A stretch of 64,000 nucleotides of DNA, from NCBI GenBank assembly GCA_030950925.1, contig JAUZQO010000009.1, positions 1 to 64,000 of the forward strand. Direction: 5' to 3'. This document shows, piece by piece, positions 1-64,000 of this stretch (positions are counted from its first letter, which is position 1; every line of letters starts with the position of its first letter). The position numbers were made by a program, and so were the translations under genes. This DNA is from Mariprofundaceae bacterium. Lineage in GTDB: Bacteria > Pseudomonadota > Zetaproteobacteria > Mariprofundales > Mariprofundaceae. The notes under the pieces are model-generated. The model was not told the origin of the DNA, made no database searches, and saw only the letters and a list, made by a program, of their open reading frames with translations.

Positions 1-92
1 CCTGCTATATCAGCTGGTGATTGACCCAGTTCCAAACTCACTTGTATCAAACTTCGCTCTTCAATCGTTAAGTGTGTATAGTATTTTCCCAT
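1..92 (-). CDS. IS30-family transposase, N-terminal fragment (runs off window)
   Basis: Read from 92 leftwards the protein begins MGKYYTHLTIEERSLIQ and continues with a helix-turn-helix stretch (LELGQSPADIA). This is the typical beginning of IS30-family transposases, whose N-terminal HTH binds the terminal repeats and whose C-terminal DDE domain performs strand transfer. Only about 30 residues are inside the window, so intactness cannot be judged. The start is the first ATG next to the putative IS end. The family call rests on the YTHLT.EER pattern. Confidence 0.7.
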   Translation of the reverse strand, partial: MGKYYTHLTIEERSLIQVSLELGQSPADIA

Positions 93-142
93 GCCAGCAA
101 TTTAACCTCAATCGCTGTTGCACTTATACTTTGAGTCCGCCA
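1..142 (-). mobile_element. Left-edge end of an IS30-family insertion sequence
   Basis: The first 142 bases read as the 5' end of an IS30-type element that continues beyond the left edge of the window. A transposase start lies at 92-90 on the minus strand. The stretch at about 115-142 (beginning CTGTTGCACTTATACT) resembles IS30-family terminal sequence, so the element probably ends here. The other terminus lies outside the window, so the inverted repeat could not be compared, and the exact boundary is inferred. Confidence 0.6.
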
Positions 143-207
143 TTATTTAAAGTTTGTAGTATAGGTCTTTAAACTAAAAAGCAAGGGAAATCTTTACATA
201 TCAATCT

Positions 208-248
208 AAAGAGCCAGTATAGACCCTTATGGGCTGTACTGGCTCTTT
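208..248 (-). terminator. Stem-loop downstream of tRNA-Leu
   Basis: A perfect 12-base inverted repeat, AAAGAGCCAGTA at 208-219 and TACTGGCTCTTT at 237-248, encloses a 17-base loop just downstream of tRNA-Leu on the minus strand. Only a short T run follows, so it is a plausible but not ideal intrinsic terminator or 3'-end processing hairpin. Confidence 0.55.
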
Positions 249-256
249 ATGGTTGA

Positions 257-340
257 TGCCGAAGACTGGAGTCGAACCAGCACATCCAAAAGGACACTGG
301 CATCTGAAGCCAGCGCGTCTACCAATTCCGCCATCTCGGC
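257..340 (-). tRNA. tRNA-Leu (anticodon CAG)
   Basis: On the minus strand the sequence begins GCCGAGATGGCGGAATTGG and has the D-loop, an anticodon stem CTGGC/GCCAG around a loop TTCAGAT (anticodon CAG), a long variable arm typical of class II tRNAs, and a T-loop TTCGACT. The discriminator base is A, as in leucine tRNAs. CCA is not encoded. The gene is divergent from rnr and is followed by a hairpin. Confidence 0.95.
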
Positions 341-407
341 AAAAGCTTATCAAAACTAAAAGCAAGCCTGATAAATAGGGCAGTGCATCATAAAACGGAG
401 TACAAGA

Positions 408-2549
408 GTGTCAAGAAACAAACAAGGTCAGTCACCTTTTAAAAAGACTCAGAAATCAGGCGATTCATCTCGCCACCAAAATCATGATAAGGCTGAAAGT
501 CCTTGGGATAAAGCCACAAAACGAAAAACAAGTAATAATCATGCTTCCAAGAGTAAAGCAGGGCGGCGCAAGGTCTATGCTCGAGATGAAGATTCTTCAA
601 AGCGTCAGTACAGTGGCAATACATCACAAAAACACGATCTTCGCCGCCCCATGCACGCTGTCGAACAAGTGGTGGGTGTGCTTTCAGCGCATCCAGATGG
701 ATTTGGTTTTGTGGATGTTGTGGGACGTGAAAAAGGTGTCTTCTTACCGCATGAAGAAATGCGACATTTGATGCATAGTGATGAAGTGGAAGTGCGTGTT
801 GTGTTTAAGCGCGGGCGCGAATCAGGTGAATATATTCGTACAGTTAAAGAAGCAGCCAGTGTGTTGGTGGGTCAATTCAGCCTGCAAGATGATTTGGGTC
901 TGGTAAAACCGCGCTCACGTAAAATGCCTCAAGCGATTTTGATTAAACGGGGGCAATCAGCCGATGCCCAGCATGGTGATTGGGTGCGCATTGAAATTAA
1001 ACGTCATTCCCAACCATTGGAAGCCAAAGTTTTGGAAGTCTTGGGAAGTGATTTAACACCGCGCCGTTTGATTGACTTGGTGATTGCCGAACAAAGCTTA
1101 TGTGAATCATTTCCAGCCAATGTTTTACAAGAAGCGGAATGCATTGTGGATGAAGTTCAAGAAAAAGACTGTCAAGGACGCATGGATTTAACGCACTTAC
1201 CTTTTGTTACCATTGATGGTGAAGATGCACGTGATTTTGATGATGCGATTTGCGTATTACCGCGTGGCGATGGTTTTGAGGCTTGGATTGCCATTGCTGA
1301 TGTTGCGCATTATGTCCAAGCTTCATCAGCCTTGGATACAGAGGCGCAAGAGCGAGGTAATTCGTTTTATTTTCCTGATCGTGTGATTCCTATGCTGCCA
1401 GAGAAATTATCCAATGGTTTGTGTTCCTTAAACCCTCGTCTGAAACGCTTGGCAATGGTGGCAAGAATTCGTTTTGATGCCAATGGTAAGCGCCGCTCTT
1501 CTCGCATGTATGAAGCGGTTATTTATTCCCATGCACGACTTACGTATACAGACGTTGCCCAGTGGTTAGAGGAAGGAAACAAAAAAGCTGTACCAGGGAT
1601 TAAAATTCGCCCCATGCTCGAAGATGCGGCACGTTTATTTTGTGTATTGGAACGATGCCGTGAAATGCGTGGTGCTTTGGACTTGGATTTACCTGAAACT
1701 CGTGCTGTACTTGAAAATAATCAGGTGACCGATATGGCTTCAAGCCCCCGTAATGTGGCGCATAAATTGATTGAAGAATTGATGTTAGCTGCCAACACTG
1801 CGGTGGCAGAATATATGGAAAGCAAGGAGTGTTCACTACTTTATCGGGTACACCCAGCCCCAGAACGTGATGCCATTGAAACACTGAATACTTTTCTTGC
1901 CCCCAAAGGTTTGCATATCAAGCAACATAAAAAATATGATGTACGACCTGCGGATGTCCAACAGGTGTTAGAAAAATCCGAAGGAAAGCCTTATTCCCAT
2001 GTATTACACCGCTTGATATTACGCTCCATGCAACAAGCCAAATATACCACGGATAATCAAGGTCATTTTGGTTTGGCATATAAGTGTTATGGTCATTTTA
2101 CCAGTCCGATTCGCCGTTATGCTGATTTGACGGTGCATCGCCGTCTGAAAGCTTTGTTGCGTGGTGAAAATCCAGACAAAACACAAGCAGGGAAAGGCTT
2201 GGAAAGTATTGGTTTGCATGTATCAGCACAAGAACGCATACAGCAACGTGGTGAATGGGATACGCAAGCAATGTTGGCAGCTTTATATCATGCCAAAGAT
2301 GTGGGTAAAACCATGCAAGCAACCATTTCAGGCTTAAGTAAACGCCGTATTTTCTTTGAATTGGAACATTCGTTGGCTGAAGCTTCGATGTCTGTTGATG
2401 ATTTGGGGAGTGCTTATACCCATGATGATGTTCATCATCGTTTGGTATCAACCCATGGATCTCAAACTTTGAGTTTGGGTGATCAATTGGATGTGATGCT
2501 TGATACAACAGATCCTGTACGTGGCATGATTCAAGTTCACCTGCTATAA
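408..2549 (+). CDS. rnr: Ribonuclease R
   Basis: This is a 713-residue 3'-to-5' exoribonuclease of the RNase II/R family that degrades structured RNA in the cytoplasm. A basic, Lys/Ser-rich tail of about 75 residues comes first, then cold-shock-type OB domains, then the RNB catalytic domain. The metal-binding motif with clustered aspartates (DGEDARDFDDAI) lies at about residues 270-281. A C-terminal S1-like domain ends the protein. The start is GTG at 408, preceded by ACGGAG at a good distance, and no upstream ATG fits. The length is close to the usual for the family. It is divergent from tRNA-Leu and stands alone on the plus strand. Confidence 0.93.
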   Translation: MSRNKQGQSPFKKTQKSGDSSRHQNHDKAESPWDKATKRKTSNNHASKSKAGRRKVYARDEDSSKRQYSGNTSQKHDLRRPMHAVEQVVGVLSAHPDGFGFVDVVGREKGVFLPHEEMRHLMHSDEVEVRVVFKRGRESGEYIRTVKEAASVLVGQFSLQDDLGLVKPRSRKMPQAILIKRGQSADAQHGDWVRIEIKRHSQPLEAKVLEVLGSDLTPRRLIDLVIAEQSLCESFPANVLQEAECIVDEVQEKDCQGRMDLTHLPFVTIDGEDARDFDDAICVLPRGDGFEAWIAIADVAHYVQASSALDTEAQERGNSFYFPDRVIPMLPEKLSNGLCSLNPRLKRLAMVARIRFDANGKRRSSRMYEAVIYSHARLTYTDVAQWLEEGNKKAVPGIKIRPMLEDAARLFCVLERCREMRGALDLDLPETRAVLENNQVTDMASSPRNVAHKLIEELMLAANTAVAEYMESKECSLLYRVHPAPERDAIETLNTFLAPKGLHIKQHKKYDVRPADVQQVLEKSEGKPYSHVLHRLILRSMQQAKYTTDNQGHFGLAYKCYGHFTSPIRRYADLTVHRRLKALLRGENPDKTQAGKGLESIGLHVSAQERIQQRGEWDTQAMLAALYHAKDVGKTMQATISGLSKRRIFFELEHSLAEASMSVDDLGSAYTHDDVHHRLVSTHGSQTLSLGDQLDVMLDTTDPVRGMIQVHLL

Positions 2550-2583
2550 GTAACTGATGTTACGCGTTTGACTGAAATACATC

Positions 2584-2605
2584 GTCACCCCCGAAATACT
2601 TTATT
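2584..2605. repeat. Fragment of the dispersed repeat after rnr
   Basis: CGTCACCCCCGAAATACTTT follows the flank GTAACTGATGTTACGCG (2549-2566) seen beside other copies. Only the left arm remains, cut off before the IS110 relic, so the insertion may have interrupted a full copy. Confidence 0.55.
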
Positions 2606-2654
2606 CCACATCAAGCACTATTTTCGTTGGTTTTACAAAACAAAGCGGAATCAT

Positions 2655-2681
2655 ATGGCGTCTTATTTTTCAAGACGCCAT
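2655..2681. terminator. Hairpin between rnr and the IS110 relic
   Basis: ATGGCGTCTT at 2655-2664 and AAGACGCCAT at 2672-2681 form a perfect 10-base stem with a 7-base T-rich loop. It lies where transcription from rnr (plus) and from the minus-strand genes would converge, so a bidirectional terminator is likely. It could also be part of the old insertion-sequence end. Confidence 0.55.
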
Positions 2682-2686
2682 ACATG

Positions 2687-2884
2687 CTATGTAACCTCTT
2701 TCTCATCACTGATGATAACGCCTTGCATCGGTATTTTACCACACTGTTCCAAAGCTTTTTGAAAGTTTCGAACGTGCTTATCGTAAACAGATGCAGTCAG
2801 TTCTGGCATATACAATGCGTGTCGCAAATGAGCATTGCCTACTTGAATTTTAGAAGAGCTATTTATATCAACTTTCTTGTAATA
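2687..2884 (-). pseudogene. IS110-family transposase, C-terminal relic
   Basis: The minus strand between the holC stop and the stop at 2689-2687 reads as about 65 residues with no start codon of its own. It includes VGNAHLRHALYMPELTAS followed by FQKALEQCGK. This matches the conserved C-terminal segment of IS110-family (Transposase_20) proteins, GN..LR.ALYMPAL..., which lies after the serine region of the active site. The rest of the transposase is absent, so this is a dead fragment. It is in frame with holC and separated from it only by the stop codon at 2887-2885. Confidence 0.7.
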
Positions 2885-3331
2885 CTACCCGCTCAATGTG
2901 AGCAAATAGCTTGGTTCCAGCGATAATTGACGGTAAGTTTTAAAACGTTCGCGTGCTGCTTGCGTCAAGCGTTCATCCCAAGCATCAACAAAATCAACAA
3001 TATGGGCAAATGCCGACAGTTCAGGCGGCACTTCAAGTGTACCATTGATGAGAACCTTCGCGCCATTATCTTGGCAGATATGGGTTGCTAAAAGTATCGG
3101 CTGTTTGGTATTTTCATCCATATTCTCGCCTGCAATCCCATGCGCCAAAAAGGATGTATTTTGAATCGTCCAAAGGCGATCATTCAACTGCGCTGCAAAA
3201 CCATCATCGGGACATAAAACCAATACCGCAGGTGTTAAACGGTTGCGTCGTAACAACAAACGGGCAATACCTTCCACACGGTCAGACTGCTCCAAACATT
3301 CGAAATAAACCTGTGTATCATCCGTCATCAT
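2885..3331 (-). CDS. holC: DNA polymerase III chi subunit
   Basis: About 148 residues resembling the chi subunit, which with psi links the clamp loader to single-strand DNA-binding protein at the fork. The family pattern is visible: an early CLEQSDR helix, the SFLAHGI region, KQPILLAT, an INGT strand, and a C-terminal DAW..RLTQAARERFKTYR helix. The first in-frame codon (3340) is GTG, and ATG at 3331 or 3328 is likelier. The gene overlaps the end of the PAP2 gene by 14 bases. An IS110 relic begins directly after the stop, so the last few residues may have been altered by an insertion. Confidence 0.8.
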   Translation of the reverse strand: MMTDDTQVYFECLEQSDRVEGIARLLLRRNRLTPAVLVLCPDDGFAAQLNDRLWTIQNTSFLAHGIAGENMDENTKQPILLATHICQDNGAKVLINGTLEVPPELSAFAHIVDFVDAWDERLTQAARERFKTYRQLSLEPSYLLTLSG

Positions 3332-4025
3332 GCACCACACGTTGCCAAAATTTGGTCACCAACACCAATGCCAATATAGGAAAAGCAAGACTTAATATTT
3401 GTGCTGTTATGGGTTGCATACGATAACCCAAACCCAACACTGCGGCTTCAATCACCACAATCATCCCCACAATCCGCCACCACCAAGCGGATTTCTGCCA
3501 AGTATCCACATGCCATGACCTTGACCAACGCTCACATAAGTACATCGTCAACATACCCATCATCAACCCCACCAACACATCCACAGGAAAATGTACGCCG
3601 CCATAAATACGCCCCGATGCAGCCAGTAAAAACAACGATGCCATAAGGTATGCTCGCCAATCACGATATGTCCAAATCAAAAATGCCAATAAAAGCATCA
3701 CCCCATCCGATGTCGCATGTCCTGAAGGAAACGAGTGCGAGTGCAAGGCTGCCCCCAATACATGCACTTGCTCCAATACCGCAGGTGGACGTGGCATATC
3801 CCATGTCCGTTTGATGAGCTGTGCGACGATACCTGAAACAATAAAGGCAACCGTTGCTGCCACACCCAAACGCAAACGGTACATACACAATATCGCACAA
3901 CATAAGGCAACAATCAGCCCATCACCCAAACCCGACACAACACCCATGATGGCATCAATCACAGGTGTATGTGCTCCATTGATGATTTGAAATAGTGCAA
4001 TATTCCAGTCTATTAATTCAAGCAT
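3318..4025 (-). CDS. PAP2-family membrane phosphatase
   Basis: An integral membrane protein of 235 residues with about six hydrophobic segments and the three phosphatase motifs of the PAP2 superfamily: KRTWDMPRP, the central SFPSGHA with its acid-base His, and GRIYGGVHFPVDV with the nucleophile His. Such enzymes remove phosphate from phosphatidylglycerol phosphate, undecaprenyl pyrophosphate or phosphatidic acid; the substrate cannot be told here. The ATG at 4025 is chosen over the upstream TTG at 4031 because TGAGGA precedes it at good spacing. It overlaps the HAD phosphatase gene by 13 bases and holC by 14, so the three are probably coupled. Confidence 0.85.
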   Translation of the reverse strand: MLELIDWNIALFQIINGAHTPVIDAIMGVVSGLGDGLIVALCCAILCMYRLRLGVAATVAFIVSGIVAQLIKRTWDMPRPPAVLEQVHVLGAALHSHSFPSGHATSDGVMLLLAFLIWTYRDWRAYLMASLFLLAASGRIYGGVHFPVDVLVGLMMGMLTMYLCERWSRSWHVDTWQKSAWWWRIVGMIVVIEAAVLGLGYRMQPITAQILSLAFPILALVLVTKFWQRVVHDDG

Positions 4026-4633
4026 ACACAATCCTCAAAATATGGTATCTGCTTATCCCACCGCTGATTTTTTTCAGCCGATGAAACCCAGCATGTTTTT
4101 GCACCAAGCTGTTCTGCTACGGTCAAATTATCTTCCATATCATCCACCACCCATGCTTGTTCAGGTCGCACGCCTTCTTTCTCAAATAGCATTTTTAGTG
4201 TTTTTAAACATGGTTTAGGTAAATAATCATGAAATCGAATATCATAAATGGCAGAAAAATGATGACGAATACCCAAAGCACACAAAATAGATTCTGCATG
4301 TTCGTCAATACCATTGGTATGAATCACTTTACGCATGGGTAATTGTGATAAAACCTCATTCAAGCGTACATTCTTTTGCAGTATTTCATGGGCTTGAATA
4401 TGATGCACATCGTGTAAAAAACCTTCAGGCTCAACATTATGGTGCAACATTAACCCACGCAATGTACTGCCATACTGTCGCCAATATTTTATACGCAATG
4501 TATTCGCTTCATCTTTACTCACCTTTAATATATCTGCAATAAAGGCAGTCATGCGCTGATCCATACGCGCAAACACGCCATTATCGGCTGCATATAACGT
4601 ATTATCCAAATCAATCACAGCCAGTTTAATCAT
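4013..4633 (-). CDS. HAD-family phosphatase (pyrimidine 5'-nucleotidase type)
   Basis: This 206-residue HAD hydrolase has the nucleophile motif DLDNTLY at residues 8-14, the threonine motif in HTNGIDEHAE, a lysine in LPKPC and the metal motif VVDDMEDN. The DLDNTLY form and helical cap match the SDT1/pyrimidine 5'-nucleotidase branch, which dephosphorylates UMP/CMP-like nucleotides, though substrates of such enzymes vary. It starts at ATG 4633, with AAGG upstream. The AT-rich restriction-modification gene ends three bases before this start, which suggests that gene was inserted just upstream of an existing operon. Confidence 0.8.
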   Translation of the reverse strand: MIKLAVIDLDNTLYAADNGVFARMDQRMTAFIADILKVSKDEANTLRIKYWRQYGSTLRGLMLHHNVEPEGFLHDVHHIQAHEILQKNVRLNEVLSQLPMRKVIHTNGIDEHAESILCALGIRHHFSAIYDIRFHDYLPKPCLKTLKMLFEKEGVRPEQAWVVDDMEDNLTVAEQLGAKTCWVSSAEKNQRWDKQIPYFEDCVCLN

Positions 4634-4635
4634 GT

Positions 4636-6600
4636 TTAAAACCTTAACTGCATATTGAGTTTGAAATAAACTTTTCCATTATTTTCTAAAATAAGATGAC
4701 CATATCTATGTCTCGTTGTTGAAGGCGTGTCAAATTTAATGTTTTCAAACAAATAATTCTCAAGTGAACTTTTATCTGTCATATGAAATCCTACTTGCTC
4801 TCCTGTTTCTTTTACAACGATAATGCCATTGGATACATCCTTACCATCCCATTTTTTACCTGCAAAAAAACCTAATAATATCGACATTAAGAACCGCTTT
4901 ACTTTAACTTGTAGCGATATGAGGTCTGTATCAAATGTATGACCTTGCTTAAAGATATTTTCTAAATTAGTACTTATCGCACTGCTTCTGTTGAAGTAAA
5001 ACTCCTGCAACATGGATGATACTATGTTTGGCATTAAACTATCGACCATTGAAAGATTGTATGCCATTGATTCAGTTTCAATCTTACTAAATTTAAAGAT
5101 TCCGCCTAGAGCATGGATTTTCTCAATTCTATCTTTTAATTTTGTTCTCGTGTTGATGGAATTAACCTTATCAATATGCCTTTCATGAAGGTTTAAAATT
5201 TCAAAAATAAAATTCGTATTTCCAGACGCATTAAGCAAAGTAGGCTTGCTTCCTAGATAGGATTTAATCCCAAATCCTTCATCTTTTTTTGATATTTGAT
5301 GATTATTTATATCTAAAACAATATCTGATTTTTGCTGGCTATTGCCGCCTTTCACCATCGAAATGCCTAATTTATCTTGTATCATATCAAATTCAGGAAT
5401 GGTGAAAGTTCTACTTCCAGAACGAATTGAGTGAGCTAAATCGCTTAACACCGTGCTATTTAAAAAATCAGATACTCGGATTTTTTCCTCAATATCAGTG
5501 CGGTCATTTTTAACCAGAACCCAATCATTTTCTAACAAATAATAGGACGCTTCACTATTTAATGTTGTTACTTTTGTCACATTAAAATGATTCGCATCAT
5601 TGATAATATTTAAATTTTTATCGGCAAGCTTTAATTCTCTGTCATTTAAAATTTTTAAGAATGAGTATAATTCTGTCCACTCACCCTTATTCTTTGTTTT
5701 CACCCTATTGCCTCCTGTGCTTGGTAATGATTTTAAATGTTCAATCATCACCTTGCCACATGCCTTAATCGCATCAATAGCAACACTGTTACCCAACTGC
5801 TTCATGGCTTGTGTTTTGGCAACTGGAAATTCAAAACTATCTGGAAAACCTTGCATTTTTTTTGCTTGTTCAGGCATGATTTTTTTTATCTGACCATCAA
5901 CAAGATATGAATCCCAGTTTCTTCTATCCTTGATGTTTGAGCCACGCCCACCAACCCTCAAAGTAAACCCGATTTCCCTAGAACACTGACCATTCCAAAC
6001 ATCAGACATGTTAAATTTTAGAGGTGTTTTGGGAGGAAATGAGAAGCTCGACAATACCCCTTCATTTTTAAATCCAATCATAAATGTTCGGGGCCTTAAT
6101 TGTGGTAAACCATAATCCGATGCTTTGACGACTTGATGATGAAAGCTATACCCCAGTTCATTTTCAATCATATCCCTGATGATTTTGAAAGTATTACCAT
6201 GATCATGATTGATAATACCTCGCACATTTTCTAAAAAAAATGCCTGTGGCTTTTTTGCTTCTAATATTTCAACAATATTAAAAAATAAATTACCCCGCTC
6301 TGATTGATGCGTATCATTAAACCCTCTTTTATGACCTGCTTGACTAAAAGGCTGGCATGGAAAACCCGCACATAAAACATCAAAATCGGGTAAATCTATG
6401 GGATTTATTTTTCTTATATCATCATTAAATATACCACTATGAAACAAATTAGGGTTGCTTTTCTTGAAATGATGTTCATAGGTTTTTCTAGCAAAAGGAT
6501 CTATTTCGGAAGCAAATACACACGTTCCACCGAGTGATTCCATGGCAATATGAAAACCGCCAATGCCAGCAAATAAGTCTATAAATTTAAAGTCACTCAT
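4636..6600 (-). CDS. Fused C5-cytosine DNA methyltransferase and HpaII-type restriction endonuclease
   Basis: One 654-residue reading frame carries both activities. Residues 1-295 form a C5 cytosine methyltransferase: AdoMet motif DLFAGIGG (8-15), catalytic PCQ with Cys82, ENV (124-126), QLRPR (167-171), a short target-recognition region around FTLRVGGRGS (212-221), and GNSV (270-273). Residues 300-654 match HpaII endonuclease features: GEWTELY (306-312), a PD-(D/E)xK-like core with Asp426 and GIK ending at Lys446, and TPSTTRH near 625. HpaII cuts CCGG, so methylation and cleavage at CCGG is the best guess. R.HpaII and M.HpaII are normally separate proteins. The gene is clearly more AT-rich than its neighbours and lies between a HAD phosphatase and ligA, so recent transfer is likely. 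No vsr, controller or second specificity gene accompanies it. Confidence 0.85.
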   Translation of the reverse strand: MSDFKFIDLFAGIGGFHIAMESLGGTCVFASEIDPFARKTYEHHFKKSNPNLFHSGIFNDDIRKINPIDLPDFDVLCAGFPCQPFSQAGHKRGFNDTHQSERGNLFFNIVEILEAKKPQAFFLENVRGIINHDHGNTFKIIRDMIENELGYSFHHQVVKASDYGLPQLRPRTFMIGFKNEGVLSSFSFPPKTPLKFNMSDVWNGQCSREIGFTLRVGGRGSNIKDRRNWDSYLVDGQIKKIMPEQAKKMQGFPDSFEFPVAKTQAMKQLGNSVAIDAIKACGKVMIEHLKSLPSTGGNRVKTKNKGEWTELYSFLKILNDRELKLADKNLNIINDANHFNVTKVTTLNSEASYYLLENDWVLVKNDRTDIEEKIRVSDFLNSTVLSDLAHSIRSGSRTFTIPEFDMIQDKLGISMVKGGNSQQKSDIVLDINNHQISKKDEGFGIKSYLGSKPTLLNASGNTNFIFEILNLHERHIDKVNSINTRTKLKDRIEKIHALGGIFKFSKIETESMAYNLSMVDSLMPNIVSSMLQEFYFNRSSAISTNLENIFKQGHTFDTDLISLQVKVKRFLMSILLGFFAGKKWDGKDVSNGIIVVKETGEQVGFHMTDKSSLENYLFENIKFDTPSTTRHRYGHLILENNGKVYFKLNMQLRF

Positions 6601-6616
6601 TCTTTTTATCGCTACC

Positions 6617-9167
<2,551 letters not shown>

Positions 9168-9174
<7 letters not shown>

Positions 9175-9416
9175 GCTACCTCCAATAATGCTTCCAAATC
9201 ACCATGTGTAATACGGTGCATCAAACGCACTTCATCATCCTTCAATACAACAGGTACATCCATGCCAAAACGCGCCGCTAAAGCAGGATCTTGATCCACA
9301 TCCACCACATCCAATATACAACACCCCTGCGCTACAAAATCAGCAATGACAACTTCTGCATCTTCACACAAGCAACAGCCTTGGCGACTCATCAATTGTA
9401 ACACAGGGGATGTCAT
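9168..9416 (-). CDS. Glutaredoxin-like protein (DUF836 family)
   Basis: About 82 residues with the pattern SRQGCCLCEDA at the N-terminus, a redox-like CxxC (Cys-Leu-Cys-Glu context), then a D..D.DP..A.RFGMDVPVVL segment containing a cis-proline. These are features of the small DUF836/glutaredoxin-2-like family, believed to be thiol-disulfide proteins. ATG at 9416 is preferred over GTG at 9419 because it forms a TGATG junction with the protease stop. Its specific partner is unknown. Position between a periplasmic thioredoxin and a periplasmic protease suggests a link to envelope thiol chemistry. Confidence 0.75.
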
Positions 9417-10801
9417 CACTTACCTTCTTTTTTTGGCAAACGAATCACCGTAAAGGCTTGATTACCATGACGATCCATCATCACACGCAATGCACCACCT
9501 GCATCCATCTTGTTCACAATACGCGACAGATCCGAAATTTTACGAATGGGTTGACCATTGACCTTATACAACACATCACCCCGTTGAATACCTGCACGCA
9601 TCGCAGGAGAACCACGTCGAACAGCTTTTACCAGCAACCCATAATCCACCCGTGTTTCCAATTTTTGACGCGTTTCCTTATCCAAAAGGGACAGTGCCAA
9701 GCCTAAACGCATGGCTTGTTTTTGTTGCCCTGTATGCGGGTTTCCTTCAGCTATCATTTTTTCAACAATCACAGGGATATGTAAGGTATGACCATCACGT
9801 ATGATATGCACCATCACTTTATCACCAGGGTGGTGGCGGGCGATACGAATGGGCAAATCATGCGCATTTTTAATCACATCTTTGTCGATACCCACAATCA
9901 CATCCCCTGCCTGAATACCCGCTTTTTCAGCAGCAGAACCTGATTGAACTTGTGGCACCAAAGCACCGTGTTTGCTCTTCAAACCCAAGGCTTGCATGGT
10001 TTCTTCATCAACATCACGAATCATCACACCCAAACGCGCCCGTTGCACATGCCCTGTTTTACGAAGTTCTTCAAAAACTGAATGTGCTAAATTGATCGGG
10101 ATGGCAAAACCAATGCCATTGCTACCACCACTTTTGGTGTAAATCGCAGCATTGATACCCACCACTTCACCTTTTGTATTGAACAAGGGACCACCTGAGT
10201 TGCCAGGATTTATTGCGGCATCCGTTTGAATATAATCATCATAAGGACCCGAACCAATCACACGACCACGCGCCGATACAATCCCTGCTGTCACCGTTTG
10301 TTCTAAACCAAAGGGATTGCCAATAGCAATCACCCAGTCTCCCACACGTAATTTCTTAGAATCCCCCAACTTTGCTGCATGTAAATGTTTGGCTTTAATT
10401 TTAAGCAATGCCACGTCCAATTTGGCATCTGCCCCCATCACAGTCGCTTTGTATTCCTTACCATTGCTGGTTTTCACTACAATCTCATCGGCGCCTTCAA
10501 TCACATGGTTGTTGGTCACAATATAACCCTTACTCGATACAATAAATCCAGTACCTAAGGCATGCTTTTCTTGTTCAGGCATTTGTCCAAAAAAATCTTT
10601 AAAAAATTGATCAAAAGGTGAGTGTTGACCACCTTGCGGCATCATACGCGGCTGCATATGTACCTTCTGTGTGGTACTGATATTCACCACCGTATCTTTT
10701 TGTGCTGCCACCAAGTCTGCAAAACTATTGGGCATCGCCTGAGCATTACCCCAAGAGAAGAGTAATATGAGTAATATCCCCACGTTTTTTTGAATCATCA
10801 T
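9416..10801 (-). CDS. Do-type periplasmic serine protease (DegP/DegQ family)
   Basis: A 461-residue trypsin-like protease with an N-terminal signal peptide (ILLILLFSWGNAQA). The catalytic triad is visible: His in NNHVIEGAD, Asp in DAKLDVALL and Ser in GNSGGPL. Two PDZ domains follow, the first around GVMIRDVDEE...GIQAGDVI and the second around GLLVKAVRRGSPAMRAGI. DegP/DegQ proteins degrade or refold misfolded envelope proteins. The long LA-loop Cys residues of E. coli DegP are absent, as in many DegQ/MucD proteins. GGAG precedes the ATG. It may head the short operon with the redox genes and ligA. Confidence 0.93.
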   Translation of the reverse strand: MMIQKNVGILLILLFSWGNAQAMPNSFADLVAAQKDTVVNISTTQKVHMQPRMMPQGGQHSPFDQFFKDFFGQMPEQEKHALGTGFIVSSKGYIVTNNHVIEGADEIVVKTSNGKEYKATVMGADAKLDVALLKIKAKHLHAAKLGDSKKLRVGDWVIAIGNPFGLEQTVTAGIVSARGRVIGSGPYDDYIQTDAAINPGNSGGPLFNTKGEVVGINAAIYTKSGGSNGIGFAIPINLAHSVFEELRKTGHVQRARLGVMIRDVDEETMQALGLKSKHGALVPQVQSGSAAEKAGIQAGDVIVGIDKDVIKNAHDLPIRIARHHPGDKVMVHIIRDGHTLHIPVIVEKMIAEGNPHTGQQKQAMRLGLALSLLDKETRQKLETRVDYGLLVKAVRRGSPAMRAGIQRGDVLYKVNGQPIRKISDLSRIVNKMDAGGALRVMMDRHGNQAFTVIRLPKKEGK

Positions 10802-10917
10802 GAATCTAGCTCCTTTTTGAACACACCACTGACTTGATTAAAACTTTGCGTATTTTGAAAGTCACTCCATGAAAAAAATATGAATCCAACATCCATAAGC
10901 GCCTCAAATGGTATCAA

Positions 10918-11229
10918 TTATGTTGATTCGCTAGCTCGGCGCGTCTTCTTAGCACGAATACGTGCTTTTTTATCATCGGCAGCATGCGCATCACGTGGCT
11001 TTCGAGGTAAAGAGCGATAAATTTCAATGCGATCGCCTTCATGCAAAGCTTGACTTGCCTTGGCCAATTTACCATAAATGCCCAGTTTATGTTCACTTAA
11101 ATCCAAGTCAGGAAAACGCTGCAAGAGTTGGCTGATCTGCAATGCCTGTTCCACACTGGTTTCATCGGGGACATCCACACTTTCAAAGTATTGTTGTTGC
11201 GGTAAAGCATAAACAATGTTGATTTTCAT
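10918..11229 (-). CDS. ratB: RatB/RnfH-family ubiquitin-like protein
   Basis: This 103-residue protein matches the RnfH/RatB family (UPF0125), small beta-grasp proteins found directly after ratA: an N-terminal VYALPQQQYFESVDVP strand pair, the KLGIYGKLA segment, a GDRIEIYRSL.KPRDA end, and a basic tail. The biochemical role is not established. It is coupled to ratA by an ATGA overlap, which supports the assignment. Confidence 0.85.
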   Translation of the reverse strand: MKINIVYALPQQQYFESVDVPDETSVEQALQISQLLQRFPDLDLSEHKLGIYGKLAKASQALHEGDRIEIYRSLPRKPRDAHAADDKKARIRAKKTRRASEST

Positions 11230-11657
11230 GCATGTACCTCACAAGCACGACGTTCAAAAGCATGTACCATTGTTTTACACGCCGTGGTAAATATCGGTGT
11301 TGCTACCACAGCAAGTAGTGCATGTTTAAATTCAAATTCAATCGAAAAATGAACCTTACATGACACATCACTGATTTGTTCAAAGCTCCAAAAGCTTTCT
11401 AAAAAACGAAAAGGTCCATCCAACAAACGAATTTCTACACATTCATTTTTTACAAAGCGATCTTTAGTACTGAAACTTTTTTTCAAACCTGCAAAATCAG
11501 CCATCAATTCGGCAGTGAATTCCCCTTCCTTTTGAGACAAAATTTTACCATCTGCCACCCAAGGTAAAAATTCAGGGTAAGCTTCAATGTCCATCACCAC
11601 ATCAAACATGGCTTTGGCAGAGCATGCCAAAATTCGCGTTTCTTCGAATCCGTGCAT
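11226..11657 (-). CDS. ratA: RatA-like SRPBCC/START-domain protein
   Basis: A 143-residue protein of the polyketide cyclase/Coq10 START-like fold. It shows the family signature VMDIEAYPEFLPWV, a central FSTKDRF strand region and a C-terminal amphipathic helix. E. coli RatA was reported as a toxin that blocks ribosome subunit joining, while Coq10 homologues bind ubiquinone; either role fits. It sits between der (one-base overlap) and ratB (four-base overlap), so the three are translationally linked. Confidence 0.87.
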   Translation of the reverse strand: MHGFEETRILACSAKAMFDVVMDIEAYPEFLPWVADGKILSQKEGEFTAELMADFAGLKKSFSTKDRFVKNECVEIRLLDGPFRFLESFWSFEQISDVSCKVHFSIEFEFKHALLAVVATPIFTTACKTMVHAFERRACEVHA

Positions 11658-13078
11658 CAGCGTTTTTGTGGTTTTTTACGTGCCTTACGACCACGGACAT
11701 AAGGAGCGGGTTTGCTGGATGCTTTTTTGGTGCCATCTTCATTCATATAAGGGTTATCACTGGCTGTAAAGATAAAGAGAACTGGCACACCTGGAAGGTT
11801 GAAACGTTTACGAAATGATTGTTCCAAATAACGCAAATACGATGCTTTGATACCACTGGGGCGATTACAAAACACTTTTAAACGTGGGGGTGTCGAACCT
11901 ACTTGTGATACATATTTCAAGCGCACCACGGACTTCCCATGATCACTGGGCGCGCGTTGCTGATCTTGCGCTTGCATCAACCAGCGGTTGAGTTCACCTG
12001 TATTGACGGTGGTTGCATTGCGTTTTGCCGCCGCCACCGCTTCTTTTAACAATCGTTTTGTGCCTTGTCCTTCTTTGGCACTCATGCGAAAAACGGGGAC
12101 ATCTGCCAAGCCACGCATACGGTAGTTTAAGCGTTCGGCATAATAATCCCACTCACTATCGGTCAATAAATCCAATTTATTCACCACTACAAGCAAAGCG
12201 CAACCTTCTTCATGGGCTAAAGTCATCAAACGCATGTCTTGTTCAACAATGCCTTCCGAACCATCCAGCACCATGACGGCAGTATCGGCACGACGAAAGG
12301 CTTGAACCGCTTTCACACGCGCCACAAATTCAATCACATCTTTGATGCGACCATGTTTGCGTTGTCCCGCTGTATCAATCAAACGTACTGTTTCATTATT
12401 ATCAAATGCGCCATAAGGCATATCCATATCAATGGCATCACGCGTTGTACCTGCAATTGGGCTAACCACCATGCGATCATAACCCAGCCATGCATTGATT
12501 AAGGTTGATTTCCCCACATTGGGGCGACCAATCACGGTAATACTCGCCAAAGGTTCGACTTCATCCAAAGTCGGCGTATCAAACTCAGGTAATTCAGATA
12601 AAATATGAGCAATCAGTTCACGAACACCATGACCATGCATGGCAGAAACCCCCACTGGGTCACCCAAGCCAAGTTTAAAGAAATCCAGCTCAGCATTTGG
12701 GTTTTCGGCTTTGTTCACCACCAAAATCGTCGGTAAAGATGCACGGCGTAGCTTCTCACCAATCATCATATCCACAGGTGTTGCGCCCGATTGTGCATCC
12801 ACAGTAAACAGCACTATATCGGCAATATCCAAGGCCGCTTCCACTTGGCTATCAATGGCTGGTTGCATAACATTGTGAACATCTTCACCAATCCCACCTG
12901 TATCCACCAGTACAACCGAGGTTTCATGCAACATGCATGTGGTCTCTAGACGATCAACGGTGACACCTGGACGATCACCCACAATGGCTTGGCGTTTACC
13001 CACCAAACGGTTAAATAAAGTTGACTTACCCACATTGGGGCGACCAACGATGGCAATAATTGGCAAACGTTCACGCAT
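11657..13078 (-). CDS. der: Ribosome-biogenesis GTPase Der (EngA)
   Basis: A 473-residue protein with two tandem GTPase domains. The first P-loop, GRPNVGKST, lies near residue 12 and the second near residue 185, each with its DTGG or DTAG switch and NK.D motif. A KH-like C-terminal domain and a basic tail (RGRKARKKPQKR) complete it. Der acts in 50S subunit maturation. It follows bamB at a distance of 238 bases, in the yfgM-bamB-der order common in proteobacteria, and shares one base with ratA. Confidence 0.96.
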   Translation of the reverse strand: MRERLPIIAIVGRPNVGKSTLFNRLVGKRQAIVGDRPGVTVDRLETTCMLHETSVVLVDTGGIGEDVHNVMQPAIDSQVEAALDIADIVLFTVDAQSGATPVDMMIGEKLRRASLPTILVVNKAENPNAELDFFKLGLGDPVGVSAMHGHGVRELIAHILSELPEFDTPTLDEVEPLASITVIGRPNVGKSTLINAWLGYDRMVVSPIAGTTRDAIDMDMPYGAFDNNETVRLIDTAGQRKHGRIKDVIEFVARVKAVQAFRRADTAVMVLDGSEGIVEQDMRLMTLAHEEGCALLVVVNKLDLLTDSEWDYYAERLNYRMRGLADVPVFRMSAKEGQGTKRLLKEAVAAAKRNATTVNTGELNRWLMQAQDQQRAPSDHGKSVVRLKYVSQVGSTPPRLKVFCNRPSGIKASYLRYLEQSFRKRFNLPGVPVLFIFTASDNPYMNEDGTKKASSKPAPYVRGRKARKKPQKR

Positions 13079-13109
13079 ATTTTCTTCTCCATTGACTCAT
13101 ATTAATAAT

Positions 13110-13145
13110 AGATCCTTGATAAAAGCACGTGAGGATGGCATGGCT
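13110..13145 (-). repeat. Partial copy of dispersed palindromic repeat
   Basis: Read on the minus strand this piece contains ATCCTCACGTGCTTTTATCA, matching the left arm of the 73-base copy that begins 28 bases further on. It seems to be a truncated extra copy placed next to a full one, upstream of der. Confidence 0.5.
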
Positions 13146-13172
13146 GAAGTTTAACCATTGATTGCCCCTTAT

Positions 13173-13245
13173 CGTCATGCCTGAAATCTTGTATCGGAAA
13201 TCTATAGTTTAAAGAAATCCTCGACAAAATCACGCGAGGATGACG
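13173..13245. repeat. Dispersed palindromic repeat, full copy
   Basis: The copy starts CGTCATGCC and ends GGATGACG, with two internal hairpin arms (GAAATCTTGTATCGG and its partner AAATCCTCGACA...CGCGAGGA). It lies between bamB and der. A short flank on its right (CATACTTAAACGACGATAG) is also found beside other copies at 29745, 33842 and 59400. Confidence 0.75.
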
Positions 13246-13316
13246 AGGTACTTTCATACTTAAACGACGATAGCATGTCATTAAGAATTTTTGATCCTAT
13301 CAACAACCGCGTAACA

Positions 13317-14471
13317 TCAGTGAATAAGATATAACCCACCCAAAGTATTATGCAGCAAAAGTCCATGATTTGTAACCACAGGCAAGCGCTCAACGCTGCC
13401 CCCCATATCTAGGCTTGCCAAGATATCGCCCTTCAAAGACACCTTCAAAAGTTTGCCATTCTGACCCACCAACCATAAGGCATGATGCCAAATAACGGGT
13501 CCCATCCATTCTTGGATGGCTAACGTTTTTTCCCATTGTTGCTGACCAGTATTACGGTTTATAGCTTGCAATACACCCTGTGTATCCACACTGTATAAAG
13601 TATCATTCAACAACACGGGGGATGATTTAAGGGATCTGTCTTGGCTAAGCATCGTATTGCCATTGCTTTGATTCAAAACGAATGTTTTGCCCTGATAAAA
13701 TGAGAAAAGCACCACATCCTGCAAGACACGCCCATCAAAACTAACCTTCGATAACCACAACGGTATTGCTTGGGGTGCTTTAAGCTCACTTAACATGGCT
13801 GCATCGGTGTCCAACAATAACTGTTTTCGCCAAATCAAATCACCCGTTTGAGCATCCATAGCAACCGCATCACCATTGCCCAACAAGGCATACAATTTAC
13901 CATCATGAAACATAGGCGATGATGATATATACAAGCCCAAACCACCTTGTTGACTGGCAAAACTCCACACCTTCTCACCCTTGGCATTGATGCGGTAAAG
14001 GTTGTTACCGGTGGTTTGAACCACCACATCGTCACCCACAGCAAGGGGAATACCCGTCACCGATGATGATAAGTCCACATGCCACAACACCTGACCTTGC
14101 TCTGCGTCCACACCATAAAGCCGACCTTGACTATCCCCTACAACAACCAAGCCCGATGCCAAAGTCACAGCACCCGAATCTGAATTTTTCTCAATGGGCA
14201 AACGGTACAATTCTTGACCTTGCATATCATAAATATGCACGCGGGCATCAGCACCGCCGATGATAATCCGTGCTTGTTTGCCTGTCCCTGTCACCACAGG
14301 TGATGAAAAACTCAAAGCATCTGTAGGTTTACGCCCATCCACATCCGTGGACCAGACCACTTTCAGTGTGCTCAACGAAGCAGCAGAATCTGCTGCCAAA
14401 GGCGGCGAAGAAGACAGTAATATACCCAGAAAAAACATCGCCGTAGTCGCCCACTGTTTCCCCCATGACAT
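13317..14471 (-). CDS. bamB: BamB-like outer-membrane assembly beta-propeller protein
   Basis: A protein of about 384 residues made of repeated PQQ-type beta-propeller blades, seen as recurring G.LYALD/GD.IW patterns (YGVDAEQGQVLWHVDL, MDAQTGDLIWRKQL, INRNTGQQQWEKTL). BamB is the Bam-complex subunit that helps BamA fold outer-membrane proteins. The N-terminus is a signal peptide ending SSSPPLAADS. No lipobox cysteine is present, although classical BamB is a lipoprotein. The upstream TTG at 14492 would overlap yfgM by four bases and is an alternative start. The neighbours yfgM and der support the name. Confidence 0.82.
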   Translation of the reverse strand: MSWGKQWATTAMFFLGILLSSSPPLAADSAASLSTLKVVWSTDVDGRKPTDALSFSSPVVTGTGKQARIIIGGADARVHIYDMQGQELYRLPIEKNSDSGAVTLASGLVVVGDSQGRLYGVDAEQGQVLWHVDLSSSVTGIPLAVGDDVVVQTTGNNLYRINAKGEKVWSFASQQGGLGLYISSSPMFHDGKLYALLGNGDAVAMDAQTGDLIWRKQLLLDTDAAMLSELKAPQAIPLWLSKVSFDGRVLQDVVLFSFYQGKTFVLNQSNGNTMLSQDRSLKSSPVLLNDTLYSVDTQGVLQAINRNTGQQQWEKTLAIQEWMGPVIWHHALWLVGQNGKLLKVSLKGDILASLDMGGSVERLPVVTNHGLLLHNTLGGLYLIH

Positions 14472-14488
14472 ATTTAGCACGGAGAATT

Positions 14489-15136
14489 TCAATGCAATGA
14501 AGCCAGTTCAGCGGTCAAACGCTCTTTCAATACTTCATCATGTGATGAAGCATCCAAGGCTTTTTGCAAAGCATCTTTTTTAGCATCACCTTCAGAGATG
14601 GATGCCAGCAATGCATAACGTTCTTGTTGATACTCAGCGCCCACATGCTCATTCAAGACCAATTTAGCAGCATCTTTTTTATCGTGTTGAATAAAATATT
14701 CTGCCAAATCCAAGCCTGCTTGCCAGCGAAATTCAAGGGATACCTTCTTATTCTCCATCAGTTCACGAAGATTTTTTTCAATATCAACAAAGCTTGCTAA
14801 ACGCATCCTTGCCAATGTTGCATAGGCTGTATCAGCATAATCACGCATCAACTGCTCCAACACCCCTTGTTGTTTTTCTTGATCTGACAAAGAAATGCCT
14901 TGATAATACATCATAGCAGCAGCTTCTTTCTTGGTTTGTTGTTGCTCTGACCACAAACCACCTGCAAACATTGCCATCAAAAGCAACAGCACTCCGACCA
15001 TGAGTTTTTGTTGGTTGTTTTGCAGCCAGTCAACGAGTTTGGCAGACTTCATATCTTTTTTAAGTTCAGCTATTTCCTCATCAAACTTGGGGTGCGGGGA
15101 TGTTTTTTCTAATGTTTTTTGATTTTTTTGGGTCAC
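14489..15136 (-). CDS. YfgM-like tetratricopeptide membrane protein
   Basis: About 215 residues: a short cytoplasmic, Lys-rich N-terminus, one transmembrane segment (LMVGVLLLLMAMFAGGLW) and a periplasmic TPR-like helical domain, the pattern of E. coli YfgM (TPR_21 family), which works with the PpiD chaperone at the Sec translocon. The start is taken as GTG at 15136, preceded by AAGGTGAG; the longer reading frame up to 15223 has no ribosome site. It lies directly before bamB. Confidence 0.82.
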   Translation of the reverse strand: MTQKNQKTLEKTSPHPKFDEEIAELKKDMKSAKLVDWLQNNQQKLMVGVLLLLMAMFAGGLWSEQQQTKKEAAAMMYYQGISLSDQEKQQGVLEQLMRDYADTAYATLARMRLASFVDIEKNLRELMENKKVSLEFRWQAGLDLAEYFIQHDKKDAAKLVLNEHVGAEYQQERYALLASISEGDAKKDALQKALDASSHDEVLKERLTAELASLH

Positions 15137-15203
15137 GTTCTCACCTTTATGACATCGGTATAATTGCAGCGGAATAGCGACATAAGTCGCGTTATAACGC
15201 CCC

Positions 15204-15257
15204 AACGCTTGAATAATAAACAAGGGGTAAAATGCGTCATTTTATGTTTCAAGCGTT
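15204..15257. terminator. Inverted repeat in the yfgM upstream gap
   Basis: AACGCTTGAA at 15204-15213 and TTCAAGCGTT at 15248-15257 form a perfect 10-base stem around a 34-base loop. A second palindrome, GCGTTATAACGC, sits at 15190-15201. The pair lies between the cNMP/TPR gene and the YfgM gene and could end transcription of the former or serve as an operator for the latter. No T run was seen. Confidence 0.35.
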
Positions 15258-15321
15258 ATAAGCGGCTGCAAACTAGGGCGGCAAGATCAACTGTCAACGC
15301 GAAGCCACCCCGACAAAATTC

Positions 15322-16527
15322 TTATCCATCCCTACTAAGACTGACTCGGCGCTGATGAATTTCTCGGTTGGTCATCCATAAATAGGCATCGTCGGGGTGC
15401 ATCACTTGTCGCCATGCAGCACGCCTAGAATAGCGCAACAAAATATCCACCATCCAAGGGCGACTTTTGATAAAAGCTTCGATATTGTGACGTGATAAAT
15501 GTAACAAATGGACACTTGTTGCTGTACGAACCTCATAATTTGCTTCATAAGCATGCAACAAACCACCCAAATGCACCATATCACCAGGGAACATACTACT
15601 CACTTGTTCTTTGCCTGTTTCTGATTCACAAACAAAAAATAAACAACCTTGTTGCAACAAATAGGCACCATCATGATCCTCACCATAATGAATAAGACGA
15701 ACACCTGAAGGTATATGCATGGGTGTAAATAGATCACACAAAGCTCTGCGATCGACATCGTTCATCCGTTCAAAAATCGAATGTTTTGAAAGAATTGGGT
15801 ACATCCAATAATGTTTTAATAAGTCTAACATCGCCAGTTTAAAAGCGGCAGACTCGCATGCTTCAATCGTTGAAATGGGGATTTGAAACAAGCGAGATAT
15901 TTGTTTTGCCCATACTTTGGCGGAACGGCGTTGCCGTGTAAAAAGTCCCAATTCACCAAGCAACACTGAGATCCCATCCTCAGCTACCAACATATCTTCA
16001 CCATCTTCCAAGTATTCTGGCAGCTGAATACCCAACACCCCATCCTCCAACAACCATAAAAATTCCGATGGGTCACCTGCTTCGCACAACACATCACCCG
16101 CAGCCAGTGTCAACACATCACCCATACCTTTGAGTTCATTCAACAGATCTGGGAAGTCCATGGCAGAAGGTGGCTCAGGGGTTTTTTCCAATACTTCGGT
16201 GACTTGCAAAACTTCTGAAGATTTTAAAATTTCATCTTTTGGAATCCATGCGGCACATATATTCTGAATTTTTGCGTCTAGGGCTTGGGCTGCATCCGCT
16301 TCACCTTGCTGCTGATACATATCAGCCACATGTTCATACATCGCACATGCATCACCCCACGCCTCCATTTGCTCATAACACCATGCAAGTCTCAACCACA
16401 TATCTTTGGAATGTTTCATATCCTCACATTGTACGATTGTCTGATATGTCGCGACTGCCTCAGGATATGACTTTTTCGCCAAAAGTTGACGCGCTTGCCG
16501 CATCAATACTGGTAATTCATCGTCCAT
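15322..16527 (-). CDS. TPR and tandem cyclic-nucleotide-binding-domain protein
   Basis: A soluble 401-residue protein. Residues 1-100 are TPR-like helices (YPEAVATYQTIV, WGDACAMYEHVA). Two cNMP-binding (CAP_ED) domains follow, one around GDVLCEAGDPSEFLWLLEDG and the other around GVRLIHYGEDHDGAYLLQQG. No DNA-binding, kinase or channel domain follows, so the output is unknown. Similar proteins are sometimes scaffold or switch components. Whether cAMP, cGMP or no ligand binds cannot be decided because the phosphate-cassette arginine is not obvious. Its ATG overlaps the recombinase remnant ORF. Confidence 0.75.
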   Translation of the reverse strand: MDDELPVLMRQARQLLAKKSYPEAVATYQTIVQCEDMKHSKDMWLRLAWCYEQMEAWGDACAMYEHVADMYQQQGEADAAQALDAKIQNICAAWIPKDEILKSSEVLQVTEVLEKTPEPPSAMDFPDLLNELKGMGDVLTLAAGDVLCEAGDPSEFLWLLEDGVLGIQLPEYLEDGEDMLVAEDGISVLLGELGLFTRQRRSAKVWAKQISRLFQIPISTIEACESAAFKLAMLDLLKHYWMYPILSKHSIFERMNDVDRRALCDLFTPMHIPSGVRLIHYGEDHDGAYLLQQGCLFFVCESETGKEQVSSMFPGDMVHLGGLLHAYEANYEVRTATSVHLLHLSRHNIEAFIKSRPWMVDILLRYSRRAAWRQVMHPDDAYLWMTNREIHQRRVSLSRDG

Positions 16528-16735
16528 AATTTTGACCCAAGCGGTGACATGATTCGATACATTTATGCAAGCATTGTTGACTTACATGGATATAAATTTC
16601 AGTGCTTGTGATATGTGCATGCCCCAACATCCATTGAATACTGCTTAAATCTTCACCATGATTCAATATACCCATTCGTTGCAATATCCCTTCCATTGCT
16701 TCGATACCCCAAATTTCTACGGGAGCATGTATCAC
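16517..16735 (-). pseudogene. Tyrosine recombinase (Xer-like) C-terminal remnant
   Basis: A 72-residue frame carries the last part of a tyrosine recombinase: GEDLSSIQWMLGHAHITSTEIYIHV, which corresponds to the Xer motif L..IQ.LLGH..I.TTQIYTHV with the nucleophilic Tyr. The first catalytic Arg, the Lys turn and the HxLR box are absent, so the enzyme cannot function alone. The frame begins with a GTG that overlaps the priA stop in GTGA and ends overlapping the next gene's ATG. It is probably what remains of a xerC/xerD gene in this operon. Confidence 0.65.
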
Positions 16736-18858
16736 ATCATATCCTGTGGATCCACATCCACATGTCGTCTAACCCCAGAAGGCACACGCATGTCATCGAG
16801 CAGTGGCGCAAGCTTCCAAGGCAATATTTTACGTGAAGCATCACGAATCAATACCTCTACACGAAACCGTCCTGCCATTTTTTCCATCGCACACGCCATC
16901 GCTCCCCCCACTTGAATACCCTCCCAAGTTCGAATGATCCTTGCCATATTTTCAGCCGCTTTTTCTGCCTTATCTCTCTTTGGCGATGAAAAAACCATAC
17001 GCACCCAGCGTCCAAAGGGCGGAAAAGATAATTCTTTGCGCAATGTCATTTCCGTATTCAAGGTGATACGTGCATCCACATCGCCCAAACGCGCCAACCA
17101 AGATGCTTCAGGGTTGCATGTTTGAATTAATACACGACCTTTATCAGCACCGCGCCCTGCCCTACCCATGACTTGGGCCATTTGTTGCCACCAACGTTCA
17201 CCCGCACGAAAATCAGGAAGATTTAAGCCCAAATCAGCATTGACCACGCCCACCAAGGTCACATTGGGGAAATGATGCCCTTTCACCAACATTTGCGTAC
17301 CAATCAAGCAATCCAATGAACCATCAGCAAAGGCTTGCAACATATCCTGCAACTGCCTTTGTGTTCGCACCACATCCCGATCAAAACGTGCAAAACGTAA
17401 ATCAGGCAGGTGGTTTTGCAACACTTCTTCAATTTTTTCTGTACCCACACCCAAGGGCAACAAAGCATCTTCACCACAAGTCTCGCATACACGACGGACA
17501 CGACGCACATAACCACAGCCATGACAACGCAACTCACCCTTCTGCCGATGCAAGGTTAAACGCAATGAACAGGCATGACATTCCGCTACAAAACCACAGG
17601 CAGAACATTGCAATGCAGGTGCATAACCTCTTCGGTTGAGAAAAAGAATGGATTGTTGATTGACTGCTTGTACATCACGCAATGCTTGAATCAAGGCATC
17701 CGATAACACCGCATGATTGCCGCGCATATCTACAATTTCAGGCAAAATGGCGGCATGGCCTGAAATGCGTTCGGGCATTTCCAAGAGCTTCATATATCCC
17801 AACTGTACTTGTCGCCAATTTTCTAAACTGGGTGTCGCAGAACCTAAAACCACAGGGATTTTTTTTTCTTGTGCCAAAAGAAGTGCCAAATCCCGTGCTG
17901 AATATGCCACCCCATCGTGTTGCTTAAAGGATGCATCATGTTCTTCATCGACAACAATCATGCTTAAACGCGACAATGGCAAAAAAAGTGCTGAACGTGT
18001 GCCAATCAATACATCCAAGCTGTCCAAGCTCGCACGTACAGAAATCCGTTCTCTATCAGACATCGCAGAATGCCATGTCTTCAAGGATTGAAAACGTTGG
18101 GATAATCGCGCCAACCACATCGGGGTCAAACCAATTTCAGGCACCAAGATCAACACTTGTCGCCCACATTTCACCAAGGCTTCCGCAGCTTTCAAATAGA
18201 CTTCTGTTTTCCCAGATCCTGTCACACCAAACAGTAAAAATGGTTGAAATTTTTTTCTAGATTTTAAGATATTGGCCACCGACTTGCGTTGAATCGGTCG
18301 TAAACTTTCGGGACGCTCTTCTTGCATGGATAAGTTTTTGACAGCTTTCAACGTATGTAAAGCAAGCGCAACATCACCATGTTGCACAGCTTGCAATAAA
18401 CGATAACAAGGAAAATGACCTTGGATGCGCCTCATAATGGTTGTCCAAGATAATGCCGCCTTGGTCTTAAATACTGCTGCCAAGCCTGCATCATAAGCTT
18501 GCAAAGCATCACGATGAACACAGCAAAAACGGCGTTTATCTTCCTGCGCCCATGCAAGCCCCATCTCCCATACTTGTCCTTCAGGGGCTAAATAATAACG
18601 CCCAGCACGTTTTAACCATGATTGATAGGCATCATCATATAAGGCTGCAATATCCAAACGATCATGCACATTTTTTAAGGTGGGCATACCATCATCGGAA
18701 ACCTTGATAGCACAAATCACACCCAAACGATACGATGAACCCAGCGGAATTTTCACGCGAATACCGACGATAGGTTGACCCAGTTCAGCCACCCACTGAT
18801 AAGAAAAAAGCATGCGAAGTGGGGCAAACACCGCCACATCCACCAACAATTTAATCAA
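16732..18858 (-). CDS. priA: Primosomal replication-restart helicase PriA
   Basis: A 3'-to-5' helicase of up to 708 residues that reloads the replisome at broken forks. Walker A GVTGSGKT is near residue 214 and the DEEH box near 304. Eight cysteines of the paired zinc sites lie in CSACGF..CHAC..LRCHGCG..VCETCG. Helicase motifs V and VI (GTQMLVKGHHFPN, QVMGRAGRG) follow. The start is uncertain: the frame opens with TTG at 18858, and TTG or GTG at 18849-18843 sits better behind AAGGTGA, which lies inside the end of rnc. Confidence 0.95.
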   Translation of the reverse strand: MIKLLVDVAVFAPLRMLFSYQWVAELGQPIVGIRVKIPLGSSYRLGVICAIKVSDDGMPTLKNVHDRLDIAALYDDAYQSWLKRAGRYYLAPEGQVWEMGLAWAQEDKRRFCCVHRDALQAYDAGLAAVFKTKAALSWTTIMRRIQGHFPCYRLLQAVQHGDVALALHTLKAVKNLSMQEERPESLRPIQRKSVANILKSRKKFQPFLLFGVTGSGKTEVYLKAAEALVKCGRQVLILVPEIGLTPMWLARLSQRFQSLKTWHSAMSDRERISVRASLDSLDVLIGTRSALFLPLSRLSMIVVDEEHDASFKQHDGVAYSARDLALLLAQEKKIPVVLGSATPSLENWRQVQLGYMKLLEMPERISGHAAILPEIVDMRGNHAVLSDALIQALRDVQAVNQQSILFLNRRGYAPALQCSACGFVAECHACSLRLTLHRQKGELRCHGCGYVRRVRRVCETCGEDALLPLGVGTEKIEEVLQNHLPDLRFARFDRDVVRTQRQLQDMLQAFADGSLDCLIGTQMLVKGHHFPNVTLVGVVNADLGLNLPDFRAGERWWQQMAQVMGRAGRGADKGRVLIQTCNPEASWLARLGDVDARITLNTEMTLRKELSFPPFGRWVRMVFSSPKRDKAEKAAENMARIIRTWEGIQVGGAMACAMEKMAGRFRVEVLIRDASRKILPWKLAPLLDDMRVPSGVRRHVDVDPQDMM

Positions 18859-19534
18859 TCACCTTAAACGCTTGTAAGACATCATGCGCGGCTGCCAATT
18901 CTGCAAATTTTTTCCGTTCTCCAAAACCTTTGCCTTTCAATGCACCCTGCACATAACACAAGGCTTGAAAACGCGGCGAACAGTTCGCCCCCAAATCCAT
19001 CACCTCATAGTTTGGCAAGCCCCATGTTTTACCTTGGGTATACTCTTGCAATTGACTCTTGGCATCGCGTGCATCGCCTTTTGCCAAGGATTCAAACAAG
19101 GGTTGCCAAGCTTTCAAAATCAAAGGGCGCACAACATCCCAGCCCGCATCTTTGAACACAGCACCCAACACCGCTTCAACGGCATTGGCAACGATAGAAT
19201 TCGATTTCACACCGCCTTGTTTGGTTTTTTCGCCTTCACCCACGCGCAAATATTTTTCAAGCCGCCAAATTTTTGCCACTTCATATAAACTTTCTTTGCG
19301 CACCAAAGAAGCCCTAAGGCGAGATAATTGCCCTTCTGCTTCATTGGGAAAACGATCATGCAAATATTCAGTCACCACCAAATCCAACACAGCATCACCC
19401 AAAAACTCCAGACGTTCCATGTGTTCATCACCATAAGAACAATGGGTTAAAGCACGTTGCAACAAACGTCCATCACAAAAGGACACGCCCAAATGATGAG
19501 CCAAATTATGGGGCTTCATGGGCTGACTCTGCAT
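18851..19534 (-). CDS. rnc: Ribonuclease III
   Basis: A 227-residue double-strand-specific endoribonuclease used in rRNA and mRNA processing. The RNase III signature ERLEFLGDAVLDLVV occurs near residue 40, with the second acidic cluster in ANAVEAVLGAVFKDAG, and a C-terminal double-stranded-RNA-binding domain follows (DAKSQLQEYTQG...GFGERKKFAELAAA). Length is normal. ATG at 19534 is used; ATG at 19519 is an alternative. It overlaps the DUF4845 gene upstream and priA downstream. Confidence 0.96.
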   Translation of the reverse strand: MQSQPMKPHNLAHHLGVSFCDGRLLQRALTHCSYGDEHMERLEFLGDAVLDLVVTEYLHDRFPNEAEGQLSRLRASLVRKESLYEVAKIWRLEKYLRVGEGEKTKQGGVKSNSIVANAVEAVLGAVFKDAGWDVVRPLILKAWQPLFESLAKGDARDAKSQLQEYTQGKTWGLPNYEVMDLGANCSPRFQALCYVQGALKGKGFGERKKFAELAAAHDVLQAFKVID

Positions 19535-19964
19535 ACGGTTTCATTTCAAAGTCTTCTTTCCACTGACGACGAAAATCATCCCATTTACTTTTGATCTCAA
19601 TGCCTTCACCCGATTTAGGATCATTTATATCAGGCTGCCCAAAAAACCAAGCCGTGATATGATAAGAGGATGAAATTTTCACATATCCTTCACCATCTGA
19701 TGTCACTTCCAAATGCTCATAAAACTCTTTGGGAAGACTTTCGGGGTTTAAATATTGTGTCCTTAACAATTGAGGCAAACGCTCACGAATCGATTGCTCC
19801 GACAGTTTCGATAAATTTTTCACCACGCCATCAAAGGTATCTTGGGTTTTCCAATAGGCACTATAAATCGGCCATACAGCGGTAGCATACAAGCCACTAC
19901 CACCCAGTATCATACCCCAAATCAACATCGATAATATAGAAAATCCTTCCATTTGCTTTGTCAT
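19506..19964 (-). CDS. DUF4845 membrane protein
   Basis: About 152 residues: an N-terminal transmembrane segment (ILSMLIWGMILGGSGLYAT) then a small extracytoplasmic domain with a pseudopilin-like look. It matches the DUF4845 family, whose genes typically sit between lepB and rnc, as here. Function unknown. The start is ATG at 19964, preceded by GGAAGGA; the frame extends further upstream only through lepB in another reading frame. Confidence 0.8.
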   Translation of the reverse strand: MTKQMEGFSILSMLIWGMILGGSGLYATAVWPIYSAYWKTQDTFDGVVKNLSKLSEQSIRERLPQLLRTQYLNPESLPKEFYEHLEVTSDGEGYVKISSSYHITAWFFGQPDINDPKSGEGIEIKSKWDDFRRQWKEDFEMKPYAESAHEAP

Positions 19965-19980
19965 CTTGTGTCCTTCCACC

Positions 19981-20652
19981 TTAATGTAAAAGTTTTCCCA
20001 AACGATCCCAACGAACAGTGCCTTTCTCATGATCCCAAGACCACCAAACAACCTCTGCTTTACCGACCAAATATGATTGCGGTACAAAGCCCCAAAAACG
20101 TGAATCTCTTGAATTGTTTCGGTTATCACCCAGCGCCATGTAATGTCCCGCAGGCACAGTCCAAGAACCATCTTTGATGGAATAAGCTTTACGCAATACT
20201 TCATGATCGACATCAAACAAATGTTCTTCATAAAGCCCCGATACATCCACACTTCCATCACCCATGAAATAAGCACGTTCGCCTTTTTTCTCTAATTTCA
20301 TTTTTGTGCCATTCACATAAAGCTCGTTGTCTTTGTAGACAATCTTATCGCCTGGCAAACCCACAATACGTTTGATATAATCAATACTTCGATCACCTGG
20401 GTAATCAAACACCGCAATATCACCACGATGTGCTTTTTTCGGAGCGATTTGAATATCGGTCAAGGGAATACGAAAGCCATAATCATAACGGGTAACAAAA
20501 AGATAATCGCCCACTTCTAAGGTCGGCACCATGCTCGATGATGGAATTTTGAACGGCGCGACAATAAAGCTACGAATCACAATGGCGATCAAAGCAATCA
20601 CTATCAAGCTCTCCAGCCACTCACGCCAAATCGGTTTATCTTGCTTCTCCAT
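19981..20652 (-). CDS. lepB: Signal peptidase I
   Basis: A 223-residue membrane serine protease that removes signal peptides. One N-terminal membrane helix (LIVIALIAIVIRSFIVAP) precedes the nucleophile Ser40 in IPSSSMVPTL and the general base Lys94 in DYIKRIVGLPGD. The C-terminal GDNRNNSRDSR box is present. E. coli LepB has two membrane helices, while this shorter form has one, as in many other bacteria. It lies four bases after lepA, a common pairing. Confidence 0.95.
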   Translation of the reverse strand: MEKQDKPIWREWLESLIVIALIAIVIRSFIVAPFKIPSSSMVPTLEVGDYLFVTRYDYGFRIPLTDIQIAPKKAHRGDIAVFDYPGDRSIDYIKRIVGLPGDKIVYKDNELYVNGTKMKLEKKGERAYFMGDGSVDVSGLYEEHLFDVDHEVLRKAYSIKDGSWTVPAGHYMALGDNRNNSRDSRFWGFVPQSYLVGKAEVVWWSWDHEKGTVRWDRLGKLLH

Positions 20653-20656
20653 CGTG

Positions 20657-22477
20657 TTAATTCTCCTCGTTGAGTCTTAAGACTGCTAAAAATGCTTCTT
20701 GCGGGACTTCCACACTACCAATGGCTTTCATGCGCTTTTTACCGCGTTTTTGTTTTTCAAGCAGTTTGCGTTTGCGTGTAATATCGCCGCCATAACATTT
20801 GGCAATGACATTTTTACGCACGGCTTTCACCGTTTCACGGGCTAAAATTTTACCACCCATCGCGGCTTGAATCGGAATATCAAATTGTTGACGCGGAATC
20901 AATTCACGCAGTTTTTTCACCAACAATCGCCCCCGTGACTCCGCCACCGACTGATGCACAATCATCGACAGCGCATCCACCGCTTCACCATGCACCAACA
21001 CATCCAATTTAATCACAGACTCTTCACGAAACGCTGCCAATTCATAATCCATCGACGCATAGCCACGCGACACTGATTTTAATTTATCATAAAAATCAAT
21101 CACCATTTCACCCAATGGCAAGTTGTATGTCAGCATCACCCGACCTTGCCCAATAAACTTCATATCTTCCTGTAAGCCACGACGTTCTTGGCATAATTTC
21201 ATCAATGCACCGACAAACTCTTCAGGCATAAAAATATTGGCACGCACAGTCGGTTCTTCAATTTTTGTGATTTCGACAGGGTCAGGAAAACCACTCGGGT
21301 TGGCGACTTCCTTCATCGTCCCATCTTTAAAATGAATACGGTATACCACCGATGGTGCCGTGGTAATCAAATCCAAATCATACTCACGTTCCAAACGCTC
21401 TTGAATGATTTCCATGTGCAACATGCCCAAAAAACCACAGCGAAAACCCAAACCCAATGCCGTCGAGCTTTCAGTTTCATAGGTAAAGGAAGGATCATTC
21501 ATGTTTAATTTCTCAAGCGAGTCGCGCAAATCCACATAATCAGCAGAATCCACAGGGTAAAGCCCTGAAAAGACCATGGCTTTGGGTTCTCTAAAACCAG
21601 GTAAACTTTCGACAGCAGGTTTTCGATCCAATGTCACCGTATCGCCGACGCGTAAATCACGGAGATTCTTAATGCCACAAATCATGAAGCCCACAGTCCC
21701 TGAAATCAGTGACTTTTGAGAAACAGGCGCAGGTTGAAACACCCCCACATCATTGACCTCATAAGCAATCTTGTTGGACATCAAACGAATTTTATCGCCC
21801 TTGTTCATCACACCATCAAAAACCCGAACCAGAGCCACAGCACCGACATACGAATCAAACCATGAATCAATAATGAGTGCGCGTAATGTTTCGTCATCAC
21901 GATCTTTTGGAGATGGGACGCGATGCACAATGGCTTCCAATACATTGGCAATGCCTTCACCTGTTTTCGCAGACACAGCAATGGCTTCTGATGCATCAAT
22001 GCCAATCACTTCTTCAATTTGACGTTTGGCCTCTTCCACATCCGCAGAAGGCAAGTCGATCTTATTGATGATAGGGATAATTTCGAGATCATTTTCCATC
22101 GCCAAGTAAACATTGGCAAGCGTTTGTGCTTCCACCCCTTGGGTGGCATCAACAATCAATAAAGCACCTTCACACGCCTGCAAAGAACGCGATACTTCAT
22201 AAGTGAAATCCACATGCCCTGGGGTATCAATCAAGTTGAGCTTATACACTTCCCCATCTTGAGCTGGATAATCCAAGCTGGCAGTTTGCGCCTTGATGGT
22301 GATCCCACGTTCTTGTTCCAAGTCCATCGAATCAAGCACCTGTTTTTTCATTTCACGTTCTGAAAGTGCGCCAGTTTCTTCAATCAAGCGGTCAGCCAGC
22401 GTTGATTTACCATGGTCGATGTGTGCAATGATAGAAAAATTGCGAATATATTGCTGTTTAAAAGTTGAGTTTGCCAT
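20657..22477 (-). CDS. lepA: Elongation factor 4 (LepA)
   Basis: A 606-residue ribosome-associated GTPase. The P-loop is [10 protein letters not shown] (18-27), and DTPGHVDF and NKIDLPSA follow. The EF-G-like domains and the LepA-specific C-terminal domain ([17 protein letters not shown]) are present and full length. LepA affects initiation and ribosome back-translocation in vitro. It is the first gene of the minus-strand lepA-lepB-DUF4845-rnc-priA cluster and is divergent from dbpA. Confidence 0.97.
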
Positions 22478-22743
22478 TGGCGCGGTATTGTAAACATAGG
22501 CTCACATATTCGCTATAAACGGTTCTATCATCACCTTGAACATCACTTATTCAGCATACTTTATTGTCACAATGACATCGCATATTTTAAGCTGTATCTA
22601 TTCAGATGACGGCTGATTTATTTGAGGATAAAAAAAAAATACAGCTTACTTGAACAAACATAGTTTGCATCCAAAGCCCAACAACTTGAGTGTGCGCAAA
22701 AAAAAACATCGCCACCATTTCACATCGACATAGGACTATATTC
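22478..22743. promoter_or_regulatory. Divergent lepA/dbpA intergenic region
   Basis: This 266-base gap separates the minus-strand lepA from the plus-strand dbpA and should hold the promoters of both. It is AT-rich and has an A run (GGATAAAAAAAAAATACAGC) near 22625-22645. No convincing -35/-10 pair, palindrome or small gene could be assigned by eye. Confidence 0.4.
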
Positions 22744-24126
22744 GTGAGCCAAGATAATTTTTCCACCCTCAAACTCAATCAAGCATTACTGAACAATCTT
22801 TCATCACTCAAATATCACACCATGACACCCATCCAAACACAAAGCTTGCCGCCTATTTTATCAGGTAAAGATGTGATAGGACAAGCCAAAACAGGTTCAG
22901 GTAAAACAGCCGCCTTTGGTTTGGGTTTACTCAACAAGCTCAATATTCAAGATTTACATGTTCAAGCTTTGGTGCTTTGTCCAACCCGAGAACTGGCCGA
23001 TCAAGTTGCCAAAGACTTACGTCAATTGGCGCGTACCCTTGCGAATATTAAGATTCTCACCCTCGCAGGCGGTCTTCCATTCAAGGCACAAGCGACATCC
23101 TTGGCTTATGGGGCGCATATCGTGGTTGGCACACCAGGACGGGTTCAAGATCACCTTGAACGTGAACATTTAAATTTAGAGTATCTGCAAACGTGGGTCT
23201 TGGATGAAGCTGATCGCATGTTGGACATGGGTTTTCAAGCATCTTTGAATGCCATTGCTTCACATGTTCCCAAACAACGCCAAACGCTGTTGTTTAGTGC
23301 GACATTCCCTGAATATATTGAGAGCATGAGCCAACATATCATGTGTAAACCCATCCATATTCGGATTGAAGAACAACATGATCAAACCAGTATTGAGCAA
23401 CATTTTTACGAGATTCAGCCCCAAGATGATCGTGGTGCGGCACTGATCAAGCTGATACAGCATTACCAGCCTGAATCTGCGATTATTTTTTGCAACACCA
23501 AACGAGACACCGAAGAGCTCACCCACGCACTGATTTATCAAGGTTTGAGTGCTTTGGCACTCAATGGTGACTTGGAGCAATGGGAGCGTGATCAAGCCAT
23601 GATTCGTTTTGCCAACCAAAGTATCAGTATACTTGTTGCCACCGATGTTGCTGCACGTGGTTTGGATATTGAAGGATTGGATTTGGTGATTAACTACCAC
23701 ATTGCCCAAAAACCTGAAACCCATATTCATCGCATGGGTCGAACAGGTCGTGCTGGGCATCAAGGCATGGCATGTTCTATTTTTAGTGCCAAAGAAGCCT
23801 TTAAAATCGCACGTTTGGGTGATTACCTTGAACAAACAGTGATCGGTGAAGCCCTGCCAGTGATTGATAAAAACGCACCAAGCATCACCAAAGCACGCAT
23901 GGCGACTTTACAAATTGGTGGTGGTAAAAAACAAAAAGTTCGCGCGGGTGATATTTTGGGAGCCCTGACCAGTCAAGGCGGCATCACAGGAAAACAAGTA
24001 GGGAAAATTCATATTTTGGATCAATGGGCTTATGTTGCAGTCGAACGTACTGTACTCAAGCAAGCATTTAAAAAGCTTAAAGAAGGCACACTAAAGGGTA
24101 AAAAATTTCGTGTACGGTGTATTTAA
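22744..24126 (+). CDS. dbpA: ATP-dependent RNA helicase DbpA
   Basis: A DEAD-box helicase of about 460 residues. It has the Q motif, Walker A AKTGSGKT, PTRELADQ, the box DEAD in VLDEADRMLD, SAT in FSATFPE, and HRMGRTGRAG. A C-terminal RNA-binding domain (KVRAGDILGALTSQGGI...GKIHIL) identifies the DbpA subgroup, which binds hairpin 92 of 23S rRNA during 50S assembly. GTG at 22744 is the likely start; the frame runs 18 codons further upstream but without a ribosome site. It ends seven bases from the convergent YcgN gene. Confidence 0.9.
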   Translation: MSQDNFSTLKLNQALLNNLSSLKYHTMTPIQTQSLPPILSGKDVIGQAKTGSGKTAAFGLGLLNKLNIQDLHVQALVLCPTRELADQVAKDLRQLARTLANIKILTLAGGLPFKAQATSLAYGAHIVVGTPGRVQDHLEREHLNLEYLQTWVLDEADRMLDMGFQASLNAIASHVPKQRQTLLFSATFPEYIESMSQHIMCKPIHIRIEEQHDQTSIEQHFYEIQPQDDRGAALIKLIQHYQPESAIIFCNTKRDTEELTHALIYQGLSALALNGDLEQWERDQAMIRFANQSISILVATDVAARGLDIEGLDLVINYHIAQKPETHIHRMGRTGRAGHQGMACSIFSAKEAFKIARLGDYLEQTVIGEALPVIDKNAPSITKARMATLQIGGGKKQKVRAGDILGALTSQGGITGKQVGKIHILDQWAYVAVERTVLKQAFKKLKEGTLKGKKFRVRCI

Positions 24127-24133
24127 ACGCTGT

Positions 24134-24568
24134 TTAAAGGCTGTAATTCAACCATTCTTTTTCAGGCACGTCATCTTCCGAAACCGTTTGGCCTCGCATA
24201 GAGATACCTGCTTCTTGCACACTTTCCCTACCGCCCGATAACAATGGATGCCATGCAAACAATGGTTTACCTTCAAAACGTAAGCGATAAGCGCAGGTTT
24301 CAGGCAGCCACGCATAATGTTCAACCTGAAATGTTCGCATATCCAAACATTCAGGCACGCGCAACAAACGATGTTCATAATCACGACATGCACAACGACC
24401 ATCATCAAACAAACGACAGGCAATGCGGGTGTGCAATATCTCACCCGTATCTTCATCCTCAAATTTTTGCATACAACATTGTCCACAACCATCGCAAAGC
24501 TTTTCCCACTCACTTTGTGTTAACATATCCAATGATTTTTCCCAAAAATTCACCATAACTTCATTCAT
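24134..24568 (-). CDS. YcgN/UPF0260-type cysteine-cluster protein
   Basis: A 144-residue protein with many cysteines in the YkgJ-type metal-binding arrangement: CDGCGQCCMQKF, then RIACRLFDDGRCACRDY and PECLDM, followed by LPETCAYR. This matches the UPF0260/YcgN family (zinc/iron-chelating domain), whose function is not known. It overlaps the nadB stop by four bases (ATGA), so it is the last gene of that operon. Confidence 0.85.
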   Translation of the reverse strand: MNEVMVNFWEKSLDMLTQSEWEKLCDGCGQCCMQKFEDEDTGEILHTRIACRLFDDGRCACRDYEHRLLRVPECLDMRTFQVEHYAWLPETCAYRLRFEGKPLFAWHPLLSGGRESVQEAGISMRGQTVSEDDVPEKEWLNYSL

Positions 24569-26148
24569 TCTGGCATCAGCTCTGTATCTTTGGCAATAGG
24601 CAAGGGATGGGGATAATCGGTTGAATAATGAAGACCACGCGATTCATGACGCTGTTGCGCAGAACGCACCATCAATTCCGCAACCAACGCAAGATTACGA
24701 AGCTCAATCAAATCACGACTCAAAGGATGTCGCCAATAAAAATTGGCAATTTCTTCTTGAACCACCATCAAACGTCGCTTGGCACGACGAAGACGCAAAT
24801 CAGATCGAACAATGCCCACATAATGCGACATCACCGCTCGAATTTCATCCCAGTTTTGTTTGATTTGGATACGTTCTTGTTCAGGTACAATGCCCGCATC
24901 ATCCCAAGCTGGAATCAATATGTGTCCATAAGGCATGGATGTTTCCAATATTTTTTGACCACATGCTTCTGCCATGACCAAGCACTCCAACAAAGAATTA
25001 CTCGCCAAACGATTTGCACCGTGTAAGCCCGTACACGCTGATTCACCAATCACATACAGATGTTCCACATTCGTTTCACCTGCCAAAGTCGTTGCCACAC
25101 CACCACATATATAATGCGCCGCTGGTACAATCGGAATCGGTGTGGTTCGCATATCCAAGCCCAAATCCAACAGGCGTTGGTGGATATTGGGAAACTGTTT
25201 TAAAATCAAGGTCTCACCTAAACCGCGGGCATCCAAAAACATGCAATCTTCACCCTGTTTCTTGATTTCATGATCAATGGCTCTTGCCACCACATCTCGG
25301 GGTGCAAGCTCTCCCCGTTCATCATAATCAAAGACAAAACGATGACCTGAAGCATCCACTAAATGCGCACCTTCACCCCGCAAAGCTTCACTGAGTAACA
25401 TCGATGGTGCATGCGGATGAAACAGACATGTGGGGTGAAATTGCATCATTTCCATGTTACGTACGGTACAACCCGCACGCCATGCCATGGCAATCCCATC
25501 ACCTGTCGCCGCATGCGGATTTGAGGTGTACATATATACTTTTCCTGCGCCGCCTGTGGCAAGTATCGTATGTCCTGCTGCCACACTGATAACTGAGCCA
25601 TCCTGCTTGAGAAAATAAGCACCCAAACAACGATTCTTACCATGAACATGGCCAATATGATGACTTGTCACCAAATCAATGGCGATATGATGTTGAAAAC
25701 AATGAATGTTTTTCTGGGCTTGCACATGTTTCCATAAGGTTTCACCAATGGCGCGACCTGTTGCATCCTGAGCGTGGGCAATACGGCGATGACTATGGCC
25801 ACCTTCTTGTGTTAAATGCAAGCCAGTACCATTGGCATCAAACGGTGTTCCCCATGCCAGCAATTGCTGAATCATGGCACCACCCCGTTCACCCACTTGC
25901 CGCACGACATCTTCATGGCAAAGCCCAACGCCTGCTCGCAATGTATCGGCGACATGGTTTTCAATGGAATCATCGGCATCAAAGACACCTGCAATACCGC
26001 CTTGCGCTTGATAGGTATTGGAATCTGTAAATTCGCCCTTATTCATCAAGGCTACCGTGCCATGTTCCGCTAAAGCTTTGGCCGCCAATAAGCCAGCTGC
26101 CCCACTTCCCACAATCAAATAATCATATTGAAGATGCTCTGTATTCAT
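24565..26148 (-). CDS. nadB: L-aspartate oxidase
   Basis: A flavoenzyme of about 527 residues that oxidises L-aspartate to iminoaspartate, the first step of NAD synthesis. The FAD-binding dinucleotide motif GSGAAGLLAA is near residue 14, with QAQGGIAG, the substrate-loop HTREGGHS-like ..EGGHSHRRIAH and GGVATTLAGET. The C-terminal helical region has the RR.LM...I.NFY..H pattern. ATG at 26148 is used. NadA and NadC are not in the window. Confidence 0.94.
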   Translation of the reverse strand: MNTEHLQYDYLIVGSGAAGLLAAKALAEHGTVALMNKGEFTDSNTYQAQGGIAGVFDADDSIENHVADTLRAGVGLCHEDVVRQVGERGGAMIQQLLAWGTPFDANGTGLHLTQEGGHSHRRIAHAQDATGRAIGETLWKHVQAQKNIHCFQHHIAIDLVTSHHIGHVHGKNRCLGAYFLKQDGSVISVAAGHTILATGGAGKVYMYTSNPHAATGDGIAMAWRAGCTVRNMEMMQFHPTCLFHPHAPSMLLSEALRGEGAHLVDASGHRFVFDYDERGELAPRDVVARAIDHEIKKQGEDCMFLDARGLGETLILKQFPNIHQRLLDLGLDMRTTPIPIVPAAHYICGGVATTLAGETNVEHLYVIGESACTGLHGANRLASNSLLECLVMAEACGQKILETSMPYGHILIPAWDDAGIVPEQERIQIKQNWDEIRAVMSHYVGIVRSDLRLRRAKRRLMVVQEEIANFYWRHPLSRDLIELRNLALVAELMVRSAQQRHESRGLHYSTDYPHPLPIAKDTELMPE

Positions 26149-26206
26149 CGTTCGGAATCCTTCGCTATAACGGCTTAATGAAGATATGCGTAGCAGTAAG
26201 TCCCTC

Positions 26207-26317
26207 TCAATGCTTTTGTATCTCATTTATTATAATTGAAGGTTTTAGCACCATCAAAGCTATTGATATTAGCGGCAAGATGATAGCTATTGTACCCCAT
26301 ACAAGCCAGTCTTTCAT
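26207..26317 (-). CDS. Candidate 36-residue single-pass membrane peptide
   Basis: Between nadB and the GGDEF-EAL gene an ATG opens a 36-codon frame. Its product begins MKDWLVWG and has one hydrophobic stretch of about 18 residues (TIAIILPLISIALMVL), a short charged C-terminal tail (NEIQKH) and a TGA stop. Its length and shape match small membrane proteins that attach to larger partners. No good ribosome-binding site precedes the ATG and no homologue is known to me, so the frame may be chance. Confidence 0.3.
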   Translation of the reverse strand: MKDWLVWGTIAIILPLISIALMVLKPSIIINEIQKH

Positions 26318-26347
26318 AACAAATTTACATGCGTTTGGATATACGAA

Positions 26348-27796
26348 TCAAATATTTTTATGCTCGAATATCCATTTCTCAAGCCATACCGTAGCGGCCT
26401 CCACTGGCATGGGGCGACTGATAAAATAGCCTTGCACACGATCACATCCCAAAGCAACCAAAGTATCCCAATCACCTTGGTCTTCCGCACCTTCCGCTAC
26501 CACACGTAAGCCAAGATTGTGTGCCAAACTGATAATCGCGCGCACAATCACAATATCATTCTCATTTTTTTGCATACCCATGACAAATGAGCGATCAATT
26601 TTAAGTTCATTCACTTTCAAATACTTCAAATAGGATAACGATGAGTAACCTGTACCAAAATCATCAATCGAAACTTCTACCCGCATCGCATCAATCGAAT
26701 GCAACACTTCAGAAGCTTGTTTGGGATCATCCATCAGCATACTTTCGGTAATTTCCAATACAATCGCTTCAGGGGGTAAGTGATAACGTTGAAAACAACC
26801 ACGCACCCGCTCCAGCAAACTCTCTTCCTTCAGGTTTCTAGCAGATAAGTTAACCGAAACGCAAACTTCCATGCCTTCTGCTCGCCAAACTGCACATTGC
26901 GCCGCAGCTTTTTCTAAAACCCACCATGTCATGGGGTTAATCAACCCCGTTTCTTCTGCCATCGGAATGAACATATCAGGAAATATCATGCCACGGGTTG
27001 GGTGATGCCAACGAACCAATGCTTCGAAAGAAGGTAATCCATCCCCTTCTGTCAACAGTTGTGGCTGGTAATAAAGCTCCAAACCATTGTTTTCAATCGC
27101 ATACTTTAAATCACCCACCAACGACAAGCGCGCTTCACTGTGGGTTTTCATATCAGGCTGATAAAATACCGCACTTCGCTGCTCTTTCTTCGCCACATAC
27201 ATCGCCACTTCGGCACACTGCATCAAGCCTTCAACATCTTGGGCATGTTCGGGAAACATTGCCACACCCATGCTTGCACTCATTTGTATCGTGTGTTTGT
27301 TATCAAGTATTTTCAATGGCAAGGTCAAGGATTGCATCAGCTTCTGAATGACTTCTTCGGCTTGGGTTGCATTTGTATCTGGGAGAGCTACGGCAAACTC
27401 ATCACCGCCCAAGCGAGCCAGCGTATCCGAACTTCGCAATTGCAAACGAAAGCGTTGAGCGATTTCTTGCAATAAAACATCACCCGTGTGGTAGCCTAAA
27501 GTATCATTCACCTCTTTGAAACGGTTTAAATCAACCATCAAGAAACAGCATGGAAAGTTTTCACGACCCGCGATTTGAAAGGATTGCTGCGCACGTTCTT
27601 CCAGCAATGTGCGGTTGGGTAACCCTGTCAACACATCATGCAATGCTTGGTGCTTCATCACATTCTTTTGACGTTCCAACTCCAATGTACGTTGACGCAG
27701 ACTATCATGCAAACCATCTACTTCTTGATTCAATTGCTGATATTTATTTTCAAGTGTTCGCAGTTGCTTACGTAATTTTTGAACTTCTTGATTCAT
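26348..27796 (-). CDS. GGDEF-EAL cyclic-di-GMP protein
   Basis: About 482 residues: an N-terminal coiled coil (LRKQLRTLENKYQQLN), then a diguanylate cyclase domain with an intact RLGGDEF, then a phosphodiesterase domain with the EAL signature (SFEALVRWH) and the DDFGTGYSSL and ELKIDRSFV blocks. Both active sites look complete, so it could make or destroy c-di-GMP. No membrane segment or sensory domain is visible. ATG at 27796 lies behind GGATGG; GTG at 27814 and ATG at 27805 are alternatives. It follows crcB. Confidence 0.9.
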   Translation of the reverse strand: MNQEVQKLRKQLRTLENKYQQLNQEVDGLHDSLRQRTLELERQKNVMKHQALHDVLTGLPNRTLLEERAQQSFQIAGRENFPCCFLMVDLNRFKEVNDTLGYHTGDVLLQEIAQRFRLQLRSSDTLARLGGDEFAVALPDTNATQAEEVIQKLMQSLTLPLKILDNKHTIQMSASMGVAMFPEHAQDVEGLMQCAEVAMYVAKKEQRSAVFYQPDMKTHSEARLSLVGDLKYAIENNGLELYYQPQLLTEGDGLPSFEALVRWHHPTRGMIFPDMFIPMAEETGLINPMTWWVLEKAAAQCAVWRAEGMEVCVSVNLSARNLKEESLLERVRGCFQRYHLPPEAIVLEITESMLMDDPKQASEVLHSIDAMRVEVSIDDFGTGYSSLSYLKYLKVNELKIDRSFVMGMQKNENDIVIVRAIISLAHNLGLRVVAEGAEDQGDWDTLVALGCDRVQGYFISRPMPVEAATVWLEKWIFEHKNI

Positions 27797-27877
27797 ACTC
27801 ACCATCCATGTCACTTGAGGTAATCCTTACAAACCACCAAAAGAAGCAAGAGGTACGCCAGCCAAACGATGTATGAT

Positions 27878-28252
27878 TCAAAGCATTCTTGCCAGTTGCA
27901 TGCCCAACCACGCTAAGGTCACACAAATCAATACCTGCGCCAACACATTCCCCAATGCCATGCTCAATGCACCTTCTTGCAACAACCGTGCTGTCTCTAC
28001 TGAGAAGGTTGAAAAGGTGGTGAATGCGCCGAGGAAACCGACTGTAACAGCCAAACGTGCCAGTTCACCTACCGTCACACGCTCCAACATCCAAATAAAC
28101 AAAAATCCCAACATAAAACTACCCACAATATTCACCGTCAGTGTCCCCCAAGGAAAAGCACTGCCCGACAAACGCTGAATAAATCCAGCGATATACCAAC
28201 GCATCACAGCACCCATAGCACCACCTGCTGCAATCGCCATCATTTGCTTCAT
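27878..28252 (-). CDS. crcB: CrcB/Fluc fluoride channel
   Basis: A 124-residue four-helix membrane protein with the Fluc-family blocks GAMGAVMRWY, WGTLTVNIVGSFMLGF and GFLGAFTTFSTFSVE. Fluc proteins form dual-topology dimers that export fluoride. It overlaps the rarA stop by four bases. No fluoride riboswitch is evident upstream because rarA lies there. Confidence 0.93.
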   Translation of the reverse strand: MKQMMAIAAGGAMGAVMRWYIAGFIQRLSGSAFPWGTLTVNIVGSFMLGFLFIWMLERVTVGELARLAVTVGFLGAFTTFSTFSVETARLLQEGALSMALGNVLAQVLICVTLAWLGMQLARML

Positions 28253-29553
28253 GTTTTTGACTCCTTACGCAGTGTTTTACGTCGCTCATCCAGCCAGATC
28301 ATGCGTTCACTCAATATCCGTTCAAAGCCACGTTGTGTCGGTTCAAATAAGGGAATATGACCCAAAGCATCAGGAAAGTGAGATTGATCGACAACGGCAT
28401 CCTTAGCATGATGGGCATATTGATAACCTTCACCATGTCCCAGCTCCTTCATTAACGTTGTTGGCGCATTTTTCAAATGCATGGGGACATCCAAATGACA
28501 GCTTTCACGCGCCAATTTTCTCGCTGCTTTTTCTGCCAAATAAGCTGCATTACTTTTCGGAGCCAATGCCAAATAAATCGCCGCCTCAAACAAACCCTGT
28601 TCACCTTCGGGGGAACCTAAAAACTCAAACATCCGCTGGGCATCCATACAAACACTGAGTGCGCGCGGATCTGCCAAGCCCACATCTTCTGTGGCAATAC
28701 GAATCAAACGCCGCGCCAAATATAACGGTTCATCACCAGCTTCCAGCATGCGTGCCAACCAATAACAACTTGCATCGGCATCAGAACTTCGAATGGATTT
28801 ATGTAAGGCTGAAATTAAATCATAATGTCCATCGCCATCACGGTCATAATTGGCTTGGCGGCGCATCCATTGCTGTTGAACCTCCTGCAATGTCCATGTT
28901 TTTTTCTCATCACTTTCAATCAAGGCTTGCAAGGCATTCAATGCATAACGTGCATCACCATCCGCAGCCGTTGCCAGCCATTGTAAGGCTTCTTGTTGAA
29001 CAGAAAAACGTGTATATTCAGTTTTCAAGTTCTTTAAACCCCGCTGTAAAATCACCAGCACCGCATCTTTTTCCAAGGCATTCAAAACCACCACTCGGCA
29101 ACGCGAAAGCAAGGCATTGTTCAAATTAAATGATGGGTTCTCCGTGGTTGCGCCCAGCAAAATTAAGGTTCCATCCTCCAAGTAGGGTAACAACACATCC
29201 TGTTGCGCCTTATTAAAACGATGAATTTCATCCAGAAACAACAGGTAAGATCGGTTCTCAGATTGGGCTTGCGCCACCACGGCTTGCACTTCTTTTTTGC
29301 CTGCCGATACAGCTGAAAGCATGACAAACGGCATATCGGCAGACTCTGCCATCAAGGTTGCCAGTGTGGTTTTACCCACACCTGGTGGTCCCCAAAAAAT
29401 ACAAGAAACTGCTCGTTTTTCACGAATAGCCACCGCAAACCAGCCCGAATCATTGGTAATACCCTGTTGACCTTGCACATCCTGCAAAGACTTGGGACGC
29501 AAACGATAAGCCAGTGGTACATCCTTGGATAGCGCATCAAACAGTGTATTCAT
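28249..29553 (-). CDS. rarA: AAA+ ATPase RarA (MgsA)
   Basis: A protein of about 434 residues that acts at stalled replication forks and binds single-strand DNA-binding protein. It shows a clamp-loader-like AAA+ core: [34 protein letters not shown] and a sensor with LSRCRVVV. The MgsA C-terminal domain with [14 protein letters not shown] follows. ATG at 29553 gives [20 protein letters not shown], the usual family beginning; the frame extends upstream only through repeat DNA. Confidence 0.94.
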
Positions 29554-29603
29554 GCGATATAGTGCTTTAAGTACAGAACTAGCCTTTCGTTCATCAACCG
29601 AAT

Positions 29604-29671
29604 CGTCACCCCCGAATGCTTGTGTCGGGGGTCTATGGGTAGATTCCCGATACAAGATTTCGGGAATGACG
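29604..29671. repeat. Dispersed palindromic repeat, full 68-base copy
   Basis: CGTCACCCCCGAATGCTTGT begins the copy and GGGAATGACG ends it, with two GGGGG/CCCCC- and CCCGA/TCGGG-type arms inside. It lies just before rarA. The flank AAATACTTAAACGACGATA, shared with other copies, is at about 29739-29757. Confidence 0.8.
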
Positions 29672-29759
29672 AACTAAGAGGTAGCTCGATACGAACCATG
29701 ACTATATTGAAAAAAATGAAAAAGAAAAAAATATCATTTTAAATACTTAAACGACGATA

Positions 29760-30860
29760 TTAAAACTTTTTGGAAACAGATAATGCCAGCGTTTGCTGAC
29801 GATCATGATAAGCACCTGCAAATGCTAGAGGAGCAGTTGCCGTCTGATTTGTATAAAAACCATAAGCGTAAGCCAAATCAATATGTACCCCCATCAAATC
29901 GCCACCTGCTCCCATCGTGAAACGATGCCCTGCTTGATCGATGATGGCAGGCTGTACATTGCCTCTACTGTTGGCCCCTTGTTGATAAGCATAACCAAAA
30001 CGAAATGCAGTATTGGGTAACCAGTAATAGCTCAAGCCTGTTTTAATTGCGAAAGTATTTTTCAAAGCGGTCGCATGGATGATGCTGCCACCTTGTACAT
30101 TCAAATCATTTAAACGCGACCAATGTGTATAAGTCAGATCCCCTTCCAAACGAAACATATCATCTACATCATGGGAGACACCCAAGGTCAAAGTCTCTGG
30201 AAGGTTGAAATTGACCGTTTGTACACCATTGCTGACTTTGGCTTTACTGCCTGTACGCAACAACAGACCTGCCTGCCAAAATGGTACGGGTTTCCAATTT
30301 ACACCCACATTGATGCCCAAGCTCAGCTTGTCACTGCCTGCGAAAGAGGCGGCCCCTTGTGTCATGTGAATTCGGCTCTGATACAGATCCAAACCATGTG
30401 CCACAGCCAATGTACTACTCAAGGCATACACAACATCCAAGGATAGCCTATCCACTTCAAGGTTGGTTTGCGCACCAAACCATGCATTATGCGCAGCAAA
30501 CGGGCGTGTTAACGCCATCGAAGCACCCACATTACCACTGTGCGGCATCCAAATCGCATTGAAGCCTTGGACTTTGTAGTTATTCCCTGCATTAAAAGGC
30601 ATGCCCGTGGCCGTGACCACCGATGAATTACGTAATTTAACCGCTGTATTCAACTGAATTTCCACACCCTCCAGCCACGCCACCGCTGCGGGATTATAAG
30701 AAGCAGCAGAAACATCCACCACACCTGCCACCATAGCATTGGCAACCCCCACACCCGCTGCACTGGCATCACTATTGGCAAAGCCCGATGCTTGTGCTGT
30801 TTGCAAAGCACTGCCACACAAGGATAATATTCCCAAACTTATTGCCACTCGTTTTCTCAT
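29760..30860 (-). CDS. FadL/OmpP1-type outer-membrane porin
   Basis: A 366-residue outer-membrane beta-barrel with a signal peptide ending ...ALQTAQA. The mature N-terminus SGFANSDASAAGVGVANA followed by AASYNPAAVAWL is the FadL hatch signature (NPA box). Alternating strands run to a C-terminal Phe, as required for Bam-dependent assembly. FadL-like proteins let hydrophobic compounds such as long-chain fatty acids or aromatics cross the outer membrane; the substrate is unknown here. It shares one base with lolA, an uncommon pairing. Confidence 0.85.
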   Translation of the reverse strand: MRKRVAISLGILSLCGSALQTAQASGFANSDASAAGVGVANAMVAGVVDVSAASYNPAAVAWLEGVEIQLNTAVKLRNSSVVTATGMPFNAGNNYKVQGFNAIWMPHSGNVGASMALTRPFAAHNAWFGAQTNLEVDRLSLDVVYALSSTLAVAHGLDLYQSRIHMTQGAASFAGSDKLSLGINVGVNWKPVPFWQAGLLLRTGSKAKVSNGVQTVNFNLPETLTLGVSHDVDDMFRLEGDLTYTHWSRLNDLNVQGGSIIHATALKNTFAIKTGLSYYWLPNTAFRFGYAYQQGANSRGNVQPAIIDQAGHRFTMGAGGDLMGVHIDLAYAYGFYTNQTATAPLAFAGAYHDRQQTLALSVSKKF

Positions 30861-31492
30861 TATCTCTCCATCATCTGCCCATCGGCGTTCAACACATCCA
30901 CACCTTTGGGTACTGTAAATTCAAAAATTTTCATCTCAGGCGCACCCGTTTGCAAGGATAACAATTGCATACGGTTACGATTACCCAAGGCATCACGGCT
31001 TTCAAACCATGCTGGCAAACCATCATTTTTCAGGGATAACCACAATTCAGTCTGTAAACCCATGCGTAAATGATACACCGCGCGTCCAGATTCTTGGGAT
31101 TCCCCCAAGAGTTCAATATCATTAGCCGTTACCCGACCTTCCAGCAAACGCATCGCAATCGGATCAATGGCATCCAAAGATTGTAAATGTTGCACTTGCA
31201 TCAAATCAGGCTCGTAAAACCAAATATCTTCACCATTGCTCACATAAAGTTGTGCATATGGCTGCGTATATTGCCAACGAAAGTGTCCGAATTTTGCCAC
31301 TGACAAATGCCCTTTAAACTGTTGCTGACTACCATCATCATAGGTCATGGTTTGTTTGAATGCGCAAGAAAAACCTTTTATTTCAGATAAGCGTTGCAAA
31401 CCATCTTGCAAAGCCTGCGGTAAATCCGAAGCCCATGTCGTATGCGCCGATAACATCACACATAAACATATACATATTTTATAAAATTTCAT
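30860..31492 (-). CDS. lolA: Periplasmic lipoprotein carrier LolA
   Basis: A protein of about 210 residues with a signal peptide ending HTTWA. The LolA fold is seen in FSCAFKQTMTYDDGSQQQFKGHLSV, FRWQYTQPYAQLYVSNGEDIWFY and VQHL, with a C-terminal region in FTVPKGVDVL. LolA carries lipoproteins from LolCDE to the outer membrane. GTG at 31498 and ATG at 31495 also open the frame; ATG at 31492 is five bases from AGGG. Confidence 0.85.
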   Translation of the reverse strand: MKFYKICICLCVMLSAHTTWASDLPQALQDGLQRLSEIKGFSCAFKQTMTYDDGSQQQFKGHLSVAKFGHFRWQYTQPYAQLYVSNGEDIWFYEPDLMQVQHLQSLDAIDPIAMRLLEGRVTANDIELLGESQESGRAVYHLRMGLQTELWLSLKNDGLPAWFESRDALGNRNRMQLLSLQTGAPEMKIFEFTVPKGVDVLNADGQMMER

Positions 31493-31502
31493 CATCACCC
31501 TA

Positions 31503-31760
31503 TTACCTAGAACAATCTGTTGGCTTTTCTATATCATAAATCGCATCTGTGATACTTTCCATACGATTTTGTAAAATAAATTGAGCATCATTCAATCCAC
31601 GGTTGTAGAAATACACACCCATCTCTTTCGAAAAAAAAGTGAGTAAAAATTCTGCATCAAACTGCCCAATATCTTGATCCAATTCTGCATCAAAATATGT
31701 TTTTATCTTTTCAATAAGGATTCGCTTTTCTCCTTCTGAAAATTCCACCTCTGATATCAT
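31503..31760 (-). CDS. DUF2164 family protein
   Basis: A small acidic protein of 85 residues that fits the DUF2164 pattern: a helix with EKIKTYFDAELDQDIGQFDAEFLL, then FFSKEMGVYFYNRGLNDAQ and a C-terminal helix. The family has no assigned function. It ends ten bases before lolA, on the same strand. Confidence 0.75.
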   Translation of the reverse strand: MISEVEFSEGEKRILIEKIKTYFDAELDQDIGQFDAEFLLTFFSKEMGVYFYNRGLNDAQFILQNRMESITDAIYDIEKPTDCSR

Positions 31761-31962
31761 ACGATTTTATTCACCCCCTACAATCATATCACGCCTCCAT
31801 CTTCTTGCACTGAACCTGAATTATTCTGACAGCAGAAAATCATAGGCTTGTCTTCCAGATGTATAATGAAAAGGTCAGTTTTGCACTTGGTTTTTCAAAA
31901 ATGACTTTGTCTAGATGATACACCACATTACTTCTAAAAATAACCAGTGCCCTTTGCTCACG

Positions 31963-31984
31963 TTCCCATGATCTTACATGGGAA
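31963..31984. repeat. Short palindrome of the CGTTCCCA...TGGGAATGCA type
   Basis: TTCCCATG at 31963-31970 and CATGGGAA at 31977-31984 form an 8-base stem with a 6-base loop, in the context CGTTCCCATG...GGAATGCATACC. Similar palindromes are scattered in many proteobacterial genomes. It is just downstream of serB and may serve as its terminator. The rest of the 245-base gap (31761-32005) shows nothing else I can name. Confidence 0.5.
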
Positions 31985-32005
31985 TGCATACCCTGATTTT
32001 AACCG

Positions 32006-32668
32006 TTATTGGCAAAGAAGCTTGAGGACTTCGTCCAACCCTCCCGCTTGAATGGCAACATCTGCTTCTTTTTGCACCGCAGGTTTAGCATGGAATGCTA
32101 CCCCCAAACCAGCGGCATGAATCATCGGCAAATCATTGGCGCCATCTCCAATCGCCACAGTCTGGCTCATTGACACCCCATATTTTTCAGCTTGAGTGAA
32201 AAGTGATGCCCGCTTATAAGCGGCATCTACAATATGACCCAACACTTTGCCTGTCAGTGTACCCGCTTGAATATCCAGCTGATTGGATGCCGTAAAATCC
32301 AAGTTTAAACGCTTTTGAAAACGCTCTGTAAAATAGGTAAAACCACCCGATACCAAACCCACCTTCCAACCATGCGACTGAACAGTGTGAATCAATGTTT
32401 CCGCCCCATCGGTGAGTTGGATGCGCTCTTGGTAAACCTGCTCCAACACATTCGCATCCAGACCTGCCAAAAGCTTCACCCGCTCAATCAATGATGTTGA
32501 AAAATCGAGTTCGCCCTGCATCGCACGCTCTGTAATCTTGGATATTTCAGATTTAATACCCAAAAAGTCAGCAATCTCATCAATACACTCGCATTGAATC
32601 AGGGTGGAATCCATGTCCATAAACAATAGACCTGGCTTGGATAACGTGGGAAAATGGGCTGTTTTCAT
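32006..32668 (-). CDS. serB: Phosphoserine phosphatase
   Basis: A HAD enzyme of about 220 residues performing the last step of serine synthesis. Motifs: nucleophile DMDSTLI, then CECIDEIADFLG in the cap, VGLVSGGFTYF and GDGANDLPMI. It lacks the N-terminal ACT regulatory domain of E. coli SerB, as in many shorter homologues. ATG at 32668 is preferred to TTG at 32677. Confidence 0.93.
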   Translation of the reverse strand: MKTAHFPTLSKPGLLFMDMDSTLIQCECIDEIADFLGIKSEISKITERAMQGELDFSTSLIERVKLLAGLDANVLEQVYQERIQLTDGAETLIHTVQSHGWKVGLVSGGFTYFTERFQKRLNLDFTASNQLDIQAGTLTGKVLGHIVDAAYKRASLFTQAEKYGVSMSQTVAIGDGANDLPMIHAAGLGVAFHAKPAVQKEADVAIQAGGLDEVLKLLCQ

Positions 32669-32786
32669 GGCTCGCAACTCTTTCGAAGCGCGTCAAGAAA
32701 GGCAATCATTTCACACCCATGTTGAATCCCTTTCAGATTCCGAGAAAACAAGCACAGAGTTCCGAAGACCCATACCATATAGTGCG

Positions 32787-32826
32787 CTGGAAGTTAGCCC
32801 CGACACAAGCCCTCAGGGCTGACGAT
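32787..32826. repeat. Partial copy of the dispersed repeat (one arm)
   Basis: On the minus strand this reads CGTCAGCCCTGAGGGCTTGT then GTCGGGGCTAA, similar to the left arm of the full repeats. It lies in the gap between the hydrolase and serB. The rest of that gap (32669-32840) is without an identifiable gene. Confidence 0.55.
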
Positions 32827-32840
32827 ACGATGACAGAAAA

Positions 32841-33479
32841 TCAGGGACTGATTGACGACATCACATCTTTTTTCAGAAGTTCCATCATCGTTGTCATGTG
32901 GGCGGGGAAAAAATGCCCTGCACCGTCAACACTGATGAATGTAACATGACTTGGCATGGTTTTCATCCATGTCTGAACTTTCTCAAATGGTACAATCTCA
33001 TCGTCGGTGCCTGAAATTACCGTAAGTGGACGTGTTTCATCACACATAAAATCAAACGACCAAATATTTACGGCAGGCGCAATGGCAAACATGCGATACA
33101 CACGTTTATCTCGGTGTGCCGCCAACAATCCGGCATAGGTACCGAAAGAAAAGCCTGCCAACCAAAGTGGTGACTCTGGATGCTCTTGCGCCAACCAATC
33201 CAAGGTCGAAACCACATCATCGGATTCGCCCTGCCCTTCATCCCACGTGCCTTCCGATTGTTCCACACCACGAAAGTTAAAACGAAGCACCGTATAACCC
33301 ATATCTTCAAAACTTCGGGCAATCCAATAGACCACCTTATTACGCATCGTACCGCCATAAAGCGGATGCGGATGACAGACGACCACCGCAGGTTTGCCAG
33401 CTTCACCCCGTTGATACAAGGCTTCAAGCTTGCCCGCCTTGCCTTGGATATTCATTTTCGCATGTTGATGCATGCTCAT
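32841..33479 (-). CDS. Alpha/beta hydrolase (COG2945 type)
   Basis: A protein of about 212 residues with an alpha/beta-hydrolase fold. HPHPLYGGTMRNKVV and FRGVEQSEG are typical of the COG2945 group. The catalytic residues are Ser in AGFSFGT, Asp in GTDDEIVP and His in DGAGHFF. The physiological substrate is unknown. ATG at 33479 overlaps the Spx/ArsC-like stop in ATGA; the longer frame enters that gene. Confidence 0.85.
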   Translation of the reverse strand: MSMHQHAKMNIQGKAGKLEALYQRGEAGKPAVVVCHPHPLYGGTMRNKVVYWIARSFEDMGYTVLRFNFRGVEQSEGTWDEGQGESDDVVSTLDWLAQEHPESPLWLAGFSFGTYAGLLAAHRDKRVYRMFAIAPAVNIWSFDFMCDETRPLTVISGTDDEIVPFEKVQTWMKTMPSHVTFISVDGAGHFFPAHMTTMMELLKKDVMSSISP

Positions 33480-33823
33480 TGAAAAATGCCCGCATAGATT
33501 TCTTCTGAAAAACCAACCCAAATTTTATCATCCACCACCAAGATAGGGCGTTTAATCATGCTGGTGTGCTGCGCCAATAAATTCAATGCCTTGGATTTAT
33601 TTAACCCCTCTTTCTCTACCTCAGAGAGTTTGCGCCATGTTGTACCGCGTTTGTTCAATAGTGTTTCCCAAGTCACTTGTTCCGACCATGCTACCAAGGT
33701 GGAAAGATCGATGCCTTCTTTCTTATAATTGTGAAAAGTGTAGGTTATGTTGCGCTCTTTAAGCCAACGACGTGCTTTTTTCAGCGTGCCGCAATTGGGA
33801 ATGCCATACATATCAATGTTCAT
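33476..33823 (-). CDS. ArsC/Spx-family protein (YffB-like)
   Basis: A 115-residue thioredoxin-fold protein with MYGIPNCGTLKKARRWL, a single N-terminal Cys (CGTLK rather than CxxC), NKRGTTWRKL and MIKRPILVV. This is the YffB/ArsC-like group, whose role is uncertain; arsenate reduction is not demonstrated and the later arsenate-reductase cysteines are absent. AAGGAT precedes the ATG. It is coupled to the hydrolase. Confidence 0.82.
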   Translation of the reverse strand: MNIDMYGIPNCGTLKKARRWLKERNITYTFHNYKKEGIDLSTLVAWSEQVTWETLLNKRGTTWRKLSEVEKEGLNKSKALNLLAQHTSMIKRPILVVDDKIWVGFSEEIYAGIFQ

Positions 33824-33886
33824 GATCTATCCTTATGAATATAGTCGTTTAAGTATGGAATCACGCCTTTAGATCAGCATCAGAAT

Positions 33887-33934
33887 CATCACCCCCGAAT
33901 ACTTGTATCGGGATACAAGATTTCGGGCATGATG
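33887..33934. repeat. Dispersed repeat, internally shortened copy
   Basis: CATCACCCCCGAATACTTGT is followed directly by ATCGGGATACAAGATTTCGG and GCATGATG, so the central 20 bases found in full copies are missing. The flank GTCGTTTAAGTATGG lies at 33844-33858. It is between the Spx/ArsC-like gene and purA. Confidence 0.65.
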
Positions 33935-33961
33935 ATAACCATTCTTTGACATGAAAAAAAC

Positions 33962-35257
33962 TTATAAGTGGCAAACATGTCCACGATCAGGCCCTGTTGA
34001 AAGCATGCTGATTGGGCATTTACAAACATCTTCAATACGTTTCAATAAAGCTTTGGCTGCATCAGGAAGGTTTTCTACATCGGTTAAACCAAATGTATTG
34101 TCTGACCAGCCAGCCAATGTTTCATAAATCGGTGTACATTCTTCCAAAACTTTAGCACATGCAGGGATGGATTGTAGGCGTTGACCATTGCGTTCATAAG
34201 CCACACATAATTTCACTTCTTCAAGACCATCCAAAACATCCAACTTGGTGATTGCCAAACCTGTCACACCGTTGATTCGCACCGCGTGTTGCACCACCAT
34301 CGCATCAAACCAACCTGTACGACGTGGGCGACCTGTGGTTGCGCCAAATTCTTGCCCTTTTTCCGCCATGTGTTTTCCTGCATTTTTTGCATCACACATG
34401 CCATTGGCATTGTACAATTCTGTCGGAAAAGGCCCAGCACCCACACGCGTGGTATAGGCTTTGCAGATGCCTAAAACTTCATCGACTTCTTTCGGTCCCA
34501 CACCCAAACCCGCCAGTGCTGCACCTGCTACCGTATTGGATGAAGTTACAAAAGGATAAGTGCCGTGATCCACATCCAACATTGAACCTTGCGCACCTTC
34601 ATAAAGGATATTTTTACCCGCCTGAATATTCTCATGCAAAATCAATGGCACATCGGCTGCCAAAGGCAATAAACGTTCACGAGCCAAATCCAAAGCTTCT
34701 ACCACATCCTCTTTACATACAGCTTCTGCATGGAAGAACTCAACCAACATAAAATTCACATAACGTAAATTTTCATCAATGCGAGCATCCAAGTCATCGG
34801 CCGTTAAATCCACCAAACGGATACCACGGCGTGCTGTTTTATCTTCGTAACAAGGACCTATACCACGCCCTGTCGTCCCAATTTTACCTTTGCCTTTCGC
34901 AGCTTCTCTCGCTGCATCCAAAGCACGATGGTATGGTAAAATCAGTTGGCAGCGATCAGAGATGCGTAAACGGTCATGCACAGGAATATTCGCTTCAAGT
35001 AGCATATCCAACTCTTCCACCAAACGAAATGGATCAACCACTGTACCATTACCAATCAAGCTCAAAATATTTTCATGTAAAATACCCGATGGGATATGAT
35101 TCAAGACTGTTTTTTGATCACCAATGACCAACGTATGCCCAGCATTGGGTCCACCTTGAAAACGTGCTACCACATCCATATTGGGTGCCAGTAAATCAAC
35201 AATCTTGCCCTTGCCTTCATCACCCCATTGAATTCCAATCGCTACTGTGTTTGTCAT
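33962..35257 (-). CDS. purA: Adenylosuccinate synthase
   Basis: A 431-residue enzyme that joins IMP and aspartate with GTP in AMP synthesis. Signature QWGDEGKGKIVD is at the start, with GPNAGHT, TGRGIGP, the GATTGRPRRTGWFD block and KLDVLD. The chosen ATG follows GGGGA and overlaps the hisZ stop in ATGA. The hisZ-purA pairing is common in proteobacteria. Confidence 0.97.
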   Translation of the reverse strand: MTNTVAIGIQWGDEGKGKIVDLLAPNMDVVARFQGGPNAGHTLVIGDQKTVLNHIPSGILHENILSLIGNGTVVDPFRLVEELDMLLEANIPVHDRLRISDRCQLILPYHRALDAAREAAKGKGKIGTTGRGIGPCYEDKTARRGIRLVDLTADDLDARIDENLRYVNFMLVEFFHAEAVCKEDVVEALDLARERLLPLAADVPLILHENIQAGKNILYEGAQGSMLDVDHGTYPFVTSSNTVAGAALAGLGVGPKEVDEVLGICKAYTTRVGAGPFPTELYNANGMCDAKNAGKHMAEKGQEFGATTGRPRRTGWFDAMVVQHAVRINGVTGLAITKLDVLDGLEEVKLCVAYERNGQRLQSIPACAKVLEECTPIYETLAGWSDNTFGLTDVENLPDAAKALLKRIEDVCKCPISMLSTGPDRGHVCHL

Positions 35258-36243
35258 ATATTCCCCAATTTGTTTGCACTTTCGCGGCTTTTTGATAACC
35301 ATGCCAATAAATCAAATGAAAAGCCTGTCGCTGGCATATCCCGACCATGTGCAGCCATCATTTTATCGTAACGTCCACCATGCAACAAGGCGCGGGTTGC
35401 ACCTTTTGCAAAACCTGTAAACACCATACCTGTATGGTATAAGAAGCGAGGCATGACGGCCGCTTCAATCTGAATACTGATGTCACCAGCCAAGCGTGAA
35501 GTGAGTGTGGATGATAAGTGTAACAACTCATCTGCGGCCGCCCCAAATGCGTCATTGATACTGTCTTTTACTTGCTTTAGCCATACATCATCAGCACAAC
35601 CTGAAGCCAAGATCATCAATGCGGATGCATGTGCCTCATTCAATGAACTTTGTAGCAATAGTTGCTTCATATCCTCAGGTGAACGACGTGCCAAGGTTGT
35701 CACCCATGTTTCCATGCTTAAACCACTATCTGCAACCAAGGCTTGAATCAAGCCCATATGACCCAATTGTAACACAGGCAATTCAAAGCCCGCAGCTTGC
35801 ATCGATAAGGCTGCCAAATGAATCACTTCCACATCACCGACATCACTTTGACCACCCAAATATTCCACACCTGTTTGCCATTGTTGACGAGAGCCTGTGC
35901 GTTCATCAGGGCGTGCCAACATGACTTGCCCTGAATAATAAAGTTTCAACTCATCAGAATGACGCATACGTGTGGCTGCAATACGTGCAATTTGCGGGGT
36001 CATATCTGGACGAATCGCAAGTTGACCCGCATCAGAAGGATCAGAAAACATCAACGTTTGATCCGCCAAAAAAGCACCTGCGCCCGATGAAAGCGATTGT
36101 GGTCGCTCCAATAAGGGAGGGATAACTTCTGAAAAGCCTGCTTGATTGTAAATCTTAAATAATTCAAATTGTAATTGGCGCAAAGCAAGTGCGCGCTCAC
36201 CAAAGGTATCTTCAAGCCCTAAAATGGGTTTTAATAAGGTCAT
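35254..36243 (-). CDS. hisZ: ATP phosphoribosyltransferase regulatory subunit
   Basis: A 329-residue HisRS-like protein without the anticodon-binding domain. It has the family beginning GLEDTFGERA, then ERPQSLSSGAG, MTPQIAR and a final ALLHGGRYDKMMA. HisZ partners short HisG in the first step of histidine synthesis, so the genome should encode a short hisG. It overlaps the class V aminotransferase upstream by four bases. Confidence 0.92.
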   Translation of the reverse strand: MTLLKPILGLEDTFGERALALRQLQFELFKIYNQAGFSEVIPPLLERPQSLSSGAGAFLADQTLMFSDPSDAGQLAIRPDMTPQIARIAATRMRHSDELKLYYSGQVMLARPDERTGSRQQWQTGVEYLGGQSDVGDVEVIHLAALSMQAAGFELPVLQLGHMGLIQALVADSGLSMETWVTTLARRSPEDMKQLLLQSSLNEAHASALMILASGCADDVWLKQVKDSINDAFGAAADELLHLSSTLTSRLAGDISIQIEAAVMPRFLYHTGMVFTGFAKGATRALLHGGRYDKMMAAHGRDMPATGFSFDLLAWLSKSRESANKLGNI

Positions 36244-37403
36244 ACTGCAACCTTAGCAAAGCGTTCAGCAAGAACTGTTTGCGCTGCACCCACCCCCACC
36301 CCCATTTGCACTGGATAACCAAAGCGATTCAAAGCAATTTCAACCGCGCTCATGGTGATGCAAACATCAAATACATCATAATAACCCAAATGTGCGACGC
36401 GAATAATTTTACCTTTCAAATCATCTTGCCCACCTGCAAAAGTCACGCCCATCGTATCACGCAAATACTTCACAAAAGCAGCACCATCCACGCTTTCAGG
36501 AATAAATGCTCCCGTTGCAGAGCTTGCAGGGTTGCTGGACACAAGCTTCATGCCCAAAGCATTGAAACCAGCACGCGCGCCTTCTGCCAAAATGGCATGG
36601 CGGGCATAGAGTTCATCCAGTCCTTCGGCTAGCATCATTTTTAAGACTTCATTCAAGCCAATAATCAACGATGCAGCTGGAGTCCATGCTGTGGTGTCTT
36701 TACCCGCTTGCTGGTTTTTCCGTTCGGTTAACAAATCAAAATAAAAGGTATTGCAGCCTTTGCTTACTTCAATGATACCCCATGCTTTTTTCGATATACC
36801 CATGGTGGCTAAACCTGGTGGCAACATCAATGCCTTTTGTGAACCCGAAATAACAATATCCAAACCCCAATCATCCATGGGCATATCAATCACGCCCAAA
36901 GCTGTAATGGCATCAACCACGGTGAGGCAATGCATATCTTTGGTCAAAGCTGCAATTTCTTTGATGGGGTGTTCCGTTGTTGTGGATGTTTCAGAAGCCT
37001 GCACAAACACAGCTTTAGCCTCTGGATTTTGGGTCAAAGCAGATTGTACCGCTTCAATCGTTACAGCATCACCCCATGCAACCTTGATTTCAACCGCCTG
37101 AATGCCGTGTTTGGCTGCAATCTTACCCCAACGTTCTCCAAATTTACCACCATTGACATAAATCATGGTATCGCCAGGGGTGCATACATTCATCACCGCT
37201 GCTTCCATCGCCCCCGAACCAGAGCATGCCAGCATCAAGGTATCACTGGTTGTTTTATGAATCTCTTGCAACATGCTTCGTGTCTCAGCAAAAATAGCTG
37301 AAAATTGCGGCGTACGATGATGAATCATCGGTAAAGCCATACGCAGTAACACTTGTTCAGGTACGGCTGTAGGACCAGGAGAAAGCAGGTATTGTTTGAT
37401 CAT
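36240..37403 (-). CDS. Class V aminotransferase (serine/alanine-glyoxylate type)
   Basis: A PLP enzyme of about 387 residues: LLSPGPTAVPEQVL near the start, SGSGAMEAAVMNV, DAITALGV, and the PLP-binding lysine in SGSQKALMLPPG near residue 189. It belongs with serine-pyruvate, alanine-glyoxylate and related aminotransferases; the exact donor and acceptor are not resolvable. ATG at 37403 is chosen because GGAG lies nine bases upstream; a TTG at 37412 is weaker. It overlaps hisZ. Confidence 0.85.
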   Translation of the reverse strand: MIKQYLLSPGPTAVPEQVLLRMALPMIHHRTPQFSAIFAETRSMLQEIHKTTSDTLMLACSGSGAMEAAVMNVCTPGDTMIYVNGGKFGERWGKIAAKHGIQAVEIKVAWGDAVTIEAVQSALTQNPEAKAVFVQASETSTTTEHPIKEIAALTKDMHCLTVVDAITALGVIDMPMDDWGLDIVISGSQKALMLPPGLATMGISKKAWGIIEVSKGCNTFYFDLLTERKNQQAGKDTTAWTPAASLIIGLNEVLKMMLAEGLDELYARHAILAEGARAGFNALGMKLVSSNPASSATGAFIPESVDGAAFVKYLRDTMGVTFAGGQDDLKGKIIRVAHLGYYDVFDVCITMSAVEIALNRFGYPVQMGVGVGAAQTVLAERFAKVAV

Positions 37404-37501
37404 GAAAGACAACTCCGACGAGGGTTTAACACGTCGAATAGCCTATCGAAGTGCGAGCGCAGTCTATAGTGGCCGCATGTAGCGTCAATCAACAGACCTG
37501 C

Positions 37502-38848
37502 TTAAAGTGAATACTCTCCTTGAATGACCTCGGCAAGTCTATCCCCCACCGATAACATGAGGTCTTGCTCTTCCGCCTCAACCATCACACGAACTTTGGG
37601 TTCTGTGCCTGACATGCGTACATTGACACGTCCTATCCTACCCAAGCGTTCTTCTGCTATGCGTATCGCTTTTTTAATCACAGGGTTTTGCATCACATCA
37701 ATCCGTTGGGTCAAAACGATATTCCATAATTTTTGTGGAAAAAGCGACATGCCCGATGCCATAGCATCCAAGCCGAGACCCTGAGATTTCATGGCACATA
37801 ACAGTTGCAAAGCGGTCATCAAACCATCACCTGTGGTATTGCTATCCAAAAGAATGACATGCCCTGATTGCTCACCACCCAAGTTGCACGATTCCTCTCG
37901 CATCATCTCCAAGACATAGCGATCACCCACCGCTGCACGATGCATCTGTAAACCCAAACCATTCAGGTAGCGTTCCAGACCCATATTGCTCATCAAAGTG
38001 GTGACCACTGCGCCACCCGACAATAAACCTTGCTGCTGTGTATGCTCAGCTAAAATTGCGATGACGCGATCACCATCCACCAGTTCACCCTGCCCATCAC
38101 ATGCTATCAATCGATCTGCATCACCATCCAAAGCCAAGCCTACATCAGCCCCGACTTCCACCACTTTCTGGCACATAAATTCAGGGTATGTTGAACCACA
38201 ATGCTGATTGATATTGTAACCATCGGGGGTGTCAAACATGGCAACGACATCGCAGCCCAACTCTTTAAGCATGCGTGGTGCAACATCATAAGCTGCACCA
38301 TTGGCACAATCGATGACCACTTTCAAACCATCCAAACGCAAATCGCGAGGCAAGGATGCCTTGAGGAATTCAATGTAGCGTCCTCTGGCATCATCGACCC
38401 GTTCCGCTTTACCAATTTCCAGTGGAGCTGGCAAAGGAGGTAAATCATCCAAGCAGGCTTCAATTTCAAGTTCAACCGCATCTGGAAGCTTAAAACCATC
38501 TCCGCCAAAAAATTTAATACCATTATCGCCAGCAGGATTATGCGATGCCGATAGCATGACGCCCGCATCTGCACGTAAACTACGGGTCAAATAAGCAACC
38601 GCTGGGGTGGGTATAGGGCCGACAAGTTTGACATCCATACCTTGTGCCGTTAATCCTGCACACAATGCCGATTCAATCATGTAGCCCGATAATCGGGTGT
38701 CTTTACCAATGAGAATTTGAGGGCGATGGGATAAATGTTGGGTTAATACATGTCCCGCTGCACGCCCCAAACGTAAGGCAAATTCAGCCGTCATTGGATC
38801 TTGATTGACCGTACCTCGCACGCCGTCTGTGCCAAAGTATTTTCTCAT
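37502..38848 (-). CDS. glmM: Phosphoglucosamine mutase
   Basis: A 448-residue phosphohexomutase that makes glucosamine-1-phosphate for peptidoglycan and lipopolysaccharide. Signature: FGTDGVRG at the N-terminus, active serine in MLSASHNPA, metal site ALDGDADR, sugar loop GEQSGH, and phosphate loop RMSGTEPKVR. It overlaps the cdaR-like gene by four bases, so it belongs to the cdaA operon. Confidence 0.96.
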   Translation of the reverse strand: MRKYFGTDGVRGTVNQDPMTAEFALRLGRAAGHVLTQHLSHRPQILIGKDTRLSGYMIESALCAGLTAQGMDVKLVGPIPTPAVAYLTRSLRADAGVMLSASHNPAGDNGIKFFGGDGFKLPDAVELEIEACLDDLPPLPAPLEIGKAERVDDARGRYIEFLKASLPRDLRLDGLKVVIDCANGAAYDVAPRMLKELGCDVVAMFDTPDGYNINQHCGSTYPEFMCQKVVEVGADVGLALDGDADRLIACDGQGELVDGDRVIAILAEHTQQQGLLSGGAVVTTLMSNMGLERYLNGLGLQMHRAAVGDRYVLEMMREESCNLGGEQSGHVILLDSNTTGDGLMTALQLLCAMKSQGLGLDAMASGMSLFPQKLWNIVLTQRIDVMQNPVIKKAIRIAEERLGRIGRVNVRMSGTEPKVRVMVEAEEQDLMLSVGDRLAEVIQGEYSL

Positions 38849-39669
38849 GGTGTCTCCTTCATATTCTCTAAGGGTAATTTTTCGTGAACCTCTGCACTAT
38901 AGGGTTCTACGATCATTTCGTTGTTTGTTATTTGATTTATTTCTGTGATTTCTTGGCTATAAGGTTCTGCAAGTTGTTTATGTATTGGGATAGGTTTCAA
39001 ATTGGGTTCAGATATAGGTGCTAAAACTTCTTTTTTTGAAAGTATGCCTTTGATGGTGAAGCTCACTTTATCCTCTTCCAAATGAACCGATTTTTCAGCG
39101 GGTACAACAATATCAGTTTTCATTTCAAAAGAACCCGCTTTCAGTGTTGGTTTTAAGGGCAGTGTATCCACTGATGTTAAAGATTCCAACCAAACTTCAG
39201 GGCCTTGAATATGAACCATGGCAGGTTTAACAGATACCATTTGAACTTCCCATTGATCAGGCAAATCAAAATTGGGGTGAACGCCTACAGTACGGGTAAC
39301 CACCCGATCAATTTGTAACTCCAGATGATCAGGTTGTACTTTTTCAATACGTAATCCCGCAGGTAAATGGACATTTTCTAAATTAAAAGCGCGCTGAACA
39401 ACCGCAGGTTCAGATAAATCACTCACATTAAGGGGAATGAAAATATCTTGTCCTTGCAGTGTTTTTAAGCGTGCTTGTAAACCCTGAACAGTAATGCGAA
39501 CTTTAGAAGGAAGGTTATTGACAATCACCATATGTTCTGGAAGTCCTTGCAACTGAATCGGCGCATCCATACTAAGGGTTCCCTCCCCTTCCCCATGTAC
39601 TTGAATCCATAAGATAATGGCAATGGATATAGCCCAAATATGCAGCATCCAAGGTTTAAATATACGCAT
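38845..39669 (-). CDS. cdaR: YbbR-domain protein, likely CdaA regulator (CdaR-like)
   Basis: A 274-residue protein with one N-terminal membrane helix (MLHIWAISIAIILWI) and repeated YbbR domains (IQLQGLPEHMVIVNNLPSKVRITVQG region and a second repeat ending around residue 210). An extra Pro/Glu-rich tail follows. In Firmicutes YbbR/CdaR sits in the same operon and binds CdaA. The position between cdaA and glmM supports that role; direct evidence in this lineage is lacking. Confidence 0.85.
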   Translation of the reverse strand: MRIFKPWMLHIWAISIAIILWIQVHGEGEGTLSMDAPIQLQGLPEHMVIVNNLPSKVRITVQGLQARLKTLQGQDIFIPLNVSDLSEPAVVQRAFNLENVHLPAGLRIEKVQPDHLELQIDRVVTRTVGVHPNFDLPDQWEVQMVSVKPAMVHIQGPEVWLESLTSVDTLPLKPTLKAGSFEMKTDIVVPAEKSVHLEEDKVSFTIKGILSKKEVLAPISEPNLKPIPIHKQLAEPYSQEITEINQITNNEMIVEPYSAEVHEKLPLENMKETP

Positions 39670-39679
39670 GGTAATCGTC

Positions 39680-40453
39680 CTAGGTGTTCTTTAAGTGGCG
39701 TAACAGTTCGACTCTCAGAATATCGCCTTTTAACGCTGGAGTTAAGATGCCGTCACGAGCAATGTGGATTTCTCCACGTTCTTCAGAAATCACCAAAACC
39801 AAAGCATCACTTTCTTCGGTTACCCCCACAGCAGAACGATGCCGCGTACCAAAACCTCCAGGCAAACTATTGGCTTGTGCCAAAGGCAAAAGAACCCGTG
39901 CTGCGACAATACAAACACCATGTGAACCATTTTGAACAATCACTGCACCATCATGCAGCGGTGTATGTGGACAGAACAGTGTCTGAATGACATCAGGGCT
40001 TAAGGGAGCTTCGATATTTACGCCCGACTCCATCAAATGTTTCAAACCAGTCTCACGTTCAATGACGATGGTTCCACCCCATTTTCGTCGAATCAAGCTT
40101 TGTGATGAGGCGATCAGTTCCTCAACCATATCTTCAATAGAATGAGGGCTGGGAGCCCAAGGATTGGCCGCAACATGCATCAAGCCACGGCGAATTTCAC
40201 TTTGAAATAAAACAACAAAAATGACAATAAAAGCGGAGAAAAACTGTGAAAACATCCATTCCACGGTGAGCAGGTCAAAAGCACGTGCAGCCTTATAAAC
40301 CACAAATAAAACTGCCAAACCAATCAACATTTGCTCGGCACGCGTGCCACGAATCAAACGTAAGGCAAAATACACAACCACAGCAACCACAAAGATATCC
40401 ACAAGATCAAGAAGAGTCAGTTGGCTATGTGCCCATGCAATAAGATCATTCAT
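39680..40453 (-). CDS. cdaA: Diadenylate cyclase CdaA (DAC family)
   Basis: A 257-residue enzyme that makes c-di-AMP from two ATP. Three hydrophobic N-terminal segments anchor it in the membrane. The DAC active-site motifs are intact: DGAVIV near residue 167 and GTRHRSAVG near residue 203. CdaA in Firmicutes is coupled to CdaR and GlmM, and the same order is seen here. No c-di-AMP phosphodiesterase was found in the window. Confidence 0.93.
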   Translation of the reverse strand: MNDLIAWAHSQLTLLDLVDIFVVAVVVYFALRLIRGTRAEQMLIGLAVLFVVYKAARAFDLLTVEWMFSQFFSAFIVIFVVLFQSEIRRGLMHVAANPWAPSPHSIEDMVEELIASSQSLIRRKWGGTIVIERETGLKHLMESGVNIEAPLSPDVIQTLFCPHTPLHDGAVIVQNGSHGVCIVAARVLLPLAQANSLPGGFGTRHRSAVGVTEESDALVLVISEERGEIHIARDGILTPALKGDILRVELLRHLKNT

Positions 40454-40477
40454 GTAAGTCCCCTCCCTTATTCTAGG

Positions 40478-41335
40478 TTATTCTTCCCCGTATCGCGCAT
40501 CACTTAATGCCATAGCCATCATATTCGCACGTTTTTGAAGTGCTACATTATGGATGCGTACACCATCAACACCCAAGTAAATACCAAAGGCATTCAAAAT
40601 ACCTGTTTCGAATTCTCTATCCTCAACCACAGCCCCTGTAATCGTGCCAATCAATGACTTGCGAGAAACACCCAAAAGAACAGGTAAGTTAAAATACTTT
40701 TTTAGTACATCAATGTGCATAATCAAGTGTAGATTATCTTGATGCCGTTTGCCAAAGCCAATACCAGGATCCAAAATAATAGAAGTTTGTTGTATACCTG
40801 CTTGTAAACACGCTTCAATGCGTGCCTCAAAATAGCCAATAACCGCTTGCATAACATCTTCGTAGCAAGGGTTTTCCTGCATACTCTTTGGCGTTCCTTG
40901 CATATGCATCAAGCAAACATCCACGCCCATTTTAGCCGCAGTAGACAAGCTATGTTCATCAAATGACAGTGCTGTGACATCATTGATCATGCATGCCCCC
41001 GCCTCAACTGCTTGCCGCATCACCTCAGATTTTCGTGTATCAATTGAAACTGAACACCCAGCTTCCACCAAGGTCTGTACCACAGGAATCACCCGTTTTA
41101 GCTCTTCCTCAATAGATATAAAGGCAGCTCTTGGACGTGTGGATTCACCACCAACATCAATCAGACTTGCACCTGCTTTATGCATCTGAATCCCATGCTG
41201 AACAGCTTTGTCTACATTAAAAAATTGCCCACCATCTGAAAATGAATCGGGGGTGCAATTTAGCACCCCCATCATCCAAGCAGGTTTACCCGCTTGACGA
41301 AGCCAAGAACTGACTTCTTTATGGCCACTTGGCAT
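40478..41335 (-). CDS. folP: Dihydropteroate synthase
   Basis: A 285-residue TIM-barrel enzyme of folate synthesis, the sulfonamide target. Signatures: GVLNCTPDSFSDGG, the pterin-site DVGGESTRP, SIDTRKSEV, INDVTAL, MHMQGTP and DPGIGFGK, followed by GVSRKSLIG. It shares one base with ftsH upstream (TGATG), the classical ftsH-folP arrangement. Confidence 0.97.
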   Translation of the reverse strand: MPSGHKEVSSWLRQAGKPAWMMGVLNCTPDSFSDGGQFFNVDKAVQHGIQMHKAGASLIDVGGESTRPRAAFISIEEELKRVIPVVQTLVEAGCSVSIDTRKSEVMRQAVEAGACMINDVTALSFDEHSLSTAAKMGVDVCLMHMQGTPKSMQENPCYEDVMQAVIGYFEARIEACLQAGIQQTSIILDPGIGFGKRHQDNLHLIMHIDVLKKYFNLPVLLGVSRKSLIGTITGAVVEDREFETGILNAFGIYLGVDGVRIHNVALQKRANMMAMALSDARYGEE

Positions 41336-43260
41336 CAGTGAATTTGACCAGCTTCATCACCTTCTGGTTTCTCACCAGCATCCAAATCAATTTTTTCATC
41401 TTGCCCATGATCATGATCGTTTTTGCGCATATCAACATCTTGAATATCTTGACGATTCAAAGCCTTACCTGCTAAAATCTTTGTAATATCATCACCTGAA
41501 AGCGTTTCATATTCCAAAGCACCTTTTGCCAAACGATGTAAATCATCCAAATTTTCAGTTAAAATCTTTTTAGCCAAATCATAACCAGCATCCACAAAGT
41601 TACGAATTTCGGCATCAATCAAACGAAATGTTTCATCGGATACATGTTGTTGTTGTGCCACTGAACGACCCAAAAATATTTCTTGCTCATTTTCAGAATA
41701 CAGCAAAGGACCTAATTTATCGGATAAACCCCATTGAGTGACCATTTTACGCGCCAAACTTGTTGCCATTTGAATATCACTGGATGCGCCAGAAGTCACT
41801 TTATCATAACCAAAGATAAGTTCTTCCGCGACACGCCCACCCATGGCAATGGCAATACTGGCGTGCATTTTTTCGCGTGATTGGGAATACTCATCCTTTT
41901 CTGGTAAGCGCATGACCATACCTAAAGCACGTCCACGTGGGATAATTGTCATTTTATGAATCGGATCCGATGAAGGACAATGAATCGCTACCAAGGCATG
42001 ACCGCCTTCATGATAAGCTGTCAGTTTCTTTTCATCTTCTGTCATGGCCATCGAGCGACGCTCTGTTCCCATCATAACCTTATCTTTGGCTTCATCAAAA
42101 TCAGCCGCAGTCACTTTATCACGGTTTAAACGTGCTGCATTCAATGCCGCTTCATTGACAAGATTCGCCAGTTCAGCTCCCGAAAATCCAGGTGTGCCGC
42201 GTGCAATCACTTTCACTTTCACATCAGAAGATAAGGGAACTCTTTTCATGTGAACTTTAAGAATTTGCATACGCCCTACTAAATCGGCATTACCCACCGT
42301 CACTTGGCGGTCAAAACGCCCTGGACGCAGCAAAGCAGGATCCAACACGTCAGGGCGATTGGTCGCAGCTACAATAATCACACCTTCATTGACTTCAAAA
42401 CCATCCATCTCAACAAGCATTTGGTTCAATGTTTGTTCACGCTCATCATTGCCACCACCCACACCTGCACCACGATGACGACCCATGGCATCAATTTCAT
42501 CCACAAATACAATACAAGGTGCGCTTTTCTTCGCTTGTTCAAACATATCGCGGACACGCGAAGCCCCGACACCGACAAACATTTCGACAAAATCAGAACC
42601 TGAAATCGAGAAGAAAGGCACATCGGCTTCCCCAGCAATGGCACGCCCAAGTAGTGTTTTCCCTGTCCCTGGAGGTCCTACAAGCAAAATACCTTTGGGG
42701 ATTTTTCCACCCAAACGGGTGAATCTGGAAGGTTCGCGTAAAAACTCGATCACTTCGGTGACTTCTTGTTTGGCTTCATCACAGCCTGCAACATCTTCAA
42801 AAGTCACTTTATTGGCATTTTCAGTCAGCAATTTGGCTTTACTTTTACCGAAGCCCATGGCTCCACCTTTACCACCACCTTGCATTTGACGCATAAAGAA
42901 AATCCATACACCAATCAACAACAACATAGGGAACCATGAAATTAAAATAGACAGTAGAAAAGGAACTTCGGTGGGGGCTTTGACATCCACTTCCACTTGG
43001 TTATCCAACAAGGTTTTAACCAAATTTGGATCATTGGGAGTTTGTAAATTAAAGGTTTTCATCTCACCCGCTAAATCACGGTATTGCCCTGAAACTTGAT
43101 TTTCTCGAATCGTTACTTTTTCGACTCGACCCTGATTGACACGGTCTATAAACCCAGAATATGTCATGGCTTCAGATTTAGCTGCTGGCGCACTAAACAT
43201 GTTAAACACGCTCATCATCGTTAAGCCAATCACAACCCATAAAAGTAAATTTTTTCCCAT
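41335..43260 (-). CDS. ftsH: ATP-dependent membrane zinc protease FtsH
   Basis: A 641-residue AAA+ metalloprotease with an N-terminal membrane helix, a periplasmic segment and a second helix ([10 protein letters not shown]). The AAA domain has [18 protein letters not shown] and the RPGRFDR second region. The protease site is HEGGH near residue 417 with a downstream Asp. The C-terminal tail is charged. FtsH degrades short-lived membrane and cytoplasmic proteins and works with HflKC, encoded at 49935-51910. Confidence 0.97.
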
Positions 43261-43304
43261 ATTATTCAGCTCCGTGCTATAAAATCAGTGGTTTCTATTC
43301 GATA

Positions 43305-44264
43305 TTAAAGGCGCGAGGTTGCCGCCCTAGCTTGAAGATGCAACCCCTCACCCTGTCGGTACAATCGACATCCAGATAAATCCAAGCCTGCATGGGCTCC
43401 CTTTTGCCGCCAACATTCAATCAAGGTCATATGCCGACGACCCAATACTTTCCCTGCCCCCAAAGACATCGCTGCCATGCGTTGAATCACTTGCACACGC
43501 ATGGGTAGTTGTAACAGATGCCATGATGGATAATCAATCCAGCAACCACCTTTTTCATCTTTGATGGTGATGTTTTTCAAACCTTCTTCAATCTCTTTCG
43601 ATAAACGTATCGCTTGCTGTTGCCAACGCATCCAAAGCTGATGTGAATCCACGCCTTGGGCTTGTATCGCAGGTAGCATACAAAGGCGAAGTTTGTTGCG
43701 CCATAAACGCATATCAGCATTGCTGGCATCTTCCAACCAAGGAATATCACTTGCTTGCAAGGCTTGTTTTAAGATATTTCTTCGAACATGCAAAAGAGGG
43801 CGGTAAAGATGCAAGCCTTGCATAGCAGTGTGAGGACGCATCCCGCGCAAACCCATCACACCCGCACCTTGCAGCATACGCATACATACCGTTTCTGCTT
43901 GGTCATCGGCATGGTGTGCCAATGCCAAATGTTTGACACCTGTTTCATGGGATAAACAATGAAATGAATCATAGCGACCTTGTCGAGCTTGGGCTTCACG
44001 GTTGCTTTGACTGGCTTGAGTCAAGCGCATGGACAAAAAAGGGATACCCCAAGATTGAGCACGCTGCTCAAGCAGCAAGGCATCCTCAGCAGAATGTGCA
44101 TGCCAAGCATGGTCAACATGCCAAGCTTGGACAGAAAACCCCTGTTGATGCAACGATAGTAGAAGAGCAGTGGAGTCCAAACCACCCGACCAGCCGACTG
44201 CCAATGTTTTTGGTAATATTTCTTTTAATGCAGATGTATTGAACCAGCCTTCCCCATCAATCAT
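43305..44264 (-). CDS. tilS: tRNA(Ile)-lysidine synthase, short form
   Basis: A 319-residue N-type ATP pyrophosphatase that converts C34 of the tRNA-Ile(CAU) precursor to lysidine. The PP-loop SGGLDSTALLL is near residue 26, with HVDHAWHAHS, ALAHHADDQAETV and RPLLHVRR. E. coli TilS is longer (about 430 residues) because of a C-terminal domain that is reduced or absent here; short forms exist in other bacteria. It is separated from ftsH by about 44 bases. Confidence 0.88.
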   Translation of the reverse strand: MIDGEGWFNTSALKEILPKTLAVGWSGGLDSTALLLSLHQQGFSVQAWHVDHAWHAHSAEDALLLEQRAQSWGIPFLSMRLTQASQSNREAQARQGRYDSFHCLSHETGVKHLALAHHADDQAETVCMRMLQGAGVMGLRGMRPHTAMQGLHLYRPLLHVRRNILKQALQASDIPWLEDASNADMRLWRNKLRLCMLPAIQAQGVDSHQLWMRWQQQAIRLSKEIEEGLKNITIKDEKGGCWIDYPSWHLLQLPMRVQVIQRMAAMSLGAGKVLGRRHMTLIECWRQKGAHAGLDLSGCRLYRQGEGLHLQARAATSRL

Positions 44265-44295
44265 ATTGGATAGACCGCTATATATTAAGGCGATA

Positions 44296-46476
44296 TTACA
44301 TCCCCACCCATGACATCAACATTTCCGAACGAATGAGCGTTGCGGCTTCTGATGCGGGGTTAAGCAATTCATATATTTCTGCGGTTGAGCCATTCAACCG
44401 TGTGACACCGACTTTAACGAATGCCAGCATATCTGCATTATCATCATGAGGAATTATGGTTGTGACCTCAAATGTATCACCCATGATACGATATTTTGAA
44501 AAAATCGCCGCCGCTTGATGTCGATCCAAAGAGAACTTCTTCACTTGCGCCCGTTGCCCCATGTCTTCTTCATAGGCATGCATGATGGTATCTGTCAGCG
44601 CAAAACCTTGGTTATGTAAAACAGGTAGCATATTGCCGCCACCAATGTTCATGCCTTCGATATGTACGCTTCCCAAAGAGTTTTTACCTGTTTTTTTATT
44701 TCGCCAAGCAATCAATCGACCAATATTTTCATCATGTGCCAGTCCTGCATCAGCTTGTGCCATCGAAGCACTGCTTGCAATGCGAAACTCCCCCCATGAC
44801 GGGTGAGTTGCATGGATGACAGCCCAATCACCTTGCATGGTCATGCATATAGATGGCGAAGGTCGCTCTTTGATGTTATGGTTTGTTTGAACATGGTCTG
44901 TGTTTTTATGATGATTGTTTGACTCAATATAAAGTTCATTCATCAGGCGGTAAATAGCATACCCTTCATTTAAAAGCTCCGTCACATCCCCTCGCAACAA
45001 GCACCCAGTACCATTGATGTAATCTAGGAATATATTCTTGGATAATTTCATGCGTTGAAAAATTTTAGCCATGAGTTGATCTTTGATAAACCCTTCAAAA
45101 TTATCTAAAATCTTTTCCATGATATTGAGGTAGCTCGCCCAATCAATGCGTAAACATGCTTGTTTTGCGGATAACGAAGCACCACTATGTAAAGATGCTT
45201 CGGCATTTTGAAAATAAATCAAAAGCCCTGATTCCCAAGCTTGATTCAAGGCTTTTTCAATTTCTTTTCCGCGCCCTTTGCCAGCCAAAGCATCATGTCG
45301 ATCCAGCCAAACGACTTCAGCCTGTCTTCGCCTTTGCTCAATCGCTACATCTTCTTCAAAGACTCGAAAGGCTTGTAAAACACGCTCATCTTCTAACCAT
45401 GGCGTTGCCGCATCGGCGGCTTTTTTCGTTTTGGCATTTAATCGTGCCAGAATCCAAGCGGCGACAGGGAATTCACGGTTGATTTGCAGCAATTCAACAG
45501 CTGCTTTGGGAAGCGTTTCTGGGCGAAAAATAAGGTAATCCAGTTTTTTCGCTTGTAAAACCCATTGCATCCATACGCCTTGCCCTGTCTTTTCTGCGAG
45601 CTCCCACAGTGATAAACGAACCCAGCTACGCCGTAGCATATTTGAGCCCATGCGATCTTCAGCCAGCAACGGACAAATCCCAGATTCATATTTACGGTCT
45701 ACTTTTGCGCGCAATTCTCGCATACGAGGCACAATACCCGGCTCCAAACCATAGGACATAATCACGCAGCGATCATCACCGAGTAAAGCATCCGCGGGTT
45801 GCCTGTATAAAAAGGCAATGGGAGTCACAGGGATCACCATGGATTCATAGGTTGCAATTCTTGTCACTTCTACCGCACCATCGACATGCTGTTTTAAAAA
45901 ATTGCGCAATGCCCAATCATAGAGTCCGCCAACAACAGCTACCAAAACATGATCCAAATGCTCCTCATGATCTGTTGATAAACGGCTGATGGCTTGGCGA
46001 ATCATTTTAAGTATCAGAATATTTACACTGGCAACCCAAGGCGCATGATCCACTTGGTCTTGTTTCCATGACTGCTTCCACATGGCTTCCCACATTTCAA
46101 GCAGTACCATGGCACCTTGGGAGTCACCACACCAGTGGTGCAATAAGATTTGAGGTAAGTGGGGGTTTTTTTGTTGCAAGTGACGCATGATTTTACGTGC
46201 AATGGGTGTGGGTGTGGGTAGCTGATGCGCAGACATCTTATCATTATCAATCATATAGCGCGCCGAATAATCCTGCAAACAACGCAAGGATGTTGCTATG
46301 TGATCCATTTGACTCGCATGCATGGCATATGGGAGGTATTCTTTGCCATCTTCAGCCGTATAACGCACAGGCAAACGCCGAACATCCACTTTGCAACGCA
46401 CAGCAATATTTTCGCCACGATTTAAAATTGGATTGTACCAACTCCAACGAAAATCAAAATAACCTGGTGATAACAT
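44296..46476 (-). CDS. Unrecognised 726-residue cytoplasmic protein
   Basis: A 726-residue frame with GGGGAGGGAAA before its ATG and clear coding character. No signal peptide or membrane segments are visible. Residues 70-200 are helical and His/Trp-rich, and no family name suggests itself. In the last 170 residues a faint class III cyclase pattern can be traced: QGDWAVIHA as a GD.V..F block, SVHIEGMNIGG as IH.G...G, and GVTRLNGSTAEIYELL as the final strand pair. The metal-binding first block is not seen, so activity is doubtful. It follows a 32-base gap upstream of tilS and precedes the divergent zinc transporter operon. Confidence 0.6.
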   Translation of the reverse strand: MLSPGYFDFRWSWYNPILNRGENIAVRCKVDVRRLPVRYTAEDGKEYLPYAMHASQMDHIATSLRCLQDYSARYMIDNDKMSAHQLPTPTPIARKIMRHLQQKNPHLPQILLHHWCGDSQGAMVLLEMWEAMWKQSWKQDQVDHAPWVASVNILILKMIRQAISRLSTDHEEHLDHVLVAVVGGLYDWALRNFLKQHVDGAVEVTRIATYESMVIPVTPIAFLYRQPADALLGDDRCVIMSYGLEPGIVPRMRELRAKVDRKYESGICPLLAEDRMGSNMLRRSWVRLSLWELAEKTGQGVWMQWVLQAKKLDYLIFRPETLPKAAVELLQINREFPVAAWILARLNAKTKKAADAATPWLEDERVLQAFRVFEEDVAIEQRRRQAEVVWLDRHDALAGKGRGKEIEKALNQAWESGLLIYFQNAEASLHSGASLSAKQACLRIDWASYLNIMEKILDNFEGFIKDQLMAKIFQRMKLSKNIFLDYINGTGCLLRGDVTELLNEGYAIYRLMNELYIESNNHHKNTDHVQTNHNIKERPSPSICMTMQGDWAVIHATHPSWGEFRIASSASMAQADAGLAHDENIGRLIAWRNKKTGKNSLGSVHIEGMNIGGGNMLPVLHNQGFALTDTIMHAYEEDMGQRAQVKKFSLDRHQAAAIFSKYRIMGDTFEVTTIIPHDDNADMLAFVKVGVTRLNGSTAEIYELLNPASEAATLIRSEMLMSWVGM

Positions 46477-46624
46477 TTTCCCTCCCCATCCATCAAACCA
46501 TCATGGCGATTGCCAGCTATACGGTGAAGCCTTAGCTTTTCGCGCTCGCTGACCCAAAGCTTGGCGATTAAAGCTATTTTTTCATAAAAAAGCACGTGTT
46601 TTTTAAAGGATACCCTTCATCACC
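46477..46624. promoter_or_regulatory. Divergent gap between the 726-residue gene and znuA-like gene
   Basis: A 148-base gap likely holds promoters for both sides. The minus side has a strong GGGGAGGG ribosome site just before its ATG. On the plus side AAAGGA at about 46605-46610 is somewhat far from the ATG. No clear Zur-type palindrome was found. Confidence 0.4.
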
Positions 46625-47503
46625 ATGGTTCACACTTTACGACAGAGCATACAAATCGCTTGCTATAGCCTCGCCCTACTCAGCTTAACCCTGTTGCCTG
46701 CACGCACACTTCAAGCAACTGAGGTCATCACTACTCTACCCCCATTATCCAGTTTGGTGCATTGGCTTGACCCTGAGGCATCTGTCCAATGTTTACTGTC
46801 AGCCAGTGCCGATCCCCATCACTTTCAACTCACACCACGACAGGTCGAATCCATGCAAAAAGCGACGTTGCTGATTCGTTCTTCGCGTGATGACGGCCAA
46901 TGGGCATCATTGCATACATTTGGAAAAACATGGGATATATGGCCCAGTCATCAACATATATCATCAAAATCCCATGCCGACAAAGACCACCATCATGAAA
47001 CAAATAATCATGCTTGGTTGAACCCACATGCTGTGGCGCAGATATTACCACAACTTGCCGAACATTTGATCCAAGTTTACCCCAGCCATCGTGTTTCTAT
47101 TGAAAAAAACTTGCAAGATGCACAAATCACGCTGACACAGACATGGCAAAAATGGCAACGGGCGACAACTTCACTCAAGCTTCAAAACAACGGAAGTATC
47201 ATGCAACACCCTGCATGGTTGGATTTATTTCAGGCCTTAGACATTCCAGTCTGGACAGTGTTGGAATCGGATAAACATGGGCAAGAGCATGGCCCCCATG
47301 TTTTAGAGGATGCTTTAAAAGTCATTCAAAACCACCCGCTTAGCCTTTTAATTGCAGATAAACGACACAGTCAACGCGCACTTTTATGGTTGCAGCGTCA
47401 CCATTCTGAAAGCCGCATGATCACTTTGGATGCTTTAGGGAGCAGTGAGAATACTTGGCCAATATTGATGCAACATAATCTTGAAATTTTGCAACAACCA
47501 TGA
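46625..47503 (+). CDS. znuA: Zinc-type ABC transporter substrate-binding protein (ZnuA-like)
   Basis: A 292-residue periplasmic protein with a signal peptide ending TLQATEV and the cluster A-I (ZnuA) fold. Metal ligands are likely in ADPHHFQLTP and NHAWLNPHAV, and a His-rich loop (HADKDHHHETNNH) lies between them, the pattern of zinc-specific ZnuA proteins. It heads an operon with the ATPase (ATGA overlap) and permease. Confidence 0.85.
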   Translation: MVHTLRQSIQIACYSLALLSLTLLPARTLQATEVITTLPPLSSLVHWLDPEASVQCLLSASADPHHFQLTPRQVESMQKATLLIRSSRDDGQWASLHTFGKTWDIWPSHQHISSKSHADKDHHHETNNHAWLNPHAVAQILPQLAEHLIQVYPSHRVSIEKNLQDAQITLTQTWQKWQRATTSLKLQNNGSIMQHPAWLDLFQALDIPVWTVLESDKHGQEHGPHVLEDALKVIQNHPLSLLIADKRHSQRALLWLQRHHSESRMITLDALGSSENTWPILMQHNLEILQQP

Positions 47504-48288
47504 ATTCAAATGTCATTTGCTTGTCCCATATTTCATTTGGATCTAAAAAACGTCCTATCTTGGATGACATTTCCTTCACGCTAAAACCTGGGCATTTCAT
47601 GGGTATTATTGGTCCCAATGGTGCAGGTAAAAGCACGATTTTAACGGTCATGACAGGTTTAATTCAGCCCTCACATGGCCGTGTTGATTTGTTTGACACC
47701 TGTTTAACCCGCTTCAATCGCCACCAGCTGCTTAAAAAAGTGGGTTATTTACATCAACTTCACAATGCTGAACCTCATATGCCATTGACAGTGCGTGATG
47801 TGGTTGCCATGGGCTTATCCCAATATGCCAGACCTTTATGGCAACGTATGGGAAAAGCATCACAGCACCAAGCAGCCATTGAAAAGGCTTTGAAACATGT
47901 GGATATGCTGGATTTCATGCCCCATGATTTTCGCTACTTATCAGGTGGTCAGCGTCAGCGTGTACGTTTGGCTCGCGCCTTGGTACGCCAACCACAATTA
48001 TTATTATTGGATGAGCCATCCGCAGCTTTGGATAGTCAGCAACAACAAAATTTATACCTTTTATTGCGTAAACTGTGTGATGAGCAAAAAATGACCATCA
48101 TCATGGTGGAGCATGATATTGCAGCCATTACAGGGCATGTGGACTCGGTTGCTTGCTTGAACCGTAGCATTCACCACCATGCGATGAAAGGTGAACAAAT
48201 TCCTGAAGATGTCTGGCATCAAATGTATGGCGAACATATACATGTGGTCGCTCACGATACAAGTTGTATTGGTTGTCATCATGATTGA
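47500..48288 (+). CDS. znuC: Zinc-type ABC transporter ATP-binding protein (ZnuC-like)
   Basis: A 262-residue ATPase with Walker A GPNGAGKST, Q-loop YLHQLHNAE, signature LSGGQRQR, Walker B LLLLDEPSA and the H-loop VEHD. The His-rich tail (HIHVVAHDTSCIGCHHD) is unusual for the family and could bind metal. It overlaps the first gene by ATGA and the permease by eight bases. Confidence 0.88.
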   Translation: MNSNVICLSHISFGSKKRPILDDISFTLKPGHFMGIIGPNGAGKSTILTVMTGLIQPSHGRVDLFDTCLTRFNRHQLLKKVGYLHQLHNAEPHMPLTVRDVVAMGLSQYARPLWQRMGKASQHQAAIEKALKHVDMLDFMPHDFRYLSGGQRQRVRLARALVRQPQLLLLDEPSAALDSQQQQNLYLLLRKLCDEQKMTIIMVEHDIAAITGHVDSVACLNRSIHHHAMKGEQIPEDVWHQMYGEHIHVVAHDTSCIGCHHD

Positions 48289-49108
48289 AATCATTCAACA
48301 GTTTTTTGCCAGTACTGTCATGCAAGAAACCTTACCATCGGCCCTTTTTATTGCCGTTGTTTCATCATCCATATCGGTGATGGTGTTAGCCCATCGTTTA
48401 TCTTTTTTAACCGTAGGTGTGTCGCATGCCTCATTGGCTGGATTGGGCTTAGCGGTGACATTTTCTTTGCCTTTGTTACCCACTGCCACAGCTTTTTGTG
48501 TCGGTATTGCGCTACTTTTAGCTTCTTTACCTAAAAAACAGGGCATTACAGAAGATACAGGCACGGGCCTTCTCTTCGCAGGAAGCATGGCTTTGGGTAT
48601 TATTTTAATGTCCCGTGCAAGCCGTAATGAAGTGGATTTGTTTGGCTTGTTGTTTGGTAATATCTTAACAGTCACAAACTCAGAATGGCATTGGTTATTG
48701 TTTATTGGCACTGTTATCATGGTTGTTTTTATTTGGATGGCGCGTGCTTGGTGGAGTATTGCTTTTGATGCCACAACCGCCTTAGCCAGTGGACTTCCTG
48801 TCGCAGCACTGAACTTATGTTTATATGGTACAGTCGGTTTAGCGGTGGTGATGTGTGTGAAATTGGCAGGCATTGTTTTGACGACAGGTCTGATGGTGTT
48901 GCCCGCAACCTGTGCATGGTTTTGGGGACGTTCACTGATGAGTTTATGGATCATGAGCATGCTCATTGCACTCACTGCGACCATGCTTGGGTTATTTATT
49001 TCATATACCTATGACTGGCCTTCAGGGGCGACTATCGTATTAACACTTTGCATGATATTTATGATCAGTTGGGGGGCAACATGGCGAACACAACAACACA
49101 GACGGTAA
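48281..49108 (+). CDS. znuB: Zinc-type ABC transporter permease (ZnuB-like)
   Basis: A 275-residue integral membrane protein with about eight hydrophobic segments, the ABC-3 family pattern (ALFIAVVSSSISVMVLAHRLSFLTVGVSHASLAGLGLA, and GLMVLPATCAWF). It delivers the metal brought by the substrate-binding protein. ATG at 48281 is the natural start because it sits at the end of znuC; the longer frame lies inside that gene. It overlaps the RDD gene by 28 bases. Confidence 0.88.
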   Translation: MIEIIQQFFASTVMQETLPSALFIAVVSSSISVMVLAHRLSFLTVGVSHASLAGLGLAVTFSLPLLPTATAFCVGIALLLASLPKKQGITEDTGTGLLFAGSMALGIILMSRASRNEVDLFGLLFGNILTVTNSEWHWLLFIGTVIMVVFIWMARAWWSIAFDATTALASGLPVAALNLCLYGTVGLAVVMCVKLAGIVLTTGLMVLPATCAWFWGRSLMSLWIMSMLIALTATMLGLFISYTYDWPSGATIVLTLCMIFMISWGATWRTQQHRR

Positions 49109-49614
49109 GGCCCAAGGCGATTAAGGCGGGTATTATGATTCGCTTACTGGCAAGTGCTTATGATTTAACCATTTTATTTGGTTTATTATTCATGGCTTTT
49201 GCGATATGGACACTGATTGACCCCAATATGTCCAATACACCGAAAGTTTTACAATACATACTCTCTTGTGGCATTGCCTTTGCCTATTTTGTTGGATTCT
49301 GGAGTAAAGCTGGCTTAACCACAGGCATGCGTCCTTGGAAATTACAAATTGCGATGGTGGAAACAGGTGATTTACCCACCCTCGCTGCTGCCAGTATTCG
49401 TTTTGTGGCATTGGGACTGACTTGGGCGGCCTTGGTTGTGACATTTTTTCAACTCAACCTTTATTTAGCGACAGGGCATATCAATCGCCCCGTCTTTGCT
49501 GTCGCATCCATTATGCCCGCTTTGAGTATGTTGATGATGCTTTTAACACCCCAGCGACAAGCACTGCATGATATTTTATCAGGAACCAGTGTATTTCGAG
49601 TGAAAAAAGATTAA
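49081..49614 (+). CDS. RDD-family membrane protein
   Basis: A 177-residue protein with four to five hydrophobic segments. The RDD hallmark pattern is seen in IRLLASAYDLTILFG, RPWKLQIAMVE and LTPQRQALHDILSGTSV, the last being the typical C-terminal DxxxGT.V box. Function unknown. The start at 49081 follows GGGG. Its overlap with the zinc permease implies shared transcription. Confidence 0.82.
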   Translation: MANTTTQTVRPKAIKAGIMIRLLASAYDLTILFGLLFMAFAIWTLIDPNMSNTPKVLQYILSCGIAFAYFVGFWSKAGLTTGMRPWKLQIAMVETGDLPTLAAASIRFVALGLTWAALVVTFFQLNLYLATGHINRPVFAVASIMPALSMLMMLLTPQRQALHDILSGTSVFRVKKD

Positions 49615-49934
49615 AGAAATCTCCAATATTTACGAATACAAGCACTGGGCTTGACTATTCCCATAACGACATTCTCTATCCGAATCATCCCTTCCCCCAA
49701 GCACGTCACCCTCGCGTGCTTGTATCGAGGGTTATGCCGTGAGGTATATTGATACTTAATGACTATAAGAGCATTCGGTAATATACATCCCCTGCCAGTC
49801 AAAAATGAAACGTTACGCATCATTTGAAAGCTCATATATCTAGCCCTTACTTCATGTAAGAGTGCATTGACTCATGTTGACGTTACACTGCGGCAAATTG
49901 TAGGAATATGTCATGAAACAACGCAGGAGGATCT
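49615..49934. other. 320-base gap between RDD gene and hflK
   Basis: The gap contains a partial copy of the dispersed repeat (49704-49731), with the shared flank TTGATACTTAATGACTATAAG at about 49748-49768. It ends with a strong AGGAGG (49925-49930) for hflK. A promoter for hflKC probably lies in the last 100 bases, but none could be fixed. No gene was recognised. Confidence 0.5.
49704..49731. repeat. Partial copy of the dispersed repeat
   Basis: CGTCACCCTCGCGTGCTTGT followed by ATCGAGGG is the left arm only. A repeat flank (TACTTAATGACTATAAG) follows a few dozen bases on. Confidence 0.6.
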
Positions 49935-51041
49935 ATGCCCTGGAGTCAAAACCAGAACAATGATAACAACAATCCTTGGGGTCAAAAACGCCCTTCAGGT
50001 GGTGGATCAAATCAAACACCACCCGATCTTGAAGCCATCATCAAGCGCATTCAAAAAATGTTGGGTGGTGTGCTTGGGGGTAATAACTCCAATGGTGGAA
50101 ATGGTGGTGGAGAAATAAGCAAAGGTGCCTTGATGGGTATTTTTGTGGTTGCCTTTTTATTGTGGGGTGCATCGGGTGTGTACACGGTTGCTGCGGATGA
50201 AGAAGCCGTTGTTTTGCAATTTGGTAAGCATGTGGATACCAAAGGGCCTGGCTTGCGTTGGCATTTGCCATACCCCATTGAAACGGTAGAAAAATTACCT
50301 GTGACGCGTGTTCAACGGTTGGCAATTGGTGTACGCGATATGGGTGATGGTCGTCGTCGCCAGCGTTCAAGCGAATCACTGATGTTGACGCAAGATGAAA
50401 ATATTGTGGACATCTCCTTTATAGTGCAATATAAAATTAAAGCTGTGGATGACTATATGTTCAATATTGATGCGCCTGAAAAAACAGTGCGTGATGCAGC
50501 CGAATCCGCCATTCGTGAAATTATTGGTCGCACCATGATTGACGATGTGCTGACCACCAAAAAAGCGGAAGTGGAAGTGGAAACGCAAGTCTTAATCCAA
50601 TCTATTTTGGATGGTTATAAGGCTGGTATTTCTGTCACTAGTGTGAATTTGCAAGATGTGAAACCACCCAAGGCTGTTGAGCATGAGTTTAAAGATGTGC
50701 AAGCAGCAAAAGAAGATAAAGAACGTGCTAAAAATGAAGCGCAGGCTTATGCGAATGATATTATTCCAAAAGCTCGTGGTGAAGCAAGAAAAATGGTGTT
50801 GGATGCAGAAGCGTATGAAAAAGAAGCTGTGGATCGTGCGGAAGGCGAAGCCAGTCGTTTCGATAGTATCTTAGCTGCCTATAAACTGGCGCCAGAAGTC
50901 ACACGTAAACGTATCTATTTGGAAACCATGGAAAGTGTTTTGGCGAAAGCGGATAAGGTCATCATTGATAGCAAGGTGGCAGGGCAAGTGTTGCCATACT
51001 TACCATTGGATCGAGCATCCAGTAAAGTGGGGGTGAAGTAA
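49935..51041 (+). CDS. hflK: FtsH regulator HflK
   Basis: A 368-residue membrane protein. A Gly/Asn-rich N-terminal segment (NNDNNNPWGQKRPSGGG) is followed by one membrane helix (LMGIFVVAFLLWGASGVYTV) and the SPFH/Band-7 domain (EEAVVLQFGKHV, the long KDVQAAKEDKERAKNEAQAY coiled coil). HflK and HflC form the ring that surrounds FtsH. AGGAGG precedes the ATG. It is coupled to hflC by TAATG. Confidence 0.93.
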   Translation: MPWSQNQNNDNNNPWGQKRPSGGGSNQTPPDLEAIIKRIQKMLGGVLGGNNSNGGNGGGEISKGALMGIFVVAFLLWGASGVYTVAADEEAVVLQFGKHVDTKGPGLRWHLPYPIETVEKLPVTRVQRLAIGVRDMGDGRRRQRSSESLMLTQDENIVDISFIVQYKIKAVDDYMFNIDAPEKTVRDAAESAIREIIGRTMIDDVLTTKKAEVEVETQVLIQSILDGYKAGISVTSVNLQDVKPPKAVEHEFKDVQAAKEDKERAKNEAQAYANDIIPKARGEARKMVLDAEAYEKEAVDRAEGEASRFDSILAAYKLAPEVTRKRIYLETMESVLAKADKVIIDSKVAGQVLPYLPLDRASSKVGVK

Positions 51042-51910
51042 TGAGTCCAAAACAAACAATATTGGGTGTAATTTTAGCTGCGGTTGTGATATTGATTGGT
51101 ATGTCTGCCTTTAGTGTGGATGAACGTAAACAGGCATTGGTGTTGCAGTTTGGTCAAGCCAAAGGACTACAAGAAGGGGCAGGCTTACACTTTAAAATGC
51201 CTTGGCAAACTGTTCAATTCTTTGATAAACGTTTGTTGGTGAGTGATGCATTACCCAATGAAGTGATTACCAAAGATAAAAAAACCATTGAAGTCGATAA
51301 TTATACCAAGTGGAAAATCGTTGATCCTTTGTTGGTGTTTCAAGTGGCGCGTACCGAAGCAGGTGTGGCGGCACGCATGCAAGATGTGGTGCGTGGTAAG
51401 GTGCGTGAAGTCTTAGGTCAACATACCCTGCATGAAATTGTATCGGGTGGTAAAGATGAAAATTTACGCCGTGAACTGATGATTAGTATCCGTGATCGTG
51501 CCGATAAAGATGTACGAAGCTTGGGCATTCGGGTGATAGATGTGCGTATCAAACGTGCTGATTTACCACAAGGCAACTCAGAAAAAGTGTTTGATCGTAT
51601 GAAAGCTGAACGTCAACGTATTGCCAAAGAGTACCGTTCTGAAGGTTCTGAAGCTGCCAAGGGAATTCGCGCACAGGCTGAAAAAGAGCAAAAAGTCTTG
51701 TTGGCAGAAGCCTATAAAAAGTCTGAAATCATTCGTGGTCATGCAGATGCGGAAGCCACCAAAGTGTATGCCAAAGCTTATCAAAAAGATCCAGAATTTT
51801 ACGCTTTTACACGTTCTCTTGAAGCATACAGAAAATCAATTGGTGAAGGATCGCGTTTGGTGATTTCGCCAAGCTCTGAGTTCTTTAATTTTTTTGAGCA
51901 GTCACGTTAA
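51041..51910 (+). CDS. hflC: FtsH regulator HflC
   Basis: A 289-residue partner of HflK with an N-terminal helix (ILGVILAAVVILIGMSAF), an SPFH domain (RKQALVLQFGQAKG, GKVREVLGQHTLHEI) and a C-terminal coiled coil ending near SSEFFNFF, the HflC-type motif. It overlaps hflK by one base. A repeat element follows before the DUF2065 gene. Confidence 0.94.
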   Translation: MSPKQTILGVILAAVVILIGMSAFSVDERKQALVLQFGQAKGLQEGAGLHFKMPWQTVQFFDKRLLVSDALPNEVITKDKKTIEVDNYTKWKIVDPLLVFQVARTEAGVAARMQDVVRGKVREVLGQHTLHEIVSGGKDENLRRELMISIRDRADKDVRSLGIRVIDVRIKRADLPQGNSEKVFDRMKAERQRIAKEYRSEGSEAAKGIRAQAEKEQKVLLAEAYKKSEIIRGHADAEATKVYAKAYQKDPEFYAFTRSLEAYRKSIGEGSRLVISPSSEFFNFFEQSR

Positions 51911-51947
51911 ATGAAGAGCTGCTGTTAGGTATTTGACTAAACATTAT

Positions 51948-52015
51948 CGTCATTCCCAAAGCTTTGTATCGGGCATCTACCCATAGCCCCCGACACACGC
52001 ACTCGGGGGATGACG
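51948..52015. repeat. Dispersed palindromic repeat, full copy (reverse orientation)
   Basis: CGTCATTCCCAAAGCTTTGT to GGGGGATGACG. Compared with the copies at 29604 and 59310 it is in the opposite direction. It lies between hflC and the DUF2065 gene and may end transcription, though the DUF2065 gene downstream is usually part of the hfl operon. Confidence 0.8.
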
Positions 52016-52047
52016 ATTCATACTAAAAAAATCGTAGTGGGGTAAAG

Positions 52048-52233
52048 ATGCAGGATTTATGGATTGCTGTGGGTTTGGTCATGCTATTGGAGGGCGCGGT
52101 ATACGCCCTCTTTCCCAAGCAAATGATTGAGATGATGCGAAAGCTTCCCGATATTCCACCTGCATCTTTGCGTGTGATGGGAATCATTGGCGTGATGTTG
52201 GGATGGTTGTTGATTCGTTGGGTGCGTGTTTAA
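52048..52233 (+). CDS. DUF2065 small membrane protein
   Basis: A 61-residue protein with two hydrophobic segments (LWIAVGLVMLLEGAVYALF and VMGIIGVMLGWLLI) and the PKQMIEMMRKL motif between them, matching DUF2065. Such proteins are usually found beside hflKC, as here. Its stop overlaps the stop of the convergent cNMP gene by four bases. Confidence 0.85.
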   Translation: MQDLWIAVGLVMLLEGAVYALFPKQMIEMMRKLPDIPPASLRVMGIIGVMLGWLLIRWVRV

Positions 52234-53084
52234 TCTTTTTGACGTAATGCTTCGAGATTATGTTGTAATTTCTTTTCAACCCCATGGCGCAATGCGTGTT
52301 CAAAATCGGAATAACGCAGCATCCATGGGTGAATGGATTGAAGGCTTATTTTAAATAAGCGCAATGTTGATGTTGCGGTGACTGTAGCCGCACGAGGTTT
52401 ATGGGTGATGATGGCTAGCTCACCCACTTCATCGCCAGGTGTTAAGTTTGCAAAGACAACTTTTTTATCATGATTGGATGGATGTTGCATGGAAACCTGA
52501 GCATGACCACTCAAGATAAGGTATAAAAATTCAGTCGTCGTATCGCCTTCATAAAAAAGCACATCACCCTTTTCGGAAGTGGTGTATTCTCCGTTGTAAA
52601 GCATCACTTCGCGGACAGCTTGCGGTAAATTACTAAAGACAGGATTGATTGCCAAAGTACCCGCGACAGAACGACGTTCTGCAAGCTGATGTATGGCGTG
52701 ATTGAAGCGGCTATTATCTTGAATAATTTCTTGTAAATAAGATATGTCAATGGCATAAAGCTCACAGGCTTCAACAGTATGGACATTGGCACCTGCGGGT
52801 TCATGAAATAAAATGGAAGCTTCACCAAACACTTCTCCAGGGGTAATGGAGCCGATTTCAAATGTGAAATCATGATGTTTTTTGCTGACGTGTAAAATAC
52901 CTGATTTTACGAGGTACAACTGTTGATTATCTTGCCCTTCTTCAATGACCGCAGTATCGGCTGGGATGTGGATCGAGCGAGCCACTGACTGTAAAAAGTG
53001 TAGTTCATCAGGGTAAAGAATGGCCAAAAGTTGGAAGTTCTTTGCATTCAGATGGTGTTCGTCATTTTCTTTCATTTTATCCAT
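52230..53084 (-). CDS. Tandem cyclic-nucleotide-binding-domain protein
   Basis: A 284-residue soluble protein with two CAP_ED domains: one around ADTAVIEEGQDNQQLYLVKSG with GEVFGEASIL, the other around GDVLFYEGDTTTEFLYLILSG with GDEVGELAI. The PRAATVTA stretch has an Arg-Ala-Ala core similar to the phosphate-binding cassette of cAMP-binding proteins. No DNA-binding domain follows. It resembles the tandem part of the 15322-16527 protein, but lacks the TPR region. Confidence 0.8.
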   Translation of the reverse strand: MDKMKENDEHHLNAKNFQLLAILYPDELHFLQSVARSIHIPADTAVIEEGQDNQQLYLVKSGILHVSKKHHDFTFEIGSITPGEVFGEASILFHEPAGANVHTVEACELYAIDISYLQEIIQDNSRFNHAIHQLAERRSVAGTLAINPVFSNLPQAVREVMLYNGEYTTSEKGDVLFYEGDTTTEFLYLILSGHAQVSMQHPSNHDKKVVFANLTPGDEVGELAIITHKPRAATVTATSTLRLFKISLQSIHPWMLRYSDFEHALRHGVEKKLQHNLEALRQKD

Positions 53085-53150
53085 GTTAGATGAACTATGT
53101 CGCTAAGTTGATTTGCCTGCAAGTGGTGAGGATGAAAAGAGGAAACATGT

Positions 53151-53978
53151 ATGCCTGAACTCCCAGAAGTTGAAGTAGTTTGTCGCGGTCTTGAAACCCT
53201 ATTGAAAGGTAAAATATTGCGTTCATCGCATGCTTTTCGTGTCGACTTACGTTATCCATTACCTGATTTCTCAGTGCTTCATGGGGCATGTTTAGAAAAA
53301 ATTTGTCGGCGCTCCAAATATATTTTAATGTATTTCACATGCAGGGATGGGGAACAAAGAATACTGTGTTGGCATTTGGGTATGACGGGGCAGTTTCATG
53401 TTTTGGATGCTGATATTTCAGCAGGATCGCATGAGCATGTACGTTTTGATTTCAATGATGGGTGTAGTTTGCGTTATCGTGATGCGCGACGTTTTGGTTA
53501 TGCCAATATTTTTACAGATCAAACTTGGTCGGCATCCAAGTGGTTGAAAGTATTGGGGCCAGAACCCTTACTGAATCATTTTTCAGGTGCCTACTTACAT
53601 CAAAAATGCAGACAGAGAAAAACAGCCATTAAAACATTTGTGATGGATGCAGCCACAGTTGTGGGTGTGGGAAATATTTATGCCTCAGAATCATTGTTCT
53701 TGGCGGGTATTCATCCCAAACGAGCGGCTGGGAACATTTCAAAGAAGCGTATTCATCGCTTGGTCTCAGCGATTCAACAAACCTTACAAGCAGCCATTCA
53801 AGCGGGGGGCAGCAGTATCAGTGATTTTGTCAAAGTGGATGGGAAACCTGGCTATTTTTCCCATACTTTTAAAGTCTATGGTCGGGAAGGTGAAGCTTGT
53901 GAACACTGTGATTCTAAAATTCAACGGATCACACAATCAGGGCGCAGTACCTTTTATTGTTCAACATGCCAAAGGTGA
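53151..53978 (+). CDS. mutM: Formamidopyrimidine-DNA glycosylase (Fpg)
   Basis: A 275-residue base-excision repair enzyme for 8-oxoguanine. The catalytic N-terminus MPELPEVEVV (Pro after Met removal, then Glu) is intact, as are the DNA-binding Lys in RRSKYILM and the helix-two-turn-helix region VGVGNIYASESLF. The C-terminal zinc finger CEHCDSKI...YCSTC is complete. It is divergent from the cNMP gene. Confidence 0.96.
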   Translation: MPELPEVEVVCRGLETLLKGKILRSSHAFRVDLRYPLPDFSVLHGACLEKICRRSKYILMYFTCRDGEQRILCWHLGMTGQFHVLDADISAGSHEHVRFDFNDGCSLRYRDARRFGYANIFTDQTWSASKWLKVLGPEPLLNHFSGAYLHQKCRQRKTAIKTFVMDAATVVGVGNIYASESLFLAGIHPKRAAGNISKKRIHRLVSAIQQTLQAAIQAGGSSISDFVKVDGKPGYFSHTFKVYGREGEACEHCDSKIQRITQSGRSTFYCSTCQR

Positions 53979-54029
53979 ATGCTTGAGGAAGTGAATGCAT
54001 GGAATCCACCATACGTTGAGATATGCCAC

Positions 54030-54065
54030 AAAAAAAGGAGCCACGCTTTTAAAGCGTAACTCCTT
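54030..54065 (-). terminator. Rho-independent terminator of tRNA-Lys
   Basis: On the minus strand AAGGAG and CTCCTT, with internal ACGCTTT/AAAGCGT, make a strong hairpin followed by a seven-base T run. It is just downstream of tRNA-Lys and also downstream of mutM on the plus strand. Confidence 0.8.
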
Positions 54066-54073
54066 GATTGATA

Positions 54074-54149
54074 TGGTGCGCCCAGATGGACTCGAACCAT
54101 CGGCCCACGGATTAAAAGTCCGCTACTCTACCAACTGAGCTATAGGCGC
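54074..54149 (-). tRNA. tRNA-Lys (anticodon TTT)
   Basis: On the minus strand the sequence begins GCGCCTATAGCTCAGTTGG and ends GGGCGCACCA. The anticodon arm GCGGACTTTTAATCCGTGG places TTT at the anticodon, and the TTCGAGT T-loop is present. CCA is encoded. Confidence 0.97.
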
Positions 54150-54222
54150 ATATTCAAGAGCTAAAGCCCTTCGAACGGCGCGAACTTTAGCGTCCAAATA
54201 TGTGCCGTCAACCTTCATTTTA

Positions 54223-55842
54223 TCATTTATTTTTTTCGACCATATGGATGATTTCTGCGGCAGCTTTTAAACCATCCACAGCAGCAGATACAATGCCACC
54301 AGCATAGCCAGCACCTTCACCAATTGGGTAAAGTCCAGTCAGACGTGTGGCTTGCATGTTTTTTTCACGTGTAAAACGAACAGGGGAGCTAGTGCGAGAC
54401 TCGACTGCCAAAAGATTGGCATCTTGACTCACATAACCATGCATTTTTTGATCAAAGGCAAGCAACCCCTGGCGCAAAGGGTTTGCCAACCATGTGGGAA
54501 AGAGCTGGTGTAAGTCTGCTGCCTCGGCGGAAGGTTTGAAACGTGTATTGGCCAGTGTTCCAGAGGGTTTTTTATGGATAAAATCAGTGATACGCATGGC
54601 AGGTGTAGCATAAGGGGTGGAAGTCATATCAAAACACTGTTTTTCCAATGAACGCTGTAAACGAATGCCGCTGAGTGGGTCATTGCCAAGCCCTTGTCGT
54701 TGCATATCGTTGGCGGTGATTTGTACCACAATGCCTGAATTGGCGAAGGGACTGCGTCGGTGTCCATTACTCATGCCATTGACAGCCATCATACCGTGTT
54801 CGGTGGGTGAAGGGACAACCAAGCCACCAGGACACATACAAAAACTATAAACGCCCCGCTTGCCGATATATGAATTTTTCACTTGATGAGCCAAGCGATA
54901 TTCCGCAGCACCCAAGTGTTCATTTTTGGCTTCAATACCATATTGACAGGCGTTGACCCATGCTTGTGGGTGTTCTGCGCGCACACCGACTGCAAAATCT
55001 TTGGCTTCGACCTCAATGCCTTGTTGATGTAAGGATTCAATGGTGTCACGAGCTGAATGACCAATAGCAAGCACAATATGATGGGCATGAATTTCATCAC
55101 CTGAAGCCAAGCGCACACCTTGGCTTTGCCCTTGATGTGTCAAAATAGCGGTCACTTTACTTTCAAAACGATAATCTACACCCAATGTAAGCAGGTGTTG
55201 TCGCATATTTCGAACAATACGCACCAGCCTATCGGTTCCTAAATGTGGGTGTGCATCCACCAAAATGTCTTCTTTCGCCCCAAATCGAACAAATTCTTTC
55301 AAAACCCAACGTACAAAGGGATGTTTGATACGTGTATACAATTTGCCATCGGTGTACGTGCCTGCACCACCTTCACCAAAACAGATATTGCTTTCTGGAT
55401 TGAGTTCGCCACGGCTGCGCAAGCGACCAATATCACGCATCCGTGTTTCAACGGGTTTACCACGCTCTAAAAGCGTGACTTGTATACCAGCCTCTGCCAA
55501 AGAAAGCGCAGCAAACAAACCCGCAGGACCTGCTCCGATAACAATCACATGTGTGGATGTTTTCGGTGTTGTCGTTTGTAACTTCAAAGGCTTTTGAATA
55601 TCTAAACTGGATGTATCAGGCGCTTGCACTGTAGGTGGTAAGCAGCAATCTTCTGGCACATCACATTCAATCGAGCAAACAAAATGAACATCACTGCGTT
55701 TACGGGCATCAATGGCGCGTCGAACAAGCCTAATATGTTCAATATCTTGGATGGGAAGTTTGAGGTGTTGTGATAAAATCATACAAATTTCATGGTTTTG
55801 TGTATCAAGTGGTATGGATAGGTTGGATATACGAATCAACAT
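54223..55842 (-). CDS. FAD-dependent oxidoreductase (COG2509 type)
   Basis: A 539-residue flavoprotein. About 90 N-terminal residues (a small alpha/beta domain with VRRAIDARKRSDVHFV) precede the FAD-binding motif VIGAGPAGLFAAL. Later motifs are ERGKPVETR, GEGGAGTYTDGKLYTR, LAIGHSARDT and a C-terminal YPIGEGAGYAGGIVSAAVDG. These fit the COG2509 family of predicted NAD(P)/FAD dehydrogenases, for which the substrate is unknown. No partner gene is nearby. Confidence 0.85.
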   Translation of the reverse strand: MLIRISNLSIPLDTQNHEICMILSQHLKLPIQDIEHIRLVRRAIDARKRSDVHFVCSIECDVPEDCCLPPTVQAPDTSSLDIQKPLKLQTTTPKTSTHVIVIGAGPAGLFAALSLAEAGIQVTLLERGKPVETRMRDIGRLRSRGELNPESNICFGEGGAGTYTDGKLYTRIKHPFVRWVLKEFVRFGAKEDILVDAHPHLGTDRLVRIVRNMRQHLLTLGVDYRFESKVTAILTHQGQSQGVRLASGDEIHAHHIVLAIGHSARDTIESLHQQGIEVEAKDFAVGVRAEHPQAWVNACQYGIEAKNEHLGAAEYRLAHQVKNSYIGKRGVYSFCMCPGGLVVPSPTEHGMMAVNGMSNGHRRSPFANSGIVVQITANDMQRQGLGNDPLSGIRLQRSLEKQCFDMTSTPYATPAMRITDFIHKKPSGTLANTRFKPSAEAADLHQLFPTWLANPLRQGLLAFDQKMHGYVSQDANLLAVESRTSSPVRFTREKNMQATRLTGLYPIGEGAGYAGGIVSAAVDGLKAAAEIIHMVEKNK

Positions 55843-55915
55843 ACGGCGAAACTAATGGATATTCGGCATAAAAACTGCTTTTGTGTGTGGATGCTTTGAG
55901 TCAAAGGAGAATGCT

Positions 55916-56734
55916 GTGCAATTTATAAACCTTGCAGGACATAGTATGGCATATAAACGCAGTGGTCAGCCACAAGGTGAGACGATGGTCTGTGTGCATG
56001 GTATCACCACGTATTCGTTTGTTTGGCAAGATGTTATTCCGTATTTTGAGCAGGATTATGATGTCATTTGTATTGATTTGTTGGGTTGTGGTGCATCGGA
56101 TATGCCGTTGGATGTGTCATATAGTATTCAGGCGCATGCAGAACGTTTACATGATTTCTTATGCGCATTGAATATTTTAAAATTACACCTTTTGGGGCAT
56201 GATTTAGGGGGAGGGATCGCACAAATCTTTGCTATTCAACATGAACCTATGCTCAAAACATTAACCTTGATTAATACTGTTGGTTATGACTATTGGCCTG
56301 TTCAGCCTATTACAGCACTCCGAACACCCATTATTCGTCAGTTAGTGATGGGTGCGCTGGATTTAGGCATGTTTAAATTGATTATTTATCAAGGTGTCTT
56401 TCACCGTCACAAAATCACCCACGCATTGATTGAACAATTTTGGCAACCCTTGCGAAAAAAAGAAGGGCGCAAAGCATTCATGCACTTTGCCCGCTGTCTG
56501 GATAACCAAAATTTAATGGTGATGGTTGAAAAACTTAGGCAACTATCTGTGCCTACGATGATTTTTAGAGGGGATTCAGATCCATTTTTAACGGCAACGA
56601 TTGCGGAGCGTTTACATGCCGATATAGCGAACAGTCAATTGCACCGTATTCAAACGGCATCACATTTTTTGATGATTGATGAACCCAAATGGCTTGCCAA
56701 ACATTGGTTGGCGGGTGTACGGAGTCAGGCATGA
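55916..56734 (+). CDS. Alpha/beta hydrolase with aspartate nucleophile position
   Basis: A 272-residue alpha/beta hydrolase. The oxyanion site is HGITTYSFVW, and the nucleophile elbow reads GHDLGG, with Asp96 where esterases have Ser; this is the haloalkane-dehalogenase/epoxide-hydrolase pattern. The acid is likely in FRGDSDPFL and the base His in TASHFLM. GTG at 55916 is used, behind AAAGGAGAA. Its stop overlaps the start of the hybrid kinase (ATGA). The substrate is unknown. Confidence 0.8.
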   Translation: MQFINLAGHSMAYKRSGQPQGETMVCVHGITTYSFVWQDVIPYFEQDYDVICIDLLGCGASDMPLDVSYSIQAHAERLHDFLCALNILKLHLLGHDLGGGIAQIFAIQHEPMLKTLTLINTVGYDYWPVQPITALRTPIIRQLVMGALDLGMFKLIIYQGVFHRHKITHALIEQFWQPLRKKEGRKAFMHFARCLDNQNLMVMVEKLRQLSVPTMIFRGDSDPFLTATIAERLHADIANSQLHRIQTASHFLMIDEPKWLAKHWLAGVRSQA

Positions 56735-59241
56735 GTCAAATATCCAACATGGATGATATGAAACGTCGTATACAATCGCTTGAACAAGAGAATATGCGAC
56801 TGTCCGAACGCGCAGAAGATTCACAGATTTTGGCTTTTATTTCACAAGTGATTTCACAAGCTGCAAGCAAAGATGAAATGCTAAACAAAACGCTGGAACA
56901 CATTTCCATGCTTAAAAACATTCCCATTGTGGCGTGTTGCCAACTACAATCGGGGGTTGCAAGCATTGTTCAATCGTATGTTTCATTTGAACATCGTGAT
57001 TTAAATCAACAAAGTTTTTCATGTTCTGAACCCATCAGTGAGATGACATTTTGGGATGCACCCGAAGCTAGGTTATCACCCTTGATATTGGGGTGTATTC
57101 CCACGAAAGCCTTGTTGATTCCTTTTTCTAGTCGGTACCTTGGTTTGGGTTTCTATCTTTTTATCACGCGCGATGCAGAATCGAATGATTTTGAATACTT
57201 GGCACTAACACTGGAGCGAATGACGGACTTATTGACCTTATCTTTGGAAAATAGAAGCCTGTTGAAGTCGTATCGAATGTTGAATGATAAGCTGGAACAT
57301 AAAGTTCAAAAACGCACGCAATCGTTGCGAGATACGCAAGAAAAATATCAATCATTGGTGGATGGCGCCGATGTTTCCATCATGCTGTACAATATGACGT
57401 GTTTTGTTGAGGCAAACCCAGCAGCATTGTCAATGTTTCAATGTTCACGGGAACAATTTTTTAAATTGACTCCCGCTGAATTATCACCTAAATATCAGAA
57501 AAATGACGTGTTATCTAAAAATTTGACAGCCACATATATTCAACAGGCGATTGAAGGAGGGCATGCACATTTTGACTGGTTGCACCAGCGTTATCAAGGC
57601 GATGTTTTTCCATGTGAGGTTCATTTAAGTCGCGTAATACTGCAAGGAAAAACCTTGGTGCAAGCGGTGATTGTTGATTTATCTGAACGTCTAAAAGTTC
57701 AATATCAATTGGAGAAGAGCGAACATCGTTATCGCAGTATTATCGAAAATATTCAAGATTTTCTCTACCGAACGGATGTGGATGGTACGGTAACATTTGT
57801 AGCACCTTCCGTGGAACGATTGCTTGGATTTGGTGCCGCTGATTTGGTGGGTAGAAATATTCAAAATTTTTATATTCAACCTCGACAGCGTGAGGAGTTA
57901 TTAAGACAACTCCATGCATCCTCAGATGGTCGGGTTGAAGGTATTCAAGTTGAACTTCGACATAAACAAGGGCACTCTGTTTGGCTCTCCAATCATGTAC
58001 ATATGATTTATGATGAAGCGGGTGCGTTTGTTGGGGTTGAAGGCATTGCCCGTGATTTAACAGACTTAAAAAAGATGGAAACGCAATTTTATCAAGCTCA
58101 AAAAATGGAGTCTTTGGGTACATTGGTGGGTGGTATTGCCCATGATTTCAATAATATGTTGGCAGGGATGACTGGTACCCTCTATTTGATGAAGGCAAAA
58201 CTTGGTGGGCAAAACGAATTATTGAAACGTGTGGATGATATGGAAACTCAAGCCTTCCGTGCTTCGGATATGATTAAACAATTGCTTTCTTTTGCGCGCA
58301 AAGGAGAGGTGAACTTACAAAAAATATCGTTGAGTTCGCTGTTTAAAGAAGTGACTAAGATTTTGCACCAAACCACACCCGAAAATATTGAATTACATCT
58401 TGATGGTGTCGATGAGGGCTTGGAAATTCATGGCGACCCCAGCTTATTGCAACAAATATGGATGAATCTTGTCAACAATGCTCGCGATGCTTTGTCTGAT
58501 ACAACATTTCCTGAAATTCATATTTCCTTAAAAAAATGTGCGGTGGATGCTGAAATAATGAAGCAGCACCCATATTTAGAGTATGAAGCTGAATTGGCAA
58601 AAATGACGGTATCTGATAATGGCACAGGCATTTCCAAAGAGCATCAACAGAAAATTTTCGAACCTTTTTTTACCACCAAAGATAAAGATAAGGGGACAGG
58701 CTTGGGCTTGGCGATGATTTATGGCGCGGTGCATAGCCATGATGGTTGGATTGATGTGGAAAGTGTGTTGGGGCAAGGGACTTCTTTTCATGTTTATATT
58801 CCATTACAAATCGAAGATATGACAGCCGTTGAGTTAGATGATAAACATCTGATTGCGCATGGACATCAAGAAATGATTCTTGTGGTGGACGATGATAAAA
58901 TGATTCGTGATGTCAGCTGTGAGCTTTTAAAAAGTCTTGATTACCGTGTAATTCAGGGTGAAGATGGAGAGAAGGCGTTGGCTTTGTTTGAAGCCTACAA
59001 AGATGATATTTCATTGATATTGACGGATGTAGTCATGCCCAATATGGGGGGTTGGGAGTTTGCTCAACTGGTTTGGTTACAGAAACCCGACTTACCCATA
59101 ATTTTTATTTCGGGATATGCCGAGAAAGCACCCATGACGCTATCGGAAGCCTTGGATTATGTCATTATCTTAAAGAAGCCATGTGCTATTGAGGATTTGA
59201 GTCAAAGTATTCAGAAGTTATTAGGATCCTGCCAGACTTAG
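56731..59241 (+). CDS. Hybrid sensor histidine kinase with GAF and PAS domains
   Basis: An 836-residue signalling protein: N-terminal coiled coil, a GAF-like domain (residues 30-185), a coiled coil, two PAS domains (about 210-330 and 340-460), a HisKA domain with phospho-acceptor His471 in GGIAHDFNNML, a HATPase domain (NNARDALSD, DNGTGI, GTGLGLAMIYG) and a C-terminal receiver with Asp766 in ILTDVVMPNMGG. It has no membrane segment, so it senses inside the cell. It is coupled to the hydrolase. No response-regulator gene follows, so the partner is elsewhere. Confidence 0.9.
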   Translation: MSQISNMDDMKRRIQSLEQENMRLSERAEDSQILAFISQVISQAASKDEMLNKTLEHISMLKNIPIVACCQLQSGVASIVQSYVSFEHRDLNQQSFSCSEPISEMTFWDAPEARLSPLILGCIPTKALLIPFSSRYLGLGFYLFITRDAESNDFEYLALTLERMTDLLTLSLENRSLLKSYRMLNDKLEHKVQKRTQSLRDTQEKYQSLVDGADVSIMLYNMTCFVEANPAALSMFQCSREQFFKLTPAELSPKYQKNDVLSKNLTATYIQQAIEGGHAHFDWLHQRYQGDVFPCEVHLSRVILQGKTLVQAVIVDLSERLKVQYQLEKSEHRYRSIIENIQDFLYRTDVDGTVTFVAPSVERLLGFGAADLVGRNIQNFYIQPRQREELLRQLHASSDGRVEGIQVELRHKQGHSVWLSNHVHMIYDEAGAFVGVEGIARDLTDLKKMETQFYQAQKMESLGTLVGGIAHDFNNMLAGMTGTLYLMKAKLGGQNELLKRVDDMETQAFRASDMIKQLLSFARKGEVNLQKISLSSLFKEVTKILHQTTPENIELHLDGVDEGLEIHGDPSLLQQIWMNLVNNARDALSDTTFPEIHISLKKCAVDAEIMKQHPYLEYEAELAKMTVSDNGTGISKEHQQKIFEPFFTTKDKDKGTGLGLAMIYGAVHSHDGWIDVESVLGQGTSFHVYIPLQIEDMTAVELDDKHLIAHGHQEMILVVDDDKMIRDVSCELLKSLDYRVIQGEDGEKALALFEAYKDDISLILTDVVMPNMGGWEFAQLVWLQKPDLPIIFISGYAEKAPMTLSEALDYVIILKKPCAIEDLSQSIQKLLGSCQT

Positions 59242-59309
59242 GTAACTGATGTTATGTACTTTAAGTATGGAAACACCCTTTCGTTTATCATCCGAGAATG
59301 CCACAATCC

Positions 59310-59377
59310 CGTCACCCCCGAGTGCTTGTGTCGGGGGTCTATCGATAGATACCCGATAAAATATTTCGGGGATGACG
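59310..59377. repeat. Dispersed palindromic repeat, full 68-base copy
   Basis: CGTCACCCCCGAGTGCTTGT to GGGGATGACG, matching the 29604 copy at most positions. The flanks GTAACTGATGTTATG (59242-59256) and TTGATACTTAAGCTACTATAG (59395-59415) are shared with other copies. It lies between the hybrid kinase and the DUF1456 gene. Confidence 0.8.
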
Positions 59378-59459
59378 GGATAAGAGAGGTACATTGATAC
59401 TTAAGCTACTATAGGGTGTGGCTAAATTCAATAGATTGACATTAAAAGGGCTTATCACC

Positions 59460-59846
59460 ATGAAAAATAACACAATCCTTAAAAAAATTAGTATTGCACA
59501 GAATCTTAGACATTTTGAAATGAAAGAAATTTTTGAATTGGGTGGTTTGAAGTTAAGCAGTAGCCAAATCAAGGCATACATGGCGGGTTCGAGTAATAAA
59601 AATTACGAGAAAATTACAAGTGAAGATTTTGAATCGTTTTTGAATGGTATGATTGTGTTTTCACGTGGTGAAAAAGATGAACCAACAATGATCCCACGTG
59701 CCATTGAACATTATATTTTGGGTTTGATGCAGGCTGGGCACAGTGATGCTTTGGATGAACTGCGCTGCTTGGTTGAAGATGCCAAGGATGGTATTGTGCA
59801 AGGTTGTGATCCTGTATCGGTGTCGGATGATGAAAGTGTGAATTGA
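59460..59846 (+). CDS. DUF1456 (YehS-like) protein, single repeat
   Basis: A 128-residue protein. The first half matches one copy of the DUF1456 repeat: NNTILKKISIAQNL, MKEIFELGGLKLSSSQIKAY and FESFLNGMIVFSRG. Usual members such as YehS carry two copies in about 150 residues. Here the second half (PRAIEHYILGLMQAGHSDAL onward) is different and acidic at its end. Function unknown. Confidence 0.65.
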   Translation: MKNNTILKKISIAQNLRHFEMKEIFELGGLKLSSSQIKAYMAGSSNKNYEKITSEDFESFLNGMIVFSRGEKDEPTMIPRAIEHYILGLMQAGHSDALDELRCLVEDAKDGIVQGCDPVSVSDDESVN

Positions 59847-59927
59847 TTTCTTCCTGACCTGAAGACTAGGGTTTTACGGCAAGTTGAATAAACCTGAAAT
59901 CGGTATCATTCCTGCTTATAGAAGATT

Positions 59928-60698
59928 ATGGAATATATTCAATGTCAGCATTGTCATAAAAAATATCGCGTTAATGAACAAGTCCGCGCTGCGGCAGGGC
60001 GCATGGTCAAATGTAAGGACTGTGGTGAAGCCATTGAGATTGTTATTTTTCAATCCCTTCAAGATGATGTGCCTATGCCCGAAGCCTCCCAAGAAAAAAA
60101 ACACGATGGCGAGCAAGTTGAGCCTTCTCAAGTTCCAGAATCCTCGACTGAAAAAAAAGAGCGTGGGGGGCATAGCTCCCATGAAATTGTAGAAAAAGAT
60201 AAAAATAAGAAAAAAATAACACTTTCAGTGATGTTGGGAGTATTGATTGTTTCAGCTTCAATTTATGGTTTTTTTCAAGGTCGAAGTCAGCAAGCCGATG
60301 ACCTACATCAGCTTGTATCGACCAAGCATGCCACACAGATTGAAACTAAAACAGAAACTGAACCCCTTGCGCTGTCAACACAAGGTGATGAAGATCAAGA
60401 CATAACGGATATTCCTGAGAATCATGGGGTGAGTTATTCGCAAGCTTGCAAGGAAGCTGCCGCGCAGCAGTGGCTTACCGATTTCAGCATGAGTCATGGG
60501 AAAAAACAGTCGCGTGATTATTTGGCTTTGTTGGATCAAGGCATTCAAACCAGTGCCTTGATACGTCAATATTGCGGTGGATTTAAGGTGGTGACCGAAG
60601 TGTTACAAACGGCACAAAATGGTGTGCCGCCTGAATGGTTGCTTCATACAGTCAATGAGATGACGCAGGGTGACTCCATCAATACACCACGTTTTTGA
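59928..60698 (+). CDS. Zinc-ribbon protein with one membrane helix
   Basis: A 256-residue protein. The N-terminus has a four-cysteine MJ0042-type ribbon, CQHCHKKYRV...VKCKDCGEAIEI (residues 6-38). A Lys/Glu-rich linker and a membrane helix (LSVMLGVLIVSASIYGFF) follow, then a region ending in a helical Cys-containing segment (SQACKEAAAQQW, RQYCGGFKVV). The role is unknown; similar proteins are often placed near envelope or motility genes. Confidence 0.65.
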   Translation: MEYIQCQHCHKKYRVNEQVRAAAGRMVKCKDCGEAIEIVIFQSLQDDVPMPEASQEKKHDGEQVEPSQVPESSTEKKERGGHSSHEIVEKDKNKKKITLSVMLGVLIVSASIYGFFQGRSQQADDLHQLVSTKHATQIETKTETEPLALSTQGDEDQDITDIPENHGVSYSQACKEAAAQQWLTDFSMSHGKKQSRDYLALLDQGIQTSALIRQYCGGFKVVTEVLQTAQNGVPPEWLLHTVNEMTQGDSINTPRF

Positions 60699-60711
60699 TA
60701 CGTTAATGCGT

Positions 60712-61506
60712 CTATTTTTTCGTATTTTTACGGGAAACGGCTTGTTGCAAACGGCTTACTTCGCCTGCTTTGAGTGAACGCCATTGTCCAGGACGAATTT
60801 CTTGATCCAGATGCATATTGGAAAATTGTGTGCGAATCAAGCGACGAACCTCATGCTTTAAGGCTTTGAGTGTGCGCCGAACCTCACGGTAACGACCACG
60901 ATAAATGGTCACCGTAATCCAGCTATGCCCTTTGCTTTCACTGTTAACCACAAGCTCCCAAGCATCACTGATATCACCATCCCCCATATCAATGCCACCT
61001 GAACGAAGCTTTTCCAAGCTCTCAAGGCTGAGTTGACTGGTAATACGAACCCGATATTGGCGGGGTATTTTATAACTGGGGTGGGTGAGTTTTTGTGCCA
61101 AGCCCCCATCATCGGTGAGCAATAACAAGCCTTCACTATCCATATCCAAGCGACCAATGGACTGAACATTGGCAGGGATACGCAATTGATCATAAATAAG
61201 TGGGCGTTTTTTATCATCACGTCTTGTACATAGAAAGCCTTTGGGTTTGTAATAAAGTAAATAAGTCTTTTCTTCGTGCTTGGAGATGACTTTACCATCC
61301 ACCTTTACCACATCTTCTAGGTTTACCTTGATGCCTTGCTGTTCAATCACCTTGCCATTGATCGCAACACGGCCAGCAGTAATCCAGCGGTCAGCTTCTC
61401 GGCGTGAGCATAAGCCACAGGTGGCGATGAAACGGTTGATACGCTCACCTGTGAGTGTTTCTATTTGAGGTTCTTTTTGTTTTTTTCCATCAGTTTTTTT
61501 TGTCAT
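60712..61506 (-). CDS. rluB: Large-subunit rRNA pseudouridine synthase (RluB type)
   Basis: A 264-residue RsuA-family enzyme: N-terminal S4 domain (RINRFIATCGLCSRREADRWI), a KPKGFLCTRRD loop, and catalytic Asp in GRLDMDSEGLLLLT. The C-terminal REVRRTLKALKHEVRRLIR block is typical. RluB modifies U2605 of 23S rRNA in E. coli. It is coupled to scpB by ATGA; the scpA-scpB-rluB order is common. Confidence 0.9.
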   Translation of the reverse strand: MTKKTDGKKQKEPQIETLTGERINRFIATCGLCSRREADRWITAGRVAINGKVIEQQGIKVNLEDVVKVDGKVISKHEEKTYLLYYKPKGFLCTRRDDKKRPLIYDQLRIPANVQSIGRLDMDSEGLLLLTDDGGLAQKLTHPSYKIPRQYRVRITSQLSLESLEKLRSGGIDMGDGDISDAWELVVNSESKGHSWITVTIYRGRYREVRRTLKALKHEVRRLIRTQFSNMHLDQEIRPGQWRSLKAGEVSRLQQAVSRKNTKK

Positions 61507-62039
61507 ATTTTTTCCATCTCTTTTAGGGGTATATCGTGCATATCCACGAGTTGTGAAGCATCGGGTAGATCATGCAGTGCATTGAGTCCAAAATCACTAA
61601 GGAATTGTTTGCTTGTGCCATAAATATGGGGGCGACCAGGGACATCCTTACGACCGATGATTTTCACCCAGCCACGTTCAAGCAAGCCACTCATCAGAGA
61701 GCTTGAGACACGAATGCCACGCAAGGCCTCGATTTCTGCACGTGTCGTGGGTTGTTGATAGGCAATAATGGCCAATGTTTCCAACATGGAACGGGATATT
61801 TTAGGCGCGCGTGTTTGCCAGAGTTGTAGCACAAGCGGTGCATATTTAGGCGCAGTACGAAACTGCCAACCATCCGCAATATGCATCAAGCGAATGCCGC
61901 GTTGGGCATAAAACACTTCCAATTCAGCAAAACAAAGTTGTAAACTAGAACGATCGGTTGCCAATATATCACGCATTTTTTCCAAGCTGATGGGTATTTC
62001 AGAGGCAAGAATCAAGGCTTCCAACTGCTGTGCTAACAT
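61503..62039 (-). CDS. scpB: Segregation and condensation protein B
   Basis: A 178-residue kleisin-associated protein of the SMC-ScpAB condensin. Tandem winged-helix domains show LEALILASEIPISLEKM, LSFAELEVFYAQRGIRL-like text and the family signature LAIIAYQQPTTRAEIEALRGI. It overlaps scpA by seven bases and rluB by four. Confidence 0.93.
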   Translation of the reverse strand: MLAQQLEALILASEIPISLEKMRDILATDRSSLQLCFAELEVFYAQRGIRLMHIADGWQFRTAPKYAPLVLQLWQTRAPKISRSMLETLAIIAYQQPTTRAEIEALRGIRVSSSLMSGLLERGWVKIIGRKDVPGRPHIYGTSKQFLSDFGLNALHDLPDASQLVDMHDIPLKEMEKI

Positions 62040-62848
62040 GCTTCTTCCGCTTCTTGATTCGATAAAAGTAACATAATACTGCCTGATTCAGCATTTTGGA
62101 TGACTTGAATAATACGTTGCCGCCATAATTCCAATAGAGCCAGCAGTGTCGTCACCCAAGCCTCACGGTGATGGGTTGGCGCAAGTATATCGGTCAGTGA
62201 ACGGCTGCCTGATTGTAAATGCTCCAATACATATTGCATTTGTTCACGCACACTCATGCTTTCCAACATCACACGATGACGAGCAGGTTGTTTCATGCGT
62301 TTGAGAACATGGGTAAAGGCTGCCAATAAATCATCCAAATCCGCTTCGGCTAAAGGGCGTTCCACTTGTTCAGATTCAGGAAACACACAACGCTTAAACA
62401 CATCACGCTGCATACGTGGTAACTCATTCAAACTTTCAGCAATCAAACGGTATTGTTCATAGGCTAATAATTGAGCCACCAAAGCTTCGCGTGGATCAAT
62501 GGTATTGCCTTCATCATCTATTTCAGGACGTGGCAAAAGCATCCGACTTTTGAGTTGCATCAAGGTGCTTGCCATCACCAAATATTCCCCCGATACATCA
62601 ATGTCCAACAAGGCTTGGGATTCAATGATGTTTAAATATTGTGCCGTCAGTGTTGCCAATGGAATATCAAAAATATCCATTTTTTGTTTGCGAATCAGTT
62701 GCAAAAGAATATCCAAAGGATCTTCAAATGCATCCAAGGCAACAGGCGGTAAATCAGGGATTTGGGTTTCTAGGCTTGCGTCAATCACTTTGTTATTGCT
62801 TACTGTAGAATGCGTTGTAAATGATTCTTTTTGCATGTTTATACGCAT
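62033..62848 (-). CDS. scpA: Segregation and condensation protein A
   Basis: A kleisin of up to 271 residues. The N-terminal region has FEDPLDILLQLIRKQKMDIFDIPLATLTAQYL, the kleisin signature, and AGEYLVMAST-like GEYLVMASTLMQLKSRMLLP. The winged-helix C-terminus is followed by acidic residues. ATG at 62836 may be the true start; the ATG at 62848 would overlap the upstream gene by ten bases. No smc gene is in the window. Confidence 0.92.
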   Translation of the reverse strand: MRINMQKESFTTHSTVSNNKVIDASLETQIPDLPPVALDAFEDPLDILLQLIRKQKMDIFDIPLATLTAQYLNIIESQALLDIDVSGEYLVMASTLMQLKSRMLLPRPEIDDEGNTIDPREALVAQLLAYEQYRLIAESLNELPRMQRDVFKRCVFPESEQVERPLAEADLDDLLAAFTHVLKRMKQPARHRVMLESMSVREQMQYVLEHLQSGSRSLTDILAPTHHREAWVTTLLALLELWRQRIIQVIQNAESGSIMLLLSNQEAEEAC

Positions 62849-63516
62849 TTTACCACTAACATCTGACTTGCACTATTTTGGAATTGATATGCAACATCCT
62901 GCAAAGAAACATCCATACCTTTATTTTTCAATGATGAGATAACAACATCAAGATATTTGGATATTGATCCATCAAGTGAAACCAATGGATAAACTCGAAC
63001 CTCTTGCGCCACTCGGCATAACTCCAGCATAGAGGCTATATGCAAAGCTTCATCAATATGCTCACTATAGAGAAATAAATAATGAGAACACAAAGCCAAA
63101 TCAAGTGCTTGATCTTCAAAAGGAAGGATTGGCAATGATGCTTTAATATATCTTCTGTCTTTCTTGCCAGCCTCATAATCATCCAAAAAGGCTTCCATTG
63201 AATTCATTCGAGTTTTTCCTAAAGCCTCAATGTTTGGAATATCTTTCCAAATATAATCATCAGTATTCTTCTTTACTTCAGACATAATATGAGGATAAAC
63301 ATCATCAATTCTTGAACGAATTTGTAAAGAATCAAATTGATAAACAGGGTCTACAGAAACAACACTACCCCCTCTTTCAGTTAATTCAGCATTAAAACTT
63401 GCTGGTCCATCAGCACACCCCAATATTTTCTTATTAAGGTCAGTATTTGTTAAAGAAAACATTGATTTATATTCGTTAAATGAACGCCCCCAAGGGACTA
63501 TATTTTTTAGTTCCAT
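62839..63516 (-). CDS. Methyltransferase-like protein, unassigned
   Basis: A 225-residue AT-rich gene. An early KKILGCADGPASFNAEL and VVSVDP suggest a Rossmann-like SAM-binding methyltransferase core, with a second acidic strand later (LDLALCSHYLFLY). No specific family was recognised. It sits between trpS and scpA, differs in base composition, and is slightly coupled to scpA. It may be a late insertion into an otherwise ordinary operon. Confidence 0.6.
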   Translation of the reverse strand: MELKNIVPWGRSFNEYKSMFSLTNTDLNKKILGCADGPASFNAELTERGGSVVSVDPVYQFDSLQIRSRIDDVYPHIMSEVKKNTDDYIWKDIPNIEALGKTRMNSMEAFLDDYEAGKKDRRYIKASLPILPFEDQALDLALCSHYLFLYSEHIDEALHIASMLELCRVAQEVRVYPLVSLDGSISKYLDVVISSLKNKGMDVSLQDVAYQFQNSASQMLVVKCV

Positions 63517-63557
63517 AAAATGGTTTTATATGAGGGCTGCCATAATATTTTCATATA

Positions 63558-64000
63558 TCACACTCGATAACCCATTTTCAAGCTTTTGCGCACTTTTTCC
63601 ATGGTTCGTGATGCTTCGCGGCGTGCTTTTTCATTGCCAGCTTTGACTATATCCCGCACATCATCAGGGCGAGAAGCAATATCAGCCCGACGCTCGCGTA
63701 TGGGTTGCAATTCTTCTTCCAAATGTTTGAGTAAACACCCTTTACAATCCACGCAACCAATACCAGCCGTGGTGCAGCCTTCTTGCACCCATGCCCTTTC
63801 TTCTTCTGTGGAATAGACAGTGTGAAAATCCCAAACAGGGCATTTTTCAGGTGTGCCTGCATCTGTTCTTAACTTGCGTGCAGGGTCGGTGAGCATTTGT
63901 TTGACTTTTTTCTCGGTTGTTTTCCAACTCTCACTCAATTCAATGGTGTTGCCATAAGATTTACTCATTTTACGACCATCCAAACCTGGGAGTTTAGATG
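63558..64000 (-). CDS. trpS: Tryptophan-tRNA ligase, C-terminal part (runs off window)
   Basis: The minus strand encodes the C-terminal part of a class I tRNA synthetase: PGLDGRKMSKSYGNTIEL with the KMSKS loop, then KVKQMLTDPARKLRTDAG, a Cys cluster (CTTAGIGCVDCKGCL), and a helical tail. This is the TrpRS pattern. The N-terminal HIGH domain is outside the window. Confidence 0.9.
   Translation of the reverse strand, partial: SKLPGLDGRKMSKSYGNTIELSESWKTTEKKVKQMLTDPARKLRTDAGTPEKCPVWDFHTVYSTEEERAWVQEGCTTAGIGCVDCKGCLLKHLEEELQPIRERRADIASRPDDVRDIVKAGNEKARREASRTMEKVRKSLKMGYRV

What the first reader, a model, noticed from the sequence alone, without database searches (positions are those of the whole stretch)
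4636..6600. Single-chain HpaII-type restriction-modification protein (methyltransferase fused to endonuclease)
Seen: one uninterrupted 654-codon frame has all main C5-methyltransferase motifs (DLFAGIGG, PCQ, ENV, QLRPR, GNSV) followed by HpaII endonuclease features (GEWTELY, Asp426...GIK446, TPSTTRH). Known: HpaII and its methyltransferase are separate proteins that meet at CCGG. Inference: a single polypeptide that both protects and cuts CCGG removes the usual timing control by separate expression, so it must balance the two activities within one molecule.
Basis: partly seen in the sequence, partly recalled or inferred. Interest (0 to 1): 0.75.

Follow-up and report, generated by a model that had tools for sequence, protein, structure and literature searches.

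The report
Natural fused DNA-marking-and-cutting enzyme
One bacterial gene joins the enzyme that marks the cell's own DNA to the one that cuts unmarked DNA; the fusion is real, arose once, spread across several bacterial phyla, and probably acts at CCGG, with a hidden second start signal that might also release the cutter alone.

Summary
Confirmed. Window 4636-6600 (minus strand) is an intact 654-codon gene: a C5-cytosine methyltransferase (residues 4-291) joined by a ~12-residue linker to a complete HpaII-family nuclease (304-654; PF09561 E=1e-96). It is a clean, solitary ~2-kb insertion between ligA and a HAD gene; congeners G010 and G007 have the empty site. Fused relatives span Proteobacteria classes, Bacteroidota, Campylobacterota and Gracilibacteria and form one clade, so one fusion spread horizontally. 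A viral contig (L069) holds a second, independent fusion.

Corrections. The methyltransferase is not of the M.HpaII class: it belongs to a short-recognition-domain class otherwise seen as stand-alone phage enzymes, so its CCGG specificity is inferred. Support: CCGG is 16-fold depleted in the host (10 versus 159 expected), about five times below the HpaII-free congener G010, while GGCC (explained by a resident HaeIII-type methylase) does not differ. The linker carries a perfect Shine-Dalgarno and in-frame GTG at the nuclease start, so free nuclease may also be made; the 'no separate expression' argument is unproven. Several relatives have nuclease-damaging lesions with an intact methyltransferase.

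Verdict: new variant of a known kind (natural m5C Type IIC-like enzyme); no activity was tested.

The parts
4636..6600 (-). Fused restriction-modification gene, 654 aa (ATG at 6600, stop at 4636-4638)
5728..6600 (-). C5-cytosine methyltransferase domain, residues 1-291 (motifs I DLFAGIGGF, IV PCQ, VI ENV, VIII QLRPR, IX, X GNSV)
   Evidence: Pfam PF00145, TIGR00675, phmmer to M.HhaI E 3e-59; Foldseek M.HhaI
6355..6357 (-). Codon of catalytic Cys82 (PCQ motif)
   Evidence: invariant in family alignment A1
5881..6033 (-). Shortened target-recognition region (residues 190-240); motif VIII to X spacing 98, against 124-150 in the ordinary C5 methyltransferases of the same loci; conserved RVGGRGSxxxDRRNWDxYxV
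5692..5727 (-). Linker, residues 292-303, variable in length and sequence in the family, low model confidence
5711..5716 (-). Shine-Dalgarno-like AGGAGG inside the linker, 7 nt before GTG
   Evidence: duplex energy -10.3 against -3.9 kcal/mol at the gene's own start
5701..5703 (-). In-frame GTG (codon 300), possible internal start of a 355-aa free nuclease; 20 of 25 family members have ATG/GTG in this linker region
4639..5691 (-). HpaII-family nuclease domain, residues 304-654
   Evidence: PF09561 1-359/359, E 1e-96; AlphaFold pLDDT 89, pTM 0.88
5680..5682 (-). Codon of conserved Glu307 (GEW helix)
   Evidence: invariant in alignment A2 of fused and separate HpaII nucleases
5323..5325 (-). Codon of Asp426, putative metal ligand at the start of a strand
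   Evidence: conserved across fused and separate HpaII nucleases; Asn in L006
5263..5265 (-). Codon of Lys446 (GIKS strand)
   Evidence: invariant

Best explanation
A self-contained, single-gene Type II restriction-modification cassette. One chain carries an N-terminal m5C methyltransferase and a C-terminal HpaII-type PD-(D/E)XK-like nuclease, both most likely acting at CCGG. The methyltransferase half protects the host's sites; the nuclease half, probably as a dimer like ordinary Type II nucleases, cuts unmodified CCGG. It arose once by loss of the stop between a short-recognition-domain methyltransferase gene and a downstream HpaII nuclease gene, then spread horizontally as a solitary gene. 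Control is probably by assembly (a monomer can methylate, a dimer is needed to cut) and possibly by an internal Shine-Dalgarno/GTG that yields extra free nuclease in this and many related copies. Shown: architecture, intact motifs, single-clade fusion, solitary insertion, host CCGG depletion. Inferred: both activities, CCGG specificity of the methyltransferase half, dimerisation, use of the internal start.
For: Domains over their full length above cut-offs. Fused relatives in many phyla; nuclease tree: fused rows one clade, support 100/100. No recognised methyltransferase of the M.HpaII class among other C5 methyltransferases sampled from G000, G400, G404, G406, G407. Empty ligA-HAD junction in G010 and G007, so the insert is the gene alone. 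CCGG 10/159.3 expected in G000 and 10/85 in G005, against 48/141.6 in the empty-site, HpaII-free G010 and 38/104.6 in G009; GGCC about 0.25 in all four and matched in G000 by a resident M.HaeIII homologue, E 6e-126. HpaII-type pairs tested elsewhere act at CCGG (PMC8099122, PMC11837570). L059: same-frame M and R separated only by two stops, a likely precursor state. Junction internal start.
Against: No activity or methylome measured. The methyltransferase is outside the clade that partners ordinary HpaII nucleases, so identity of the two specificities is not proved. CCGG is already avoided about threefold in HpaII-free congeners, and G008 (no HpaII found, 82% complete) is at 0.15. The fused nuclease lies on a long stem (1.48 changes per site), so its specificity could have shifted. 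The internal start is absent in L007, L008, L009, L010 and L017, so it cannot be essential to the family.
Confidence: 0.75

Rival explanations
1. Overlapping two-product gene: the internal Shine-Dalgarno/GTG is the true nuclease start, free 355-aa nuclease is the restricting species, and the 654-aa read-through product serves mainly as methyltransferase.
For: Perfect AGGAGG 7 nt before GTG300 at the exact HpaII N-terminus; linker ATG/GTG in 20 of 25 family members; 10 of 20 such starts have duplex energy <= -5 against 9% of 267 other internal ATGs, pooled synonymous-shuffle P 0.007; Bacteroidota members lack the motif, as expected for that phylum from general knowledge.
Against: No start codon in five relatives, with the fusion otherwise intact where seen; enrichment over shuffles is modest and relatives are not independent; the motif may be a relic of the former separate gene.
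Confidence: 0.35
2. The HpaII domain supplies DNA recognition to a methyltransferase that has lost most of its own recognition domain (shared specificity module, as in Type IIG enzymes).
For: Motif VIII-X spacing fixed at 98-99 in all fused copies against 124-150 in ordinary enzymes; two independent in-frame deletions (L022, L023) remove ~130 nuclease residues but keep the C-terminal 215-230 residues, with no rise of dN/dS.
Against: Stand-alone phage enzymes of the same short class (283-318 aa, 54-62% identical) have no nuclease domain; L059 and L064 encode M and R separately; two in-frame deletions have a 1-in-9 chance and may be recent.
Confidence: 0.12
3. The nuclease half is dead or dying and the gene works only as a solitary methyltransferase (epigenetic mark or anti-restriction).
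For: Nuclease lesions with intact methyltransferase in relatives: D426N in L006, deletions in L022 and L023, an IS5-type insertion in G269.
Against: In the window's copy and most relatives E307, D426 and K446 are intact, the whole domain is conserved to the C-terminus, and host CCGG depletion is the strongest in the genus sample.
Confidence: 0.1

Closest known systems
HpaII restriction-modification systems (R.HpaII PF09561 with M.HpaII-class C5 methyltransferase, CCGG), e.g. plasmid pair in Acinetobacter pittii and pairs in congeners G001, G002, G004
   Same: Same nuclease family over its full length, same M-then-R gene order, same catalytic residues, CCGG depletion in carriers
   Different: Here one chain; the methyltransferase belongs to a different, short-recognition-domain class; nuclease only 33-36% identical
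RM.Eco29kI, artificial fusion (PMC3039593)
   Same: m5C methyltransferase and a palindrome-cutting Type IIP nuclease in one chain, both active
   Different: Engineered, R-M order, other nuclease (CCGCGG); here natural, M-R order
Type IIC/IIG enzymes (Eco57I, MmeI, BcgI, HaeIV, TstI, BtgZI)
   Same: Methylation and cleavage in one chain
   Different: Those proved in the table of PMC3039593 have m6A methyltransferases and mostly cut outside the site (also PMC4081073); this one joins an m5C enzyme to a nuclease family that recognises its own site when alone
Katablepharid mitochondrial HpaII/HpaII-CM element (PMC8099122)
   Same: Mobile HpaII-type M+R unit acting at CCGG, free of its own site
   Different: Two separate genes
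Stand-alone short C5 methyltransferases in viral contigs (L060-L068, L070-L073; phrog_116)
   Same: Closest relatives of the methyltransferase half, same RVGGRGSxxxDRRNWDxYxV signature
   Different: No nuclease domain

Membership tests
HpaII restriction endonuclease family (PF09561) | Full-length match above the curated cut-off | tested here: met
   324 bits, cut-off 25, model 1-359/359
HpaII restriction endonuclease family (PF09561) | Conserved putative catalytic residues E307, D426, K446 | tested here: met
   Invariant between fused and separate members in A2
HpaII restriction endonuclease family (PF09561) | Cleavage at CCGG | not testable with these tools
   Indirect only: host CCGG depletion
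C5-cytosine DNA methyltransferases (PF00145) | Motifs I, IV (PCQ), VI (ENV), VIII (QxRxR), IX, X (GNSV) in order | tested here: met
C5-cytosine DNA methyltransferases (PF00145) | Recognition domain of usual size between VIII and X (usual, not strictly defining) | tested here: not met
   98 residues against 124-150; short class shared with phage enzymes
M.HpaII class of methyltransferases | Groups with methyltransferases that partner separate HpaII nucleases | tested here: not met
   Separate clade in the methyltransferase tree
Type IIC (combined R and M in one protein) | Both domains in one uninterrupted chain | tested here: met
Type IIC (combined R and M in one protein) | Both activities in the purified protein | not testable with these tools
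   Needs biochemistry
Type IIG | Gamma-class m6A methylation domain in the chain | tested here: not met
   Methyltransferase is of the m5C class
Type IIG | Nuclease stimulated by AdoMet | not testable with these tools
   Needs biochemistry

The most novel reading that the evidence does not exclude
The nuclease domain serves as the shared DNA-recognition module for a methyltransferase with a minimal recognition domain, so that methylation and cleavage are physically bound to the same recognition event; nuclease-damaged relatives keep the C-terminal nuclease part in frame because methylation needs it.
Probability: 0.12. Interest if true: 0.8.

Novelty: new variant of a known kind. Interest (0 to 1): 0.55.

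Why it matters
In the table of proved Type IIC enzymes in PMC3039593 (2011) the only m5C enzyme is an artificial construct, and that paper predicted that natural fusions of this kind could exist. Here is a natural, widespread, single-origin family plus an independent second case. It makes testable how a cell survives acquiring a restriction system in which protection and attack come from one chain in equal amounts, and whether an internal start or assembly sets the balance. It is also a one-gene cassette that crosses phyla.

Tried and rejected
'Recognition domain missing, so the nuclease must supply specificity' was my first reading; weakened when viral contigs gave stand-alone short-class enzymes. 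An inactive-nuclease reading for this copy was set aside on intact residues. CCGG depletion alone was not taken as proof: GGCC and GATC are also low, so I used HpaII-free congeners and a resident M.HaeIII homologue as controls. Gene-level CCGG scarcity (4 seen, 35 expected in 22 fused genes) is not specific, since GGCC, GATC and TCGA are also low. Deamination reading (CTGG excess) not supported: CTGG is 0.77 of expected. Foldseek of the confident nuclease model gave no PDB match with E <= 0.001, and no PDB sequence matched the profile, so the fold class was not confirmed. The first viral scan with the single sequence found nothing.

Full report
Observation. The frame is on the minus strand, 4636-6600, 654 aa, with no stop. 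Pfam finds a C5 methyltransferase (4-191 and a second stretch) and a full-length HpaII nuclease at 304-654, E 1e-96; PADLOC agrees. phmmer places the first half on M.HhaI, E 3e-59, in two blocks separated by 12 residues where M.HhaI has 55.

Family. The one genome-contig scan returned 24 loci, and the genome search returned G005 (96%), G011 (81%), G266 and others. The junction is uninterrupted in about 20 of them; the rest are partial at contig ends or carry deletions or insertions. Hosts named in the records are Zetaproteobacteria, Thiotrichaceae, Methylococcales, Neisseriaceae, Cardiobacteriaceae, Alphaproteobacteria, Bacteroidota, Campylobacterales and Gracilibacteria; most are metagenome-assembled genomes, one (Flavivirga rizhaonensis) is a named strain. 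In the nuclease tree all fused rows are one clade with 100/100 support, on a long stem (1.48 changes per site); deeper branching is unsure because long branches meet. Closely related copies lie in different phyla, which implies horizontal spread. L069, a viral-collection contig, has a second fusion: a long-recognition-domain, M.HpaII-class methyltransferase joined to an HpaII nuclease (698 aa). L059 has a short-class methyltransferase and an HpaII-family nuclease in the same frame separated only by two stop codons, which is the expected state before fusion.

Insertion. G010 and G007 have ligA and the HAD gene directly abutting. In G000 and G005 the fused gene sits between them, in G000 16 nt and 2 nt from its neighbours, with no companion gene. 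G007 carries the start of a fused gene after a different gene, at a contig end. The cassette is therefore one gene of about 2 kb.

Methyltransferase class. The spacing from motif VIII to motif X is 98-99 in every fused copy and 124-150 in the ordinary C5 methyltransferases of the same loci. This is not a result of fusion: stand-alone enzymes of 283-318 aa with the same spacing and the signature RVGGRGSxxxDRRNWDxYxV occur in viral contigs, and the fused copies nest among them. Methyltransferases that partner separate HpaII nucleases form another clade. The CCGG specificity of this half is thus an inference from its partner.

Target. In 122 kb of the host, CCGG occurs 10 times against 159 expected from a second-order Markov model, the lowest of 16 palindromes. 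G005 (fused) has 10/85; G002 and G004 (separate HpaII) 3/44 and 7/38. G010 (empty site, no HpaII) has 48/142 and G009 (99% complete, no HpaII) 38/105; G003 has 6/21 and G008 4/27.5, both from incomplete genomes. GGCC is about 0.25 in G000, G005, G009 and G010 alike, and G000 has an M.HaeIII homologue (E 6e-126) that would account for it; so the method responds to known enzymes. Other genera without HpaII (G012-G015, G018) show no CCGG depletion. Other fused hosts are depleted as well (G400 1/113, G403 1/161, G402 1/41, G406 17/82; G404 only 14/24.5). The other C5 methyltransferases sampled from G000, G400, G404, G406 and G407 are not of the M.HpaII class (one in G407 is of the EcoRII/Dcm class), so the fused enzyme probably protects its own sites.

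Nuclease. E307, D426 and K446 are conserved between fused and separate HpaII nucleases. The model of the domain is confident (pLDDT 89, pTM 0.88), with D426 at the start of one strand and K446 in the next, as in PD-(D/E)XK enzymes (inference). No PDB entry matches it by sequence or by fold at E <= 0.001.

Junction. The linker of the window's gene reads AGGAGG CAATAGG GTG AAA ACA AAG AAT AAG GGT GAG TGG: a perfect Shine-Dalgarno 7 nt before an in-frame GTG where stand-alone HpaII nucleases begin. 20 of 25 family members have ATG or GTG in this stretch. Anti-Shine-Dalgarno energies are stronger there than at other internal ATGs (half at or below -5 against 9%), and modestly stronger than synonymous shuffles (pooled P 0.007); single genes are rarely significant, and relatives are not independent. 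Five relatives have no start there. It may be a relic of the former nuclease gene or a working second start.

Lesions. Nuclease-damaging changes with an intact methyltransferase frame occur in L006 (D426N), L022 and L023 (independent in-frame deletions of residues ~292-424 and ~292-439; not sisters in the tree) and G269 (IS5-type insertion). Pairwise dN/dS of the remaining nuclease part is not raised (about 0.06-0.1), so the lesions may be recent or the remnant useful. L017 shows a frameshift early in the methyltransferase of a draft assembly, possibly an error.

Mechanism and standing. The best reading is a one-gene Type II system acting at CCGG, with assembly control as proposed for Type IIC enzymes (PMC12707154) and possibly an internal start. 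Proved Type IIC enzymes listed in PMC3039593 carry m6A methyltransferases except the artificial RM.Eco29kI. REBASE and subscription papers could not be searched, so an earlier prediction of such fusions cannot be excluded.

Noticed in passing
G000:C48 (L038:2579-4482): Second restriction-modification locus of this genome: a 293-aa EcoRII/Dcm-class C5 methyltransferase lacking about 35 residues of its recognition domain compared with L009:8962-10032, overlapping a 341-aa gene with a sub-threshold EcoRII-C match (E 4e-5).
   Followed up: partly
G000:C47 (L201:1729-2772): M.HaeIII homologue (E 6e-126 to the solved M.HaeIII), likely GGCC; fits the GGCC depletion (0.28) of the genome.
   Followed up: yes
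window, whole (1-64000): GATC is depleted to about half of expectation in the window and across the genus; cause not looked for.
   Followed up: no
L069:1-6088: Viral-collection contig with an independent M-HpaII fusion (698 aa), two further C5 methyltransferase genes and a large GHKL-type ATPase-like gene in a row.
   Followed up: partly
L056 and L057 (G269): Fused gene split at residue ~391 by an IS5-type transposase gene, on two 96%-identical contigs of the same genome.
   Followed up: partly
L060-L068, L070-L073: Unfused short-recognition-domain C5 methyltransferases in phage-like contigs; their targets are unknown.
   Followed up: partly
L017:3185-3300: Frameshift near residue 45 of the fused methyltransferase in a Bathymodiolus symbiont draft; real or assembly error unknown.
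   Followed up: partly
G408:C365 and G408:C528: A Saprospiraceae metagenome-assembled genome carries two different fused genes.
   Followed up: no
L015:7967-8617: A TaqI-type restriction endonuclease gene directly follows the fused gene in Flavivirga rizhaonensis.
   Followed up: no
window:4639-5697 (nuclease model m249c17e82c83): Confident model with no significant PDB match: the HpaII family seems to have no solved structural relative.
   Followed up: yes
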